A DNA stretch of 64,000 bases, taken from positions 1,116,001 to 1,180,000 of the forward strand of contig NZ_CP061739.1 of the NCBI RefSeq assembly GCF_014770435.1. The letters run 5' to 3'. The position numbers and the translations under genes are program-made. How positions within the stretch are numbered: position 1 is the stretch's first letter; every line of letters begins with the position of its first letter. Shown in pieces: positions 1 through 64,000 of this stretch. The stretch is from Psychrobacter sp. 28M-43. GTDB taxonomy: Bacteria; Pseudomonadota; Gammaproteobacteria; Pseudomonadales; Moraxellaceae. Under the pieces are notes generated by a model. It ran no database searches. It was not told where the DNA came from and was given only the letters and a program-made list of their open reading frames with translations.

Positions 1-104
1 CAAAATGGAAAGTTTTCAGCGGCGATACCCGCTTTGGTCAACGCATTAAACAAGGTGGATTTACCCACGTTTGGTAGGCCGACGATGCCGCAATTAAAAC
101 CCAT
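1..104 (-). CDS. ychF: Redox-regulated ATPase YchF (N-terminal fragment)
   Basis: Only the first 34 codons lie in the window; the gene runs off the left edge. The visible N-terminus reads [20 protein letters not shown], which contains the P-loop GLPNVGKS typical of the Obg/YchF GTPase-like family. YchF differs from most of that family in preferring ATP and binds ribosomes. The [20 protein letters not shown] pattern right at the start is characteristic of YchF, whereas Obg and Era carry it further in. The start codon is at 102-104. It is transcribed divergently from the helicase gene at 514. The identification rests on the N-terminus alone. Confidence 0.85.
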
Positions 105-513
105 AACATTCTCTCAATGTATTAATAAAATCAGTTGGTATAAAGTTTGGTTAAATGATAAATCAAAATTGGGCACATTGTAGCAAATTTACCCGAATAG
201 GGGTGAGGTTGTTACGGTATATGCTCAGGTTTTTACTCGATGATAATACGCAGCTTTATGATAAAAGCAGGTCATATTAGGAGCTTAAACATGAATAAGG
301 CTAATCAATACGAGTGATAAGTAGTTTATGTGGGCTGATAAACCCTATTTTTTAATATGCTAAACTGTCACTCATAGATAAGGGCTTAAATTTCACGTAA
401 ATTCAGCATATATATGCTGCTAATTTTAGCAAATCATACTTATCCTAAAGCTATAAACAGTCAGACATAAGCCGATGATATCGCCAAAATAAAATGTAAG
501 GCAATTTTAGACA
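105..513. other. Intergenic region between divergent ychF and helicase gene
   Basis: About 410 bases, AT-rich, with no convincing ORF. It must hold the promoters of two divergent genes. The only distinct structure I see is a perfect 16-bp palindrome at 404-419, listed separately. There is no RNA gene and no obvious terminator. Confidence 0.6.
404..419. promoter_or_regulatory. Perfect palindrome, possible operator
   Basis: CAGCATATATATGCTG is a perfect 16-bp palindrome about 95 bases upstream of the helicase start codon. Perfect dyads of this size in a divergent promoter region can be dimeric-regulator sites, but no regulator is encoded next to it and the AT-rich core makes chance occurrence possible. 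Confidence 0.3.
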
Positions 514-2703
514 ATGACAACCTCGATTTTTGACACACGCCACTATAAATACCCGCAAAACTTCCTTGAGATGAAGCCTAAACTGACTCGGCTTGAGCAG
601 GCTATTAAAAAGCTAGAGGCAAATTTAATTGATACTGCTGAGCCGACAAATATTAAGTTGTTAAAGCAGAGGCTAGATAGTGGATTGGGGTTAAAGGTCG
701 ATTATGCCAGTGAGCTAAATCCCGATCAGTTAATGGCCGCAACTACGATCGAAGGCAAAGTGCTAGTGATTGCTGGAGCTGGCTCAGGCAAGACTAAAAC
801 GCTCACGTATCGCACCAGTTATTTGTTAGAGAACGGGGTCACGCCCAAAAGTATCTTGCTACTGACTTTTACGCGTAAAGCAGCGAATGAAATAAAAGAT
901 AGAGCTAAGTCTTTGCTAGCAAGCACCTTGTCTAACGATGAGCTGGCTGAAGACAATCTGCCAACTGATAAGCGGCTCAACGATATCACTAGTGGTACTT
1001 TTCACTCGTTTTGTAATATGCTGCTGCGCCAATATTCAGGGCTACTCGGTATCAATCCGCGATTTACGATTTTAGATACTGGCGATAGTGAGGATGCTAT
1101 CGACTTGGTGCATAAAGAAAAAAAGTATCCTGCTCAAACCAAGGCACAGGCCTTTCCGCGCAAAAAAACACTGCAAAATATCATATCGACGTCTAGAAAT
1201 AGACGTATACATATTCGCGACTTAATCGAAAGTAACTACCCAGATATCGCCGTGCATATTCCTATCATTGAGCAGCTGGCAGTTGACTTCCATGAGTACA
1301 AGCGGGCCAATCACTTATATGATTTTGACGATATTATCAGCCAAGTGGTACGTCATTTGAAGACCAATGACACCTTTCGACAGCTACTGCAAAGCCAGTA
1401 TCGTTACATTATGGTTGATGAGTATCAAGACACTAATATTCCGCAAAAGCAGCTAATCGACTTAATATGTGAGCCTGAGTCGGTATCGCTGATGGTAGTC
1501 GGTGACGACAATCAAAGCATCTATGCCTTTCGCGGTGCCAATTATGAAAACATTTTGCTATTCGGTGAGACTTATCCTCAAGCCAAACTTATTAAGCTTG
1601 AGCAAAATTATCGTAGCTCGCCATCCGTTTTAAATTATATCAATGCGTTGTCCGCGCAAATCACGCTAGGCTATCAAAAGCAGCTGTATTCTGATGCGCC
1701 GATAGAAGGACACAAACCAATATTTCGACGACTCAGTGATGAGCCAAAAGAAGCGGGCTATATCACTGATAAGATCGTCGCGCTTAAGCCAGAGTATGAC
1801 TACAACGACTTTGCGGTATTATGCCGTACGTCTTTTCAGTCCAATTACGTACAGCTAGAGTTTATGGCGCGCAATATTCCCTTTATCGTGGTGGGTGGTA
1901 TCAAGTTCATTGAAAGACGTCATATCAAAGATGTCTTAGCCTTTGTAAAAATACTCTACAACCCAAATGACACAATTGCTTGGCATCGTATTTTAACTTT
2001 GTTTAAAGGGGTGGGTGCAGTGACGGCGACGCGCTTAACCCAAGCCATTACTGCTGACAATAATGCATTCGAATCCTTACTGGCCGCGCCTTTTGCAAAA
2101 AAGAGCAATCAGCTAGAACCTCTATATCATGCGCTTACCAAGGCACAGCAAGCTGAATCGGTCGAGACAGCTATTGAGCATATTCTTGAGTTTTATATTC
2201 CAGTGTTAAAGCTGATTGAAGAAAATTGGCGTGAGCGTACCGAAGATTTTCGGGTGCTAAAGAACTTAGCGACAGAGCACACAAGCCTTGATAGCTTTTT
2301 AGAAAATCTCGCTTTAGACCCACCTAATGATTCGGTGGCTGTGATGGACAATTCGGATAATGGACAAGACAGTAGCAATGACAAAGTCACTATCTCCACC
2401 ATTCATAGTGCTAAAGGCCTTGAGTGGCCAGTAGTGTTTGTCAACTCATTGGTAGATGGCATCACGCCGCATCATCGTTCTTTGGATGACTTTGAAGCAT
2501 TAGAAGAAGAGCGTAAGCTGTTCTATGTTGCCTGTAGTCGTGCAAAGACACAGTTATATCTGACGGCACCGAACTACTTCTCTAGTTATTCTGGATATTT
2601 TGATAAGCCGTCACGGTTTATCGCTGAGCTATCTGCGGACGAGGTAACGGTTGAGACGACAAGGCGAATCATGATCGAAGACGATGACCCAGTTTGGTGG
2701 TAA
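514..2703 (+). CDS. UvrD/Rep-family superfamily 1 DNA helicase
   Basis: A 729-aa SF1A 3'-5' DNA helicase. Visible motifs in order: a Q-motif region (LNPDQLMAATT, about residue 69), Walker A AGAGSGKT (about 86-93), motif Ia LTFTRKAANE, motif II VDEYQDTN (about 302), motif III GDDNQSIYAFRGA (about 330), motif IV QNYRSS, motif V TISTIHSAKGLEW (about 625) and motif VI EEERKLFYVACSRAK. The length matches UvrD/PcrA. The first roughly 65 residues precede the usual Q motif and look like an extra N-terminal segment. The protein probably acts in repair or removal of proteins from DNA. Psychrobacter-type genomes carry more than one UvrD paralogue, so I do not assign uvrD, rep or pcrA. It is monocistronic, followed by a hairpin at 2777. 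Confidence 0.9.
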   Translation: MTTSIFDTRHYKYPQNFLEMKPKLTRLEQAIKKLEANLIDTAEPTNIKLLKQRLDSGLGLKVDYASELNPDQLMAATTIEGKVLVIAGAGSGKTKTLTYRTSYLLENGVTPKSILLLTFTRKAANEIKDRAKSLLASTLSNDELAEDNLPTDKRLNDITSGTFHSFCNMLLRQYSGLLGINPRFTILDTGDSEDAIDLVHKEKKYPAQTKAQAFPRKKTLQNIISTSRNRRIHIRDLIESNYPDIAVHIPIIEQLAVDFHEYKRANHLYDFDDIISQVVRHLKTNDTFRQLLQSQYRYIMVDEYQDTNIPQKQLIDLICEPESVSLMVVGDDNQSIYAFRGANYENILLFGETYPQAKLIKLEQNYRSSPSVLNYINALSAQITLGYQKQLYSDAPIEGHKPIFRRLSDEPKEAGYITDKIVALKPEYDYNDFAVLCRTSFQSNYVQLEFMARNIPFIVVGGIKFIERRHIKDVLAFVKILYNPNDTIAWHRILTLFKGVGAVTATRLTQAITADNNAFESLLAAPFAKKSNQLEPLYHALTKAQQAESVETAIEHILEFYIPVLKLIEENWRERTEDFRVLKNLATEHTSLDSFLENLALDPPNDSVAVMDNSDNGQDSSNDKVTISTIHSAKGLEWPVVFVNSLVDGITPHHRSLDDFEALEEERKLFYVACSRAKTQLYLTAPNYFSSYSGYFDKPSRFIAELSADEVTVETTRRIMIEDDDPVWW

Positions 2704-3046
2704 TAAGCTGTGTTTAGTTGATTATCCAATCAATTAACCATAAGCTAATAAGGCTATTCAGTAATATAGATAAGTGAACGTTCAAATACTTGAACGTTTT
2801 ATAACCAAAAACATTAGATAATTTGCCGCGATTCTCAATAAAATTGTTGCTAGATTATTGCTCAAGGCCAGTATTATTCCTATCAAAAATACCTTCTCAA
2901 AAACCCCATAACCAAAAGTATGTGACGCAAAAATATTTCTAAGATAAGGGTTTCAAATTTATCCTAATGCGTTACTATTACCACCTAATTCTGTTAGACC
3001 CTTATATTTGATACTCTGTATTAACACCCTAAGAAAAGGATAGGTT
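2704..3046. other. Intergenic region, helicase to oxidoreductase
   Basis: 343 bases without an ORF. It contains the hairpin at 2777-2798 that probably ends the helicase transcript, followed by AT-rich sequence presumably containing the promoter of the oxidoreductase at 3047. I could not pick out a confident -35/-10 pair. Confidence 0.5.
2777..2802 (+). terminator. Putative intrinsic terminator after helicase
   Basis: AACGTTCAA, a 4-base loop, TTGAACGTT, then TTATAA. The 9-bp stem is perfect but A/T-rich and the T-run is short, so this may be a weak terminator or a protein-binding dyad instead. Confidence 0.45.
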
Positions 3047-4294
3047 ATGCGCTACGAAGTTATCGTTATCGGTGCAGGTATGGTTGGCACGTCAATCGCG
3101 TGGCATCTACAAAAAAATAACTCAAATGTATTATTGTTAGACAAAAAATTGCCAGGGTCAGAGACCTCATACGGCAATGCAGGATTGATTCAGCGCGAAG
3201 CCATTCATACACATCCTTTTCCTCGTCAGCTGACAGAAATGATCAGAGTGTTGCCAAACCAAGGAACCGATATTCGCTATCGTATCCCGGCCATTTTGCG
3301 TTATCACCAAGCGCTGCTTCAGTACTGGAAATACTCTACACCTGCTTCAGTCAAAAAGATTGAATCAGAGTGGCAGACGTTGATTGAGCATTGTACCAGT
3401 GAGCACCAAACTATGATTAGCGCCTCTGGTGCTGACGAGCTCATTACTCGTGATGGTTGGTTGCAATTGCATCGCTCAGAAGAGACATTTAAAGAGGCGC
3501 AAGTATCAGCAATCGACGCGCGTAACCAAGGTGTTGAGCATAACGTACTGAACCTTGAAGCGCTAAAAGCAATGGAGCCTAGCGCCAATTTCGAAGGTTT
3601 CGTTGGCGCGATTCATTGGAAAAACTCTTGGCAAGTATCAAACCCAAGCTCGCTAGTAAAAGCTTATGCAAAAAACTTCCAAGATATGCAGGGTACGATC
3701 AAAGAAAGCGATGTGAAAGAAATCGTAAAAGATGGCGAAGGCTGGAAAGTTATCACTGATAACGATACCTACTATAGTGATAAATTGGTCATCGCAGCAG
3801 GCCCATGGTCTAATGATTTGATCAGACCACTTGGTTATAACTTGCCACTATTCCCAATGCGCGGCTATCATCAGCATTTCAAAGTGACAGAAAAGAACAC
3901 CATCAATCACAGTATGTTTGATATGGACAAAGGCTTTGTGATGGGGCCAATGCAGCAGGGTATCCGTATCACTACTGGTGCTGAGATGACCACAATGAAT
4001 GCGCCAAAGAACTTTGGTCAGTTAAAAACTGTATTGAAGCTGGCTAAAAAAATCTTGCCACTAGAAGATGCAGTTGAGAGTGAAGCATGGGCAGGTTCAC
4101 GTCCTTGTATGCCTGATATGAAGCCAGTCATCGGTCCTGCTGACAAGCATGACAAACTATGGTTTGCATTTGGTCACAGCCATCAAGGCTTTACCTTAGG
4201 TCCAATGACAGGTCGTCTGGTTGAAGAGATGATCCACGATAAGCCTACATTGGTCAATCTTGCACCATTTAGCGCTCAGCGTTTTTCTAACTAA
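3047..4294 (+). CDS. FAD-dependent amino-acid/amine oxidoreductase (DadA-like)
   Basis: A 415-aa DAO-superfamily flavoprotein. The N-terminal Rossmann dinucleotide motif is VIVIGAGMVGTSIAWHL (residues 5-21), followed by an acidic ribose-binding segment (LLLDKK) and SYGNAGLI, typical of D-amino-acid dehydrogenase and related oxidases. The C-terminus has the family block WAGSRPCMPDMKPVIG and the FAD-contacting GHSHQGFTLGP. Such enzymes oxidise D-amino acids or secondary amines to imines/2-oxo acids, passing electrons to quinone or O2. The substrate cannot be told from sequence. A RidA-family gene follows after 160 bp, which fits because RidA hydrolyses reactive enamine/imine products. An AAGGAT ribosome-binding site precedes the ATG. 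Confidence 0.85.
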   Translation: MRYEVIVIGAGMVGTSIAWHLQKNNSNVLLLDKKLPGSETSYGNAGLIQREAIHTHPFPRQLTEMIRVLPNQGTDIRYRIPAILRYHQALLQYWKYSTPASVKKIESEWQTLIEHCTSEHQTMISASGADELITRDGWLQLHRSEETFKEAQVSAIDARNQGVEHNVLNLEALKAMEPSANFEGFVGAIHWKNSWQVSNPSSLVKAYAKNFQDMQGTIKESDVKEIVKDGEGWKVITDNDTYYSDKLVIAAGPWSNDLIRPLGYNLPLFPMRGYHQHFKVTEKNTINHSMFDMDKGFVMGPMQQGIRITTGAEMTTMNAPKNFGQLKTVLKLAKKILPLEDAVESEAWAGSRPCMPDMKPVIGPADKHDKLWFAFGHSHQGFTLGPMTGRLVEEMIHDKPTLVNLAPFSAQRFSN

Positions 4295-4308
4295 GCGCGT
4301 ATCTAATA

Positions 4309-4415
4309 TATAGTTGATCCAATTTAAGAGCGGTACAAGGCAACCGAGTGCAGATGTATATGTCATACTTCAAGCGAGGTTAACGCTGTAACGCTTTTAT
4401 AGTGGATTGACTATA
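4309..4415. repeat. MITE-like palindromic intergenic element
   Basis: A 107-bp element whose two ends are imperfect inverted repeats. The left end TATAGTTGATCCAATTTAAG and the reverse complement of the right end (TATAGTCAATCCACTATAAA at 4396-4415) continue into matching sequence, giving 22 of 28 identical positions. It holds no ORF and fills the gap between the oxidoreductase and the ridA-like gene. Both ends lie in a TATAG context, consistent with a TA target. I recall similar intergenic repeats in Psychrobacter genomes but cannot verify that here, and there is no second full copy in this window. Confidence 0.6.
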
Positions 4416-4454
4416 GTTAGCACAGAATTAAATTAATAAATAAAAGGTATAGAT

Positions 4455-4796
4455 ATGATTAAGAAGCTACATAGCAATCAGCGTATGAGCAAAACCGTAA
4501 TCCATAACCAGACTATCTATTTGTGTGGTCAGGTCGGTAATGCAGAAGACGATATCAAAGCGCAAACGTTGACTTGTCTAGAAAAAATCCAAACGCTATT
4601 AGAAGAAGTGGGTAGTGATAAATCAAAGCTACTATCAGTAACTGTCTGGATCAAAGACATGGCAGACTTCGCTGCTATGAATGAAGTCTATGACCAATGG
4701 TTTGAAGGCATACAGCCACCAGCGCGCGCTTGTGGTGAATCAGCGCTTGCGCGTCCTGAGCTATTGGTTGAGATGATTGCTATCGCTGCCGAGTAA
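4455..4796 (+). CDS. RidA/YjgF/YER057c family protein
   Basis: A 113-aa protein of the RidA superfamily, small trimeric enzymes that hydrolyse reactive enamine/imine intermediates released by PLP enzymes and amino-acid oxidases. It shows the family blocks IYLCGQVG (residues 22-29), the central helix ending LLEEVGSDKSKLLSVTVWIKD and the C-terminal PPARACGESALARPELLVEM, where the Arg of PPAR is the substrate-carboxylate binder in active RidA members. The arrangement fits a YoaB/YjgH-like subgroup rather than canonical RidA. It follows the FAD oxidoreductase, suggesting it clears that enzyme's imine product. Transcription ends at the strong hairpin at 4842. Confidence 0.85.
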   Translation: MIKKLHSNQRMSKTVIHNQTIYLCGQVGNAEDDIKAQTLTCLEKIQTLLEEVGSDKSKLLSVTVWIKDMADFAAMNEVYDQWFEGIQPPARACGESALARPELLVEMIAIAAE

Positions 4797-4841
4797 TAAA
4801 CGGCTCGCAGTACTTGTAGTATCGGTATTAAATAGAAATAA

Positions 4842-4873
4842 AAAAGGCCATGATAGCGATATCATGGCCTTTT
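4842..4873. terminator. Bidirectional intrinsic terminator
   Basis: AAAAGGCCATGATA, loop GCGA, TATCATGGCCTTTT: a 10-bp GC-containing stem flanked by A and T runs on either side, between the convergent ridA-like and crotonase genes. It can terminate both. Confidence 0.85.
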
Positions 4874-4983
4874 CTATGCGTAGCAATAAGCCAACTCGAT
4901 TATTGAAAAGGAATATGCTAGCTTTTTAATCCAAGCACACGCCGTATAACGTCAGCGAAGCAATACAATGATTATTATAGGAA

Positions 4984-5796
4984 TTAGCATCCTTTCCATA
5001 CTGCTTGGCGTTTCTCAATAAAAGCATCAATACCTTCGCCCACATCGTCTGCCATCATATTGCAAGTCATTACCTCACTGGCATAGTCATAAGCGTCTTC
5101 GACACTCATATCCAGCTGCTTATAAAACATATCTTTGCCAGTTCTTACTGCTACCGGAGACTTGGCAGTGATTGCTGTTATCAGTGATTGTAGTGTTTGA
5201 TCGAGTTGCTCTGCTGGCGCAACTCGATTGATCAATCCATATTGCAAAGCGGTATGCGCATCGATAAATTCACCTGTAATTAGCATCTCAAATGCCTGCT
5301 TGCGGGGCAAATTACGACTGACGGCTACAGCAGGCGTGGAGCAAAAAAGTCCCACATTTATCCCAGAAGTAGCAAATTTTGCATTATCAGCGGCAACGGC
5401 TAAGTCACAAGCTGCGACTAGCTGACATCCTGCAGCGGTAGCAATACCTTGTACTTTCGCGATAACAACTTGCGGCATACGATTGATGGTGAGCATCATT
5501 TTGCTACATTGCTGGAATAAGGCGCGATGAAACGCTTCATCGTCGTGGGCGCGCATTTGTTTTAGATTATGACCCGCACAGAACGCCTTGCCAGTCGCTT
5601 GAATCACGACCACTCTGATCGTATCGTCTTGAGCGATATTGTCCAGTTCTGCTTGCATGGCAGATAGTACTTCAACGGACAACGCATTGAATTGTTTGGG
5701 TTGGTTTAAGGTAAGCGTGACCACGCCACTATCTCTATTGTCTTCTCTAATAACCAAAAGGTCATCTATGTCTAGAGTGGTGCCTAATTGAGTCAT
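4984..5796 (-). CDS. Enoyl-CoA hydratase/isomerase family protein (ECHDC3-like)
   Basis: A 270-aa crotonase-fold protein. The oxyanion-hole segments are KAFCAGHNLKQM (about residues 70-81) and GIATAAGCQLVAACDLAVA (about 116-134). Positions that carry the two catalytic glutamates in classical enoyl-CoA hydratase are not Glu here (GCQL instead of GCEL, and SGINVGLF in the second loop). The segments NVGLFCSTP, FYKQL and EGIDAFIEKRQAVW closely resemble the ECHDC3 branch of the superfamily as I remember it. The acyl-CoA substrate and reaction are therefore unknown; hydration is doubtful. It appears monocistronic, convergent with the ridA-like gene. ATG start at 5794-5796. Confidence 0.85.
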   Translation of the reverse strand: MTQLGTTLDIDDLLVIREDNRDSGVVTLTLNQPKQFNALSVEVLSAMQAELDNIAQDDTIRVVVIQATGKAFCAGHNLKQMRAHDDEAFHRALFQQCSKMMLTINRMPQVVIAKVQGIATAAGCQLVAACDLAVAADNAKFATSGINVGLFCSTPAVAVSRNLPRKQAFEMLITGEFIDAHTALQYGLINRVAPAEQLDQTLQSLITAITAKSPVAVRTGKDMFYKQLDMSVEDAYDYASEVMTCNMMADDVGEGIDAFIEKRQAVWKGC

Positions 5797-5905
5797 TTAT
5801 CATCCTTGATAATGGGTTGGTTTATAGTTTTATATATAGCTGACTAAATAGTAGCATGGCTCATATTCTATACAATAGATGACTGACATAGAAAGCGCAT
5901 AAAAA

Positions 5906-5936
5906 AATAGCGCACTCAGATGATGAGTACGCTATT
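5906..5936 (-). terminator. Intrinsic terminator after VOC gene
   Basis: AATAGCG-c-ACTCA, loop, TGAGT-a-CGCTATT, with a run of seven A on the left, which reads as a T tract on the minus strand. It lies about 70 bases past the stop codon of the VOC-family gene. Confidence 0.7.
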
Positions 5937-6006
5937 GGTTTTTCGTTTAGATATAAGCTAAATTTATACTAAGTTAAATTCATACTAAGCTGTATTTATA
6001 TTAAAC

Positions 6007-6507
6007 CTAGTATGCGCCTTCGCTATAGATAAGCTCGTAGCTATGGCTATATATCTCGACGATGTTACCGAACGGGTCTTCCATATAAATCATGCGATAT
6101 GGCTTTTCGCCAGGGTAGTAGTAACGTGGTTTTTCCATACGCTTTTTACCACCTGCTGCAACCATACGCTCAGCCAGTTCTTCAACATTTGGATCTTGAA
6201 CGCAGAAGTGAAAGATACCTGTTTTCCAATATTCAAAGTTATTTTCAGGGTTTTCTTGATTTTTGAATTCAAAAATCTCAACACCGATACGGTCACCAGT
6301 AGATAGGTGAGCGATACGAAAGCTGCCCCAACCAGCACCGAATACTTCAGTACACATCTCACCGATCGGGCTATCATCTTCGATAATCTCAGTTGGTTCC
6401 ATGATGGTGTACCACCCCATCACCTCAGTATAAAATTTTACAGCAGCATCTAAGTCAGGGACTGACAGACCGATGTGCGAAAAGCTTCTTGGATAAACGT
6501 TGTTCAT
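6007..6507 (-). CDS. VOC-fold (glyoxalase/bleomycin-resistance) family protein
   Basis: A 166-aa vicinal-oxygen-chelate protein made of two beta-alpha-beta-beta-beta modules. Possible metal ligands are visible at conserved places: His in FSHIGLSVPDLD (residues 9-20), Glu in VEIFEF (about 77-82), His in GIFHFCVQDP (about 97-106) and Glu in GNIVEIYSH near the C-terminus. The DPFGNIVEIYS ending is typical of the superfamily, which includes glyoxalase I, extradiol dioxygenases and thiol transferases. The substrate cannot be assigned. It is transcribed divergently from a LysR-type regulator 107 bp away, which suggests regulation by that protein. Confidence 0.85.
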   Translation of the reverse strand: MNNVYPRSFSHIGLSVPDLDAAVKFYTEVMGWYTIMEPTEIIEDDSPIGEMCTEVFGAGWGSFRIAHLSTGDRIGVEIFEFKNQENPENNFEYWKTGIFHFCVQDPNVEELAERMVAAGGKKRMEKPRYYYPGEKPYRMIYMEDPFGNIVEIYSHSYELIYSEGAY

Positions 6508-6580
6508 AATTTGTGCTCCTGTTTGCTGTACTCTTGTTTAACGTGAGACCAGTATACAAATGCACCTTCATTATGTAAAA

Positions 6581-6596
6581 TTATCAAATATTATAA
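6581..6596. promoter_or_regulatory. Possible LysR-type binding dyad
   Basis: TTATCAAATATTATAA is an interrupted dyad (TTAT/ATAA arms) in the divergent VOC/LysR promoter region. It roughly fits the T-N11-A style of LysR boxes, but the region is very AT-rich so the assignment is weak. Confidence 0.25.
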
Positions 6597-6614
6597 AAAT
6601 AAGTATAAAACGTA

Positions 6615-7484
6615 ATGATTAATGTCACATGGCTACGCACCTTTTGCACGCTTGCTGAAGTTGGGCACTTTACCCGCACAGCTGAACGTCTATATATGAC
6701 GCAGTCTGGTGTGAGCCAACACATAAGTAAGTTAGAAGAGCAACTAGATACGGACTTGTTGATTCGTCAAGGAAAGCAGTTTTCATTGACCAATGCAGGT
6801 GAGCAGCTTTATAAAGAAGCAGGCGAGATATTGCAGCGATTATCAAATTTAGAACAGCGCATCGGTGAAGATCCACCTTATGAAGGATTGGTGCGGTTGA
6901 TGTCACCGGGTAGTGTGGGACTTAAACTATATCCGCAGCTTTTGACACTACAGCAGCAGCATCCAAAACTAGTGATTGATTACCGTTTTGCTCCAAATTC
7001 TGATATTGAGCGGGCGCTTGCAAATCACGAGATTGATATTGGCTTTATGACGGATATCTCAGACGATGAAACGGTTAGTTGCAAACCTATGGCGCAAGAA
7101 GCATTGATACTAGTAACCCCTGCGGCTACAGTAGAGCCTAGCTGGGAGCAGCTTATGGCACTTGGATTTATCGATCATCCGGATGGCGCCCATCATGCAG
7201 GCATGCTACTGACTGCCAATTATGAGCAATTTCAGCATATCAATGATTTTGAGAAAAAAGGATTTTCGAATCAGATAGGGTTAATCTTAGAGCCAGTCAG
7301 CAGAGGATTAGGCTTTACTGTTTTGCCAGCACATGCCGTGGCTGCTTATTCAAAGCCTGAGCTGATTAACAGTCATCATTTACCAGTTGCCGTTAGCGAA
7401 ACGCTATATCTGGCAGTCAGACGACAGCAAGCACTTTCTAATAGAATGCATACGGTCATTGACGAAGTAAAAAAATGGCTATAG
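6615..7484 (+). CDS. LysR-family transcriptional regulator
   Basis: A 289-aa LysR-type regulator. The N-terminal winged helix-turn-helix is seen in WLRTFCTLAEVGHFTRTAER followed by MTQSGVSQHISKLEEQL (about residues 5-45), with the usual linker helix after it. The remainder is the periplasmic-binding-protein-like effector domain; the block SRGLGFTVLPAHAV lies near residue 235. The effector is unknown. It sits divergently from the VOC-family gene, the standard arrangement for a LysR protein that controls its neighbour and itself. It converges on the glycerate kinase gene. Confidence 0.9.
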   Translation: MINVTWLRTFCTLAEVGHFTRTAERLYMTQSGVSQHISKLEEQLDTDLLIRQGKQFSLTNAGEQLYKEAGEILQRLSNLEQRIGEDPPYEGLVRLMSPGSVGLKLYPQLLTLQQQHPKLVIDYRFAPNSDIERALANHEIDIGFMTDISDDETVSCKPMAQEALILVTPAATVEPSWEQLMALGFIDHPDGAHHAGMLLTANYEQFQHINDFEKKGFSNQIGLILEPVSRGLGFTVLPAHAVAAYSKPELINSHHLPVAVSETLYLAVRRQQALSNRMHTVIDEVKKWL

Positions 7485-7504
7485 ACATGTTAAGAATGAT
7501 AAAT

Positions 7505-7546
7505 GCACAGCTAACGAAGGGTTAATCGAAAGTTCAATAGCTGTGC
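7505..7546. terminator. Possible weak terminator hairpin
   Basis: GCACAGCTA and TAGCTGTGC form a perfect 9-bp stem with a long (about 24-base) loop between the convergent LysR and glycerate kinase genes. There is no good T tract, so its role as a terminator is uncertain. Confidence 0.35.
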
Positions 7547-7579
7547 GTTTAGTGGAGGAGGTTCATTGATAGGTTACGT

Positions 7580-8716
7580 CTATCTTAAAGTCTGCCCAAG
7601 TTTGATACTTGCAGCGATATTAGCAGCAGTCGTCTCAATATTGTTGTAAGCAGAACCCAACACATTATCAATCGTGTCTACTTTTTGGATACTCGGCATG
7701 ACCACATTGAACTGACTGGTCTGGGCAGGTTTTAGTCCATCGACGCTGCCGCAGATAGCAATGACAGGTGTACGGCTAGCCTTAGCGATTTGGCTGATAC
7801 CGCCTGCCACTTTACCCATGGCTGTTTGCGCATCGAGCTTGCCTTCGCCAGTGATGACGAGATCAGCCTCTGCAATATGCTGTGACAGGTGAGCCACTTC
7901 GGCAACCGTATCAAAGCCTGACTTTAGCTGAGCTTGAAAGAACGTCATCATCGCATAACCAAGACCGCCAGCAGCGCCAGCGCCTTCGACATGTTGACAG
8001 TCTTCATAGCCATGCTGTCCACATATGGTCGCAAAGTGACTGAGTGCCTTGTCCAAGGTATTGACTTGCTCTGGACAGGCGCCTTTTTGTGGCCCAAATA
8101 CTGCGCTTGCACCTAGCAGACCGCATAATGGATTGGTCACATCACAAGCAACCTCGAATACCGTGTCTGATATCTTTGTATGAAGGCTAGTATTATCGAG
8201 CTTATGTAAGCTGGCAAGTGCGCCACCACCATGAGTCAATAGGCTATCATTGATGTCATGAAATGTTATGCCTAGCGCCATTAGCATGCCAAGTCCTGCA
8301 TCATTGGTTGCGCTACCACCTAGACCGATAACGATACGCTTAGCACCTTCTTCTAACGCATCTTCGATCAGCTCCCCAACACCATAACTACTCGCAATAA
8401 CGGGATTACGCTCATCGGCTGTTAGTAGATGCAATCCGCACGCTTGAGCCACTTCGATAACAGCAGTCGCATCAGGCAATAACAGATACTTTGCCGTAAT
8501 CGGTCTCATTAATGGGTCATGTACTCTGACTTCTTTCCAGCGCCCGCCCAATACATAAGACAATACCGCTGAGGTGCCTTCGCCGCCATCGGCCATTGGC
8601 AACAGCTTATAGTCAGCATCTGGAAACACTGCGCTAAAGCCAGATTGAATGGCATGGCACACGTCCAGTGCTTCTAAACTTTCTTTAAACGAGTCAGGGG
8701 CGATCAAAATTTTCAT
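7580..8716 (-). CDS. Glycerate 2-kinase (GarK/GlxK type)
   Basis: A 378-aa glycerate kinase type 1. It phosphorylates D-glycerate to 2-phosphoglycerate, feeding lower glycolysis. Family signatures: MKILIAPDSFKESL at the N-terminus, LPMADGGEGTSAVL (about residues 40-53), IGLGGSATNDAGLGML (about 125-140), VEGAGAAGGLGYA (about 225-237) and the C-terminal VITGEGKLDAQTAMGKV. The length is normal. It lies 112 bp downstream of a GntP-family permease on the same strand, a typical pairing that imports a sugar acid and then phosphorylates it. garK and glxK paralogues cannot be separated from sequence alone. Confidence 0.92.
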   Translation of the reverse strand: MKILIAPDSFKESLEALDVCHAIQSGFSAVFPDADYKLLPMADGGEGTSAVLSYVLGGRWKEVRVHDPLMRPITAKYLLLPDATAVIEVAQACGLHLLTADERNPVIASSYGVGELIEDALEEGAKRIVIGLGGSATNDAGLGMLMALGITFHDINDSLLTHGGGALASLHKLDNTSLHTKISDTVFEVACDVTNPLCGLLGASAVFGPQKGACPEQVNTLDKALSHFATICGQHGYEDCQHVEGAGAAGGLGYAMMTFFQAQLKSGFDTVAEVAHLSQHIAEADLVITGEGKLDAQTAMGKVAGGISQIAKASRTPVIAICGSVDGLKPAQTSQFNVVMPSIQKVDTIDNVLGSAYNNIETTAANIAASIKLGQTLR

Positions 8717-8738
8717 ACGGCTCTCTTTGAATATCTTA

Positions 8739-8803
8739 ATGACACGATCATTGCGATAGTGTCATGTTTTAAAACGTTTATTTAGCAATCATCAAATAAA
8801 CGT
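8739..8803 (-). promoter_or_regulatory. Two hairpins between permease and glycerate kinase genes
   Basis: The 112-bp gap holds two perfect inverted repeats: ATGACAC/GTGTCAT (8739-8765) and ACGTTTATTT/AAATAAACGT (8774-8803). Neither is followed by a clear T tract on the minus strand. They may reduce read-through or stabilise upstream mRNA, giving unequal expression of the two genes. Confidence 0.45.
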
Positions 8804-8828
8804 ATGTATAAGTACCCAATTTCATGAA

Positions 8829-10190
8829 CTAGATAAATACTAGGGTCAACAACCAGATAAATACGATGCTAGTCACACCTTGGATACCAGTAGCCATTGA
8901 ATGAGCTTTGTACGCTTGTGCCACGCTCATACGACTAAACTGGCTAACAATCCAAAAGAAGCTGTCATTGGCATGTGAGATAGTCATAGCACCAGCACCA
9001 ATTGCCATCACGCAGAACACGCGTCCAAGTTCGCTGTCTAGGCCAATCTGGCTCAATAGTGGGGCAACCATAGCAGAAGTCGTAACCAATGCGACTGTGG
9101 TTGAGCCTTGTGCTGTTTTTAGCGCAGCAGAGACGATAAATGGCATGAAGATACCTAAACCCAAAGCAGATAGCGTCGAACCTAAGTAGTCACCGATAGG
9201 TGTCACTTTTAGCATGGCACCAAATGCACCACCAGCACCAGTAATCAATAGGATAGGGGCTGCTACTACCAAACCTTGCGAGATACTGTCGCTGATTTCT
9301 TGCGTTTTTTGACTTGATTTAATCAAGAAAAACGATAAGAACAAACCGATAAGTAGTGCAGTCAATGGATTACCAATGAATATCAAAATCTCCGCTACCA
9401 TGCTACTGCCAAATGGTGCGCTTGGGAAGTTAGCAACCGAAGACAGGCAGATTAATATGATAGGAACGATAATCGGTAGGAAAGCCATTGTTGCTGAAGG
9501 CAAGTGGCTGTAATCATCACGAGTTTTAATTCCTTCAGGCATTGCGGCTGTAGGAGCATCTGCCGCATTGATATTGTCAGGAGTAGCGTTAAGGAAGCGA
9601 TTAGACCACCACCAGCCAGCTAGTACCGCAACCGCTGTCACCACCACACCGACCATAATGACCAAACCTAAATTTGACTCTAGACCTAAGTTACCTGCCG
9701 CTGCGATTGGGCCTGGCGTCGGCGGGACAAAGGTATGGGTAGCGTATAGACCAGTGGCCAAGGCAATGCTCATCGCGACACTTGATACATGTAAGCGCTC
9801 AGCCAAAGACTCTTTTAGAGAGTTCAAGATAATATAGCCAGAGTCACAAAATACAGGTATAGAAACGACTGCACCGACGATAGACATGGTCAAAGTAGGG
9901 AAGCGTGGCCCCAATACTTTGATGACTGACTCTGCCATTACGATAGCAGCACCCGTTTTTTCAAGGATTAAGCCAATAATCGTACCAAATACAATCACAA
10001 GACCGATATAGCCTAAGATACCACCGAAACCATCAGAAATCGTTTTGGCGACAGTGTTAAGTGGTACTTGATAAAATAGCGCGACCAAGAAAGCGGACAG
10101 AATCAACACTAAAAAAGGATGCCACTTTAATTTTGCGGTAGCGAAAATAATAAAAAGAATGGTCAGCACAAGCCAAAATACAATCATCAC
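8829..10190 (-). CDS. GntP-family sugar-acid:H+ symporter
   Basis: A 453-aa very hydrophobic inner-membrane protein of the gluconate permease (GntP/GarP-like ArsB/NhaD superfamily) type, with about 12 membrane segments. Typical family blocks are VSIPVFCDSGYIILNSL (about residues 110-126), ATHTFVPPTPGPIAAAG (about 150-166), AAPILLITGAGGAFGAMLK and a C-terminal ISHANDSFFWIV. The His/Pro-rich THTFVPPTPGP loop is the GntP hallmark. Next to a glycerate kinase it most likely imports glycerate or a related sugar acid, though gluconate cannot be excluded. Confidence 0.9.
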   Translation of the reverse strand: MMIVFWLVLTILFIIFATAKLKWHPFLVLILSAFLVALFYQVPLNTVAKTISDGFGGILGYIGLVIVFGTIIGLILEKTGAAIVMAESVIKVLGPRFPTLTMSIVGAVVSIPVFCDSGYIILNSLKESLAERLHVSSVAMSIALATGLYATHTFVPPTPGPIAAAGNLGLESNLGLVIMVGVVVTAVAVLAGWWWSNRFLNATPDNINAADAPTAAMPEGIKTRDDYSHLPSATMAFLPIIVPIILICLSSVANFPSAPFGSSMVAEILIFIGNPLTALLIGLFLSFFLIKSSQKTQEISDSISQGLVVAAPILLITGAGGAFGAMLKVTPIGDYLGSTLSALGLGIFMPFIVSAALKTAQGSTTVALVTTSAMVAPLLSQIGLDSELGRVFCVMAIGAGAMTISHANDSFFWIVSQFSRMSVAQAYKAHSMATGIQGVTSIVFIWLLTLVFI

Positions 10191-10656
10191 TGTCTCAATA
10201 TGGTTTATATCTTAATTGATTACCAATGCAATACAGCCAATTATATCGAGATTAAATACGGTATATAACGTGCTAAGTCTACTCTGTGTAGTACTTTCAC
10301 AGGCTTTTACCATGTCTATATTTAAACGATATCGAACCAACTATCTGCATCACTAACGATACGAAATTTTAAAGGGGCATATTTTATAGCAAATAGACGT
10401 CGCTAGGAAATAGATTCGTTAAATAGTTGGCGCTGTTGACAAAAAATCGAGAGATACTTAATTTTGAAATGACGGAAGTTAGTAAGAAAACGTCGAAGAA
10501 TCTAATGGAAATACTTATATAACTAGTAATTGCTAATACTTCAAACCAAAAAAAACTGGCCATTTATAATGACCAGTTTTTATCTAAACAATATTTACCT
10601 ACCTGAGTAATAATTATTCTTAAGATAGGTATTTTAAGAAATGCCCTTATTGATAA
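10191..10656. other. Intergenic region upstream of the GntP gene
   Basis: 466 AT-rich bases with no credible ORF. They hold the promoter region of the permease gene (minus strand) and, at the right, the terminator of the next minus-strand gene (10551-10581). I see no further structure. Confidence 0.5.
10551..10581 (-). terminator. Intrinsic terminator after 79-aa gene
   Basis: AAAAACTGG-c-CAT, loop TTATA, ATG-a-CCAGTTTTT. It is A/T flanked on both sides, so it works in either direction, and lies about 75 bases past the small gene's stop codon. Confidence 0.75.
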
Positions 10657-10896
10657 TTAGGCAATCTTATCAAAAAAAGCTTTGTTATTGGTAGCAGTTT
10701 CAGTATCAAAGCTGACGTAAATGCCCTGATCATCCAACGTGGCATACCAATGATCATCGTTGCCACTGGTCAACAGCTGAAAGTATTTGTCATTGACTAT
10801 TCTGCCAACTGTATATACTTCACCTTCGGAGTAGTATGCATTACCTTGGATGCAGATAAGCTTATCATTGGTATGGATGTTATTATTTTCTTTCAT
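10657..10896 (-). CDS. Hypothetical small protein (79 aa)
   Basis: A 79-aa protein I do not recognise. There is no signal peptide and no membrane segment. It begins with a polar stretch (MKENNNIHTNDKLICIQGN) and then reads as alternating beta strands (EVYTVGRIV, YFQLLTSG, WYATLDDQGIYVSF), which could form a small SH3-like barrel. Support for a real gene: coding-like composition, isolation between non-coding gaps, and its own terminator downstream. The ribosome-binding site is poor. It stands alone with no functional neighbour. Confidence 0.6.
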   Translation of the reverse strand: MKENNNIHTNDKLICIQGNAYYSEGEVYTVGRIVNDKYFQLLTSGNDDHWYATLDDQGIYVSFDTETATNNKAFFDKIA

Positions 10897-11251
10897 GTTC
10901 TTGCGCCCTACTAGTACATTAGATAGCAGTAGATTATCAATTCTGCTAATAGTAATAAAGATGATTATATAGGCAGTATCTTGTTGTTTGGTATAGCGTT
11001 TTTAAAGTAGTTGTTGCATTTAGTTACTACAACATTGCATAGACAACACCGCTATCATAGCAATAGATTTTTTGAGAATCCTAAGCTGTTTAGGAATATA
11101 TAAAATCCTAATTTATCGAGATAAAGGAGTGCAAGTTAGCAATATAAATAGTCTAAACACATAGACTTTAATGTCAAAAATGACGCACGTAAAAAAAGCC
11201 AGCAACCTAAGTTGCTGGCTTTTTGCAGACTGAGTCTAACTACATAGAAGA
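10897..11251. other. Intergenic region between rplI and 79-aa gene
   Basis: 355 bases with no ORF. It contains the rplI terminator at the left (11191-11224) and presumably the promoter of the 79-aa gene at the right. A short imperfect inverted repeat (TCCTAA/TTTAGGA, around 11078-11095) is visible. Nothing else is recognisable. Confidence 0.5.
11191..11224 (-). terminator. Terminator of rpsF-rpsR-rplI operon
   Basis: AAAAAAGCCAGCAAC, loop CTAA, GTTGCTGGCTTTTT: an 11-bp GC-rich stem with flanking A and T runs, directly after the rplI stop codon on the minus strand. Confidence 0.9.
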
Positions 11252-11758
11252 TTACTCTTCAGAATAGTCTTCTTCAGCAGCTTCTTCGTCAGCTGAATCT
11301 TCGTTGTTACCATCTTCAGAAAGAATAGTAACTAAGATGCTAGCAGTAACGTCATGGTGTAGCTGAATATCAACATTGTATTCGCCAACTTGACGTAGAG
11401 TGCCTTCAGGTAGCTTGATTTCAGCACGGTCTACTTCTAGACCTGAGTTAGTCAATGCTTCAGCGATATCGCGAGTACCGATAGAGCCGAATAGCTTGCC
11501 TTCGTCACCTGATTTAGCACGCATGATAACATTAACGTCAGTCAATGCATCAGCACGCTCTTGAGCAACAGCGATCTCTTTTGCTTCTTCAGCTTCAAGT
11601 TCAGCACGACGTGCTTCGAACTTTTCAATGTTAGCTTTAGTAGCGGGTAGTGCTTTGCCCTGAGGGATAAGAAAGTTACGTCCGTAACCTGGTTTTACAT
11701 CGACAGTTTCACCGAGTTTACCAAGGTTGACGATACGCTGTAACAAAATAATTTGCAT
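11252..11758 (-). CDS. rplI: 50S ribosomal protein L9
   Basis: A 168-aa L9. It opens with [20 protein letters not shown] and the Gly-rich [18 protein letters not shown], the signature of the N-terminal rRNA-binding domain; a long central helix follows (about residues 40-75), then the C-terminal domain. L9 is usually about 149 aa; the extra residues form a very acidic tail (about 148-168, rich in Glu, Asp and Ala). It is the last gene of rpsF-rpsR-rplI, 20 bp after rpsR. An AGGAATGACTC ribosome-binding region precedes the ATG. Confidence 0.97.
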
Positions 11759-11778
11759 GAGTCATTCCTAGTTAGCGG

Positions 11779-12009
11779 TTAACCTTGATGGTTATCAGTG
11801 TATGGAAGTAGCGATAAGTAACGAGCTTGCTTGATAGCAGTCGCTAATTGACGCTGATATTTAGTAGATGTACCAGTAATACGGCTTGGTACGATTTTAC
11901 CATTATCACTAATGTACTGTTTTAGCAATTCAACATCTTTATAGTCGATGTGAGTGATGCCTTCAGCAGTGAAACGGCAGAATTTGCGACGGCGATAGAA
12001 ACGTGCCAT
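11779..12009 (-). CDS. rpsR: 30S ribosomal protein S18
   Basis: A 76-aa S18, the normal length. It is Arg-rich, starting [18 protein letters not shown], with the conserved [19 protein letters not shown] and the [19 protein letters not shown] block that binds 16S rRNA. In the 30S platform it pairs with S6, whose gene is immediately upstream (16 bp). The middle gene of the operon. Confidence 0.98.
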
Positions 12010-12025
12010 GAGTATTCTCCTTTAA

Positions 12026-12430
12026 TTAGTCTTCACTGTTGTCGTTGTCGTCATTATCGTTTTCACGATTGTCTGGACGACGAGTAGTTGCTTTGCGTGC
12101 GCGTTTTTCATCGGCATTCTTGGCTAACTGCGACTCTTCAGTGACAGCTTCGTCACGGCGCATAACTAGACTACGAATGATCGCGTCGTTATAACGGAAT
12201 AATTCTTCAAGTTCAGCTAAAGTTTCACCGTCAGTTTCAATGTTGAAAAGAACGTAATGAGCTTTGTGAATCTTGTTGATTGGATAAGCCAGTTGACGAC
12301 GGCCCCAATCTTCTAGACGATGGATAACACCGTTGTTGTCTTGAACTAACTTGATGTAGCGCTCAACCATGCCGACCACTTGGTCGCTTTGGTCTGGGTG
12401 TACAAGTAACACCAGTTCGTAATGTCGCAT
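12026..12430 (-). CDS. rpsF: 30S ribosomal protein S6
   Basis: A 134-aa S6. It starts [18 protein letters not shown] and carries the conserved [27 protein letters not shown] block of the ferredoxin-like fold that binds S18 and 16S rRNA. The C-terminal tail (about residues 117-134) is almost wholly Asp, Asn, Glu and Arg; S6 tails of this kind are where RimK adds glutamates in some bacteria, although whether RimK is present is unknown here. First gene of the operon, with a well-defined promoter and an upstream hairpin. Confidence 0.97.
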
Positions 12431-12452
12431 TATGACTCCTTACGGATTAGTA

Positions 12453-12475
12453 GCTATTAACCCTATGTTAATAGC
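12453..12475 (-). promoter_or_regulatory. rpsF: Leader hairpin upstream of rpsF
   Basis: On the minus strand GCTATTAAC, loop ATAGG, GTTAATAGC: a perfect 9-bp stem ending 22 bases before the rpsF start. A CCG triplet follows just upstream of the AAGGAG ribosome-binding site. Autoregulatory rpsF leaders bound by the S6:S18 complex are known to use a CCG-containing bulge next to a hairpin; whether this leader folds that way is an inference. Confidence 0.5.
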
Positions 12476-12557
12476 AAGGAGATTTATAAGGTAAGCCCAA
12501 TTCTAATCATATTTTATAGAAAACAATCAAGAATAAGCTTAGTTTATAAAGCGCCGT

Positions 12558-12586
12558 ATTATAACAGTACTCGGCAACTAACACAA
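12558..12586 (-). promoter_or_regulatory. Sigma70-type promoter of rpsF operon
   Basis: Read on the minus strand: -35 TTGTGT, 17-base spacer, -10 TATAAT (perfect, at 12558-12563). This predicts a leader of roughly 120 bases before rpsF, long enough to contain the hairpin at 12453-12475. Confidence 0.65.
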
Positions 12587-12648
12587 AGGTTAATCACCAA
12601 GCTACTGCCAATAAAATATAAAAAGAGGCTAAATAAGCTTTGCTAAAT

Positions 12649-12678
12649 AAAAAAGCCGCGATAGTACGCAGCTTTTTT
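12649..12678 (-). terminator. Intrinsic terminator after RDD gene
   Basis: AAAAGC-c-GCG, loop ATAGTA, CGC-a-GCTTTTTT. It lies between the stop codon of the GYF/RDD gene and the rpsF promoter, separating the two minus-strand units. Confidence 0.75.
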
Positions 12679-12721
12679 AAGTATAACGAGCTATAAAACC
12701 AATAACTAAACCAAAATACTA

Positions 12722-13690
12722 TTATTCAGATTTTGACTTTTTTACCAGTTGGCTACTGTCTGCTTTGACCACTAAGGTTTTGGCAAGTTTGTCATGCCAA
12801 CCAATGTTTTCAGGGCTTTTAGATGCCATGTAGTAATGGATAGCGATAATCACAAAGCCTAAAAAGCTGGTAAACGAAAACAGTAGGTTATAGATAATAA
12901 ATAACAATAACGTACGTGTACCGATAAGCTTAATAAACGAAGGTAGACGATGCGTGGTTTGATCCACAACACGAATACCAGTGATTAGCTTGCCTAGCGA
13001 TTGACCGCGCATGGTAATAAATACCAATTGTAAGGCAAATAGACCAAAGACCATCACTTGTGACATCATCAATGTGCTACTAGGAAGACTTTCCATGAGC
13101 GTCATTGAATATTGATAGGCGGCGTCCATGTCTTGGATGTTTTGGAACTTGGTATAGTCCACATCCATCTTAGTCAATGCCATTACTAGCGGCAGTATGG
13201 CCAATATATAAAGTAGGCCATTCAATGCAGTCGCCAATACGCGTGACATGATTGGCGCAAGTACCACGTTGCCGACGACTTTATCATTGTCTGCAACAGC
13301 CTTTTTGAGAGTAGACTTGTTTAATGAGACATTGTTGTGCGGCGTTTGATGACGATTAGTCGTCATGTCGGCTTTTACGTTTTTAGGACGTTCAGGCTTG
13401 CCATATAGTCTGTCTAACGATACTGACTTATCATCTTTTGCTTTACTGGTATCTTCAGGAAAGACGGTCACGTTATTGATGATAGAGTCGTTTACTTCAG
13501 GCGTGTTAGCACCGGTCGGGCGATAAACCGTTTGGTTATTGGTAAGATCACCTACGCGCTGCCACTGAGCTAAGCCTTCATGCCACATCAGATCATCAAG
13601 CAATACTTCACCAGATGCCAGCATGATATTCAGCTGCTCCAACTGATATGGGCCAGCTTGTACGTTATTTCGAGCAAGGAAAATCTGCAT
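12722..13690 (-). CDS. GYF-like and RDD domain membrane protein
   Basis: A 322-aa protein. The N-terminus (MQIFLARNNVQAGPYQLEQL, with LMWHEGLAQWQRVGDL near residue 40) is a GYF_2-type domain, which usually binds proline-rich or other peptides. A polar linker follows (about 60-130). The C-terminal half is an RDD domain with three or four membrane helices, containing RGQSLGKLITGIRVVD and a GWHDKLAKTLVV ending. RDD proteins have been linked to ion transport or membrane processes, but the function here is unknown. I chose the second ATG because AGG sits 6 bases before it and the domain starts there; an upstream ATG adds 4 residues (start 13702). Confidence 0.8.
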   Translation of the reverse strand: MQIFLARNNVQAGPYQLEQLNIMLASGEVLLDDLMWHEGLAQWQRVGDLTNNQTVYRPTGANTPEVNDSIINNVTVFPEDTSKAKDDKSVSLDRLYGKPERPKNVKADMTTNRHQTPHNNVSLNKSTLKKAVADNDKVVGNVVLAPIMSRVLATALNGLLYILAILPLVMALTKMDVDYTKFQNIQDMDAAYQYSMTLMESLPSSTLMMSQVMVFGLFALQLVFITMRGQSLGKLITGIRVVDQTTHRLPSFIKLIGTRTLLLFIIYNLLFSFTSFLGFVIIAIHYYMASKSPENIGWHDKLAKTLVVKADSSQLVKKSKSE

Positions 13691-13726
13691 AATTGCCTGC
13701 ATAGTTAGTCATGTCTTAGGACATTA

Positions 13727-13765
13727 TATTAGGGTCTATTTGAAAAAATCAAATAGACCCTAATA
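13727..13765. repeat. Perfect 17-bp inverted repeat
   Basis: TATTAGGGTCTATTTGA, loop of five A, then its exact complement through 13765. It lies between ppsA and the RDD gene, both minus strand. The stem is long enough to act as a terminator or mRNA 3'-end stabiliser for ppsA, although no T run follows the stem on that strand. Confidence 0.65.
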
Positions 13766-13816
13766 GTGGTATCTTTAATGACTGTGTGAATGACCGCTGT
13801 GACTAAACGTAGCGGT

Positions 13817-16201
13817 TTACTTCGCTTCTTCACCAGCTAAGAAGAACCAAGTATCTAATACTGAGTCAGGGTTCAATGACACTGAGCTGATACCTTGCTC
13901 CATTAGCCAGAATGCTAGATCTGGATGGTCTGATGGACCTTGACCACAGATACCGACATACTTACCAGCTTTGCGGCAAGCTTCGATAGCCATAGACAAT
14001 AGTTTCTTAACAGCAGGGTCACGCTCATCAAATAGATGAGAGACGATACCTGAGTCACGGTCAAGACCAAGCGTTAACTGAGTCAAATCGTTAGAACCGA
14101 TTGAGAAACCATCGAAATGCTCTAGGAACTCTTCTGCCAATAGGGCGTTGGTTGGTAGCTCACACATCATGATGACGCGTAGACCATTTTCGCCACGTTT
14201 TAGACCATTTTTCTCAAGTAATTCGATGACTTCTTTGGCTTCGCCGACAGTACGTACGAATGGAATCATGATCTCAACGTTGGTCAAACCCATGTCATCA
14301 CGTACACGTTTTAGTGCTTTACACTCAAGCTCAAAACAGTCACGGAAGTTATCAGACACATAACGGCTAGCACCGCGGAAACCAAGCATTGGGTTCTCTT
14401 CTGATGGCTCGTATAACTTACCACCAAGCAGGTTAGCGTATTCGTTCGATTTAAAATCTGACATACGAACGATCACTGGCTGATCCATAAAGGCAACAGC
14501 TAGCGTTGAGATACCTTCAACCAATTTATCAACATAGAAGTCAACAGGTGACGCATAGCCTGCGATACGCTCTTGGATTGCTTGCGCAATTTCACGTGGC
14601 AAGCTGTTCATGTTTAGCAAGGCTTTTGGATGCACACCAATCATACGGTTGATGATGAACTCTAGACGTGCAAGACCAATACCTTCGTTTGGCATTTGGG
14701 TGAATGAGAATGCGCGATCTGGGTTACCAACGTTCATCATCACTTTGAATGCTAGCTCTGGCATAGATTCAACAGAGTTAGTCTGTACTTCAAAATCAAT
14801 CTGGCTTTCGTAGATGAAACCAGTGTCGCCTTCAGCACAAGAAGCAGTTACGTCTTGACCATCAACCAATAGCTCAGTTGCGTTACCACAACCAACGATA
14901 GCTGGCACACCTAGCTCACGCGCGATAATAGCAGCGTGACAAGTACGACCACCGCGGTTGGTGATGATAGCAGAAGCACGCTTCATAACTGGTTCCCAAT
15001 CCGGATCAGTCATGTCTGATACGAGTACGTCGCCTTCTTCTACTTTGTCCATCTCGTTTAGGTTGCTAACGATACGCACTTTACCTGAACCGATACGTTG
15101 ACCGATTGAACGACCTTCACACAATACTTTTGCGCCAGTCGTGTCGATGACATAACGTTCCATTACGTTGCTGTCTTGACGGCTCTTAACCGTCTCAGGA
15201 CGTGCTTGAACGATAAAGATTTCGTTAGTATCGCCGTCTTTTGCCCACTCGATGTCCATCGCTTGGCCATAATGCTGTTCAATCGTTACCGCTTGCTTGG
15301 CAAGTGAGGTTAGCTCTTCAGTCGATAAAGAGAACTGCATGCGATCTTGTTTTTCAACATCAACGGTTTTAACTGATTTAGCAGTGCTGCCTTCATCGCC
15401 ATAAACCATTTTCTTATGCTTGCTACCTAGGTTACGGCGGATAACTGATGGCTTACCGTTGGCTAGCAATTTCTTAGAAATGTAGAACTCATCTGGGTTA
15501 ACCGCACCCTGTACAACCATTTCACCTAGGCCATAGCTTGAGGTGATGAATACCACTTGATCAAAGCCACTCTCAGTATCTAGCGTGAACATAACACCAG
15601 CAGCACCAGTCTCTGAACGTACCATACGCTGTACGGCAGCAGATAGTGCAACACCTTCGTGCTCAAAACCTTTGTGTACACGGTAAGAGATTGCACGGTC
15701 GTTATATAGAGAGGCAAATACTTCTTTAATAGCAATTAGGACGTTATCAATACCGCGAATGTTCAAGAAGGTTTCTTGTTGACCGGCAAATGACGCATCT
15801 GGCAAATCTTCAGCAGTGGCAGAAGAACGTACAGCAACAGCGATGTCTTCGCCGCCGCTCATGGTTTCAAATGATTGACGTACTTCTTGCTCAAGATCTT
15901 TTGGCAGTTCTTGTTCAATAATCCAAGTACGAATCTTTTTACCAGTAGCCGCAAGCTTATTAACATCATTTACGTCTAGTGTTTTTAGCTCGCTGTTGAT
16001 TTTGTCAAGCAAGCCCGTTTCAGTCAAAAAGCGGTTGAATGCATTTGAAGTGGTGGCAAAGCCGCCTGGAACACTAACGCCTAAATCAGAAAGATGGCTG
16101 ATCATTTCGCCAAGCGAAGCGTTCTTACCACCAACCATTTCGATGTCGTCTTTTCCTAGCTGATCAAGATTGATTACAAGTGCTGTAGATTGCGCTGCCA
16201 T
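13817..16201 (-). CDS. ppsA: Phosphoenolpyruvate synthase
   Basis: A 794-aa pyruvate, water dikinase, converting pyruvate, ATP and water to PEP, AMP and phosphate for gluconeogenesis. Domains in order: N-terminal ATP-grasp nucleotide-binding domain ([12 protein letters not shown] about residue 23; [20 protein letters not shown] about 122-141), the swivelling phospho-His domain with [20 protein letters not shown] (about 416-435; the His is catalytic and the Thr two residues before it is the target of PPSR), and the C-terminal PEP-binding barrel ([26 protein letters not shown]). The length is normal. GGAG precedes the ATG. It is divergent from ppsR, so enzyme and regulator share a 713-bp region. 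Confidence 0.97.
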
Positions 16202-16914
16202 GATAACTCCAGAAAATAAGGTTATTTAGTAAAGATTATAACGGTGAATTATACCGCCATATTAGGACAATTTCGAGGGTTTTCACCAAAAAACTTGTTA
16301 AAAATATACAAATTGTGGGGTTTGCTACATAAATTAGAGCCAGTCCTACCAAGTTTCGTATTTACTAGGATGAAAAATATCATTGTTAGTGACGATGTTA
16401 TACGCTTTTAAAAGCCAATTACTGCATAAAATAGATGCATTCAAATAAGCCACATCTAGAGCATTTCCATAACTTATGTTTCAATTTTATGTATCTGTAT
16501 AAAAGAAACATAGTAGAGAAAGCATAAAAAACGTCTTAATGAGAGGCGGATTAGCTATGACGACAAGATGAAAAACAATGTTGGTGCTAAGTGTACGCCT
16601 GTAACATTGATTTCTATTAAGAGGCTAATATGCGTATAATGTAGCGCATAGATAGTTGATGCACATTGCATGATAAATGTGCGGTATAGGTACTGAAAAA
16701 GTCTCGTTTTAAGAAGGCAGTTATAAAACTTAGTTATACGAGTTATAAAGGTAACTATAAAAAGTCGAGTAAAAGTAACGCTGTCAGATGGTCAAAGCAA
16801 TACTATTAATAGTCAATAACTGATAAACGATTGCCAAGTCTGAATTATTACTAAGATCTATACCAAAAACTAAATGAAGGTCACTATTGAGTTTTCAACC
16901 GAGGTGTCAACGAT
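16202..16914. other. Long divergent intergenic region, ppsA/ppsR
   Basis: 713 bases without a credible ORF, unusually long for this window. It shows a perfect TATAAT (16635-16640, plus strand) that may be the -10 of ppsR but lacks a good -35, and an 8-bp inverted repeat TATGTTTC/GAAACATA (16475-16512) with a long loop. If the TATAAT is used, ppsR has a leader of about 270 bases. There is no recognisable RNA family. Confidence 0.45.
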
Positions 16915-17811
16915 ATGTACTCAAGCAATCCATCTGAACAAGTTAAGTCCACTATCCAAAATCGCCACGCGCTAAACTTGGACAGCTCACAAGCCATTAG
17001 AACGGCGTTTTTTATCTCAGATGGCACAGCGATTACGGCTGAGACACTGGGACGTGCTATTTTGAGTCAGTTTGCCTCAGTTCCCTTTGAGACAAGAGTA
17101 TTGCCATACGTCGATAGCTTAGAGCGTGCAGAAGATGCGGTTGAACAAATCAATATGGCGTATCAGCGCGATGGATCGTTGCCATTGGTTTTCGATACGA
17201 TCGTCAATCCTGAGATTCGTGAAAAGATTAACTCAGCACACAGCTGTAACTTGGATATGTATGAAGGTCTGATTGGCCGTGTTGCAGAAGAGACTGGTGT
17301 GGAGCCAGATGGTCATTCGGGGCATGCACATGACGATGTTGATTCTGAGACCTATAAAGAGCGTATCGATGCAGTGCATTTTGCCTTAGACAATGACGAT
17401 GGCGCACGTACTCGTCACTATAATGCAGCCGATATAATTTTGGTGGGTGTATCGCGCTCTGGAAAGACGCCGACTTCTTTATACTTAGCATTACAATTCG
17501 GTATTCGAGCGGCTAACTATCCTTTAACCGAAGATGACTTGTACGACAATCAGTTGCCGAAAGCATTACGTGAGCACAAAGACAAGCTGTTTGGTTTGCT
17601 CATCGATACTGATCGCTTAGTAAAAATCCGTCAAGAGCGCCGTGCAGGCAGTCGTTATTCTAGCTATCAGCAATGCCAGCAAGAGCAGCGCGCGATACAA
17701 GGCATTTATATCACGCACGGTATCCCAAGCTTAGATGTATCAGAGATGTCTGTTGAAGAGATTGCCACGCGTATTTTGCAGATGACAGGTCTCAAACGCC
17801 GTATTGGATAA
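16915..17811 (+). CDS. ppsR: PEP synthase regulatory protein (PPSR, DUF299 family)
   Basis: A 298-aa bifunctional ADP-dependent kinase/Pi-dependent pyrophosphorylase that inactivates and reactivates PEP synthase by phosphorylating the Thr near its catalytic His. Family signatures: FFISDGTAITAETLGRAIL (residues 32-50), RYNAADIILVGVSRSGKT-like segment with P-loop GVSRSGKT at 178-185, and KIRQERRAGSRYSSYQQC. It is about 20 residues longer than the E. coli protein, mainly at the N-terminus and a His/Asp-rich loop (about 132-145). The divergent position opposite ppsA supports the assignment over the related pyruvate-phosphate-dikinase regulator. Confidence 0.93.
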   Translation: MYSSNPSEQVKSTIQNRHALNLDSSQAIRTAFFISDGTAITAETLGRAILSQFASVPFETRVLPYVDSLERAEDAVEQINMAYQRDGSLPLVFDTIVNPEIREKINSAHSCNLDMYEGLIGRVAEETGVEPDGHSGHAHDDVDSETYKERIDAVHFALDNDDGARTRHYNAADIILVGVSRSGKTPTSLYLALQFGIRAANYPLTEDDLYDNQLPKALREHKDKLFGLLIDTDRLVKIRQERRAGSRYSSYQQCQQEQRAIQGIYITHGIPSLDVSEMSVEEIATRILQMTGLKRRIG

Positions 17812-17954
17812 TTAGAAGCTTTGGTAGTGGTTACTCTATGTCAATGTTGTAAAAACCACACTTACGGCTTATGGTGAGCTGAATTTCAATAGCTTGCCTA
17901 AATTTAAGAAGATTAACTCGTACACAAATAGAATCAACAAATAAAGAGGACATC

Positions 17955-19604
17955 ATGGTAAGTAAAAGTGCAAGCGACGAGACCAACGATACTGGTAAAG
18001 ATATTCATACCGAAGTATCAAATAAATCTAGCGGACACGTGCCAAGCCCTGAACATACCGAAGGTAAGAACAAAAAAGAAAAGATAGAGCAGACTCACGA
18101 GCAAGTGACTGATGATGTCATGCATCATCCTGACCTAGTGAATCCGCTTGATGACACACGAATCGATATTAAATCTGGTTTTACCAAAGACTCTCGTCGT
18201 CTAAAAAGTGACGATCATGAGTATGAGTACGATGCCGTTGTTTTGGGAGCGGGCCCTGCTGGTGAAGCCGCTGCTATGAAGCTGACTAAGTCTGGTAAAA
18301 GAGTGGTGGTCGTCGATCCACGTGATCAAGTAGGGGGTAACTCTACTCACGTTGGTACGATTCCAAGTAAAGCACTACGCCAATCTGTATTTAACTTGAT
18401 TAACTTCCGCCGCGATCCAATGTTTACCAAGGCGATGGAATATAAGCAAGTACCGCTAAATGAAGTACTCGCCAAAGCGCGTCAAGTTATTCGTCGTCAA
18501 GTCAGTACCCACACACGTTTTTATGAGCGCAACCGTATTGAAGTCATCCAAGGTTGGGCAAGTTTTATTGACGCACATACGCTACGTATTGAAGTCGATG
18601 AAAATGTTTACGAAACCATCACTTTCAATAAAGCCATCATTACTGTCGGTAGTCGTCCTTACCGTCCTGAGATTTTAGACTTTAACCATCCACGCGTTTT
18701 TGACTCTGACAAAATCTTGCAAATGGATTATGTGGTCAAAAAAATCATCATTTATGGTGCAGGGGTGATTGGTTGTGAGTATGCGTCTATCTTTACTGGT
18801 CTTGGCTACAAAGTTGATCTAATCAATAACCAAGATCAGTTGCTCAACTACTTAGACAGCGAAATCAGTGATGCCATCGCGCATGACTTTAGACAGTTCG
18901 GTGTGCTTATCCGTAGTAATGAAGAGATTGATCATCTTGAGACTCATGATGATTATGTGGTGTTACACTTAAAGAGTGGCAAGCGCATCAAATCTGATGC
19001 CATTCTTTGGTCAAATGGTCGCTCAGGTAATACCGAAGGCTTAAACTTAGAAGCCATTGGGCTAAAAGCAAACGGCCGTGGTCAGCTAAAAGTAGATGAC
19101 ACTTACTGTACGGACGTCGACAATATCTATGCGGCGGGCGACGTAATTGGTTGGCCATCATTAGCTTCTGCTGCCTATGACCAAGGTCGCTGTGCCGCTG
19201 CATTTATGGTCGGTGATAGTGATGCTGAGCCAGTATCTAGTGTACCGACTGGTATCTATACGATTCCTGAAATCTCTTGTATCGGTAAGACAGAGCAAGA
19301 GCTTACGGATGAAAAAGTTCCATATGAAGTGGGTCAGGCATTCTTTAAACATCTGGCACGTGCCCAAATCATTGGTGAACGTTCAGGCGTATTAAAGATA
19401 TTATTCCATCGTGATACGTTAGAGATTCTAGGCATCCATTGCTACGGTAACCACGCTTCAGAAATTATTCACATTGGTCAAGCAGTGATGAAGTGTAAGA
19501 GCAACAATACGCTTGAGTACTTTGTAAATACGACTTTCAATTATCCAACGATGGCAGAAGCATACCGTGTGGCAGCATTGAATGGTTTGAACCGAGTGTT
19601 TTAA
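17955..19604 (+). CDS. sthA: Soluble pyridine nucleotide transhydrogenase
   Basis: A 549-aa flavoprotein that moves reducing equivalents between NADPH and NAD+. The core starts near residue 79 with an FAD-binding [17 protein letters not shown] and [16 protein letters not shown]; the lack of the paired redox cysteines seen in lipoamide dehydrogenase is typical of SthA. The NAD(P) motif is [16 protein letters not shown] (about 263-278) and the second FAD motif is [17 protein letters not shown]. coli SthA is 466 aa; here about 75 extra N-terminal residues are polar, charged and low-complexity. AGAGGAC lies 6 bases before this ATG, so the extension is probably translated. Ends at the terminator at 19632. 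Confidence 0.93.
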
Positions 19605-19631
19605 ACCACTGTCTATCTATATCGTATAAAT

Positions 19632-19678
19632 AAAAAAGCGCCTGCTACTATATTATTAATAGTGCAGGCGCTTTTTTT
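19632..19678. terminator. Strong bidirectional terminator
   Basis: AAAAAAGCGCCTGC, bulged T, ACTAT, loop, ATAGT, GCAGGCGCTTTTTTT. It lies between convergent sthA and the ABC permease gene and can end both transcripts. Confidence 0.92.
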
Positions 19679-19707
19679 ATGCTCATATATTACATTAATT
19701 TGAAGAT

Positions 19708-20898
19708 TTATAAGTAGGCCTTTCGTTGTGGAATACGCTTGCGTAAAAATAGCAATAAAACAAAATAGAGCAACCATAAGCCAGCCAACGCATAAAATCC
19801 TATAGCGACTTGAGAGACACTGGCACCCATTTGGTTAAGCTGCACAGAGGTATTGATTGCAGGCGTGGTCGGTACCAGCCAACGTATTACTTGTAATACT
19901 TGAGGCAATTGGTCTGCTGGCCAAGGGTAGCCGCTTAAGAAGAATATCGGTAAGGAGATAAAAATTAAGATCTGCATGCTGCGCTCACGCTGCCGGAACC
20001 ATAATCCGAGCACGCAGCCGAGCGTTGCGACTGTCGGACAAAATAGTGCCAAAAACAGCAGCGTACCAAGCATGTTTTGTCCGCGTGGATAATGATGTAG
20101 CTCAAACGCCCACCCATAATAAAAGCAGCCAACGATAAAGCTAAGTGAGCTTAGCGCTCCAATACGTCCTAGCCAGCCACGTATACTGGTACTGTGACGG
20201 CGCTGCTCATACCATGTGCCAATCAGCATCGCAGTCGCCATTAAAAGTGTCTGCTGTAAAATGATAACAGAGACAGCTGGTACGACATAAGCACCATAGC
20301 CTTCAGTTTGGTTATACAGTGGTATAATCCGCAGCGGTACAGCTTGAGTATTCTGTGCTGCGGTAGATGCATAAGCGCCTTTCGCAATGCTTTTCTGTAC
20401 TTTAATACCAGCCGATACTGTACCCACTGCTTGAGAGAACCCCAGTTGGACGTTTTTATTTAAAATAAAATAACCGCCATTACCCAGTACGCTGACGTGT
20501 GCTTGCTCTCCGGACTGAACTTGTTCTTCAAGACCAGCTGAGATCACCATATAGCCTGCGATTTGATCTGACCATATGGCTTCTTTGGCAGCCTGCTCAT
20601 TGATAAATCGTTCAGTATCTAGGTATGGACTAGCACTCGCATAGCGCACGAGAGTACGCGATAAGTTACTGTTATCATGATCAATGATACCTACTGGCAC
20701 ATGATTGACCACCTCAGACGAGTAGGGCCAAGGATAGAAAAACCCATAGATAATTGGGGCGATCACTAGCATCAAAAGTACGCCTTTATCGCCAAAGACG
20801 TCTTTGAAAGTTTGAATAAAGCTGTTCCAAAAACTGTGTGATGCCGGAGTGTCGGTTAAATTGGTTTTTGAGTGTGTATTATTTGATTGTGCAGACAT
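19708..20898 (-). CDS. ABC-2 type transporter permease (YhhJ-like)
   Basis: A 396-aa inner-membrane permease of the ABC-2 family: one N-terminal membrane helix (GVLLMLVIAPIIYGFFYPWP), a large extracytoplasmic domain (about residues 60-190, with VPVGIIDHDNSNLSRTLVR), then about five helices at the C-terminus. It resembles the YhhJ/YbhS-type permeases of drug and metabolite exporters. The start used here is the ATG that overlaps the stop of the upstream gene (TAATG) with GGGGAG 7 bases before it; a longer reading from an upstream TTG (20913) lacks that support. Translationally coupled to the preceding permease. Confidence 0.88.
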   Translation of the reverse strand: MSAQSNNTHSKTNLTDTPASHSFWNSFIQTFKDVFGDKGVLLMLVIAPIIYGFFYPWPYSSEVVNHVPVGIIDHDNSNLSRTLVRYASASPYLDTERFINEQAAKEAIWSDQIAGYMVISAGLEEQVQSGEQAHVSVLGNGGYFILNKNVQLGFSQAVGTVSAGIKVQKSIAKGAYASTAAQNTQAVPLRIIPLYNQTEGYGAYVVPAVSVIILQQTLLMATAMLIGTWYEQRRHSTSIRGWLGRIGALSSLSFIVGCFYYGWAFELHHYPRGQNMLGTLLFLALFCPTVATLGCVLGLWFRQRERSMQILIFISLPIFFLSGYPWPADQLPQVLQVIRWLVPTTPAINTSVQLNQMGASVSQVAIGFYALAGLWLLYFVLLLFLRKRIPQRKAYL

Positions 20899-22208
20899 TA
20901 GCGTGCTCCCCAACGTTCAGGATGCGCCAATGCGCGCTTGGTTAATAGTGCTGCAAGTATTAGCGCTATTATGGCTGCAAGCATGAGGCCATAGACGATA
21001 GGTAGCGATATGGCGATCGGTGCTTGCATTTGTAACTGTGCAATATGGAGCTTGAGATAGTGCGTTAGCGGCAGCGCATTTGACCAATATTGCGCGCTAT
21101 CACTAATCGCAATATATGGAAAAGTAACACCGGCAAAGGCATAAGAAGGCGCTGAAATAAATCCGGTAGTCGATAGACCCATACGTAATGAAAAAGAATT
21201 CAAAGTAAAAATAGCACCTAGCCAAAACGACAATACCATTAGGCACAAAAACCCAGCATAGACTGCCATGAGAGACGTAATATTTATATTCTGATTGGAC
21301 GTTGCCAGCCACAATATCAATGCTGACCACAAGCTATAAGCCAGTATTGGCCAAAAGTATTTACCCAATAAACCAAATACCAACACTGATAGGCTGACCG
21401 AATTGGGCACTTTTGCGCTTGACGATGATGCTTTGTTATCGCTGCTATCTTGTTTGGTTGATAGCGAAGATGTCGTTTTTGAGGCTTTAGATAAGGTTAG
21501 ATGAGGCTTGCCTGTATTAATGAAACGGTACCAGCGACCGATATTCTTATCACGTAACTCGCGGCCAATCGTAGTTGCGCCAATGACCATTGCCAATATA
21601 TGTAATAAGGCAGGTATGACGGTCGATGCCAAAAACTGCTGATAATTGGTCGCAGCATTGAATAAGCTAATACGCTGCACACTGATAGGCGCGTAAGCCG
21701 TCATCGCTTGTGATGGCGCTACGCCTTGTTTGACCAATCGTTTGATCTCTACACCTGCGGATAATGTACTAGCGACTGCTTGGACACCTGCCTGAATAAT
21801 ACCAGAGTGTGTACCATACTGTGCATTGACTTGTAGAGTCAATGGAGCAGGCTGGCTCGATAAGATATTACGAGAAAAATCCTCTGGGATAATGACAACA
21901 GCGTAAATATCGCGCTGTAAAATGGCAGCCTCTGCATCCGCTTGGGAGTAATACAGCTGTCTGACCGTCAAAGTAGGACTGGCCTCTAAGTAATGGACGG
22001 CAGTATTGGCAACAGCGCTGTTGTCTTGATCGATGACTCCGATAGGCAAATCGGTAATTTGAGTCTGTGAAAATATCCACCATATTAGCAGCACCGTTGC
22101 CAGTGGTATCCATACCACCATGCTAAAGTCCCAATGATTTTTTGCCAAAAAACGGCGCTCGTAGGCTGCACTGCGTAAAAAAGCCTCACTTAACTTAGTC
22201 AAGTGCAT
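20898..22208 (-). CDS. ABC-2 type transporter permease
   Basis: A 436-aa permease with the same plan as its downstream partner: N-terminal helix (VVWIPLATVLLIWWIF), an extracytoplasmic domain starting LPIGVIDQDNSAVANTAV, and several C-terminal helices. The two permeases share the GVIDxDNS motif, indicating they are paralogues likely to form a heterodimer. A polar Ser/Lys-rich insertion (about residues 245-275) lies between membrane helices. It starts 3 bp after the HlyD-like gene and its stop overlaps the start of the next permease, so all three are co-translated. No ATP-binding subunit is encoded nearby. Confidence 0.88.
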   Translation of the reverse strand: MHLTKLSEAFLRSAAYERRFLAKNHWDFSMVVWIPLATVLLIWWIFSQTQITDLPIGVIDQDNSAVANTAVHYLEASPTLTVRQLYYSQADAEAAILQRDIYAVVIIPEDFSRNILSSQPAPLTLQVNAQYGTHSGIIQAGVQAVASTLSAGVEIKRLVKQGVAPSQAMTAYAPISVQRISLFNAATNYQQFLASTVIPALLHILAMVIGATTIGRELRDKNIGRWYRFINTGKPHLTLSKASKTTSSLSTKQDSSDNKASSSSAKVPNSVSLSVLVFGLLGKYFWPILAYSLWSALILWLATSNQNINITSLMAVYAGFLCLMVLSFWLGAIFTLNSFSLRMGLSTTGFISAPSYAFAGVTFPYIAISDSAQYWSNALPLTHYLKLHIAQLQMQAPIAISLPIVYGLMLAAIIALILAALLTKRALAHPERWGAR

Positions 22209-22211
22209 GGC

Positions 22212-23411
22212 TTACTCTTGGTTCTGATTGACAGGAGTATGATTGATACGTACGACCACGCTCATACCCGAGCGGATACGAGCATCAGGCTTAGAGGGTC
22301 GTGCCTTTACCTCAAAAGTACGCACATCAAAACCATCATCGTTATTGGTCGGACGCCAAGTGGCAAAGTCTGATAAGGTCGATGTCGCATAGACGGTAAA
22401 CTGTTTTGTATAAGGCTTATCCGCTGATGACAGCGCTGGGATAGTACCGGCAAATGTCTGACCAATAGCAAATTGATTTAAATAAGACTCAGTGACGTTA
22501 AGTACTACCCATTGGTCATTGGTATCCACCAACGTCAGGAGCGGAACCCCTTGACCGATGACTTCTCCAGCACTCACGATGACATTATCGACGATACCAG
22601 CGATAGGACTTCTTAGGTTCGCTTCCTCTTTTGCTACTAGCGCTTCATCTAGTTTTGCATCGACCTGTGCAACTTGTGCAGTGGCCGCTGACTTATCTTC
22701 AGTACGTGCGCCTTCTAACGCCAGATCATACTGCAAGCGAGCTGCTTCGGTTTGGTCTTGAGTAGCAAGATATTGCGCATACGCCTCATCGCGCTTTTGT
22801 CGCGCCATCAATCCTTCTTCGTAAAGGCGATTGACACGTTGATAGGTGTTTTCTGCTAAGTCAGACGCGGCTTTATTGGCTTGCCAAGCAGCTTTTGCTT
22901 GGGCGATTTCTTGCGGGCGCGCACCATTTTCTGCTTTGTCTAATTGGCTTTGTGCGATTTGCTTACCAGCACGTGCTTGATTAATCTTGGCATTAATCTC
23001 AGGCGAATCCATCTCAACCAGTTGCTGACCTGCCGTTACCGTATCACCCTCTGTTACCATAATTTGGGCAATACGCCCTGGTACTTTTGCAGCGATCGAC
23101 GTTTGCTGCATTTGCATTTGTCCTTGCAGCGTAATAACTTCTGGCTCGCTATGCGCATTACTTTTGTATAAGCCGTACGCAATCGTACCAAGGACAATCA
23201 GTATGAATAGTGCAAGTAATGCTTTTTTTATATGCGCAGATTTGTCAGTTTTAGAGGCGTCACGATTATAAGTAGGTGTCGGTTGCTCTGGTTCAATATC
23301 AGACACGTCTTCTACAGGATCGACTGAATTTTGTATATCTTGAGAGGTCACTGACTCGGTTGCATCAGCTGATTTATTTGAGTCGTCTGATTCGCGTGGT
23401 AATTCTGTCAT
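22212..23411 (-). CDS. HlyD-family membrane fusion (periplasmic adaptor) protein
   Basis: A 399-aa adaptor anchored by one membrane helix (about residues 65-85, ALLALFILIVLGTIAYGLY) after an acidic cytoplasmic N-terminus of about 60 residues. Next come the split lipoyl half-motifs (AAKVPGRIAQIMVTEGDTV and SPIAGIVDNVIVSAGEVIGQ) flanking a helical hairpin that would touch a TolC protein, then beta-barrel and membrane-proximal domains. It resembles the YhiI/YbhG-like and EmrA-like adaptors. It directly precedes two ABC-2 permeases and follows TolC-like and YihY genes on the same strand, defining a tripartite export system. Confidence 0.9.
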   Translation of the reverse strand: MTELPRESDDSNKSADATESVTSQDIQNSVDPVEDVSDIEPEQPTPTYNRDASKTDKSAHIKKALLALFILIVLGTIAYGLYKSNAHSEPEVITLQGQMQMQQTSIAAKVPGRIAQIMVTEGDTVTAGQQLVEMDSPEINAKINQARAGKQIAQSQLDKAENGARPQEIAQAKAAWQANKAASDLAENTYQRVNRLYEEGLMARQKRDEAYAQYLATQDQTEAARLQYDLALEGARTEDKSAATAQVAQVDAKLDEALVAKEEANLRSPIAGIVDNVIVSAGEVIGQGVPLLTLVDTNDQWVVLNVTESYLNQFAIGQTFAGTIPALSSADKPYTKQFTVYATSTLSDFATWRPTNNDDGFDVRTFEVKARPSKPDARIRSGMSVVVRINHTPVNQNQE

Positions 23412-23459
23412 GACAATGAGATTCCTAAAGCAACAAAGTTGAAAATAAAGGGTTTATTA

Positions 23460-24326
23460 CTAGTACACTCGAAACGCATAAGGCTTGGCGTTGTCTATGG
23501 TTTCAGAATTAAAAATAGCACCAAGAGCGACGATAAATGCTGAATAATAGAGCCATAGCATAATGACCACGGCAGCTGAAAGTGCGCCAAACTCAGCACT
23601 ATAGTTATTAAAATTTTGCACATAAATTGAAAACAAGATGGACAATATAATCCATAAAACCGTTGCCAGCGCAGCGCCCGGCATCAATTTTTTGAGGGCG
23701 ACGGCATCACGATTTGGGGCTAGGCGATAAAGGCCTAAAAAGCTTAAGAATATGATACCTGTCAATATGGGCCACCTGCTCCAAAGCGCAATTGTCTTTG
23801 CTATCTGAGGGAAAGGGAAGTAGGCGGCTCCCAAAGGAATAATTGCGATAGAGGAGACTGCGATAATCAATACGACTACTGCTGCAAAGGTCAGACCAAC
23901 TGCGCGGATCGTGCTTTGTACAAAACTGCGCTCTTGAGTGATATGAAACGCAAGGTTAATAAGAATAATTAAAGATTTGATACCTTTAGAACCCGCGTAA
24001 AGTGCGAGCAAGGACGATATAAGCAGGCTGAAAGTCAGAGCAGACGTAGTTGTAGAAACCAACTCGCTCAGACGGGAGTTGAGCACTTCATATACTGTAT
24101 CGGGTATAAATTGACTCAAAAGCGAGATTTGCTCTTGCATCTCAGCAGGAGAAAACGCAAGACCATAAAGCAGTACAAACACAGCCATCACTGGAAAAAT
24201 TGATAAGAATCCAAAGAAACCTACGCTTGCGCAATGCGCCCAAACGTTAGAATTATTGGCAATACGCCACGTTTCTAGTAACGTCTGTAGCCAGTTTTTT
24301 ATCGATTTAGAGGTCAATTTTTTCAT
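23460..24326 (-). CDS. YihY/BrkB-family inner membrane protein
   Basis: A 288-aa membrane protein with about six helices. It shows the family's WAHCASVGFFGFLSIFPVMA (about residues 28-47; many members have AAxxAYYxxxSLFP here) and GAALATVLWIILSILFSIYV (about 218-237), plus VVIMLWLYYSAFIVALGAIFN near the C-terminus. Formerly annotated as RNase BN or BrkB; those functions were not confirmed for the family and its role is unclear. Unusually it lies inside an efflux cluster, 102 bp after the TolC-like gene and 48 bp before the HlyD-like gene, on the same strand. Confidence 0.85.
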   Translation of the reverse strand: MKKLTSKSIKNWLQTLLETWRIANNSNVWAHCASVGFFGFLSIFPVMAVFVLLYGLAFSPAEMQEQISLLSQFIPDTVYEVLNSRLSELVSTTTSALTFSLLISSLLALYAGSKGIKSLIILINLAFHITQERSFVQSTIRAVGLTFAAVVVLIIAVSSIAIIPLGAAYFPFPQIAKTIALWSRWPILTGIIFLSFLGLYRLAPNRDAVALKKLMPGAALATVLWIILSILFSIYVQNFNNYSAEFGALSAAVVIMLWLYYSAFIVALGAIFNSETIDNAKPYAFRVY

Positions 24327-24428
24327 AAAAGCAGCTATTTACAATAGGGTTGGTAATAGTATTTTCGATGTCAGATTTATAGTAATACAAAGCATTTATC
24401 AGCACGACTTATGGTTTCTCATATCACA

Positions 24429-26087
24429 TCATTGCTCAGTATATAAAGTAGGCAATTGAATGTCAGCGGTATTGAGATAAGCATTAAAAGCAAGTGGCGT
24501 ACCACAGCTTTGCATAAGGGCAGCCAGTGACTGTACATAGTCATTAGCAGCCTGTGCTTGCTCGGTACGTGCTTTAAGCGATTGCGTTTGTGCTTGCACT
24601 ACGTCAACGGTGGTATTCACACCTTCTTGTAATCCTAAGCGTCGTAGTCGCAATACTTCTGCGGCCAAATCAACATTACTTTGCAGTGCCTGATAGCGTG
24701 ATTGGGCATTATTGACATCGTGCCAGTTTTTTTCTACCAGTAGCAATAAATTGTCACTGACTTCAATCTCAGAGAGATCGGCCTGACGAATTTTGGCACT
24801 ACTGGATGCTAATGATGCGGCTTTATCGAGTCCACCCCATAGCTTCCAACTGGCAGATATACCAGCGACCCAGCTTGGATCTTTCTCTACCTGACCATAA
24901 CCGTATAGCAATACCGTAGGCTTGTAGCCCGTATCTGATAGCGCATGTAACTGCTGAGCCTGTGCCCGCTTGGCTGCAACTTTTTGTAGTCCGGGATGGT
25001 TATTTAGTGCCAAGTCCTGAAAGTAGCTCACATCTGGTAGAGGGCGACTAGAGACAAACAAAGGCGTGGTTGGTTTAATACGGTAGTCGGTACGTAGTAG
25101 ACGCTGTAGCGCAATCATGGCTAGGCGCGCATCATTATTGGCATTGACGGATTCACTCTTGGCATCCGCAAGCGCCGACTGTGCTTCTAGTCTATCGACA
25201 CGTGAGATAAAACCTTCTTCAAACAAACGCTCGGCCATATGGTCGGTCTGCTGCAATGTATCATAAGCGTCTTCTCGTAAGTAAGCGGCGATAATCGCTA
25301 ACTGTGCCTTAAAATAACGCTCAATTAACGTATTATAAAGCTCGTTCTTATCCAGTACGCTATCAGCCATCGCTTCTTGCGTACGTGCATCCGAGGCGCC
25401 AGTCAGTGCGTCCGTACGTCCAGCAGTATAAATAGGCCAAACGACGCCAAGTCCTGCGCCTGATGTAGAGCCTGAGCGCTTGAGGTTGTAGGAGTCGGGG
25501 ATACGCTCACCGACCAGCTCACCAAAGTCTGGTAGGTCTGCTGTAGGAGGGACTATGTTATCTACGCCATTGTTTACTTCGTTCACGATACCGCTTCTGA
25601 GAGAAGATAAATCTATATCCTCATCTAAATGATAGGCACTGGCAGATACTCGAGCAAATACGAGTGGATTGTCGATAGTTCTGAGTGCGTCAGTTTGGTA
25701 TTCACTAGCAGCAATCGCTGCTTGATTGGCAGCAATTTTAGGTGATACTTGTACCAGAAGCTTCTGCGCTTGCTCTAAGCTCAAAAAGCTTGAGACGTCT
25801 AGTGCGTAGCTGTTATCGACGGCTTTATGTGTGATAGGGTCAACAAGCGTAGACAGTGCCTGCGACTCAGCCTTATTAGGATTTGGTACTGTATGAAAAG
25901 GCGCTACAGTTGGTTTATCATTATCAGTTGGACTATCAGCATCTATGATTTGTGTCACAGCCACTGGTGTAACATCATCTGACACTTCTATACTGTCAGT
26001 GTCAGTGCTCGCGTAAGTCATGACAGGCACGCTCATGACTGCAACTGTCATCATAGCAGTCGGTAGCGCTGATAAAATGAATTTCAT
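24429..26087 (-). CDS. TolC-family outer membrane efflux protein
   Basis: A 552-aa outer-membrane channel component. A signal peptide (about residues 1-26, cut after TYA) is followed by a polar low-complexity region of about 70 residues, then two homologous coiled-coil repeats typical of TolC/OprM. LSLEQAQKLLVQVSPKIAAN (about 96) opens the first repeat, and RRLGLQEGVNTTVDVVQAQT (about 490) is the standard second-repeat signature. There is no obvious lipobox Cys. It heads the minus-strand efflux cluster and would form the outer duct for the HlyD-like adaptor and ABC-2 permeases. No good Shine-Dalgarno is visible before the ATG. Confidence 0.88.
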   Translation of the reverse strand: MKFILSALPTAMMTVAVMSVPVMTYASTDTDSIEVSDDVTPVAVTQIIDADSPTDNDKPTVAPFHTVPNPNKAESQALSTLVDPITHKAVDNSYALDVSSFLSLEQAQKLLVQVSPKIAANQAAIAASEYQTDALRTIDNPLVFARVSASAYHLDEDIDLSSLRSGIVNEVNNGVDNIVPPTADLPDFGELVGERIPDSYNLKRSGSTSGAGLGVVWPIYTAGRTDALTGASDARTQEAMADSVLDKNELYNTLIERYFKAQLAIIAAYLREDAYDTLQQTDHMAERLFEEGFISRVDRLEAQSALADAKSESVNANNDARLAMIALQRLLRTDYRIKPTTPLFVSSRPLPDVSYFQDLALNNHPGLQKVAAKRAQAQQLHALSDTGYKPTVLLYGYGQVEKDPSWVAGISASWKLWGGLDKAASLASSSAKIRQADLSEIEVSDNLLLLVEKNWHDVNNAQSRYQALQSNVDLAAEVLRLRRLGLQEGVNTTVDVVQAQTQSLKARTEQAQAANDYVQSLAALMQSCGTPLAFNAYLNTADIQLPTLYTEQ

Positions 26088-26629
26088 AAGTCACATAAGC
26101 CATTAATTAGAATGTAAGGTATTATAAAATAAGGAACAGCACCAATAGGTTTCATTGCTCAGGATATAAAGTTGCTGAACTATTATAGACTATTTGCCAG
26201 CTAGCGAAAAAATGATGCTTAAATAAATCATTCATATTCTAATATAAAAATACGGCTATATTAAAAGCGCTAACAAGCGGTCATTCGTCATAAGAGGTAC
26301 ACTGTAGAGCCACAATGGTGACGGGTCAATGCTCAGTATTTTGCCGTTTTCTATTGTGTGACCAGTAGCGGTATGATAGAGGTTGGATTTAATTTTTAAA
26401 TATCTGTTTATAAGTAACAACATAGCCAACAAGACGTTTTCAATTCGCGCGATTTATTTTTAGATAGATTTTGTTTTTAATCTCATTATGAAAGCATTTA
26501 GACGATAATTAACAAATAAAAAATGCTCAATAAGCATCAGTCAATAAGTAGCAATTAATAAGTAGCAGTCAATGAATAGTCACTAAATGGCTATTAAGTA
26601 GAATAAATAACATTGGTAGAGGGTGAGTC
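26088..26629. other. Divergent intergenic region, tolC-like/glpK
   Basis: 542 AT-rich bases with no credible ORF, carrying the promoters of the efflux cluster (minus) and glpK (plus). The only repeats I see are two copies of AATAAGTAGCA near the glpK side (26543-26568). No terminator or RNA gene is recognisable. Confidence 0.5.
26543..26568. repeat. Short direct repeat upstream of glpK
   Basis: AATAAGTAGCA occurs at 26543-26553 and again at 26558-26568, a 15-bp period, about 65 bases before the glpK start. It could be a paired regulator site on one DNA face-and-a-half, or simple AT-rich slippage. Confidence 0.35.
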
Positions 26630-28240
26630 ATGGCAGGTTATATTTTAGCGTTGGATCAAGGGACCACATCGAGTCGTGCGATATTGTACGATGATCATGC
26701 ACGTCCTATCAAAATGGTACAACAGCCAACGACGCTGCAAACACCAAGAGCTGGATTCGTTGAACAAGATGCACAGCAGATCTGGCAAACTCAGATTAGC
26801 TGTGCACATGATGTTATTAATCGGGCAGGACTGCTTGCCACTGACGTTACCAGTATCGCGATTACCAATCAGCGCGAGTCGATTGTGATGTGGGATAAGC
26901 AAACTGGTAAGCCACTGGCTCCCGCCATTATTTGGCAAGATAGGCGTACCGCAAATTACTGTAAGACGCTCGCTGCTGAAAGTGCTACTAATAGTATGAA
27001 TGACCCTGTGCATCAGGACATTGATAGTGTCAACATGGCACATGAAGTTCAGCGTATTACAGGCCTGCGTTTAGACCCGTATTTTAGTGCCAGTAAGATT
27101 GCTTGGTTACTTGAAAATAATCCGAAGCTGAGTGTACGAGCCAGCAGAGGGGAGATAGCGGTTGGCACGATTGATAGTTGGCTGATTTATAAGCTCACAG
27201 GCGGGGAGCATGTCATCGACGTGACCAATGCTTCTCGTACATTGTTATTCGATATCCATAAGCTGGCATGGTCAGAGACACTTTGTGACCGATTTGCTAT
27301 ACCTATGAATATATTGCCTAAAGTACTATCGTCCGACGGTGATTTTGGCAAAACTAAAAAAGGCCTGTTTGCAAAGCAAATACCTATTCAAGCAGTATTG
27401 GGTGATCAGCAAGCAGCGCTCTTTGGGCAAGGTTGCCTTGATGCAGGCATGGCCAAAAACACTTATGGTACAGGCTGCTTTATGCTAATGAATATTGGCC
27501 AACAGCCAAAATTGAGTGAGCATAAGCTGCTAACCACCATTGCATGGCAACGTAAAACGTCACCAATTCGTCCAGACAATTTATCATTTGACCAAATCGT
27601 ACAGTCAGGCAAACGCATGCTACAGCCGCCTAAAAAAGAAGTCACTTATGCTCTAGAGGGCAGTGTCTTTATGGCAGGGGCTATCGTTCAATGGCTGCGT
27701 GATAATTTGGGTATGATTCAGCAAAGTAGTGATGTCGAGGACCTAGCCCGTCAAGTAGACAGTAGCGAAGATGTTGTTCTATTACCTGCCTTTACTGGAC
27801 TGGGCGCGCCTTACTGGCGTTCGGATATTAGTGCTAGCATTACTGGTATGAGCCGCGGTACTACTAAGGCACATATTGCTCGCGCTGCATTGGAGGCCGT
27901 TGCCTATCAAACCTATGATGTGCTTATCGCTATGCAAAAAGACAGCCCTCATCCTTTGACTGAGCTGAGGGTAGATGGCGGCGCTGCAAATAATGATTTA
28001 CTCATGCAGTTCCAAGCAGATTTGTTGGGTGTTCCGGTATTACGTCCTAGAGATACAGAGATTACGGCGAAGGGCGCAGCACTCCTCGCAGGTCTGAAAA
28101 CTGGGCTATATGACGAATCGACAATGAAAGCTTCATGGCAAGTAGATCGCGTGTTTGAACCAAGTATGTCGTCTGATACTCGTGAGCAGCATCTTGCTAA
28201 ATGGCAACAGGCTATCAAAAGGTCTCTAATGCCGTTATAA
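26630..28240 (+). CDS. glpK: Glycerol kinase
   Basis: A 536-aa FGGY-family kinase making sn-glycerol 3-phosphate. Clear GlpK signatures: LALDQGTTSSRAI (residues 6-18), ITNQRES (about 78), AIIWQDRRTA, LGDQQAALFGQGCLDAGMAKNTYGTGCFML (split by view, about 262-291), the PAFTGLGAPYW block and LRVDGGAANNDLLMQFQADLL. It is longer than the usual about 500 aa because of two insertions relative to E. coli GlpK: about 15 residues after the RRTA block (about 115-135) and about 28 residues (about 305-333, charged, Arg/Lys/Pro-rich) before TYALEGSVFMAG. No glpF or glpD is adjacent. Confidence 0.94.
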   Translation: MAGYILALDQGTTSSRAILYDDHARPIKMVQQPTTLQTPRAGFVEQDAQQIWQTQISCAHDVINRAGLLATDVTSIAITNQRESIVMWDKQTGKPLAPAIIWQDRRTANYCKTLAAESATNSMNDPVHQDIDSVNMAHEVQRITGLRLDPYFSASKIAWLLENNPKLSVRASRGEIAVGTIDSWLIYKLTGGEHVIDVTNASRTLLFDIHKLAWSETLCDRFAIPMNILPKVLSSDGDFGKTKKGLFAKQIPIQAVLGDQQAALFGQGCLDAGMAKNTYGTGCFMLMNIGQQPKLSEHKLLTTIAWQRKTSPIRPDNLSFDQIVQSGKRMLQPPKKEVTYALEGSVFMAGAIVQWLRDNLGMIQQSSDVEDLARQVDSSEDVVLLPAFTGLGAPYWRSDISASITGMSRGTTKAHIARAALEAVAYQTYDVLIAMQKDSPHPLTELRVDGGAANNDLLMQFQADLLGVPVLRPRDTEITAKGAALLAGLKTGLYDESTMKASWQVDRVFEPSMSSDTREQHLAKWQQAIKRSLMPL

Positions 28241-28487
28241 GATTGATTTACTTAGTAAATTTATTGTGATCGTACATTTATAATTACTGAAAGTATGAGG
28301 CTGCCGTACACGAATGTGATAAAGATACAGGCTGTAACGCAAGATAATCGCAATACGGACACAGTTTACAAAATCGGCCTATCTGTCCTTACCTATAAAT
28401 TTCTATACTTCAATTGGATTTAGTAAGACCGCTAGTTTTTAGCAAATAAATAATTCAATAAATAATAAATAATTTAAGGACAATACT

Positions 28488-29000
28488 ATGAGTAACCATG
28501 ATGCTATCGATCGCAGTGAAGTAAAACATATGTCAAAAGAAACAAAAGAAGACTTAAACGCAGACATCATTACCGGTGAGCCAGGTTCACATCCAGTAGG
28601 TACAGGTATCGGCGGTGTAGGCGGTGCAGCAGCAGGTGCAGCTATCGGCACAATGGCAGGTCCATTAGGTACGCTAATTGGTGGTGCTATTGGTGCTATC
28701 GTTGGTGGCGGCGCAGGTCATGCAGCAGCAGAAGCCATTGACCCAACTCATGAAGAAGCGTACTGGCGTGCAGAGTATGCAAACGCCGATTACCATAGAG
28801 AAGAATACGACTTCGACCGTGATTTGCATCCAGCATATGCAGTTGGTTATGCGAACCGTGCTCGTTATCCAGTAGATGCTCGTTTTGAAGATCACGAAGC
28901 AGATTTAGAGCGTTCATGGCACGAAGTAAAAGGTGAGTCTCGCATGGAATGGAACGAAGCGCGTCAAGCATCACGTGATGCATGGAACCGCGTATCATAA
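28488..29000 (+). CDS. Glycine-zipper-containing hypothetical protein
   Basis: A 170-aa protein with a polar N-terminus, a central Gly/Ala-rich hydrophobic stretch (about residues 38-85, with repeated GxxxG spacing such as GTGIGGVGGAAAGAAIGTMAG) and a Tyr/Asp/Trp-rich C-terminus (YDFDRDLHPAYAVGYANRAR, then W..SR..W.EAR.A.RDAW). Glycine zippers pack helices in membranes or oligomers. The C-terminal pattern is one I have seen in many environmental proteobacteria without known function. There is no signal peptide. AAGGACAATACT gives a good ribosome-binding site. Monocistronic, with a terminator at 29161. Confidence 0.75.
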   Translation: MSNHDAIDRSEVKHMSKETKEDLNADIITGEPGSHPVGTGIGGVGGAAAGAAIGTMAGPLGTLIGGAIGAIVGGGAGHAAAEAIDPTHEEAYWRAEYANADYHREEYDFDRDLHPAYAVGYANRARYPVDARFEDHEADLERSWHEVKGESRMEWNEARQASRDAWNRVS

Positions 29001-29160
29001 GAAAGTTTAAATAATTAATAGAACGGTTAGGCAAACATCTTGGCAGACAGTTCACCTAGTAATTAGCTAATATTAGAAGTTGCTATACCATTACCTAAAA
29101 TAGATTAATTGTATGTCCAGTTCTATTAGTAAATCTACTTATCAACATTTATGCTATTTT

Positions 29161-29195
29161 AAAACTTCCAAAGTTTAACTTTGGGAGTTTTTTTA
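29161..29195 (+). terminator. Intrinsic terminator after glycine-zipper gene
   Basis: AAAACTTCCAAAGT, loop TTA, ACTTTGGGAGTTTTTTT. The stem includes one G-T wobble and ends in seven T on the plus strand. It also separates this unit from the EEP-family gene. Confidence 0.8.
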
Positions 29196-29266
29196 GGCAT
29201 AAAATTTGCAGCGTATACACATACGTGAATATTATGTACTATAATAATGAGAACGATGGGGAACAT

Positions 29267-30289
29267 ATGAGTAATAACACTGAAAGTAGTAAACAGTTTT
29301 ATATCGCAACGGCAAACCTGCTGAACTTTGCGAACCCTAATCGAACTTATTATGAAAATGCGCCAGCTTATAACGATGAAACCTATGAACATAAGCTGCG
29401 AGGTCTTACAGATTTGTTGGCTAAAGCGCATGCTGACATTATCGCAGTACAAGAGGTTTGGGATAGTAATGCATTAGAGGCGCTGGCTGTTTCACTAGGT
29501 TTTAAGCCCGAGCATGCGGTCATTCCACTTGCAAGTAACGATAGCGCCAGTATATATACTAAAGGTATGGGTGCACAGAATACGCCTGCTGTCGGTATTA
29601 TCAGCAGATTTGAGCAGTTAGAAACCAGTTTGCTAGAAAATATAGCACCAAAAGCCATTATTGATGTACCTGATATCGGCCCTTATCAACGCTTCAACCG
29701 TCCTCCATTAGTATTACGTGTTGACGCGTACGGGCAGCCCATTACAGTTATTACAGCGCATCTAAAAAGCAAACGTGCTTTTTTCTTACGTGACGAAAAT
29801 GGTGACCTATTAGAAGACATGGACGATCCAAATATTCGAGTTCGCGCCAAGCTTCGTAGTTTATGTATGCGCGCGGCAGAAGCGGCTTCTATCCGTATGT
29901 CTATCATAGAACGATTGCAACATACCCGTGAACCATTGATTCTATTGGGCGATATGAATGATGTCACAGGTAGCGTGACTACTCAGTTGATGACAGAAAC
30001 TGGGGAAGTGAATTACGATAAAAGTATGCGTGATGTTGCACTATTTGATGCTGCTCGGATTCAGGCACGATATGGCTGGATGAAGGATGTTGCCTATACC
30101 CATATATATCAAGGCATGCCAGAAGTTATTGACCAGTTATTTGTCTCAGAAGAGTTTTTGCCTGATAGTAAGTTTTCGCTCGGTTATGTCGAACGAGTCG
30201 ATTATTTTAATGATCATTTGAAGTGGGACTATGCCGATAGAGTCACTGAGCATGGTATTATAAGGGCGAAAATAAAACTCAATGATTAA
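29267..30289 (+). CDS. Endonuclease/exonuclease/phosphatase (EEP) family protein
   Basis: A 340-aa protein of the DNase I/exonuclease III/sphingomyelinase-like superfamily. Metal and catalytic blocks are visible: IATANLLNFANPN (Asn, about residue 16), DIIAVQEVWD (Glu, about 66), VITAHLKSKRA (His, about 163), LLGDMNDV (Asp and Asn, about 227) and a C-terminal FNDHLK in place of the usual SDH. The substrate, nucleic acid or phosphoester, is not evident. No signal peptide is seen. I chose the ATG at 29267 because GGGGAA lies just before it; an in-frame ATG or GTG upstream adds 14 residues with no ribosome-binding site. Confidence 0.85.
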   Translation: MSNNTESSKQFYIATANLLNFANPNRTYYENAPAYNDETYEHKLRGLTDLLAKAHADIIAVQEVWDSNALEALAVSLGFKPEHAVIPLASNDSASIYTKGMGAQNTPAVGIISRFEQLETSLLENIAPKAIIDVPDIGPYQRFNRPPLVLRVDAYGQPITVITAHLKSKRAFFLRDENGDLLEDMDDPNIRVRAKLRSLCMRAAEAASIRMSIIERLQHTREPLILLGDMNDVTGSVTTQLMTETGEVNYDKSMRDVALFDAARIQARYGWMKDVAYTHIYQGMPEVIDQLFVSEEFLPDSKFSLGYVERVDYFNDHLKWDYADRVTEHGIIRAKIKLND

Positions 30290-30526
30290 CTTTATAAAAT
30301 TAGACGGTTAGCTCTATTAAATTGCTGATCGTAGTATTGTTTTTTAACCTATTCATGTCCCTTGCTTGATAATGTGCAAGCGTTTATGATGCCTCTGCAT
30401 TGAATATAGTAGTGACCATACAGGCTTTATATTTTAGCTGACAGTCAACCATCCTTTATCTGAGGATAAATACTATTCAATGAAGATTATATTTATAAAA
30501 TAGGGCGCAACATTAAGAGATTCACA

Positions 30527-31219
30527 ATGAGTGATAATAAAGACGAAAAGATTGAAGATGTGTTGGTAGATTCGGAATTGGCAAAGAAGCTTGTACCTAA
30601 TAAGTTTAAGTTTACTAGCCAGCAAGGCCGTGCACGTCGTCAAAAACTATTGGCTGGTGCCAAAAAATTGAGCGAAACGCATGCTATTAACGATATTACG
30701 TTAGCAGCTGTGTGTGAAGAAGCGGGTATACCAAGAGCTTCTGCTTACCATTTTTTCCCTAATATTGAAGCAATATTTTTAGCATTGCGTTTTTTGAATG
30801 CGATTGAAATATTAGAGATGGTAGAGACGGTCGATATTGGCAACTATGACAGATGGCAAGGGTATTTAACGGCGCTTATCGATCATTGTATTACCATATT
30901 CCATAATGATGAGACAAAAGCCAAGCTTATCTATGATACTAATACACCTGATTTTGAAGGTGACAGTTTTGGTGAGGATATGGATCATCAAATTGTTGAT
31001 TTGGTCTATAAGCGTTTGTCAGAGCGTTATGAGATGCCAAACTTCCATGATATCCAAGATACCTTGTTGATTGCTTATAGTATCGTAAATGCTATCTTTA
31101 CGTTGTCTTATCGCCGTCATCAGAGTATCACTGAAGAGTATATCCAAGAAGCAAATACAGCATTTATTGCTTATTTACGTTGTTACCTACCAGAAAAGTT
31201 GCCACGTAAAAACCGCTAA
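30527..31219 (+). CDS. TetR-family transcriptional regulator
   Basis: A 230-aa TetR/AcrR-type repressor. The N-terminal helix-turn-helix is seen as INDITLAAVCEEAGIPRASAYHFFPNIEAIF-like sequence (about residues 56-86, with the hallmark AYHFFPN). It is preceded by an about 35-residue basic N-terminal arm. The C-terminal ligand/dimer domain is helical and unlike any I can name. It is monocistronic, with a strong terminator after it and no divergent partner, so its target cannot be read from position. The downstream neighbour is the surface-protein locus on the opposite strand. Confidence 0.85.
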   Translation: MSDNKDEKIEDVLVDSELAKKLVPNKFKFTSQQGRARRQKLLAGAKKLSETHAINDITLAAVCEEAGIPRASAYHFFPNIEAIFLALRFLNAIEILEMVETVDIGNYDRWQGYLTALIDHCITIFHNDETKAKLIYDTNTPDFEGDSFGEDMDHQIVDLVYKRLSERYEMPNFHDIQDTLLIAYSIVNAIFTLSYRRHQSITEEYIQEANTAFIAYLRCYLPEKLPRKNR

Positions 31220-31235
31220 TTGAGCTTACTTTAAA

Positions 31236-31271
31236 CATAAAAAAGCCGACAAATATGTCGGCTTTTTTATG
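31236..31271. terminator. Bidirectional intrinsic terminator
   Basis: CATAAAAAAGCCGACA, loop AATA, TGTCGGCTTTTTTATG: a perfect 16-bp inverted repeat with A and T tracts on either side, between convergent tetR-type and 258-aa genes. It closes the surface-protein locus on the minus strand. Confidence 0.92.
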
Positions 31272-31335
31272 TTTAGTTTTTAGTATAGGACTGGAAATAA
31301 TACAGATTAATATCTCTAATAAAACAGCGACTATT

Positions 31336-32112
31336 CTAACGGTTAGACGTCAAATCTTGTCCACGGCAAGTATCATCGCTCGCATCTAAAGGCGAGTACT
31401 GCTTATGATAACTGACTATTGACTTCTCTAGCGCTACATTGGTCTGTGAGTCATTTGCATTGACGTAAGCTTCGCGGGCTTGTTCAAGCCAGCGATCGGC
31501 CATACGAAAATGCATACCAGATTCGCGCCAGCCTCGCGCACATTGATTGGTTGCTGCCCAAATTAAAGCCACTTCACTAAATGCCATCTCACGTGGTGCT
31601 GATGTTATGCCATCGCCGTCTTTAAGTGCGCTTAACGTTGCCCATAGATCAGGACGCATTAAGGCAGAGGTAGACGGAATATCTTGATGCAAGCCCAAGT
31701 CTTGTACCGTATCATTATCTAGCGCTTGCAATATAGGCTCTGCCATTTCTAACGCAACTTGACCTGCGGATGAGCGGCTATTCATACTGTCTTGATGAAT
31801 AGCATAGTTCAACCACGCTTGCGCTTTGTAAGCGAAATACTGTTGAGCTGCTTTCTTGTCTTTTTGTTGATAAGGTTTTAACTGCGTGACCATACAATTT
31901 AACAGGCGCTGTTGTTCGCTTTGATATCTATAAGAGCGTACTTGAGTCTGACTATCATTGCGGCAGTATTCAGCCATGCTAGTTGAGTGAGCCACTTGGA
32001 CAGTCTCACTCTTAGCTAAAGCTGGCTGCATAAAGGTTAACGAAAATAAAGCTGACAGTGTAACGCATACTGAGCGCTTGAAAGGTGCTGCTTTGATGGC
32101 TGAATCAAACAT
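31336..32112 (-). CDS. Exported protein of unknown function (258 aa)
   Basis: A 258-aa protein with a signal peptide (about residues 1-33, ending MQPALA). The mature part is alpha-helical and polar with four cysteines (in AEYCRND, LLNCMV, TNQCARG and DDTCRGQ), an even number that suits disulfides in the periplasm. A segment rich in Ala, Tyr and Trp (YFAYKAQAWLNYAIHQDS) resembles helical N-terminal regions I have seen before OmpA-type C-terminal domains, but no such domain is present here. Last gene of the minus-strand surface locus, 155 bp after the 1775-aa gene. Function unknown. Confidence 0.65.
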   Translation of the reverse strand: MFDSAIKAAPFKRSVCVTLSALFSLTFMQPALAKSETVQVAHSTSMAEYCRNDSQTQVRSYRYQSEQQRLLNCMVTQLKPYQQKDKKAAQQYFAYKAQAWLNYAIHQDSMNSRSSAGQVALEMAEPILQALDNDTVQDLGLHQDIPSTSALMRPDLWATLSALKDGDGITSAPREMAFSEVALIWAATNQCARGWRESGMHFRMADRWLEQAREAYVNANDSQTNVALEKSIVSYHKQYSPLDASDDTCRGQDLTSNR

Positions 32113-32216
32113 GGTATAAACCTTATGTTAAGGTAATAAACGTTGGTATTATTTACCATTACTAGGGCTGACTTAATTGTTTATTGAATGACAAAATAAT
32201 TTATCATAAGACAAGC

Positions 32217-32254
32217 ATGATACTGTCATAAGGATGTACTTACGACAGTGTCAT
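32217..32254 (-). terminator. Hairpin after the 1775-aa gene
   Basis: ATGATACTGTC and GACAGTGTCAT pair (10 of 11, one wobble/mismatch) around a 16-base loop, just past the stop codon of the giant gene on the minus strand. No T run follows on that strand, so termination is likely partial. Confidence 0.4.
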
Positions 32255-32267
32255 TAGTATCAATCAA

Positions 32268-35200
32268 TTAAAATGCAGAATTGCTGCTCAGACGTTGGTT
32301 CTTACGTGGGTCTTCACGTTTGAATAGGTCTTCATCAAACTTAAAGCGCAATCTAAAGTAAGCACCTTGCTGAGTACTGTCGTCATAAGCAATATCTTCA
32401 TCTTCAAAGCCCATGAAGTTATAACCAAGTGATAACCAAAGGTTGGTCATTGGGCTATAACCCACTTCTGCACCAAGCATATAAGCCAAGTCATTTGCCT
32501 GATCATTCCAATAAGTACCTGCTTGTAAGCCAATATCCCAGCGCTCACTAATGTCATAAAGACCGCGGCCATAAACAGCATGAGCCGTGTTATCGCTGGT
32601 TAAGCTATCTGCTTCGTATTCTGTATACTTACCAGCATAACGTCCAGACAGCGTTAGAGGACGCGTAGGATGGTAATTACCATTCCATGACCAAACCATA
32701 GTGTCTTTTTGATAAGCGTCATCGCCAGTATTATTATCATCTAAACGATATTCAAATTTTGCAAGCATATCTAACTGATTGCTATCGTAGTCACGATACG
32801 CAGCACCTAGCTGAAAACGATTGATAGTGCGATCACCATCACTATAGTCAGTGCGTGAGTAGATGTCTTTGGCTAAGAAGGTAACCTCATCAGTATAGCG
32901 ATAGGCGATACCAGCACTACCAAGTAGCGTATCACTTGTTTCACCCCAACGTTTTTCAAAACGTCCCGATGCCTTATAGTTCTCTTTGGCAAGATATTCA
33001 ACACCGATACCTGCCGCTGTTGCAGTGTTGCTTTCTTCACCTTCCAGAGACTCGACACGCTCAAATAAAGTGTTTAAGGTTAGACCTTCTTGAACATACC
33101 ACTTGTTTTTTAGACCAATAGCTGCTTCTGCCTCACGTGCACTGATGGCGTCACGCATGCGGTATTCGCTATAAACCTTACCATCTTTCATGTAAGTGGC
33201 ATCAAAACCAACAGTGGTACGTTGACGCTCATCTGTATCATCAAGACCATAAGTACCAGATAGGCTGTTGATCAAATCATGACGAGCGTATAGACGACCC
33301 AAGTCCCCAAGTGCTGTCTCACCACCGATAGAAGTTGCATTACGTGAGCTGTTTTCGATATCTTGCTCATACTCTGCAAATACCAAGCTGTTATTCAACT
33401 TAGGTAGACGAGAGGTAATACGAGCGCGAACAGTCGTACCTTCAATATCTTCTTCAGCATTACTAACGCTGCTCAACGCTGACTGATTGATGATGTCATC
33501 ATTAAACAGAGTGTCGTCTGTAATATCTACAACGTCTGTCGCGGCTTGAGTATTACGTGAGGCAGCAGTCGCGTCTTGTTTGTAATAACGAACCCCAATT
33601 TCACCAACGATGTTTTCACTTAAACGATGCTCAACGCTTGCTTGCACGCCTTCGCGGCTAGCGTCAGTAGTATGCTCTTCTGTGCGTATGCCTTCTAACT
33701 TAAGAGCAGTTTTCTTATCATTTAGAGTATGAGTAACCTCTACACCAGATTCAGTACGTCCAGCAGTAAGCGGTGATGCACCAGTGACAAAACCTTCATC
33801 AGCATCATTATAATAAGCTTTGGCAAGCGTATTTTTCTTATTATCAAAATCAAGCTCAATACGTAGTGCGTTACCTTCAACATCACTATCAGTCAATTCT
33901 GTCGCGTTGATTTGATTACTTGACTGAAAATTTGGATTCTCAGCTTTGTTCATCGCATATTCTGCGACCAGTTTTAGCTTATCATTGAATTTAACAACAC
34001 TATTAACACTAGCCAACTCTTCTTTGTTCAGTGGGTCATCGCTATTCACATAGCTACCACCGATGGCGACTTTATCCGTCAGTTGTTGCTTCGCGGCAAT
34101 ACCACCGACGAAGTAATCTTCACCGCCTTCATCAACTTCGACAATGACACGGATATAGATAGGATTGCCCTCGATGTCTTGACTAGCAATCGGTGCAGTT
34201 AAGAATAAGCTGCGGCTGATAGGGTCAATCTCATAATCAGCAAAGCGAGTAAGCGTCTCACGATTGATAATAAGCCCAGGGTTGTTGGCGTCACGAGTAA
34301 TAACTTCAACCGTTTCAGAGTTTTCTAATACCGCATCGAAGTTCTCAGCCAATGGATATGGGCCTGAAATGCCCAAACCGCGAGTCTCATTTACACGTTG
34401 GCTAGTACTGGTCTCTGCTAAAAAAGCAGTAACACGAGTATTGCTATCTTCAAATTGAGCTTTTAGACCAGTTAATGTACGGTTGTATTGACCAAGTTTG
34501 ATACCTTCATCGTTATCAATTTGTGTTTTCAAATCACCATACATAGCGAATGAGCGACCTTTATCAAGGCGCACGTAAAGCTTGCTAGTAGATTGCGCAT
34601 CGAAACCTTTGGCTGATGAATCGCCATAGACAGGATAATATTCGCCAGGCTCGATATCACGGAACAAACGCTCGCCTTTTTTATCACTATCATATGCAAG
34701 CGTAAGCAGATAGTCGCCGCGTACTTTTCCTTTGAGGAACATCGCGGCACGACCAGAAGCTGTGTAATCATCATTACCAGCAAAGTCATTTAGCTCTTGC
34801 TCAAATGCACCTTGAGCATCGGTAATGCTGCTACCGTCAAAGTCTTTTAGTGAAATAGCACCTTCTACAATACCAACAGCAAGTAGTGGACGTAGTTGAG
34901 CTGTAAACTGTAACGGAATGATTTGTTTGCTGCTACCAGTGTCAATTACTAGCTCGCCCTTACCTGGTACGCTAGGTGCAGTTACGGGTATTAATAGCTC
35001 ACCACCAGAAACAGTAATTTGAGTACCTGCTTTATCTTGACTGTCATCCTTTAGATTGATACGACCGATATTAGTATCAAGCGTAAGAGAAGTAGTACCA
35101 ATATAAGGACGATTATCGCGATCTTTCAGGCTGATGATGACTTGGTATTCACTAATACCGTCAGCTGGAACTAATTGTGCTTGAGTACGGTAGTCGATAG

Positions 35201-37595
35201 CTTGTAGGCTGTCAGGAGTTAATACCTTAATCGTCTGCTCAGAGATGATCTGACCATTTATATCAGTCGCAACACCACGTAAGGTGTTCTTGCCGCGCTG
35301 TAAATCAACAGCATAGTAATCGAAAGCCGTTACATTCTGTTTTTCTTGCTCAGCAGTTTTACCGATCTTCTGTTCTGATACAGCTTTGCCGTTGGCATAT
35401 AGTGTGAACACAGACCCAAGCGGTGCCTGAACCTGTACCATTTGTTTATAAGTGCTAAGCTGCTGACCTTCGTTCAGGTTAATGAAGGCAACATCGTTAC
35501 TCGCCACTTCTTTTAAGTATTCTTCGAGCTCTTTTTCTACTGGCGGAGCAACAGTGGTCACTGTCATATCAACACGGCTATCTATTGGATTAACCATGTC
35601 ATTAACGATAGCCGAATCACAGTTATTACCAAGGTCTAAGTCACCATTGATGTTACAACCACTAGCATCTACATTGTCAGTAGTATCGGTATCATAATCA
35701 GGATCTAAAGTCAGCTCGGTTTTTACCGCTTGCTCTAACGTGTCATTTTTAGCTTCTACTAATTTGCTACGAGCAATTAGCTCAGCGTTTAAGCGTTCAG
35801 TGCTATCCGCCATGCCACCAACGATTGCAAAATCTGCACGATGTAATTCGCCGTACTTCAAATCAACAAAACGACTACCGGCATCACCAGCATTACGATT
35901 GCTTTGGGTAACCAGTTCAGTCTCTCTAGGGATAGTAGTACGATCGACCTTTAGTACGTGTGTTTTGGCACTGATACCATAGAAGTTATATTTACCTTCA
36001 GGATCAGTCACGATGAAGTTGCCGTTCTCCATATAGATACGTACACCAGCGACACCAAGCTCGCCGCCTTCTTTTTGCTGAATACCATCGCGGTTGATAT
36101 CATGATAGACCTTACCAACGATAATACCATCAGTATTCATCGCTCCGCGATCTACATCAATTTTCCACTGAGCTTCTCTTGAGCCGACGCTTTGACCTTG
36201 GTCATCTCTAGCAACTGCGGTGGCGCGGTTGATACCATCGCCGCCTAGTGATGACGCACCGATGAGCACACGATAAGTAACTTTTTTACTTTCGTTAACT
36301 GCCATGTTTCCTAAGTTCAATACCTGATATTTACCATCAGCTTTAAACTCAGTGGTCTGCGCTTGGTTGATATCAATATCAGTCGTTGGACTAACACGTA
36401 CACTGTTCTCAACGTAGTCAAAACCACGTGGTAAAGCGTCTTTTAGTTGTACATCGTAAGCAGTCGATTTGCCGTTATTGGTAATATCGATGGTATAGCT
36501 AACATAATCACCAAGCTCTGCAGTTTTGACATCACTTTCTTTCGTAACAACCAAACTGGCACTATTATCAATGATACTTACTTGAGAACTCAGATCCTCG
36601 ATAACTACAGTAAAATCGCTATTACTTGGTAGCTGATCAGCGTCTGTACCAACAGAAGGAGCAATACACGCTGTTAACTCAGCAGTCAACGTATCGTTAG
36701 CTAATGTCTGAATGAACTTATCATTAATAGCATTGGCGTTGTTTTGTGTCGGTGCAGTTAGACGATATTTGCCTGTATTATTACCAGTTTCAATTCCTTT
36801 AAGAGAGTGGGTATCACCAGTCGTTGGCGACTTAACAGTAATCCATACTTGATCAGGTTTATCAGATTGCACGTTACACTGCGCGTAACTGGCATCAATG
36901 TAAACGTTGTCCCCGATTTGCGAGGTGGTTTTAGTACCGTCAAATTGAGGGGTAGTAAAATTGATTTTAGGTTCAACAATAACTAGTCTGTCAATTGCTT
37001 CAACGGCTGCTATTGATGGATCTTCTAGTATGATAGCGCCAATCTTTACATCAGCGGTATCGCCATCTTCACCGTCGGCATTTGATAGAGCCTGTACGAT
37101 AAGCTGAATACTCTCACTCTGACCAAGTTTGATCTGAGCGCTCAGGTTATCGAGCATGATTTGTCGATCTTCTGAATCGACTTCACCATTATTATTAAGA
37201 TCTTGATAGACCTTTAAATTAGAAACAGTTGGTGATATAGCAAGTGTCAATTCAACAGTCTGATCACTATAGCTGGTGTTACTCAGTACGTTGATCCAAC
37301 TTACCTGTGTATTAGGCATGACTGTGCGTAAAGCATGCTGAGTCAAACTGATACCATACTCAGGTAAGGCAGAGGCTTTTACTTGTACTTGGTTTGAGTC
37401 AGTACTGATAGTCGTACTGGTCTCACTGTCAACGTTATAGCTGGCCTGAGCAGTATTATTGATCAGTTGTACCAATGAATCAGTTGCAGCAGATGCGGTA
37501 TTTGATTGCATAAGCAACATTGCAAATGACAGCGCAGAGATCTTCGCTGTATGCAACGTAGCACGATTAGACAGTGTCATTAAAGATTTAGTCAT
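32268..37595 (-). CDS. Giant surface/outer-membrane protein with DUF11, SdrD-B-like, Ig-like and C-terminal barrel regions
   Basis: A 1775-aa protein. A signal peptide (about 1-36, ending NTASA) is followed by INNTAQASYNV (45-55), a pattern shared with the 702-aa neighbour. A calcium-loop-like DLNNNGEVDSED lies at 132-143. A DUF11-type domain (about 345-480, LVVTKESDVKTAELGDYVSY) precedes an SdrD-B-like domain (about 490-570, VGKVYHDINRDGIQQ, again a Ca-loop pattern) and an Ig-like domain (about 795-905). From about 905 to the end the sequence alternates in a way typical of outer-membrane beta strands, with RLDKGRSFAMYGD and many Tyr/Asp turns; the chain ends in Phe. The ATG at 37595 is preferred over an upstream TTG. 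Likely an outer-membrane anchored adhesin or export/assembly platform; the exact role is unknown. Confidence 0.72.
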   Translation of the reverse strand: MTKSLMTLSNRATLHTAKISALSFAMLLMQSNTASAATDSLVQLINNTAQASYNVDSETSTTISTDSNQVQVKASALPEYGISLTQHALRTVMPNTQVSWINVLSNTSYSDQTVELTLAISPTVSNLKVYQDLNNNGEVDSEDRQIMLDNLSAQIKLGQSESIQLIVQALSNADGEDGDTADVKIGAIILEDPSIAAVEAIDRLVIVEPKINFTTPQFDGTKTTSQIGDNVYIDASYAQCNVQSDKPDQVWITVKSPTTGDTHSLKGIETGNNTGKYRLTAPTQNNANAINDKFIQTLANDTLTAELTACIAPSVGTDADQLPSNSDFTVVIEDLSSQVSIIDNSASLVVTKESDVKTAELGDYVSYTIDITNNGKSTAYDVQLKDALPRGFDYVENSVRVSPTTDIDINQAQTTEFKADGKYQVLNLGNMAVNESKKVTYRVLIGASSLGGDGINRATAVARDDQGQSVGSREAQWKIDVDRGAMNTDGIIVGKVYHDINRDGIQQKEGGELGVAGVRIYMENGNFIVTDPEGKYNFYGISAKTHVLKVDRTTIPRETELVTQSNRNAGDAGSRFVDLKYGELHRADFAIVGGMADSTERLNAELIARSKLVEAKNDTLEQAVKTELTLDPDYDTDTTDNVDASGCNINGDLDLGNNCDSAIVNDMVNPIDSRVDMTVTTVAPPVEKELEEYLKEVASNDVAFINLNEGQQLSTYKQMVQVQAPLGSVFTLYANGKAVSEQKIGKTAEQEKQNVTAFDYYAVDLQRGKNTLRGVATDINGQIISEQTIKVLTPDSLQAIDYRTQAQLVPADGISEYQVIISLKDRDNRPYIGTTSLTLDTNIGRINLKDDSQDKAGTQITVSGGELLIPVTAPSVPGKGELVIDTGSSKQIIPLQFTAQLRPLLAVGIVEGAISLKDFDGSSITDAQGAFEQELNDFAGNDDYTASGRAAMFLKGKVRGDYLLTLAYDSDKKGERLFRDIEPGEYYPVYGDSSAKGFDAQSTSKLYVRLDKGRSFAMYGDLKTQIDNDEGIKLGQYNRTLTGLKAQFEDSNTRVTAFLAETSTSQRVNETRGLGISGPYPLAENFDAVLENSETVEVITRDANNPGLIINRETLTRFADYEIDPISRSLFLTAPIASQDIEGNPIYIRVIVEVDEGGEDYFVGGIAAKQQLTDKVAIGGSYVNSDDPLNKEELASVNSVVKFNDKLKLVAEYAMNKAENPNFQSSNQINATELTDSDVEGNALRIELDFDNKKNTLAKAYYNDADEGFVTGASPLTAGRTESGVEVTHTLNDKKTALKLEGIRTEEHTTDASREGVQASVEHRLSENIVGEIGVRYYKQDATAASRNTQAATDVVDITDDTLFNDDIINQSALSSVSNAEEDIEGTTVRARITSRLPKLNNSLVFAEYEQDIENSSRNATSIGGETALGDLGRLYARHDLINSLSGTYGLDDTDERQRTTVGFDATYMKDGKVYSEYRMRDAISAREAEAAIGLKNKWYVQEGLTLNTLFERVESLEGEESNTATAAGIGVEYLAKENYKASGRFEKRWGETSDTLLGSAGIAYRYTDEVTFLAKDIYSRTDYSDGDRTINRFQLGAAYRDYDSNQLDMLAKFEYRLDDNNTGDDAYQKDTMVWSWNGNYHPTRPLTLSGRYAGKYTEYEADSLTSDNTAHAVYGRGLYDISERWDIGLQAGTYWNDQANDLAYMLGAEVGYSPMTNLWLSLGYNFMGFEDEDIAYDDSTQQGAYFRLRFKFDEDLFKREDPRKNQRLSSNSAF

Positions 37596-37633
37596 ATGTC
37601 GCTTATCCAATAAAATATAAAGGGGTAGGGTAG

Positions 37634-37715
37634 TAACGCTCCAGCTTGGCTAACCAAAATCAATTAGGTCAAGCCGGAGCGTTAGTCTATAAGCATCTTG
37701 TGAAGCTTATAGACT
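37634..37715 (-). promoter_or_regulatory. Tandem hairpins between 702-aa and 1775-aa genes
   Basis: Two inverted repeats fill the 124-bp gap: AGTCTATAAGC/GCTTATAGACT (37684-37715, perfect) and TAACGCTCC-AGCTTG/CAAGC-CGGAGCGTTA (37634-37684, one mismatch). Read from the minus strand the first is followed directly by the second, with no T run after either. This suggests mRNA processing or 3'-end protection that lowers expression of the giant gene relative to the one before it. Confidence 0.55.
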
Positions 37716-37734
37716 TTGCAATATCAAATATAAA

Positions 37735-39843
37735 TTAACGAGCGTTTTTGATTTTGATCTTAAAGGTCAATGTGCCAACGCCCTGAGGAACTATAGTGTA
37801 GTTAGTACCAAGAACCGCAGTAGCCGAAGTGCTAGCTGTGCCTGCAGTAGATGACGTAGTAGCAGAAGTAGCAGGTGAATTAGCTACTAAATCCGCACCA
37901 GCTGAAAAGTTAGACAACAAATCCGAAATCGTTACACCAGTAAGATTAAAACCTAATGCTGCTGAAGAAGTGTTAGTCGCCTGAATACGATAGATAACAC
38001 ACTGATCAGGTTTCGCATTGAGCGCAGTTTGAACAAAGGTACTTGAAGCAACGGTAGCTTCACAAGCAGTATCTAGTGATTGAGACTTCACCAAAGATAA
38101 GCCTCTGACATTAGTCGTATCAGTCACTGAAGTAGCAGCAGGCGCACCAACACCAGCTGGGGTCAAAGTTACGATAGTCGTTTCAGTGCTACCAACAGCC
38201 GCCGCATCAGCAGCAGTTGCAGGAGTAGTGACATTACCTGAAGAGACATTATAGTTGATTGCTAATGTGCCACCAGGTGCAATACCGTTTGGAAATTGAG
38301 CGGTTGGTAGTGTAGTGCTATTAAGAGTGTACGTATTACCACCAGCAACGGTAGGTTGTAGCGTTATAGTAACTGGAGCTCCACCATTAGGCGGTGTATA
38401 AGTAACACTGATAGGACCAGTAACCGGTCTGACAGCCGCATTATTGCCACCATCAGCAATAGTGAAAGTCAATGGATTGGTATTAGTACCTTCAGCATCC
38501 TGACCGCTGTTAATAATAGTAGTCTTCTGTGTGACTTGACCATCAGTACCTGAGGCAGGGGCAATTTCTCTAGTCGTTGGATTGCTCACTATAACCGCTC
38601 GTCTGGTAAAGTTAGTCACACCAGGAGTATCTATACCAGCGCCGTTACCTTCACCCGCATTATCAGGTATTCTAGTAACACCTATAGTGCTATCTGTACT
38701 ATCTAAAATGTCATAGTCAGTACCAAGTACAGGAGCAGCAATTAACGGGCTAACCGGACCGACGAACTTATCGTAGACTTCTGCGTTGTTAGTTACTGAA
38801 CTATTAGCAGCTGTATACTGCTCTCTATCAACGTTAACCGTGAAAGTAATCGTGCGACTTGCGCCAACAGCTAAGTTTGCTACGGCAACATTAATAGCTT
38901 GTCGAGTACCGATAGTGGAAATCGTAGCGGTACCAGCACCAGTTACGGTCACGTCTGATGCTGCGCCATTAGGCAAACTTAAACCTGCAGGAAGGACATC
39001 CCTGATGACAATATCAGTCGCAGCAGCACTATAGTCAGTAGTAGCGTTAGTCACTACGATACTATAGTTGATCTGCGGATTAGCTACTGTCAAATCGACA
39101 GTACTCGTCGCTGTTTTTACAATTTTGAAGGTAGGCAATCTCACGATAGTTTGGTTTTCATTCACTAATGTCGCATTTGCTGGAAGATTAGCAGTAAAGA
39201 AAGTACTGGTTGCTGTTAATGTACCTACACCTTTGTCATTACCATTACGAGCGTCTGGCGTAGCTGCTTCGTAGCTTAGATTAGCTCTAGTACCTGGCTG
39301 TAGTTTAATAGTACCACCATTAGCTATGGTACCTGTCTGTGCTTGACCATTTAAAGCGGCTACTTGAGTAGAAGTTAAAGGAGTGCCATCTGCTTGTACA
39401 ATAGTAAACGTAACAGGCGCAGTACCTAAAGCATAGTCTGGAGTAGCCGTTACTAGTGCTGAGTCATTACCTGTGGTATTAATGGTATAAGTATCCGTCA
39501 CGTTACCCGTATTGGTTAAATTATGAGTAAAGGTAGTCGTACCACCTGGCGTAGCAGTCTGATTAATAGCAATATCGTCACCAATGCTGCCATCATCAAT
39601 AGTCGACGTGAGTGCAAAGTTAGCCGTTTCGCTAACGTTGACAGTCACGATGTTTGACGACACGTTTGGCTGAGCGATACCAGCAACACTATAGTTTGCG
39701 GTTGCAACGTTATTGATGGCAGCAGCACCTGCACTAACACCACCAGTAGTATTAGGAGTAGCTGCATTAGCACCACCAGAGATACCCATTACTGCGGCAA
39801 TACCGACAGCAAGCAAGCTATAGTTAAAAGTATTTGATTTCAT
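37735..39843 (-). CDS. Exported DUF11-type repeat protein (702 aa)
   Basis: A 702-aa protein rich in Ala, Thr, Asn and Val. The signal peptide (about 1-27, ending GGANA) is followed by INNVATANYSV at 43-53, matching the start of the mature giant protein. Beta-sandwich repeats of DUF11 type follow (for example FKIVKTATSTVDLTVANPQI about residue 240, and IVIRDVLPAGLSLPNG about 285). The last about 120 residues (from LVKSQSLDTACEATV) hold two cysteines and match the C-terminal module of the 676-aa protein. There is no membrane anchor or sorting motif. The ATG at 39843 has GGAG 6 bases upstream; an earlier in-frame TTG overlaps that site. Probably a surface fibre or coat subunit. Confidence 0.72.
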   Translation of the reverse strand: MKSNTFNYSLLAVGIAAVMGISGGANAATPNTTGGVSAGAAAINNVATANYSVAGIAQPNVSSNIVTVNVSETANFALTSTIDDGSIGDDIAINQTATPGGTTTFTHNLTNTGNVTDTYTINTTGNDSALVTATPDYALGTAPVTFTIVQADGTPLTSTQVAALNGQAQTGTIANGGTIKLQPGTRANLSYEAATPDARNGNDKGVGTLTATSTFFTANLPANATLVNENQTIVRLPTFKIVKTATSTVDLTVANPQINYSIVVTNATTDYSAAATDIVIRDVLPAGLSLPNGAASDVTVTGAGTATISTIGTRQAINVAVANLAVGASRTITFTVNVDREQYTAANSSVTNNAEVYDKFVGPVSPLIAAPVLGTDYDILDSTDSTIGVTRIPDNAGEGNGAGIDTPGVTNFTRRAVIVSNPTTREIAPASGTDGQVTQKTTIINSGQDAEGTNTNPLTFTIADGGNNAAVRPVTGPISVTYTPPNGGAPVTITLQPTVAGGNTYTLNSTTLPTAQFPNGIAPGGTLAINYNVSSGNVTTPATAADAAAVGSTETTIVTLTPAGVGAPAATSVTDTTNVRGLSLVKSQSLDTACEATVASSTFVQTALNAKPDQCVIYRIQATNTSSAALGFNLTGVTISDLLSNFSAGADLVANSPATSATTSSTAGTASTSATAVLGTNYTIVPQGVGTLTFKIKIKNAR

Positions 39844-39920
39844 GTAGTACTCCAAAATGGATGGTAAAAAGCCGAATAAATAATGGAAGGGTGAAAAATA
39901 AAGGTTTAACCTTCTGTTAA

Positions 39921-40385
39921 TTAGTTAACAGTAGTGTTTAAAGCCACAGCAGCTGATTTCTTAGCTGGTAACAACTTGATATTCCAGCGTAAGGTACGGT
40001 ATTCAGAATACGGAACTTGAACCATTTTGCCATTTACCTTTTTCATTAAAGGCATATCAGCATAGTTTTTGCCATCAGTGCTGGCTTGTGCGCTGGCAGG
40101 ATTTGCCTCACCAGTAAATGTCATGTTTGCAGGGATAGGCAGTGTCACCATCAGATCATTAATGTCTTTATTGATGGTATTGGTATAAGTTGCTTTGTAT
40201 TGAATGACCGTACCAGCTGGTGCTGTACGTACTGGTGAATATACTGTTTTGCCGTCCGCATTCTTAATGACCTGATTAGCAGTCAGTTCCATTTTTAGAG
40301 CGTCGTCAGCATGAGCAGTACCTAGCAAACAAGCAGAGGCAAAAGTTGCTAACATGACATTATGTAAGAGGTTAAAACGTTTCAT
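39921..40385 (-). CDS. Small exported DUF11-like protein (154 aa)
   Basis: A 154-aa protein with a clear signal peptide (about 1-26, LLGTAHA) and what looks like a single DUF11-type beta-sandwich: the strand APAGTVIQYKATYTNT (about 56-71), then DLMVTLPIPANMTF (about 77-90), and a C-terminal YRTLRWNIKLLPAKKSAAVA (about 128-147). That order (bounded opening strand, I/V-P-x-P-x motif, closing strand describing a sum) is the DUF11 plan. No cysteine remains in the mature chain. It lies 77 bp before the 702-aa gene on the same strand, so the two are probably co-transcribed. It may cap or initiate a polymer. Confidence 0.7.
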   Translation of the reverse strand: MKRFNLLHNVMLATFASACLLGTAHADDALKMELTANQVIKNADGKTVYSPVRTAPAGTVIQYKATYTNTINKDINDLMVTLPIPANMTFTGEANPASAQASTDGKNYADMPLMKKVNGKMVQVPYSEYRTLRWNIKLLPAKKSAAVALNTTVN

Positions 40386-40575
40386 ATAAAATCCTTTCTT
40401 AGAACATGACTATCAGTAAAAAGCGAACGTCGTATATCATGATGGAGGAGCTAGTAATCTAATATCATTCATCGTTTTAAAAGGCGTCTATCTCCCTTTC
40501 TTCTATTTTCACGTAATTAATACAATTAATCATCACAAAAATGACAACTGGCATTTTGGAGTATACAAACGGTAA

Positions 40576-40601
40576 AAGCCCTGTCTGGTTAGACAGGGCT
40601 T
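40576..40601 (-). terminator. Intrinsic terminator after 676-aa gene
   Basis: AAGCCCTGTCT, loop GGTT, AGACAGGGCTT: an 11-bp GC-rich stem followed on the minus strand by TTTTAC. It isolates the 676-aa gene from the 154-aa gene, so the latter needs its own promoter in 40386-40575. Confidence 0.8.
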
Positions 40602-40626
40602 AAGTAAATGTTTAATAAACAGGTGT

Positions 40627-42657
40627 TTAGTTACTAATGGTAGTACCATATTTAGTATTAAAACGAATGGCCTGACGGCGAGTAGTGGTGGTAGTACCTA
40701 AAGAAAAAGAATTGGTAGTAACTGTACCGTTGTTGCCAATAGATACCGAATTTGTTGCAAATGATGGAGTACCACTATTTTCACCAATAGGTGTTGGATT
40801 GGCTAAAGTAGAGGTAATCAATGAACTATTAGAGTCATTTTTACTCTGTAGCGTATCCTTAATAACAATATCTGCTAAGGAAACATTACCGCGATTTATA
40901 GCTTCAATTCTATAAGCGATACATTGTCCAGGGATAATGTTGGATATTGGTTTTGTACTATACGCACTACTAGCACTACCGTCATAATTAACACCAATTG
41001 TGGCAAGGTTATTTAGGCTACAGTCATGGACATACTGACTTTTGATTAATACCAACGCAGCATTTTCTTGAACAACATCACCAAAATCATTGCTAGGGTA
41101 ATTGTATTTACTGTTAGTAATGTCTATTTGTAGGACGTTACTCGTAGTATCTACAGAATATGTATAGTTGCTAGGCTCATTTTGAGTAACGCAAAGCCTT
41201 GTATAACTACCTACTTGTGCTGGCGTCAAGCTAAAACTATAGGTTCCATCATTACCAATGTTTACCGTCTGAGGTGAGAACGTACCACTATCACCTGTAC
41301 ATTTGTTTAGAGTAATGGTATGACCTGTAGTAAAAGGAATACCAGATTCAGTTGGTGAATCGTATTTGCCATTGAAATAGAGGCTATTATTTAAGTATTT
41401 GCTAGATATATCATCCTTAGACGGATTTAAAACATTACCGTTATCGTTAAATACTGTACCTGAAAATACATAGTTAGACCTGCCGTTCGTAATTGTACAC
41501 GTCCAGTTATCTCCATAAGTCAGCTTGAGGTTTTTTGGGTCTAAAGTGCTAACGGATGTACCATCTGACTTTCTACATGCGTATAGGGCAGTATAGTCTG
41601 CTAAATTTGTCGATCCTGAGACTGCTTCTGTCAATGTATAGGTCTTGGTAGGATTAACCTTGAAAGTTCCTGTAGTACCTGTGCCAGTCGTGACAGCATT
41701 ATTCGTCCCCGTTGTAGTAACAGAAGTAATACCGCTCGTAACTACCGAATTATCTGCATTGTCTTTAATCTGAACAGTAAATTGATCTGTATTCGTTTTA
41801 CGAGAAGTCGAAAGCGCTTTTGTATATGTTAAACGCGGCTGCGGTAAGTAACAATAACCATCAAATACGATATTTATTAACTGATCACCAGGATTGCCAA
41901 GATTGCTAAAGTCATAATAGTTCAAATCAGGATTATTGCCATAAGTTACATCTACTCTAACTACAGGTTGATCAAAAGCAACTGATACTTTACATTTTTC
42001 ATCTACCGAATCTGTACTACATAAAACGCTACTAGTAGTAGTGGTTTGACGATAAGGAGCTGTAGTCGTTATTCCTGTGCCCCTATATTTCAAAGTTGGC
42101 GTCACACTAGTCCCCGAACTAGTAACACCCGTTATCGTGACTTGGTCAGAAAACTCGAAATACCTAGTCCCTGAACTTGTTGAACCTATATAGTTTACAT
42201 CTATATCATATATACTTAAGCTCACATTATTAAGGGCTTGAGACTCATTAGTAAAGCTGTTTTTAAAAGTATATGAGGCCGTGCGAGACGATCCCTTATT
42301 AGTAAAATCCTGAAAAAATTCAAACGATTGGAGGTTGCCCGCTAGCGTTTTAGGTCTATAAAAATTTGAGCCGCCAGCATCTAAATTACCAGTAGTAATT
42401 AAACTGTTAGAAGCAATAATGTAACTTTCACTTTTGAGACCGTTCAAAAGTTGGTTTACACCAAGAATAGGTGGTGATGCCGTCGATCCTAAGTTGCTGT
42501 AATCAGTATTTGAAAATTCGTCCGAAATGTATCCAGCAGGACATGTTGTTATTGCTGCGAAAGCTAAATAATTAGGTAGCAGTATTAATAAGGATGGTAG
42601 AGCTATCCAACGCGTTACTCTTGACTTTAGAGTCGATGGTATAATAGACGGGTTCAT
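40627..42657 (-). CDS. Exported Cys-containing surface protein with DUF11-like C-terminus (676 aa)
   Basis: A 676-aa protein with a signal peptide (about 1-33, ILLPNYLAFA) and about ten cysteines in the mature chain, implying disulfides. The N-terminal about 230 residues form an unrecognised beta-rich domain (CPAGYISDEFSNTDYSNLG...). Around 380-520 a carboxypeptidase-regulatory/SdrD-B-like region begins SNYVFSGTVFNDNGN. The C-terminus (about 536-676, LVLIKSQYVHDC, then GQCIAYRIEAINRGNVSLAD) matches the end of the 702-aa neighbour. I chose ATG 42657 because GGAG lies 6 bases before it and the signal peptide then has normal length; an upstream start adds 26 residues. First gene of the locus, divergent from aceE. 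Confidence 0.7.
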   Translation of the reverse strand: MNPSIIPSTLKSRVTRWIALPSLLILLPNYLAFAAITTCPAGYISDEFSNTDYSNLGSTASPPILGVNQLLNGLKSESYIIASNSLITTGNLDAGGSNFYRPKTLAGNLQSFEFFQDFTNKGSSRTASYTFKNSFTNESQALNNVSLSIYDIDVNYIGSTSSGTRYFEFSDQVTITGVTSSGTSVTPTLKYRGTGITTTAPYRQTTTTSSVLCSTDSVDEKCKVSVAFDQPVVRVDVTYGNNPDLNYYDFSNLGNPGDQLINIVFDGYCYLPQPRLTYTKALSTSRKTNTDQFTVQIKDNADNSVVTSGITSVTTTGTNNAVTTGTGTTGTFKVNPTKTYTLTEAVSGSTNLADYTALYACRKSDGTSVSTLDPKNLKLTYGDNWTCTITNGRSNYVFSGTVFNDNGNVLNPSKDDISSKYLNNSLYFNGKYDSPTESGIPFTTGHTITLNKCTGDSGTFSPQTVNIGNDGTYSFSLTPAQVGSYTRLCVTQNEPSNYTYSVDTTSNVLQIDITNSKYNYPSNDFGDVVQENAALVLIKSQYVHDCSLNNLATIGVNYDGSASSAYSTKPISNIIPGQCIAYRIEAINRGNVSLADIVIKDTLQSKNDSNSSLITSTLANPTPIGENSGTPSFATNSVSIGNNGTVTTNSFSLGTTTTTRRQAIRFNTKYGTTISN

Positions 42658-43240
42658 AATAGCTCCGAGAACAAGGATAGAATATACGTATAATCTTATA
42701 ATAAGAATAATACTTAAATCACAATTAATATACACAAATGAGACGAATGTCTATTTATGGGGTATGAGTAACAAGAAGCATATTTTCGATTGGTGTTTTT
42801 ATTAATTAGAAAAGCAGATACCTACCGCTATGGAAAGTAAATTTCGTCTACCTATTACTAAAATCTTGGTATCAATGGAATAATGGTTAATAATATTTAC
42901 CTAACAACTAATCATTATTTATTTAAAAAATACTTGTTATTTCATCATTTCTCTACAGCCATAAACAACTTAGCCGTAAAGGCTTATAATGGAATGTCAT
43001 AGTCAAATAATGATTAAACGAGTAGCTATAGCATTATGACGGTTTGGCAGATGTGTTGATTTGATGCATTTGTCGATATGAGTAATACTATTTTTATAAT
43101 CAAGCTGTATGTCATCGCAAAAAACAATGGAATGCTTGGACGTAGCAAGGATGTCATAAGTAAACCAATCTCTCATCATGTATTTTTCAATGAAGCCCTG
43201 CCATTAGGTAGGTATGACTGATATAAAAGGATTAACAAGA
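42658..43240. other. Divergent intergenic region, surface locus/aceE
   Basis: About 580 AT-rich bases, no credible ORF, holding the promoters of the surface locus (minus) and aceE (plus). I see no clear operator or riboswitch; no pdhR-type regulator is encoded nearby. Confidence 0.5.
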
Positions 43241-46051
43241 ATGAATTATTATAAGGATGCTGATAGCACCGAAACTCAGGAATGGCTGGCAGCCTTTGAG
43301 TCTGTGGTTAAACACGCAGACAAGGACCGTGCTCAGTTTCTCCTAAAAGCCTTATACAATATGGCGGTTCAAGAAGGTCTTCCGTTCAACAGACTAGACA
43401 CCGCTTATGTCAATAGTATCGCTGTTGAAGATGAGCCAATGTACCCAGGCGATCTAGGCATGGAGCGTAAGATACGTGCGCTAATTCGTTATAACGCACT
43501 TGCCATGGTCATGCGTGCCAATAAAAACGACGATGATCTAGGTGGTCACTTAGCGACATTCGCCTCTAGTGCAACACTTTATGAAACGGGTTTTAACCAT
43601 TTCTTCCGCGCCGCTAGCGATCACTTCGGTGGCGACATGATCTATTATCAAGGTCACTCAGCACCAGGTATCTATGCACGCTCTTATTTAGAAGGTCGTT
43701 TGACCGAAGATCAGCTTGATAACTTCCGCCGTGAAGTAGGCGGCAAAGGCCTATCAAGCTATCCGCATCCATATCTAATGCCTGATTATTGGCAGTTCCC
43801 AACGGTATCAATGGGACTTGGCCCAATCATGTCTATCTATCACGCCCATGTACATCGCTATATGGAAAATCGTGGATTGCTAGAAAAAGAAGGTCGTAAG
43901 ATTTGGACATTCTTGGGTGATGGTGAAACTGATGAGCCAGAAAGCTTAGGGGCAATTTCTCTCGCTGGTCGTGAGAAGTTGGACAACCTAATATGGGTAG
44001 TCAACTGTAACTTGCAGCGTCTTGATGGTCCAGTCCGTGGTAACGGCAAAATCATTCAAGAGCTAGAGTCAGTATTCCGCGGCGCAGGCTGGCGAGTTAT
44101 CAAAGTCATTTGGGGTGGCAACTGGGATTCATTACTTGGTAAAGATCATACGGGTGTCCTTAAACAACGTATGGAAGAAGTGGTGGATGGCGAGTATCAG
44201 CTATATGAAGCGCGTACGCCTGAATTTACCCGCAAAGAGTTCTTTGGTAAATATCCAGAGTTGGAAGAGATGGCAGATGCGTTGACTGACGAAGAAATTT
44301 CACGTCTGAACCGTGGTGGCCATGATCCAGTTAAAGTTTACGCTGCCTTTAGCGAAGCTATGAAAACTAAAGGCCAACCGACGGTTATTTTGGTTAAGAC
44401 CGTTAAAGGTTATGGCTTGTCTGCCCAAACGCAAGCAGTCAATAAATCGCATCAGGTGAAGAAGCTTGATCAAGAAGCGTTGATGTATTTCCGTGATCGT
44501 TTTGATTTGCCATTTACTGATGAGCAGTTAGAGACTCTACCGTTCTACCGCCCTGAAGAAGGTTCGGCGGAAATGAAGTATCTAAAAGGTCGTCGTGAGT
44601 CGTTAGGTGGGCATCTACCAAACCGCCGTAGTGGTCACATCCCATTGAATATCCCTGAATTATCAATGTTTGATCGGGTATTAAAAGGCAGCAATGGTAA
44701 AGAGCAGTCTACGACAATGGTATTTGTACGCTTACTATCTGCGATGCTCAAAAACAAAGACATTCAAGATCGCGTTGTACCAATTGTACCTGACGAAGCG
44801 CGTACTTTCGGTCTAGAAGGTATGTTCCGTCAATTGGGTATTTACTCGGCTGTTGGCCAAAAATATACACCAGAAGACAGTGAAGCGTTGATGGGCTATA
44901 AAGAAGCTATCGATGGACACATGTTAGAAGAAGGTATCAACGAAGCAGGCGCAATGAGTACTTGGATTGCATTGGCAACCAGTTATTCTGTGAACGCGCT
45001 ACCGATGATTCCGATGTATATCTATTACTCAATGTTTGGTTTCCAACGTGTGGGCGATTTGGCTTGGGCGGCAGGTGACTGTCAAGCACAAGGCTTCTTG
45101 TTAGGCGCAACCGCTGGTCGTACAACGCTTAATGGCGAAGGCTTACAGCATCAAGATGGTCATTCGCAGATTCTGTTCAATGTCGTGCCAAACTGTGTTA
45201 GCTATGATCCTTGCTTTGGTTATGAGCTAGCCGTTGTCATGCATGACGGTCTACGCCGTATGTATGGTGAAGGCGAGCGCGTTTACTATTACTTGACGTT
45301 GATGAATGAAAACTACGAGCAACCTGCTATGCCAGAAGGTGCCGAAGAAGGTATCAAACGTGGTATGTACTTGTTAGAGGACAATGGTTCAACACAAGTA
45401 CAGCTATTAGGTTCTGGTGTTATCTTACGCGAAGTACAAAAAGCATCACAGATACTAAAAGACGAGTTCAATATTACTTCTAACGTCTGGAGCGTAACCA
45501 GCTTTAATGAGCTGACTCGTGATGGTATGGTTTGTGACGATTACAACCGTCTACATCCAATGGATGAAGAGAAAGTGCCTTGGGTTACTGAGCAATTAGC
45601 ACCGCACGAAGGTATTGTAGTTGCAGCGACAGATTATATGCGTAACTACTCAGAGCAAATCCGTGCTTGGTTACCAGATAACCGTCCTTATACGACTCTG
45701 GGTACCGATGGTTATGGCCGTTCTGATACGCGCGAAAACCTACGTAGTTTCTTCAACGTTGATGCTGCGCATATCGTTGTGGCAACGCTTAAACGTCTAG
45801 CCGATGAAGGCGAAGTTGAGATGCGTTTGGTTAAAGACGCGATTTCAAGCTTAGGTATCGATGTGGATCATCCACCTGCATGGCAGCAGCAGTCTTACTA
45901 TGATCAGTCTCCAGATGCACCAGCACCAGGTAATGTAAATCCAAATCCTGTACCTGAGTTTATCGCTGAAGACGATGATGAAATCAGTAATGAAGGCCGT
46001 GCTGAAGATCAAGCAGATGCAAATGTACTTGATGATAAAGATGTCAAATAA
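43241..46051 (+). CDS. aceE: Pyruvate dehydrogenase E1 component, homodimeric type
   Basis: A 936-aa thiamine-diphosphate enzyme that decarboxylates pyruvate and acetylates lipoyl groups of E2. The TPP-binding motif is GDGETDEPES...NCN (about residues 225-257). Other AceE blocks include YYQGHSAPGIYARSYLEGRL (about 133), LVKTVKGYGLS and EGLQHQDGHSQI. E. coli AceE is 887 aa; the extra length is mostly an acidic, Pro/Asn-rich C-terminal tail (about the last 50 residues). The ATG at 43241 best matches the family's N-terminus; an in-frame ATG at 43214 also has an AGG-containing upstream region. aceF follows 28 bp later; no lpd follows, so E3 is encoded elsewhere. Confidence 0.95.
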   Translation: MNYYKDADSTETQEWLAAFESVVKHADKDRAQFLLKALYNMAVQEGLPFNRLDTAYVNSIAVEDEPMYPGDLGMERKIRALIRYNALAMVMRANKNDDDLGGHLATFASSATLYETGFNHFFRAASDHFGGDMIYYQGHSAPGIYARSYLEGRLTEDQLDNFRREVGGKGLSSYPHPYLMPDYWQFPTVSMGLGPIMSIYHAHVHRYMENRGLLEKEGRKIWTFLGDGETDEPESLGAISLAGREKLDNLIWVVNCNLQRLDGPVRGNGKIIQELESVFRGAGWRVIKVIWGGNWDSLLGKDHTGVLKQRMEEVVDGEYQLYEARTPEFTRKEFFGKYPELEEMADALTDEEISRLNRGGHDPVKVYAAFSEAMKTKGQPTVILVKTVKGYGLSAQTQAVNKSHQVKKLDQEALMYFRDRFDLPFTDEQLETLPFYRPEEGSAEMKYLKGRRESLGGHLPNRRSGHIPLNIPELSMFDRVLKGSNGKEQSTTMVFVRLLSAMLKNKDIQDRVVPIVPDEARTFGLEGMFRQLGIYSAVGQKYTPEDSEALMGYKEAIDGHMLEEGINEAGAMSTWIALATSYSVNALPMIPMYIYYSMFGFQRVGDLAWAAGDCQAQGFLLGATAGRTTLNGEGLQHQDGHSQILFNVVPNCVSYDPCFGYELAVVMHDGLRRMYGEGERVYYYLTLMNENYEQPAMPEGAEEGIKRGMYLLEDNGSTQVQLLGSGVILREVQKASQILKDEFNITSNVWSVTSFNELTRDGMVCDDYNRLHPMDEEKVPWVTEQLAPHEGIVVAATDYMRNYSEQIRAWLPDNRPYTTLGTDGYGRSDTRENLRSFFNVDAAHIVVATLKRLADEGEVEMRLVKDAISSLGIDVDHPPAWQQQSYYDQSPDAPAPGNVNPNPVPEFIAEDDDEISNEGRAEDQADANVLDDKDVK

Positions 46052-46079
46052 TAATAACCATAAGACGAGGAAATAAATC

Positions 46080-47777
46080 ATGGACATTAAAGCCCCCGAT
46101 TTAGGTGTGGATAGCGCCGAAGTCAGCGAGATTATGGTAGAAGTTGGTGATGTCATCGCAAAAGACGACAACATCTTATTATTAGAATCTGACAAAGCAT
46201 CGGTTGAAGTACCAAGCTCTGCTGCTGGTAAAGTGACTAAGATTAGTGTTGCTATCGGTGATCAAGTCAGCGAAGGTATGGTGCTGATTGAGCTTGAAAG
46301 CGCAGACGATAGCGCAGAAAGCAACGATGACATTGCTGCTGCTGAAGAGCAAGAAGCGAACAGCACAGACGATGTTAAACCAGAATCAAAACCTGAACCT
46401 GCTGCAACTGAGTCAACGCAATCAGAGTCTGCTGCCAAGCCAGCCGCTAATGCTGGTAAAGCAACTACTCATGCACTACCTGACTTAGGTGTTGACGAGG
46501 CACAAGTTTCTGAAATCATGGTGAGCGTTGGTGATACTGTTAGCGCTGAACAGTCGATTTTGCTAATTGAATCAGATAAAGCATCGGTTGAAGTACCAGC
46601 ACCAGTTGCCGGTAAGATTGAAAAAATCTTGGTCGAAGCAGGCGATATGGTTGCTAATGGTCAGGACTTTATCGTTATCATGGCAAGTGGTACAGATGAT
46701 GCTAGTGATAGTAAATCTGAAGCGCCTAAGCCACAAGAGCCAGCACCAGCTAAAACCACTGGTGAGCCAAAACAAGCTGCCAAACCGAACAATACTGATA
46801 CAGCTGCTAGCAAAACAGAGGGTAAGTTAACTGAAGCACAGGTCAATGAAAAATTGGTTGATGTGTACGCAGGTCCTGCTGTTCGCAAACTAGCCCGTCA
46901 GTTAGGTGTTGATATCACACAAGTGAATGGTTCAGCTCTAAACGATCGCATTCTAAAAGAAGACTTGTTTGCACATGTTAAAAACAGTCTAACCAAGCAG
47001 AAAGCGGCACCTGTGAGCAGTAATCCTGTTAGCTCAGGTCTACCGAAACTGCCTGACATGAGTAACGCTGAGATCTGGGGTGAGACGGAAACACAAGACC
47101 TCAGCCGCTTGCAGAAAGTCTCGATACCACAGCTCAACTACAATACTTTGCTACCGCAAGTAACGCAGTTCGATCTCTCTGATATCACTGAGACTGAAAA
47201 TCTACGTGGTGAGCTAAAAGGTGGTATGAAAGCTGAAGGTGTTGGCTTTACTATCTTGGCATTTGTGGTTAAAGCTACTGCTTACGCGTTGACTCAGCAC
47301 CCACGATTCAACAGTCATTTAAGCGATGACAATACTCAGGTTATATTGCGAAAAAGTGTCAATATGGGTATTGCCGTGGCAACAGATGATGGTCTTATCG
47401 TACCTGTTATCAAAAACGTACAAGATAAAGGCCTGAAGCAAATCGCAATTGAGATCGGCGAGCTTGCAGTAAAAGCTCGTGATAAGAAGCTCAGCACTAA
47501 AGATTTGCAAGGGGCAAGCTTTACCATATCGAGCCAAGGTAACTTGGGTGGTACCGCCTTTACGCCGTTAGTTAACTGGCCACAAGTTGGTATTTTAGGT
47601 GTCTCTGAAGCAAGTATGCAGCCACGTTGGGATGCGAAGACACAAAGCTTTGAGCCACGTTTGATGCTGCCACTGTCTTTGTCTTATGATCATCGTGTAA
47701 TTAATGGCGCAGACGCTGCTGTATTTACTCGTTATATCGCAACACTATTAGCAGACCCACGTCGTATCTTGATCTAA
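46080..47777 (+). CDS. aceF: Pyruvate dehydrogenase E2, dihydrolipoyl acetyltransferase
   Basis: A 565-aa E2 core protein. Two lipoyl domains: residues 1-75, with the lipoyl-Lys K39 in ESDKASVEV, and about 134-205, with a second ESDKASVEV. Each is followed by an Ala/Pro/Glu-rich flexible linker. The peripheral-subunit-binding domain is AGPAVRKLARQLGVDITQV (about 264-282). The catalytic domain (about 330-565) has the active-site SYDHRVINGADAAVF, where His and the following Asp/Asn region are the CoA-acetyltransferase residues. E2 proteins may carry one to three lipoyl domains; two is common. Ends at the terminator at 47792. Confidence 0.96.
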   Translation: MDIKAPDLGVDSAEVSEIMVEVGDVIAKDDNILLLESDKASVEVPSSAAGKVTKISVAIGDQVSEGMVLIELESADDSAESNDDIAAAEEQEANSTDDVKPESKPEPAATESTQSESAAKPAANAGKATTHALPDLGVDEAQVSEIMVSVGDTVSAEQSILLIESDKASVEVPAPVAGKIEKILVEAGDMVANGQDFIVIMASGTDDASDSKSEAPKPQEPAPAKTTGEPKQAAKPNNTDTAASKTEGKLTEAQVNEKLVDVYAGPAVRKLARQLGVDITQVNGSALNDRILKEDLFAHVKNSLTKQKAAPVSSNPVSSGLPKLPDMSNAEIWGETETQDLSRLQKVSIPQLNYNTLLPQVTQFDLSDITETENLRGELKGGMKAEGVGFTILAFVVKATAYALTQHPRFNSHLSDDNTQVILRKSVNMGIAVATDDGLIVPVIKNVQDKGLKQIAIEIGELAVKARDKKLSTKDLQGASFTISSQGNLGGTAFTPLVNWPQVGILGVSEASMQPRWDAKTQSFEPRLMLPLSLSYDHRVINGADAAVFTRYIATLLADPRRILI

Positions 47778-47791
47778 AACTAGCTAGCAAT

Positions 47792-47823
47792 AAAAAAAGA
47801 CTGCCCACGGATGGTCTTTTTTT
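47792..47823 (+). terminator. Terminator of aceE-aceF
   Basis: AAAAAAAGAC ... CC-cac-GG ... GTCTTTTTTT. The stem is interrupted, but a 7-bp outer stem with seven T on the plus strand directly follows aceF. Confidence 0.7.
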
Positions 47824-47921
47824 ATGGAGATTATTTGTTCTTATAGGTTATTAGCTGTTTTTATAAATAATTGCTTAGTAACTAGTGTAGACAGATGGTA
47901 ATAACCATAATTAATGAGCAC

Positions 47922-47950
47922 AAAAAAGCCAGCTATCACGCTGGCTTTTA
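47922..47950 (-). terminator. Terminator of ompW-type gene
   Basis: AAAAGCCAGC, loop TATCAC, GCTGGCTTTT, just past the OmpW-family stop codon on the minus strand; A tract to the left serves as its T run. Confidence 0.88.
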
Positions 47951-47973
47951 TTACGCATGGTATCTCTACTAAT

Positions 47974-48603
47974 TTAGAACTGTTTAACGAATGCTACACC
48001 GTATACCCAAGGGCTAATGTCGATCTCGCCAAGATTTACGTCATCTAGAGTAGCATCTGTTTTGATGTCCATATAACGGGCATCGATACGGAAAGCTTCG
48101 GTAGGAGCAAAAGGGATATCAAGACCAACATGACCAGCCACGCCAACGCTATCGTCAAGGTCCAAGTCACCACCAGTAGAAATTCTTTCTTTGAAAAATG
48201 TTGTATAGTTCACACCAACACCGATGAAAGGCTTGATGTTCATTGGCATGTTTTCATAGTCAAAGTGATACTGTACGGAAAGAGTGGGTGGTAAATGCTG
48301 GGTCTTACCTGTTAGAACCGTTGTACCATCAGCACTATTTAAATCAAAATCATGATGAAACGGAAGTGCAGCTAGTAATTCAACACCAACGTTGTTAGCG
48401 ATGAAATACTCACCACTGATAGTTGGACGTACATCGCCATCAACATCAACAGATAAACCGTTATCTAGAGTACCGTTATCGCTTTTAGGATCAACATAAT
48501 GTGCGCCAGCAGCAACAGACCAAGTACCAGCAGGGACTGCAAAAGCAGTTGTCATTGTAAGTGCAGCAGCAGTTGCTAAAACTAGGGATTGTAGTTTCAT
48601 CAT
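47974..48603 (-). CDS. ompW: OmpW-family outer membrane protein
   Basis: A 209-aa outer-membrane protein predicted as the 8-stranded OmpW barrel. The signal peptide (about 1-23, ending AFA) is followed by WSVAAGAHYVDPKSDNG; the family's NVGVELLAALPFHHDF (about residues 70-85), PPTLSVQYHFD (about 105) and the terminal aromatic-rich SPWVYGVAFVKQF, ending in Phe as Bam substrates do, are visible. OmpW members pass small hydrophobic molecules or are linked to stress and redox response. Two adjacent ATGs share one AAGGA site; I use the first. Confidence 0.9.
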   Translation of the reverse strand: MMKLQSLVLATAAALTMTTAFAVPAGTWSVAAGAHYVDPKSDNGTLDNGLSVDVDGDVRPTISGEYFIANNVGVELLAALPFHHDFDLNSADGTTVLTGKTQHLPPTLSVQYHFDYENMPMNIKPFIGVGVNYTTFFKERISTGGDLDLDDSVGVAGHVGLDIPFAPTEAFRIDARYMDIKTDATLDDVNLGEIDISPWVYGVAFVKQF

Positions 48604-48910
48604 TTCATTCCTTAACGTAATAAAAAATCATCAGCAGTTTTCTAATGAGGGATGGCATTAGCTACTGATACATAATGTCATGATTAAAGTTTAATCTGTA
48701 ACATTTAATCTCTATTATAATACGAAAATCATTATTGTTGGTAAGGTTTTGAGCATAAAGTAGCAATATTTCTGCAATAAATTACATTCACATGTAATTG
48801 AATTGTCTACAGTCTATAATTAAACACAACAAAAGCTGCTTTTTAAGTAAGTGTCATTGACTTGGGTCGGTATCTCTTATTTATGATTCAACAAGAGGTG
48901 CAACATATTA
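48604..48910. other. Divergent intergenic region, ompW/zinc-ribbon gene
   Basis: 307 AT-rich bases. Two dyads stand out: CTAATG/CATTAG (48642-48661) close to the ompW start, and an 8-bp dyad at 48780-48799. No ORF or RNA gene is evident. Confidence 0.5.
48780..48799. promoter_or_regulatory. Dyad symmetry, possible operator
   Basis: AATTACAT, spacer TCAC, ATGTAATT: perfect 8-bp arms in the divergent region between ompW and the 75-aa gene. It is AT-rich, so a regulator site is only a suggestion. Confidence 0.35.
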
Positions 48911-49138
48911 ATGCTTGGCTATTGCAGTAATTCCCCTCTACGCTGTACAAATGCGCGTACTATGAAAATATTGAATCAGGTAGACTCTTGTTGTCCTGAA
49001 TGTCACTTGTTTTTGATACCTGCGCAAGATATTAGCCAGCAGCTTCGTGCTGACGAACAGTTCTTAAGGTTCTCTATCCTACTAATTGTGTTTATACTGC
49101 TAGTATCGGTCTATATTTATTATCTGCATTTTGTATAG
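48911..49138 (+). CDS. Small zinc-ribbon membrane protein (75 aa)
   Basis: A 75-aa protein with CSNSPLRC (residues 5-12) and CCPEC (about 27-31), four well-placed cysteines that look like a zinc ribbon, followed by a polar stretch and one C-terminal hydrophobic helix (FSILLIVFILLVSVYIYYL, about 53-71). This is a tail-anchored layout with a cytoplasmic metal-binding head. The pattern C-S-N-x-P-x-x-C-x-N-A resembles N-terminal parts of some larger Moraxellaceae proteins as I recall. It lies upstream of the K+ channel gene on the same strand with a 176-bp gap. Function unknown. Confidence 0.65.
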   Translation: MLGYCSNSPLRCTNARTMKILNQVDSCCPECHLFLIPAQDISQQLRADEQFLRFSILLIVFILLVSVYIYYLHFV

Positions 49139-49314
49139 CCGATAGTCATGGATGATAATAGACAAGTCAGTACCAAATGAAGTGCTTCTGATAAAAGTCA
49201 CGGATAATTGCTGCAAATATCTCCTATGTTCTGTGATGAAAGTTTGGTTCTTATTGTTTGACCGTTGTTTTATTCTACTAATATCAAATCGGTATTTCAC
49301 CGCATAGGGCTGGC

Positions 49315-50298
49315 ATGTTATTCCAATCTATACGGCGCTTGCGTCATTTTGTTTATGATATTTTACAAAATGAAGAACATGACACGTTATTTAGCCGTTA
49401 CGTTGATTATTTTCTTATATTTTTGATCATGACTAACGTAGCTGCTGTGATAGCCGAGTCTGTCGATCAGTGGTATTACCCTTATCAAGATTACTTCACC
49501 TTATTCGAAAACTTCTCTATCGTTGTCTTTTCTATTGAGTACTTACTGCGTCTGTGGAGTGTGGCTGAAGCCAAGCCCGATAATACAACGTGGAAACAGC
49601 GATGGGATTGGCTTAGAAGCCCATCTGCATTGATAGATTTAGTAGCCATCGTGCCCGCCTTTTTAAATTTCTTCGTCAACATTGATTTGCGTTTCTTGCG
49701 TATTCTACGTTTATTTCGAATCTTAAAATTGACGCGTTATTTTGCTTCAATGCGTATCTTGCTAGTCGTGATTAGCAAGGAGCGAGGTTCGTTTCAAGCC
49801 GTTATCTTTATTCTTATTATTATGATTGTGACCGCCTCTAGCGGTATATATCTGGTAGAGAATCACGCACAGCCAGATGAGTTTGAGTCCATACCTAAAG
49901 CGATGTGGTGGGCTGTGGTAACACTGACAACCGTAGGCTATGGAGATGTCACGCCAATTACTAATGCGGGCAAAATATTGGGTGCGGTCATTACGATATT
50001 GGGTGTGGGTCTCGCTGCACTGCCAGCTGGTATTCTAGCGACAGGACTAGCAAATGAGTTGGCTCAGCGCCGCGAGGAGCTTGAACAGCATTTTCGTGAG
50101 CAGCTCATTGATAGCGATTTTGATCTGGTACAGAATCAGATGATGATTGATAAAATTCGTCGAGAGCTGGGTTTAGATAAAGAGCAGGCACAAAATATCG
50201 TCTTACAGGTACTTCGAGAGCAAGAGCTCGAACGGCGTGAAAAAGAAGTTGAAACGCGCCAAAAGAACTTCTGTCCGCATTGCGGTGAAGTTTTATAG
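49315..50298 (+). CDS. Voltage-gated-type ion (K+) channel
   Basis: A 327-aa six-helix channel. The S4-like arginine ladder is LRFLRILRLFRILKLTRY (about residues 124-141) and the pore has a complete K+ selectivity filter in TTVGYGDVTP (about 205-214). S5/S6 flank it (VIFILIIMIVTASSGIYLV and GAVITILGVGLAALPAGI). The cytoplasmic C-terminus (about 245-320) is highly charged and probably a coiled coil, ending in NFCPHCGEVL, a CxxC knuckle. The overall plan is like KvLm/Kch-type bacterial Kv channels. Its promoter is not evident; the bidirectional terminator at 50366 ends it. Confidence 0.9.
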   Translation: MLFQSIRRLRHFVYDILQNEEHDTLFSRYVDYFLIFLIMTNVAAVIAESVDQWYYPYQDYFTLFENFSIVVFSIEYLLRLWSVAEAKPDNTTWKQRWDWLRSPSALIDLVAIVPAFLNFFVNIDLRFLRILRLFRILKLTRYFASMRILLVVISKERGSFQAVIFILIIMIVTASSGIYLVENHAQPDEFESIPKAMWWAVVTLTTVGYGDVTPITNAGKILGAVITILGVGLAALPAGILATGLANELAQRREELEQHFREQLIDSDFDLVQNQMMIDKIRRELGLDKEQAQNIVLQVLREQELERREKEVETRQKNFCPHCGEVL

Positions 50299-50365
50299 GC
50301 AAGTATGAAATGGTTTATAACAGATAGGTTTTTAGCAATTAATCGTAGTTAATATTTTGACTATA

Positions 50366-50404
50366 AAAAGAGGTCTTGTGTTTACATAGCACAAGACCTC
50401 TTTT
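50366..50404. terminator. Bidirectional intrinsic terminator
   Basis: AAAAGAGGTCTTGTG, loop of nine, CACAAGACCTCTTTT: a 15-bp inverted repeat between the convergent K+ channel and TerD-family genes. Confidence 0.92.
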
Positions 50405-50425
50405 ATATGCGATTACTAATTGCTC

Positions 50426-51073
50426 TTATATTCCCTGAGGGATAGGCAATGCACGTGCTAACTCATGAGCCACTTCTTGTGCTGCATTTGCTAGACCCTC
50501 TGCAGTGAGTGGTAAGTTTTGCAACGTTAAATGCCAGTCGTCAACAGATCGACGCAAATGCGCTACCCATAGCGTGGTGCAGTCGCGTGGGAGCTGCTTA
50601 AGGTTGACTTCAAAACAACGGTTTCCTTCATCGTCACTCAGATGAATTTCGCCTTTCTTGACTCTAGAAAACGAATGACCATGGTATGAGTTGGCAATTA
50701 AACCAATATGATTAATATGAGCGGGTATTTTCTCAAGCTCCAATCTGATTTGCTCTTGATCAAGGGGGGCCAGATACATGGCTTGTTCACCGCGATCCTT
50801 ACCATTTAAGCTGTCACCTTGATGCTTGACCGATTCAGCTTTATCTCGTAATTGCTTAAACCAAACGATGTCACTGATGACGCAATTGTCATCGTACAAC
50901 ACACAAGCCAGATCAATATCCATCGCGCTTTGATTTTTCTTAAAGCGCTTAAACATGCCTTTTGGTTCAATTTTGGTAAATTCATAATTGAGCGCAAAGA
51001 ACAAAGTCCCTGCGTCTAGTCCAAGTCCTCGTAAACTATCTGACAACAGTGGTGATGGGGCAGTGGTCGACAT
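50426..51073 (-). CDS. TerD-family stress/tellurium-resistance-like protein
   Basis: A 215-aa TerD-domain protein. The beta-sandwich signature with its calcium-binding acidic loop is seen as AMDIDLACVLYDDNCVISDIVWF (about residues 48-70, given here in fragments: DIDLACVLYD then DIVWF) and ISNYHGHSF-like positions near 128. An extra region of about 20 residues (GMFKRFKKNQS) precedes it. TerD proteins bind calcium and are linked to general envelope stress; tellurite resistance is only one use. No other ter genes are near. It stands alone with AAGGA before the ATG. Confidence 0.85.
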   Translation of the reverse strand: MSTTAPSPLLSDSLRGLGLDAGTLFFALNYEFTKIEPKGMFKRFKKNQSAMDIDLACVLYDDNCVISDIVWFKQLRDKAESVKHQGDSLNGKDRGEQAMYLAPLDQEQIRLELEKIPAHINHIGLIANSYHGHSFSRVKKGEIHLSDDEGNRCFEVNLKQLPRDCTTLWVAHLRRSVDDWHLTLQNLPLTAEGLANAAQEVAHELARALPIPQGI

Positions 51074-51170
51074 AACTTTCCTTTTTTATTCTTAGTTTCT
51101 AACCGTTATCTAGATTTGATGTTTGCTTACTTAAGGCGTGCGGATGTTAGCCTATCTCAGGTCAGTGATG

Positions 51171-52313
51171 TCACTCACTGATTGCTGTCGAAGACTTATC
51201 TAATACCGCTTGATAAAGTAGTTCAGGCTTAGCATCTAATAACCCACTACCAAACCCACGTAGCCACCAGACCAGCTGTGAGGTCAAGTTAACAGTGGCT
51301 TTGATAGTAAGGGTGTTATCCTCATTTAGCGTCACGGTTTGATCGTCATTAAGCTTACTTTCGGTCAGACTCTTACCAGCCTGCCTGGTAAACCTAAGCT
51401 CAACAGCGGTATTCTTGCCACGCTCGTCCAATTCGCCAAACAGTGGGTGACTAAAGCCCATGCTGCCTTCATCTAAGTACATATCGAGTTGAAAGTTCTC
51501 TGGTGTTTTTGCAGCGGTTTCGAGAATCTCAACACTATCAAAACGATGTAAAGCAAAGGTGCGAATGGTGGCTTCTGGATCGTCAGTACGAGTTGCCAGC
51601 AGATAGATAATCACACCGCGCTGGATAATTGCGATTGGATTTAGGATATATTCGCTGGCTTGTAATTTGTTGCTACGAGTATAACAAGCATGAATTTGCA
51701 GCTGATAAAATAGCGCGTGGTAAATATTGTCTTTACTGTCCAAATCTATATCTGGTGCAATAAGCGGCTGTGTGGCAGGCTCGATACGCACTCTGTCTAT
51801 CCAAGAGTGGGTCACTTTGCTGTTTTTGAGCTGTCGCCGTGCTAAGTCAAACCAAGGAAATAATTCATCTAAGATAACAGGTGGCAGTAACTGGGTCAGA
51901 TTGGCCTCGACCATATTAAAAGCAACCGCTTGTGATAAGTTCATATGCGGCAAACTTTGTAATGGGGCGTCTTCTTTCCAGCGCCATCCTTGAGGATTGG
52001 CATTGTTTTTTTCGATAGGGAAGCGTTTTGCAAGGGCATTCAAATCGCGTTGGACAGTACGTAGGCTGATATCGAAGCCTGCCATCATCAGCTGCTCATA
52101 GATATGTGTGGTGCCTACCCAGCGATTGCGCTGCAGCTGTGATAGTACTTGCCATTGCCGAGCAGTCGTTGCCGCACCATGTCGATTGTCACTAATATTG
52201 GCGGCATTGGCCTCTTTTGAGGTACCAGTGTCTACAGCTGCAAGCGCACCTGTCTGCTTACTAGGATTGGACTGAGCTTGGATGTTATCAGCATCAGTAG
52301 GATGTACAGTCAT
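51171..52313 (-). CDS. WYL-domain transcriptional regulator
   Basis: A 380-aa regulator of the YafY/DeoR-like WYL group. After a low-complexity N-terminal extension (about 45 residues, rich in Ala, Asn, Thr) comes a winged helix (WQVLSQLQRNRWVGTTHIYE, then DISLRTVQRDLNALAKRF, about residues 54-94). The WYL region follows (about 215-270, with ILNPIAIIQRGVIIYLLATR), then a WCX-like C-terminal domain. WYL proteins sense nucleic acids or nucleotides and often control DNA-damage or phage-defence genes. The next gene on the same strand upstream is the Lon-like protease; there is no defence cassette beside it. Confidence 0.85.
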   Translation of the reverse strand: MTVHPTDADNIQAQSNPSKQTGALAAVDTGTSKEANAANISDNRHGAATTARQWQVLSQLQRNRWVGTTHIYEQLMMAGFDISLRTVQRDLNALAKRFPIEKNNANPQGWRWKEDAPLQSLPHMNLSQAVAFNMVEANLTQLLPPVILDELFPWFDLARRQLKNSKVTHSWIDRVRIEPATQPLIAPDIDLDSKDNIYHALFYQLQIHACYTRSNKLQASEYILNPIAIIQRGVIIYLLATRTDDPEATIRTFALHRFDSVEILETAAKTPENFQLDMYLDEGSMGFSHPLFGELDERGKNTAVELRFTRQAGKSLTESKLNDDQTVTLNEDNTLTIKATVNLTSQLVWWLRGFGSGLLDAKPELLYQAVLDKSSTAISE

Positions 52314-52540
52314 TAAGAGATACCCTTTATGAAGTTACAAGTCGGTTTCTGGCACGATATTGCTCGATCAGGAACCGTTAATCATCGCAGAAAAGCAGCG
52401 TAGCGTCTAGCGACGTTCATGCATGCGTATGTTTATTTGATGGTTGCTATTCGATGGTTGCTGCTCGATCTAGCTATAGATATAACTATAAATTTAGTCG
52501 AACAGCAATGTGCGTACGTATCGGTAGTACCGTTCAAATT

Positions 52541-55399
52541 TTAATTGTCATCCTCATCGACAGCTGTTGTCTCGCTATCGTTTAGGGTGTCATCAATAGG
52601 CTTAGCATCGCTTTGCTTGTTACTTTCCTCGCTACCTTTCTTATCACTTCTCTCACCTTTTCGCTTTTCTTTTATTCTCTTATCTTCTTTCTTTTGACGT
52701 TTTTCTTTACGCTTTTTCTTCGCTTTCTTTTTGGACTTTTCATCATCGATGTCATCAGTGCTTTCTTGGTTTTCATCCCATAGCATCAGACGGCTTAATA
52801 CTTTGCCAAATAAAGTATCTTTACGATAACGGCATTTTTTATTCATGGTGTCGATGGGCAAACCAGTCATCAGCGTCAGGGCTTCACTTAGCGTATAGAC
52901 GCCATAGATATGAAATTTGCCTCTATTTACTGCATCGATAATATCATCACGTAACATCAGTTGTTTGACATTGGCCATCGGAATGACGACGCCTTGATCG
53001 CCTGTTAGCTCTTGCTCGCGGCAGGCGTCGAAGAAACCTGCGATTTTAGCATTGATGCCACCAACTGCCTGTACTTCGCCTAGCTGGTTCATAGATCCAG
53101 TAATCGCGAGAGACTGATTGATAGGAACGTTTGCTAACGCGGATAGCAATGCACAGCCTTCGCTCACAGTGGCACTATCACCGTCAATCTGCGCGTAGCT
53201 CTGCTCGAACGCCAGTGATGCACTAAAGTTCAGTGCATGATGTTGACTAAACAACGCGCGCAAATAGCTGGTCATAATCAGCATGCCTTTTGCGTGTAAA
53301 CTACCACCCAAGTCTACATCACGCTCAATATCAAGAATTTCACCTGTGCCAATATTGGGCTGAATGACCGCAGTAAGCCGTGCTGGCATGCCAAACTCAC
53401 TATCGGCATAACTAACCACGGTTAATGCATTAACTTGTCCGATAGCATCGCCTTGCGTTTGTATCAGCTGTTGGCCGTTTTTCAGCTCATCCCAGTACAG
53501 ATCGCGCAAATATCCTGAACGCTCATCCATGTCATCGATTGCTTGAGTGACGTGATCTGCCGTCACCATAGTCTCATTGTTTAATCGAGCGTGACGGTTT
53601 GATTCATGCAAGAGTTTAATCAATAAGTCACTGTGTAGGCTTAAACGATCTTGTTCTTCAGCTTGCAAGCTTAAGTGCTCAAGTAGTGTGGCCTGTGCAC
53701 TGCTATCAAACGGATAAAGGTCGGCATAGTCGATGATGTCGGCCATTTTTGCGACCAATGCCAATTCATGCTCAATGGTACGAGGCACATCGTCATGAAA
53801 GTCAGCTCGGACTTTGAATACCGCATCAAATTCAGGCTCAAGCTCTAGCAACTCATAATATAAATCTGCTTCACCTAACAAGATAACTTTGATATCTAAA
53901 TCAATAGGCGCTGGTGAGAGAGATAAGCTGCCTGTTAGCGTTAGCATTTGCTCTAGACTAGACAGTTTGATTTTTCGTGACTGTAATGCGCGCTTTAAAC
54001 CTTGCCATGCATAAGGATGCTCAAGTACGTGGCTAGCTTCTAACAGTAAATAGCCGCCATTAGCGCGATGTAGAGCACCTGCACGAATCATACTCACGTC
54101 AGTGGTTACTGTGCCTAATTGGGTGATTTGCTCGACATGCCCCAATAAATTGAGATGGGTTGGCAAATCCTCAAAGACCACAGGTGCGCCACTGTCAGGT
54201 GTATGACTGACAATAACATTTACTGCATAACGACTGGGCGTCGTAGCCAACACTGCCGTCACAAACTCCTCATCATCGCCATTGACGATACGCTCTACGT
54301 GAGTGACCATGTCATCAAATACAGCTTTGAGATATTCTACGACAAGTGGATGAGTCGCAAACTGCTCGTAGATAGGGGTAAATAATGGCTGTAAAGCACG
54401 TTGGGCAATACTACGATGTAATGCCTCTATCTCATCGTTGGCTTCGTCTTCTAGTTGCTCTAAAGCGATAGTCAATTGACTTAGGCGCTTTTGCATATGG
54501 TTCTTTTGCACGAAGTTATTCAGCTCAGCTTCATACTCATTATTGCCATATGTAGAGTCTTGGTTTTCCTTACGCTCATTATTTTTTTCGCTCAAAATAT
54601 TAACTTTTTCGCTATCATCGAGCTTTTCAGAATTTTTATGATTGCTAGGTATTTTTATTTGCTTGTCATCATCGCTATTACTTTCTGTAGGCAGCTGACT
54701 AGGATGAACAAATACGGCTTTATTATCGAACGAGCGAAACGTTAATGCTAGGTCATATTGTTTGCCTTCAGCATTAAGCGCGTCATAGGCATGACTTTCT
54801 TTTTGATGAGTACTGTTTTTGATGGCTTCAATTTTGCTTTGGTATTGATCGCTACGAAAGCGTTGGCTTAAACGCTTTTTTGCTTGCTGCCATAAGTTAT
54901 TAACTTGCTGCTGTAATAGCGAGGCTTGACCAGCTGGTAGACGCAGCGCCAATGGTGTGCGTGGATCAGTGAAATTATGCACGTATACCCAATCATCTGG
55001 CGTCGGCGCGTCAGCAGCGATACGCGTTAACAGACGACTAATCACAGTACGCTTGCCCAAACCGTTTTCACCAGCGGCAAACACATGATAACCACTGGCT
55101 TTGATATCTAGCGCTGTATGTAATGCTTTAAGCGCGCGTTGTTGACCGAAGCCAACATCTAAGTCAGGCGCAGTGCGAGTGTCTGTAGGCAATTCATCAG
55201 GGTCGCTATAGCGTTTTAATTGCTCAGCGGAAATGCGACAATTTTGCTGAACTTCTGTGAAGATAGGGTTTGGGGTATCAGGTGCTTTTTGCTTAGTATT
55301 TTTTGTATTGGTAGTAGGTACTACCATATTGTTAGCGTCTTTTGATACTTGCGATATAGGGGTGTAGGGTTGTTCTGTCATAGGCGTTTGAAAAATCAT
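52541..55399 (-). CDS. Lon-like AAA+ serine protease (LonB/YcbZ-related)
   Basis: A 952-aa ATP-dependent protease. The AAA part has a P-loop-like GENGLGKRTVI (about residues 110-120) and sensor regions. The proteolytic domain (about 660-860) carries IDGDSATVSEGCALLSAL (about 733-750; Ser of DGDSA is the nucleophile) and the matching Lys in GGINAKIAGFFDA (about 776). Two regions are atypical: a charged low-complexity insertion (about 232-300, Glu/Asn/Lys/Asp-rich) inside the helical part, and a C-terminal tail of about 70 residues, almost all Lys, Asp, Glu and Arg (about 880-952). The type resembles YcbZ rather than housekeeping Lon. No strong ribosome-binding site precedes the first ATG; a second Met is at residue 7. 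Confidence 0.88.
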   Translation of the reverse strand: MIFQTPMTEQPYTPISQVSKDANNMVVPTTNTKNTKQKAPDTPNPIFTEVQQNCRISAEQLKRYSDPDELPTDTRTAPDLDVGFGQQRALKALHTALDIKASGYHVFAAGENGLGKRTVISRLLTRIAADAPTPDDWVYVHNFTDPRTPLALRLPAGQASLLQQQVNNLWQQAKKRLSQRFRSDQYQSKIEAIKNSTHQKESHAYDALNAEGKQYDLALTFRSFDNKAVFVHPSQLPTESNSDDDKQIKIPSNHKNSEKLDDSEKVNILSEKNNERKENQDSTYGNNEYEAELNNFVQKNHMQKRLSQLTIALEQLEDEANDEIEALHRSIAQRALQPLFTPIYEQFATHPLVVEYLKAVFDDMVTHVERIVNGDDEEFVTAVLATTPSRYAVNVIVSHTPDSGAPVVFEDLPTHLNLLGHVEQITQLGTVTTDVSMIRAGALHRANGGYLLLEASHVLEHPYAWQGLKRALQSRKIKLSSLEQMLTLTGSLSLSPAPIDLDIKVILLGEADLYYELLELEPEFDAVFKVRADFHDDVPRTIEHELALVAKMADIIDYADLYPFDSSAQATLLEHLSLQAEEQDRLSLHSDLLIKLLHESNRHARLNNETMVTADHVTQAIDDMDERSGYLRDLYWDELKNGQQLIQTQGDAIGQVNALTVVSYADSEFGMPARLTAVIQPNIGTGEILDIERDVDLGGSLHAKGMLIMTSYLRALFSQHHALNFSASLAFEQSYAQIDGDSATVSEGCALLSALANVPINQSLAITGSMNQLGEVQAVGGINAKIAGFFDACREQELTGDQGVVIPMANVKQLMLRDDIIDAVNRGKFHIYGVYTLSEALTLMTGLPIDTMNKKCRYRKDTLFGKVLSRLMLWDENQESTDDIDDEKSKKKAKKKRKEKRQKKEDKRIKEKRKGERSDKKGSEESNKQSDAKPIDDTLNDSETTAVDEDDN

Positions 55400-55738
55400 C
55401 TTAAAAAGTATTAAAGGAATATGAGAAGTGATTGGTTTTATCTGTTCATGCGTATTCTGAGTTTTTTATAGTCAATCATGACATCTTACAAGATATAGTC
55501 ACCTATTAGCGAAGTCATTAAGCGCAGTTTTGTATCATATTTAGACAAATGCCTGAGTAAAACTGGTAAAAAACGAATGAATTAATCAACGAATTGGAGG
55601 CAATCAAAGCAGAATAACGCCTCATGATAAGCGTAGATAGTATAAGATGTCCCACATTGGCGCAATCTGCAACTATTCAATGGGCAGACTGCATGATAAA
55701 ATAAACGGTTCACAAGTCAAAACTGGATAACTCGTTGT
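55400..55738. other. Divergent intergenic region, Lon-like/rsmG
   Basis: 339 bases between two divergent genes. AT-rich; I see no ORF, terminator or strong palindrome. Confidence 0.5.
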
Positions 55739-56455
55739 ATGTCAGCTTCCGCTAAAAACTCTTCATCGTCTGCTAGTATGGGTAATACTAATATTGATCC
55801 GGCTGGTTTCGTAAAGCTTGGTGCGCAACTGCCAAAGCTGGCCAATATCTTGGCGCAAGCGATAAATGAGCTAGGTCTGCCGTTAAGTGAAACGCAGCAG
55901 CGCACGTTATTATTGTACTTAGACCAGCTTTTATTATGGAATAAAGCGTATAATCTGACCGCGATCACTGATCCAGAAGAAGCGCTGATCAAGCATGTGG
56001 TAGATTGTCTGTCTATTATAACGCATTTACCCGCCGGATCGTTGCTAGATATCGGCACGGGAGCAGGGTTGCCAGCAGTTATCATTGCCATTTGTCAGCC
56101 TGAGCGCCAGTGTACTGCGCTTGATAGCAATCAGAAGAAAATTCGCTTTATTAAGCAAATCAGCAGCGAGCTCGGTTTGAGTAATATGCAGCCGATCGCA
56201 TCGCGTATTGAAGCGCATGAAGCAAGTTACGCTGTGGTGACATCACGAGCGTTTGCCAGTTTGATAGATTTTGTAGAAGTAGCGCAGCCAAGATTGGCAG
56301 ATGGCGGCTTCTTATGTGCTATGAAAGGCAAAGTCCCGAGTGAGGAAGAGCTGCAAGCACTTGATAGTGATTGGCATATCAAAACCATTAAGCTGACGGT
56401 GCCACGTTTGCACGACAGTCGCCATTTAATTGAAATGTCTGCCAAAGACAGTTGA
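55739..56455 (+). CDS. rsmG: 16S rRNA (guanine-N7) methyltransferase
   Basis: A 238-aa RsmG (GidB) that methylates G527 of 16S rRNA. SAM-binding LLDIGTGAGLPAVIIAI (about residues 101-117) and LDSNQKKIRFIKQI (about 128-141) are diagnostic, preceded by the family's LLLWNKAYNLTAITDPEEAL. About 25 extra Ser/Ala-rich residues precede the normal start. It is followed by parA and parB, the standard rsmG-parA-parB order of many proteobacteria, although mnmG is not next to it within this window. Confidence 0.95.
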   Translation: MSASAKNSSSSASMGNTNIDPAGFVKLGAQLPKLANILAQAINELGLPLSETQQRTLLLYLDQLLLWNKAYNLTAITDPEEALIKHVVDCLSIITHLPAGSLLDIGTGAGLPAVIIAICQPERQCTALDSNQKKIRFIKQISSELGLSNMQPIASRIEAHEASYAVVTSRAFASLIDFVEVAQPRLADGGFLCAMKGKVPSEEELQALDSDWHIKTIKLTVPRLHDSRHLIEMSAKDS

Positions 56456-56476
56456 ACCATAAATACTTCGCAGTCA

Positions 56477-56504
56477 TGAAACAGGTACGGTTTTTTGTGA
56501 AACA
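56477..56504. promoter_or_regulatory. Degenerate parS-like half-sites upstream of parA
   Basis: TGAAACA occurs at 56477-56483 and again at 56498-56504, 21 bp apart. The second sits in GGTTTTTTGTGAAACA, matching 12 of 16 positions of the parS consensus TGTTTCACGTGAAACA with an intact right half. No full parS is present in this gap. These could be decayed or weak ParB sites. Confidence 0.3.
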
Positions 56505-56693
56505 CAGTTTACGTCTGTATCTAAATGACATAGTATTTAAAAGCATTTAAAATGCTCGACCGTAAACTGAGTATTTTCGACCATAAGTTGCTTATTTTTA
56601 AATACTGAGCGAGCGTCGCTGTATAAGATTGAACAAAAATAATCGTACCAACCGAGTCAAAAGTAATAGACCCTAATAAAATTGAGTGAGTGT

Positions 56694-57473
56694 ATGGAAA
56701 TCATAGCAATTGCGAATCAAAAAGGCGGTGTGGGTAAAACCACAACGGCAGTAAATTTGACCGCCAGCTTGGCTGCTAAACGCAAGCATGTACTGCTGAT
56801 TGACTTAGACCCACAAGGCAATGCGACCAGTGGTACAGGCGTTGATAAAAACGAGTTGGATCTTACCATAGCGGACGTTTTGCTAGATGGTGTCGCGTTG
56901 TCTGAAGCAATTGTTACTAGTCCTGCAGGGTTTGATGTCATTGGTGCCAATCGCGATTTGGCTGGCATGGACATTACCTTAATGAGTAAGACAGATAGTC
57001 ATGAACTGTTCAAAACTGCGATGGCTGAGTTGGTTAACGATCAGGTATCCACACAAAAACAGCCATACGATTATGTGATTATCGATTGTGCGCCTAGTTT
57101 GAATCTACTGACGATTAATGCGTTGGTTGCTACGGATAGTGTGATTATCCCTATGCAGTGTGAGTACTATGCACTAGAAGGGTTGGCTGACTTATCGCAA
57201 ACGATTGAACGTCTTACAGAGTTGAACCCTCAGCTATACATTCGCGGTGTGGTTAGAACGCTATTTGATGCGCGTAACACGCTTGCCCGTGATGTATCTA
57301 CTGAGCTAGAAGCGCATTTTGGCGATATCATGTACAAGACTCATATTCCAAGGAATATTCGCTTAGCAGAAGCTCCCGCGCATGGCTTACCAGTTATTGC
57401 ATACGAGAGATGGTCAAAAGGTGCACGCGCGTATCAAAAGCTTGCCGCTGAAGTGATGAAACAAAGCAACTAG
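56694..57473 (+). CDS. parA: Chromosome partitioning ATPase ParA (Soj)
   Basis: A 259-aa Walker-type ATPase that binds DNA in its ATP form and moves ParB-parS complexes. The deviant P-loop KGGVGKTT is at residues 10-17, the switch region LIDLDPQGNATSGTG at about 36-50 and IDCAPSLNLLTINAL at about 130-144. The length is standard for chromosomal ParA. The ATG at 56694 gives the canonical MEIIAIANQKGG start; a TTG reading four codons earlier is less likely. parB follows 157 bp downstream. Confidence 0.95.
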   Translation: MEIIAIANQKGGVGKTTTAVNLTASLAAKRKHVLLIDLDPQGNATSGTGVDKNELDLTIADVLLDGVALSEAIVTSPAGFDVIGANRDLAGMDITLMSKTDSHELFKTAMAELVNDQVSTQKQPYDYVIIDCAPSLNLLTINALVATDSVIIPMQCEYYALEGLADLSQTIERLTELNPQLYIRGVVRTLFDARNTLARDVSTELEAHFGDIMYKTHIPRNIRLAEAPAHGLPVIAYERWSKGARAYQKLAAEVMKQSN

Positions 57474-57630
57474 TTTCTATCTAAAGTTCTTACAAAGGAT
57501 TTTTAGATAAAAAGCGTCACTGATCAGCACAGTGAATGAATAGCATAAGTATAGAACACTTAACATTGTATTTAGTAAGCCGCATCATTAATCAATTGGC
57601 TTTTATTTTAGCGTTAGAGGATAGGTAATC

Positions 57631-58800
57631 ATGGCGAAGAAAAGAGGGTTGGCTGCTAATCGAGGCTTAGATGCCTTATTAGGGTCAATCAAAAAAGAAA
57701 AGCAAATTACCGCCTCTGCCTTGCAAGACGACATGGTGGCGCGTGAAAATGCTACGCCAGATGCTAATGTGCTTGTAGATACTAATGCGCCTGTAAATAC
57801 TGTGTCTACGGATATAGCGCCTGATATCGCTCCTACAAAAGCCAGTAAAAAATCATCTGCGAAGACTACTGATAACGATGCTGCTAGTGAGAATAGCACT
57901 CGCGCGCCACGTTCATCACGTACTACTAGCAAGGCGTCGCTCAATAAATCGCGTGGCAATAGTGCAGATACGAGCGCAACCGAAGATCAGATTAGCCTTG
58001 TGCAGATCGATGTCACACGCTTGCAAGCAGGTAAGTACCAGCCTCGTCGTGATATGAGTGAGACAGCACTTGCAGAATTGGCGTCTTCTATCGAGCAGCA
58101 TGGCGTGATGCAGCCTATCGTTATCCGTCCACTGTTGGCAAATGAGGATAAGAGTGAAGCATTTGTCACTCACGAAATTATCGCTGGTGAACGCCGCTGG
58201 CGCGCAGCAAAAATGGCAGGAAAAGCAGTTATCCCTGCGATTGAGCGCGCTTTATCCGACGAGTTGGCGATTGCCCTAGCATTGATTGAAAACATCCAGC
58301 GTGAAGACTTATCAGTGATTGAGCAGGCAGCGGCGTTGCAGCGCTTTCATACGGAGTTTGGTATGAGTCATGCCATGATCGCTGAAGTCGTCGGCAAGGC
58401 GCGTACGACAGTATCGAATCTACTTCGTTTAAATCAGCTGCATGATAAAGTAAAAGACCATTTAGCCAACAGTGCGCTAGATATGGGTCATGCTCGTACG
58501 CTTTTAGCATTGTCCTCTGAACAGCAACCTATCATCGCGCAAAAGATTATCGATGGCGGTATGACCGTGCGAGAAGCTGAAAAGTTGGTCAAATCAATCT
58601 TGCAGCCAGCGCCCAAAATCAATCGTGCTGAACAAGCACAATCTCGTGATGTAGAGCGTTTGACCCAAAGATTGACAGACATGCTTGGTGCTGAAGTCAA
58701 ACTAAAGCATAAAAAAGATGGTCAAGGTAGTGTTGAGATATTTTTCCGCAATCAAGATCAATTAGCTGCGTTGATTAAACATATAGAAGCTCAAGCTTAA
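57631..58800 (+). CDS. parB: Chromosome partitioning protein ParB
   Basis: A 389-aa ParB/Spo0J CTPase clamp. The N-terminus KKRGLAANRGLDALLGSI (residues 3-20) binds ParA. Then comes a long (about 85-residue) Ala/Thr/Asp/Ser-rich linker that is larger than in most ParB proteins. The CTP-binding segment includes YQPRRDM (about 136), QPIVIRPL and GERRWRAAKMAG (about 187-198); the helix-turn-helix is seen as FGMSHAMIAEVVGKARTTVSNLLRL (about 243-267, in parts). A C-terminal dimerisation region follows. Pairs with parA; a full parS was not found within this window. Confidence 0.95.
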   Translation: MAKKRGLAANRGLDALLGSIKKEKQITASALQDDMVARENATPDANVLVDTNAPVNTVSTDIAPDIAPTKASKKSSAKTTDNDAASENSTRAPRSSRTTSKASLNKSRGNSADTSATEDQISLVQIDVTRLQAGKYQPRRDMSETALAELASSIEQHGVMQPIVIRPLLANEDKSEAFVTHEIIAGERRWRAAKMAGKAVIPAIERALSDELAIALALIENIQREDLSVIEQAAALQRFHTEFGMSHAMIAEVVGKARTTVSNLLRLNQLHDKVKDHLANSALDMGHARTLLALSSEQQPIIAQKIIDGGMTVREAEKLVKSILQPAPKINRAEQAQSRDVERLTQRLTDMLGAEVKLKHKKDGQGSVEIFFRNQDQLAALIKHIEAQA

Positions 58801-58885
58801 TAACGTTTGCGAATTAGCCGTATCTATCCAGATGCTAAGTCGCCTCTGAACATTTATTTTTGCAAAAATATGGAAGAGAGTGGGT

Positions 58886-59611
58886 ATGTGGGAGTTGGTA
58901 AAAGCAGGTGGCTGGCTAATGACACCTATCGTGGTCTGTTCTATATTGGCTTTGGTTATCATCATTGAACGTAGCCATACGCTACAGTTTAACAAAGTCG
59001 CTCCTAGCAGGTTGCGCGAACAACTAATAACTCGTTTACGTGAAAATGGCGATATTGGTCGCACACAGTTGATGAATGTAAAAGAAAAGACGGCACTTGG
59101 CGATATCTTGGCAACGGGGTTGCTATATCGTCAGTACGGGCTAGAGTCGATGACAATGCACATGCAAAACCGTGCCAGCGTCCAAGTTCATCAGTTAGAG
59201 AAAAACATCAATATGTTAGGTACTATCGGTGCGATAGCGCCGTTGCTTGGCCTATTAGGTACGGTACTAGGAATTATCTCTTCATTCTTAGCGATTACCG
59301 ATGGCGCAATGCAAGATCCGACGATGCTAGCCGCTGGCGTGTCACAGGCACTAATCACTACCGCTGCTGGTATGATTGTTGCTATCCCTGCGCTGGTTGC
59401 TTATCGTTATTTTCAGCGCCGTATCATTGATATTAATGCTCAGTTTGAGACTCAAGCAGGGCTTATGATTCAAGAGCTGTATGATTATCATTTGCTTGCT
59501 AGTGCGCAGCCATCTACAGCTTCTAGCCGTCTGTCAATAGAAGATAGTATTGTGCAAGAACGTTCATTCGGTGGGTTGGATTCGGATAAGACTAGCATAG
59601 CGGCAATGTAG
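58886..59611 (+). CDS. exbB: MotA/TolQ/ExbB proton channel family protein
   Basis: A 241-aa inner-membrane protein with three helices: one near the N-terminus (PIVVCSILALVIIIERS) and two after a cytoplasmic loop (IGAIAPLLGLLGTVLGIISSF, about residues 112-132, and ALITTAAGMIVAIPALVAYR, about 155-174), the typical ExbB/TolQ arrangement. It forms the proton channel of an energy-transducing complex with the ExbD-like protein encoded next (65 bp later). GGAAGAGAG lies just before this ATG; a GTG reading two codons earlier overlaps it. There is no tonB or tolA nearby. It heads an operon with msbA, lpxK and kdsB. Confidence 0.85.
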   Translation: MWELVKAGGWLMTPIVVCSILALVIIIERSHTLQFNKVAPSRLREQLITRLRENGDIGRTQLMNVKEKTALGDILATGLLYRQYGLESMTMHMQNRASVQVHQLEKNINMLGTIGAIAPLLGLLGTVLGIISSFLAITDGAMQDPTMLAAGVSQALITTAAGMIVAIPALVAYRYFQRRIIDINAQFETQAGLMIQELYDYHLLASAQPSTASSRLSIEDSIVQERSFGGLDSDKTSIAAM

Positions 59612-59676
59612 TCAATGCGGTTTTAAAGAATAGAAATCTTGAGCCTATACATGGTAGCTGAATTAAAGAGATTGAT

Positions 59677-60108
59677 ATGCGTTTTAGAAAACCAACGGTT
59701 GAACCACTTGAAATTAATCTAACACCGATGATTGATTGTTTACTGTTTTTGATAGTGTTTTTATTACTTGCTACTTCATTTAATCACTTTAGTCGTTTAA
59801 ATATTATCCTTCCTGAAGCGGAAGGTGTCGCACTGACAGAACAAAACAACAGTATCGAAGTAGCTGTGCAAGAAGATGGTAGCTATTTGGTCAACGGCAT
59901 TACACTTGCTAGTAGCAATGAGGCTGAACTGACCAGTATGTTGCAGCAAGAGGCGGGCAGCAATCGCGATATGTTATTTGTCATTGCAGCGGATGCCAAT
60001 GCGACTCATCAGTCTGTGGTACGAGTGATGGATATCGCTGGAAAGCTCGGATTTTTGAATTTAAACATCAGTACAGTGGTACCACTTGGCCAAACGCTGC
60101 CGCAATAA
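59677..60108 (+). CDS. exbD: ExbD/TolR family biopolymer transport protein
   Basis: A 143-aa ExbD/TolR-type protein. A short cytoplasmic N-terminus leads to a single membrane helix (about residues 17-37) with the conserved proton-handling Asp20 in LTPMIDCLLFLIVFLLLATS, followed by a periplasmic domain ending in NLNISTVVPLG. It pairs with the ExbB-like protein upstream. Standing between exbB and msbA, it is part of the common exbB-exbD-msbA-lpxK-kdsB envelope cluster; in such settings it probably serves TonB-type energising, but the partner is not encoded here. Confidence 0.88.
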   Translation: MRFRKPTVEPLEINLTPMIDCLLFLIVFLLLATSFNHFSRLNIILPEAEGVALTEQNNSIEVAVQEDGSYLVNGITLASSNEAELTSMLQQEAGSNRDMLFVIAADANATHQSVVRVMDIAGKLGFLNLNISTVVPLGQTLPQ

Positions 60109-60183
60109 CAGATATAGTCTTATCATCATAAAACTGTGTAAAACACAGCCCATTCATACCACGATACCCAAATTGAGGCTTTT

Positions 60184-61971
60184 ATGAGCCAAGCTTATTT
60201 ACCTGACTCTAAAAAATCTTCTGATAAAAATGCATCGGCAGTATCGCCCGTTACGCCTAAGAGTAAGACACTATTACGCTTATTAAGGTATTTAAAGCCT
60301 TATTGGTGGGCATTGCTATTGACGGCGTTAGGTTTTGCGATTAATGCAGGGACAGAGATTTGGACTGCCAAGCTTCTGCAATATATTACTGATGCTATCA
60401 ATCAGAATGATCGAAGCAAACAAACCTTATTTCCGCTATTGATTATATTGCTATTCTTTGTGCGCGGGGTTGGTAGTTTTTTGGGTAACTATTACTCTGC
60501 ATTGGTCTCACGCAACTTAGTCTATGAGCTACGTGTAGAAGTTTTTAATAAGTTACTGCGCTTGCCTAGTTCATTTTATTTGGCCAATCCAGCAGGTACG
60601 ATTTCATCGAAATTGATATTTGATGTTGAACAGGTCACGGCCGCCAGTACAGACTCAATGAAGACTTTGCTGCGTGATGGTTTGACCGTTGTCGCATTGA
60701 TTGGTTTTTTGTTTTATAGCAATTGGCGTCTAACGCTTATTTTATTTGTTGTCTTGCCACCAATACTATGGCTGGTACGTATTGCATCAAAGCGCTATCT
60801 TAAGCTCTCAAAAGGTATCCAAGAGACGATGGGTAATGTCAGTCACATTACCAATGAAGTCATCGGCGGCTATCAAGTGGTCAAAAACTACGGCGGTCAA
60901 TCATACGAGTCAGCACGCTTTGACAAAACATCTAAGAAAAACCTACGCCAAGGTATGAAGGTGGTTGTTACCAATAGTATTAATACGCCAGCCGTACAGC
61001 TGTTGATGGCGATTGCGATGGCCGTTGTCGTCTGGCTTGCGTTGCGACCTGCAGTAATAGATGATATTTCAGCAGGTGAGTTCATCTCCTACATTGCAGC
61101 AGCAGGTTTATTAAGTAAGCCTGTACGTTCGCTGACTGATATTAATCAGAAGCTGCAAAAAGGTCTGGCTGCTGGTGAGTCGATTTTTGCACTACTTGAT
61201 GAGCCAGAAGAAGAAGACACAGGCACAATCAGTAAAGCGCTATCAGGGCAAATGTCGTTAGACAATATCAGCTTGGTATATCCAGATTCGACGGTGGCTC
61301 TACGTGACTTTACCTTGAATATCAAAGCAGGCGAGACAGTTGCATTAGTAGGGCGAAGTGGTGCGGGCAAGTCCTCACTAGTCAATTTATTAACACGTAC
61401 TCTAGAGACGTCTTCAGGACAAATCACATTAGACGGTATGCCTATTGAAGACATTAAGTTAGAGAGTCTGCGTGCCCAGATTGCGATGGTGAACCAACAA
61501 GTAGTATTGTTTAATACCACTGTATTTAATAATATTGCTTACGGCAGCCTAGCTGATAAGACTCAAGCTGAGGTTGAACAAGCCGCAAAAGATGCCTTCG
61601 CTCATGACTTTATTATGAAAATGCCAAACGGTTATCAAAGCGAAATTGGTGCTGAAGGGTTGCAACTATCTGGTGGTCAGCGTCAGCGATTATCGATTGC
61701 TCGCGCGTTGCTAAAAGATGCACCGATTCTAATTTTAGATGAAGCCACCAGCGCACTTGATAATGAGTCTGAGTATTATATCCAGCAAGCACTCGATAAT
61801 GTGATGAAAGACCGTACTACATTGGTCATTGCCCATCGACTGACTACTATTGAATCAGCAGACCGTATTGCTGTGATGGATGGCGGCCAGATTGTTGAAT
61901 TAGGAACGCATAATGAGCTAATGCAGCTACAAGGCCACTATGCGCAAATGTATGCTCGAGATTTCGAGTAG
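60184..61971 (+). CDS. msbA: Lipid A/phospholipid flippase MsbA
   Basis: A 595-aa ABC exporter half-transporter. Six membrane helices (about residues 35-330) are followed by the nucleotide-binding domain: Walker A GRSGAGKSS (about 388), Q-loop VNQQVVLFNTTVF (about 436), signature LSGGQRQRLSIARALL (about 495-510), Walker B LILDEATSALD (about 516-526) and H-loop IAHRLTTIE. It flips lipid A-core across the inner membrane. Placement directly before lpxK and kdsB strongly favours MsbA over a generic multidrug exporter. Confidence 0.95.
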   Translation: MSQAYLPDSKKSSDKNASAVSPVTPKSKTLLRLLRYLKPYWWALLLTALGFAINAGTEIWTAKLLQYITDAINQNDRSKQTLFPLLIILLFFVRGVGSFLGNYYSALVSRNLVYELRVEVFNKLLRLPSSFYLANPAGTISSKLIFDVEQVTAASTDSMKTLLRDGLTVVALIGFLFYSNWRLTLILFVVLPPILWLVRIASKRYLKLSKGIQETMGNVSHITNEVIGGYQVVKNYGGQSYESARFDKTSKKNLRQGMKVVVTNSINTPAVQLLMAIAMAVVVWLALRPAVIDDISAGEFISYIAAAGLLSKPVRSLTDINQKLQKGLAAGESIFALLDEPEEEDTGTISKALSGQMSLDNISLVYPDSTVALRDFTLNIKAGETVALVGRSGAGKSSLVNLLTRTLETSSGQITLDGMPIEDIKLESLRAQIAMVNQQVVLFNTTVFNNIAYGSLADKTQAEVEQAAKDAFAHDFIMKMPNGYQSEIGAEGLQLSGGQRQRLSIARALLKDAPILILDEATSALDNESEYYIQQALDNVMKDRTTLVIAHRLTTIESADRIAVMDGGQIVELGTHNELMQLQGHYAQMYARDFE

Positions 61972-62037
61972 TCAGTTTAGAAGTTTTTAGCCAATTTTTA
62001 TGCAGCCATGAACCAATAAGATAAGCGACATTGATTA

Positions 62038-63168
62038 ATGAGTATTGAGACGACAGTCACCCGCGCATGGCAACGTCAAGCTGTTTGGTTGTGGTTGTTG
62101 TTGCCTATCAGTTGGTTATACGGCTTCATTACCTTATTGCGTCGTCAGGCTTATAAGGCTGGGCTATTATCAAGCTATCGAGCACCTATTCCCGTGATGG
62201 TCATTGGTAATATTAGTGTGGGCGGTAGTGGTAAGACGCCGTTGATTATCGCTCTGGTCAACTACTTACAAAAAAAAGGCATAAAAGTAGGGGTAATCAG
62301 TCGCGGATATGGCGGTGATACGAGTCAAATGCCTGCATTGGTTAGTGCTACCAGCTTACCTCATGTAGTAGGAGATGAGCCGTGTTTGATTGCTCATATG
62401 ACAGGCGCTACTATGGCAGTGTGCCCCAATCGCCAACAAGCGATTGCTACTCTATTAAAGGCAGAGCCTGATTTGCAATTGATTATTGCAGATGATGGGT
62501 TGCAGCATTATGCACTACAGCGTGATATTGAATGGATTGTGGTAGATGCCGCCCGTGGGTTTGGTAACAAGCAGCTATTACCAACAGGTTTTTTGCGTGA
62601 GCCGATGTCACGATTAGAGGGTGCAAATGTTGTTTATCATGAAAAGCCAAGTACAGATTTAACTCGGACTTCTAGAAGTGGTAATAAGATACAGTCTACT
62701 GATCGTTTGACCATGCATTTGCAAGCTGGTGAGTTACAGCGCCTATGGAATCATACATCGAGCGCAGCTCAACTTAATAGTGTTAAGCCTACTAATAACA
62801 GCCGCGTCCATGCTGTCAGTGGTATCGGTTATCCACAGCGGTTTTTTGATACCTTAGAATCTATTGGCTTTGAGGTCATAGGGCATCCTTACCCTGATCA
62901 CTATGATTTTAGTTTGGCTGAGCTTTTACAATATGGTGATTATCCTATCATCGTAACCAGTAAAGATGCGGTAAAAATCAACGCATTATTGGCAGACTAT
63001 ACAGCGACACAAGCACTCAATGATGAGTATGTAGAACTTGTCAGTAGACTATGGGTATTGCCAGTGACGGCTGTATTATCTGAGAATAGTTACCATAATC
63101 TAGATGCACAGCTAAAGGCGCTAGGGGTTCGCATCGACCATGATATAAATACGTCAGCCTCATTATAA
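62038..63168 (+). CDS. lpxK: Tetraacyldisaccharide 4'-kinase LpxK
   Basis: A 376-aa membrane-associated kinase that phosphorylates the 4' position of the lipid A precursor. One N-terminal membrane helix (AVWLWLLLPISWLYGFITLL) precedes the P-loop GNISVGGSGKTPL (about residues 58-70). Family blocks are IADDGLQHYALQRDIEWIVVDAARG (about 151-175, in parts) and FLREP. It is longer than E. coli LpxK (328 aa), partly through a polar segment around 225-260. Fits the msbA-lpxK-kdsB order. Confidence 0.94.
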   Translation: MSIETTVTRAWQRQAVWLWLLLPISWLYGFITLLRRQAYKAGLLSSYRAPIPVMVIGNISVGGSGKTPLIIALVNYLQKKGIKVGVISRGYGGDTSQMPALVSATSLPHVVGDEPCLIAHMTGATMAVCPNRQQAIATLLKAEPDLQLIIADDGLQHYALQRDIEWIVVDAARGFGNKQLLPTGFLREPMSRLEGANVVYHEKPSTDLTRTSRSGNKIQSTDRLTMHLQAGELQRLWNHTSSAAQLNSVKPTNNSRVHAVSGIGYPQRFFDTLESIGFEVIGHPYPDHYDFSLAELLQYGDYPIIVTSKDAVKINALLADYTATQALNDEYVELVSRLWVLPVTAVLSENSYHNLDAQLKALGVRIDHDINTSASL

Positions 63169-63217
63169 ACATCAGCCAATATTTTAAATCTCCGTACCAC
63201 TTTTATAGGAATACGCC

Positions 63218-64000
63218 ATGTCGTTCGCCACCACACCTGCCAAAACCCATATCGTGATTCCTGCACGTTTTCAAAGTACGCGCTTACCTGGTAAGCCATT
63301 GCTAGCTATTCATGGTAAACCGATGATACTTTGGGTAGCAGAAAAAGCGCAGACAGCAAGTTTTGCTGATGACATGTGTATAGCAACTGATGATGAGCAA
63401 ATTGCAAAAGCTTGCACCGATGCAGGCTTTGATGTGGTTGTGACCAGTAGCGAGCATGCTTCAGGTACGGATCGTTTGGCAGAGGTAGCAGCTATCAAAG
63501 GTTGGGCTGACCACGATATTGTGGTGAATATGCAAGGCGATGAACCCCTTGTACCGCCATTGCTTTTGGAGCAAGTACAGGCGCTTTTGGTAGCGGATGA
63601 GGATAGCGTGATGGCCACACTTTGTGAGCCTATTGATGACTATGATACGTTCCAAAGACCATCGGTAGTAAAAGTAGTCAGCCAATTTGCTAATAACTTA
63701 CAGCGTGCGCTTTACTTTAGCCGCGCACCGATTCCTTGTGATCGTGATGTTGTATTGGCTGATAATAACCAGATGCAGCCACCAAAGAACGCCTATCGCC
63801 ATTTGGGTTTATACGCTTATCGTGTCAGTCTATTACAGCAGTTCGTAAACTGGCCACAAACGCCACTTGAGATACTCGAAAGCTTAGAGCAATTACGTGT
63901 TTTAGAAAACGGTCAGCATATCGCCATCGCAGAAGCTGCCTGTCAGCTACCAGCTGGCGTCGATACACAAGAAGATTTAGACCGTCTAAACGCGATGAGC
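63218..64000 (+). CDS. kdsB: CMP-KDO synthetase KdsB (3' end outside window)
   Basis: 261 codons are visible, running off the right edge. KdsB activates KDO as CMP-KDO for lipopolysaccharide inner-core synthesis. Visible signatures: [19 protein letters not shown] (about residues 11-29), CIATDD (about 53), [15 protein letters not shown] (about 75-89), [12 protein letters not shown] (about 102-113), [14 protein letters not shown] and [10 protein letters not shown]. About 260 aa is near the family's full length, so only the last few codons are missing. It starts 49 bp after lpxK. Confidence 0.95.

Follow-up and report, generated by a model that had tools for sequence, protein, structure and literature searches.

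Five consecutive minus-strand genes of Psychrobacter sp. 28M-43, here termed A to E, represent a conserved and apparently undescribed gene set that Psychrobacter shares with many other Gram-negative bacteria. Two of them, A and C, undergo gene-by-gene exchange around constant neighbours. The pairing of a giant barrel with adhesin-like proteins that are swapped wholesale between relatives makes the locus look like a surface-display system, and we consider it somewhat probable that it encodes a surface-displayed adhesin or, as we infer, a short fibre on an outer-membrane platform.

Layout and domain composition of the locus

The window, i.e., the whole stretch of DNA that was analyzed, comprises 64,000 nucleotides. 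ORF calling by a simple script, with the lengths of A and D counted from ATG, recovered all five genes of the preliminary description in the order A (676 aa), B (154), C (702), D (1775), and E (258). The signal peptides claimed for them were recognized by eye as a charged-hydrophobic-AxA signal sequence at each start; judged from these sequences, A to E appear to begin as Sec-exported proteins do. The locus is flanked by a divergent gene at 43214-46051, which we take to be aceE-like, and a convergent gene at 30527-31219, presumably TetR-like, both assigned by eye, and a neighbour gene was presumptively named EEP. D is single-copy in the source genome (one 3.1 Mb contig). Promoter and terminator scans were overall not above shuffles, one strong hairpin being the exception, and for this reason gene order is the sole argument for an operon. 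A search of positions 29000-43300 against Rfam returned zero matches. The features are as follows.

40627..42657, minus strand: gene A, 676 aa, candidate exchangeable lectin-like adhesin (ORF, SpaA_3, model, fold matches)
41860..42576, minus strand: A residues 28-266, variable domain at the N-terminus, similar to the V-domains of antigen I/II
40630..41058, minus strand: A residues 534-676, C-terminal module common to C, with a conserved FNTKY-type last strand (hhalign prob 98.6)
39921..40385, minus strand: gene B, 154 aa, small protein resembling DUF11 that changes slowly (ORF, alignment, sub-threshold DUF11)
37735..39843, minus strand: gene C, 702 aa, exchangeable protein with DUF11 repeats, stalk candidate (ORF, TIGR01451, hypervariability)
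39511..39783, minus strand: C N-terminal module common to D (hhalign prob 96.5)
37747..38103, minus strand: C C-terminal module common to A, holding the sole two cysteines of C
32268..37595, minus strand: gene D, 1775 aa, candidate giant outer-membrane platform (ORF, families, relatives)
37236..37508, minus strand: D residues 30-120, N-terminal module common to C (hhalign)
36207..36554, minus strand: D residues 348-463, DUF11 (Pfam 2.5e-13; 50.8 bits against a cut-off of 24.6)
35916..36113, minus strand: D residues 495-560, SdrD B-like (Pfam 1.7e-6; 28.6 against 29.7 bits, just under)
35496..35825, minus strand: D residues 591-700, linker, which in OmpA-bearing relatives is the site of that domain (7 of the 9 mapped), probably periplasmic
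34896..35501, minus strand: D residues 699-900, pair of Ig-like domains, of which the second resembles intimin D0-D1
32343..34745, minus strand: D residues 951-1751, about 40 amphipathic strands, predicted outer-membrane barrel (model, strand scan, fold matches)
31336..32112, minus strand: gene E, 258 aa, likely periplasmic protein in which the OmpA domain seen in relatives is missing (alignment)
31231..31276, no strand assigned: strong hairpin, likely terminator (20-pair stem plus T tail), between E and the convergent downstream gene

In Pfam/NCBIfam, A matched SpaA_3 (4.1e-17), with DUF7507 below the cut-off, and the motif FN[ST][KQN]Y is present in 52 of 52 A proteins longer than 500 aa. 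In the structure model of A (pTM 0.46), the head resembles a lectin-like V-domain, predicted to sit on prealbumin and CnaB/SdrD B stalk domains. The DUF11, SdrD B-like, and Ig-like domains noticed earlier were largely borne out: curated cut-offs of DUF11 surface proteins are passed by D and by C (TIGR01451 repeat, 26 against 24, with no Pfam DUF11 match), SdrD B in D falls just below its cut-off, and B has sub-threshold DUF11 and adaptin-like matches only. B also gave no match to PapD-type chaperones in Pfam at E up to 1, and E has no accepted family in Pfam/NCBIfam. A and C are likely surface components.

Terminal modules had been proposed to link the 676-, 702-, and 1775-aa proteins with each other. 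Profile comparison upheld this for A and C (C-terminal) and for C and D (N-terminal, in addition to one common DUF11 domain at prob 97.5), but not for A and D, where prob stayed at or below 40 for every segment pair that hhalign compared. With plain BLASTP, both links are weak (E 0.003 for A-C, 0.010 for C-D). A D-C-A chain is the simple reading of these common modules, suggesting that the proteins may contact each other in this order.

The long barrel-like region claimed for D is backed by its predicted structure (pTM 0.50; pLDDT uneven, mostly 70-90), and an outer-membrane platform or anchor is a likely role of this protein. The barrel superposes poorly on the solved barrels listed among its Foldseek matches (TM 0.31 or less), and residues 691-1775 have no match among PDB sequences at E up to 1. 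As modelled, the approximately 40 strands could form either one barrel or two smaller ones; an internal duplication of two halves was not seen (hhalign prob 0.5).

Exchange of A and C around stable B and D

Sequence identities were compared for 36 loci and the window, each contributing one full copy per gene, after loci with missing, split, or duplicated genes had been left out. Median pairwise identities were 34% for A, 76% for B, 36% for C, 83% for D, and 66% for E. Among 24 pairs with D at 95% or above, A fell below 50% in 12 and C likewise in 12; all 12 low-C pairs and nearly all low-A pairs derive from six loci (L039, L055, L057, L076, L079, and L081), within which D is 98-99% and B 99-100% identical. 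Within this group, A and C vary independently of each other, as seen for L055 and L081 (A 96%, C 30%) and for L039 and L076 (A 37%, C 98%). On DNA level, the positions matching locus L033 amount to 95% in the aceE-like gene, 90% in D, and 3% in C. Grouping at 70% resolved 53 A into 38 classes and 60 C into 31, compared with six classes for 62 B and three for 58 D.

Distribution, gene order, and the OmpA link

A D match was found in 68 of the 80 genus genomes and in none of the other 12, with remnants only in G007, G048, G064, and G075; the remnants of the last 40 residues of D in the first three of these point to deletion there. Further matches were obtained in 94 of 199 family genomes (spanning 9 of 16 genera); at class level the count was 51 of 369, and at phylum level, other classes included, 39 of 299 genomes, with a few candidates scored per genome. 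Three protein searches at E 0.001 returned at least 876, at least 782, and at least 987 members of the D family, sets which may overlap, and its holders include Acinetobacter species. Among the 120 matches listed per search, annotations were generic, 'hypothetical', or derived from domains, the exception being one 'Fibrinogen-binding protein' (P0059).

All 61 named D loci are from Psychrobacter, six loci being cut by contig ends (L032, L041, L050, L059, L064, and L088). Ignoring unlabelled ORFs, the order A-B-C-D-E is present in 37 of the 61, A-B-C-D in 44, and B-C-D in 52. Two A-B-C sets precede one D, followed by E, in L052, L053, and L067. Four loci have D without A and C: L062, L090, and L091 read B-D-E with a shortened N-terminal part of D, and L060 consists of D and E without A, B, and C; L078 lacks A. 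The 36 loci of L160-L199 with D above 1100 aa, a few genus members included, have B upstream in 24 cases, and in 23 of these a single gene separates B from D; L173 and L199, among those with B upstream, lie outside the class. At class level, a D match lies within 10 kb of 22 of the 32 strong B matches, and both genes occur together in 26 of 369 genomes against 2.7 expected, a comparison that ignores kinship and leaves weaker matches out. Adjacency is thus kept beyond chance in these samples, and homologues are clustered rather than scattered, in line with what was initially proposed. The five-gene locus is conserved and clustered; it is not a fixed unit, its widespread core being B, a C-type gene, and D, with A and E varying or missing.

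At eight Psychrobacter loci where D is absent or reduced to its tail (L202-L208 and L212), B is retained next to the aceE-like gene in all eight and E in four, and A and C are found at none. The constancy of B is partly a selection effect because seven of these loci were chosen by their B match, L212 by its D tail. At this locus, A and C were accordingly not seen in the absence of D, and each of D, B, and E can occur without the two, which fits clients needing a platform. Within the family sample, six of the eight genus genomes without D match have a B match below 1e-35; the remaining two hold a broken partial match (G001) and a weaker match only (G119). At D-less loci, B either functions on its own or persists as a slowly vanishing remnant. 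Two stand-alone B relatives exist in the source genome (L200:9401-9997 and L201:8570-9463) without adjacent A, C, or D, and similar single B-type genes occur in other genera of the family (L209-L211). This independence speaks against a role of B in this machine alone, and given the D-less genomes with B and the stand-alone relatives, B may do something else.

The N-terminal part of E aligns with OmpA-carrying proteins encoded downstream of D in other genera, and a periplasmic accessory role, as initially suggested for the 258-aa protein, is likely. The OmpA domain itself is missing from E of Psychrobacter as well as from L162 and L163 of another genus. We inspected the next three same-strand genes at 35 loci of L160-L199 with D above 1600 aa. 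An E-like gene follows D in 16 (11 with OmpA, five without), OmpA is inside D in 10, neither applies in nine, and both together in none, these being raw counts that ignore phylogeny, as do the neighbour counts. The 10 D proteins with internal OmpA (L166, L174-L177, L183, L184, L194, L196, and L197) carry one or two such domains, and no E-like gene was found downstream of them; Pfam confirmed OmpA in 4 of 4 scanned. Seven of the nine mapped proteins have the domain between their SdrD-type module and the barrel, and in L176 and L197 it lies just before that module. Since it lies between the DUF11 part and the barrel in all nine, this stretch of D is probably periplasmic. OmpA is missing from all 58 Psychrobacter D proteins.

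Several variants were observed besides. One genome holds two neighbouring modules, B-C-D followed by A-B-C-D-E (L187 and L188). At L183:15985-18666 and L184:214-2868, a 7TMR-DISM histidine kinase with response regulator domain adjoins the D module, and regulation by an external signal is possible. In L190 and L191, whose genus the named relatives of L160 suggest to be Acinetobacter, a separate DUF11-like protein is followed by a shorter, D-like one (about 1240 aa), and the platform may be split here. Finally, a D-like barrel match is embedded in an open frame of 11777 aa (G339:C2:461467-463992).

A putative display platform, its alternatives, and known systems

In the proposed mechanism, D would insert in the outer membrane via its predicted C-terminal strands, its residues ~590-700 probably being periplasmic. 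Judged from the domain swap, D may be tied to peptidoglycan via E and elsewhere via OmpA inside D; this tie is least certain in Psychrobacter because E there lacks OmpA. C would dock onto D through the related modules, and A would cap or join C via the common cysteine-pair C-terminal module. A would also present its predicted lectin-like binding domain on a stalk of prealbumin and CnaB-like domains. B could act as adaptor or periplasmic holder for the exchangeable A and C on either side, and the adhesins may be exported through D. The platform would stay fixed while recombination replaces A and C; such replacement would be expected of proteins recognized by hosts, phages, or partner surfaces, and recognition of this kind may drive the exchange.

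A more far-reaching version, which we put forward tentatively and regard as rather doubtful, would make B-C-D(-E) a new outer-membrane assembly and secretion system of more than one Pseudomonadota class. Its barrel of about 40 strands would be larger than SprA, its periplasmic docking half would be built from client modules, and it would export and anchor folded, lectin-tipped adhesins that are swapped as single-gene cassettes round a near-invariant adaptor gene.

Alternatively, D itself could be an autotransporter-like giant surface protein with its N-terminal half outside, A and C being exported otherwise and merely co-clustered. The N-terminal domains preceding a C-terminal barrel, the intimin-like Ig domain, the greater variability of the N-terminal 480 residues (61-83% identity, compared with 86-99% in the barrel), and the 4 of 61 loci with D alone of the three would agree with this. 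However, the OmpA domains inside D probably place the stretch between the DUF11 part and the barrel in the periplasm, three loci have doubled A-B-C sets ahead of one D, and A and C were not found at the eight loci without intact D, so that we consider this explanation unlikely. Even less likely is a stable coat complex between outer membrane and peptidoglycan, structural instead of adhesive and resembling Deinococcus SlpA: the wholesale change of A and C between loci with ~99% identical D would be unexpected, the modelled A domain resembles adhesins, and 12 genus genomes do without a D match. A receptor or uptake system, with D as nutrient channel and A and C as binding proteins, appears highly improbable, as D has no plug or TonB-receptor match in Pfam and none of A to E matched a transporter or enzyme family in Pfam/NCBIfam.

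The display platform favoured here shares traits with several known systems. In chaperone-usher pili, one cluster encodes a constant outer-membrane barrel of 24 strands (the usher) together with variable subunits, a lectin-like tip, and a small protein of Ig-like type; this locus likewise combines a predicted constant barrel with variable proteins, a predicted lectin-like head, and a small Ig-like protein. It differs in that A to E have no Usher, PapD, or fimbrial Pfam match (for Usher, PF00577, none in D at E up to 1), the predicted strand count of D is far above 24, and A and C are large and multi-domain. A is modelled with a build like Gram-positive antigen I/II, SdrD, and CnaB-type pilins (V-domain-like head, prealbumin, CnaB/SdrD B stalk), but is Gram-negative and ends in the FNTKY-type strand, no LPXTG being seen there by eye. 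Deinococcus SlpA/SDBC, a large outer-membrane barrel, is among the fold matches of D, although superposition is poor, as for the other solved barrels, and residues 691-1775 had no PDB sequence match; we know of no exchangeable adhesin partners of SlpA/SDBC.

With SprA, D shares the giant single-chain barrel, and SprA chains are among its Foldseek matches (6h3i, E 6.6e-7); however, TM-scores are 0.09-0.18, D has no SprA family or PDB sequence match, and no other T9SS family in Pfam/NCBIfam matched any of A to E. SprA has been described as 36-stranded and the largest known (PMC7463736). The T11SS (Slam) similarly places an outer-membrane exporter beside variable cargo, and one publication counts a 'Psychrobacter surface protein' among predicted cargo (PMC12282271). 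In contrast, DUF560 did not match D at E up to 1, and TbpBBD-type cargo domains matched neither A nor C.

Known translocase families in Pfam gave no match to D. It was rejected as a TonB receptor (no plug or TonB_dep_Rec match at E up to 1, barrel fold similarity only), an observation that also bears on the known receptor class considered for it beforehand, as an usher, as a T11SS protein, and as an autotransporter (no autotransporter, inverse-autotransporter, or YadA-type barrel Pfam match at E up to 1). As sequence features of these four types are lacking, the locus is filed under no known secretion type. Among the open-access papers listed by literature searches, none described this locus in its title or the start of its abstract, and no named system with this gene set emerged, in agreement with the preliminary description.

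If D exports or anchors the adjacent adhesins, a surface system common in environmental Gram-negative bacteria has gone unnamed. The exchange of A and C round near-constant B and D represents a natural experiment, making different clients of one platform directly comparable.
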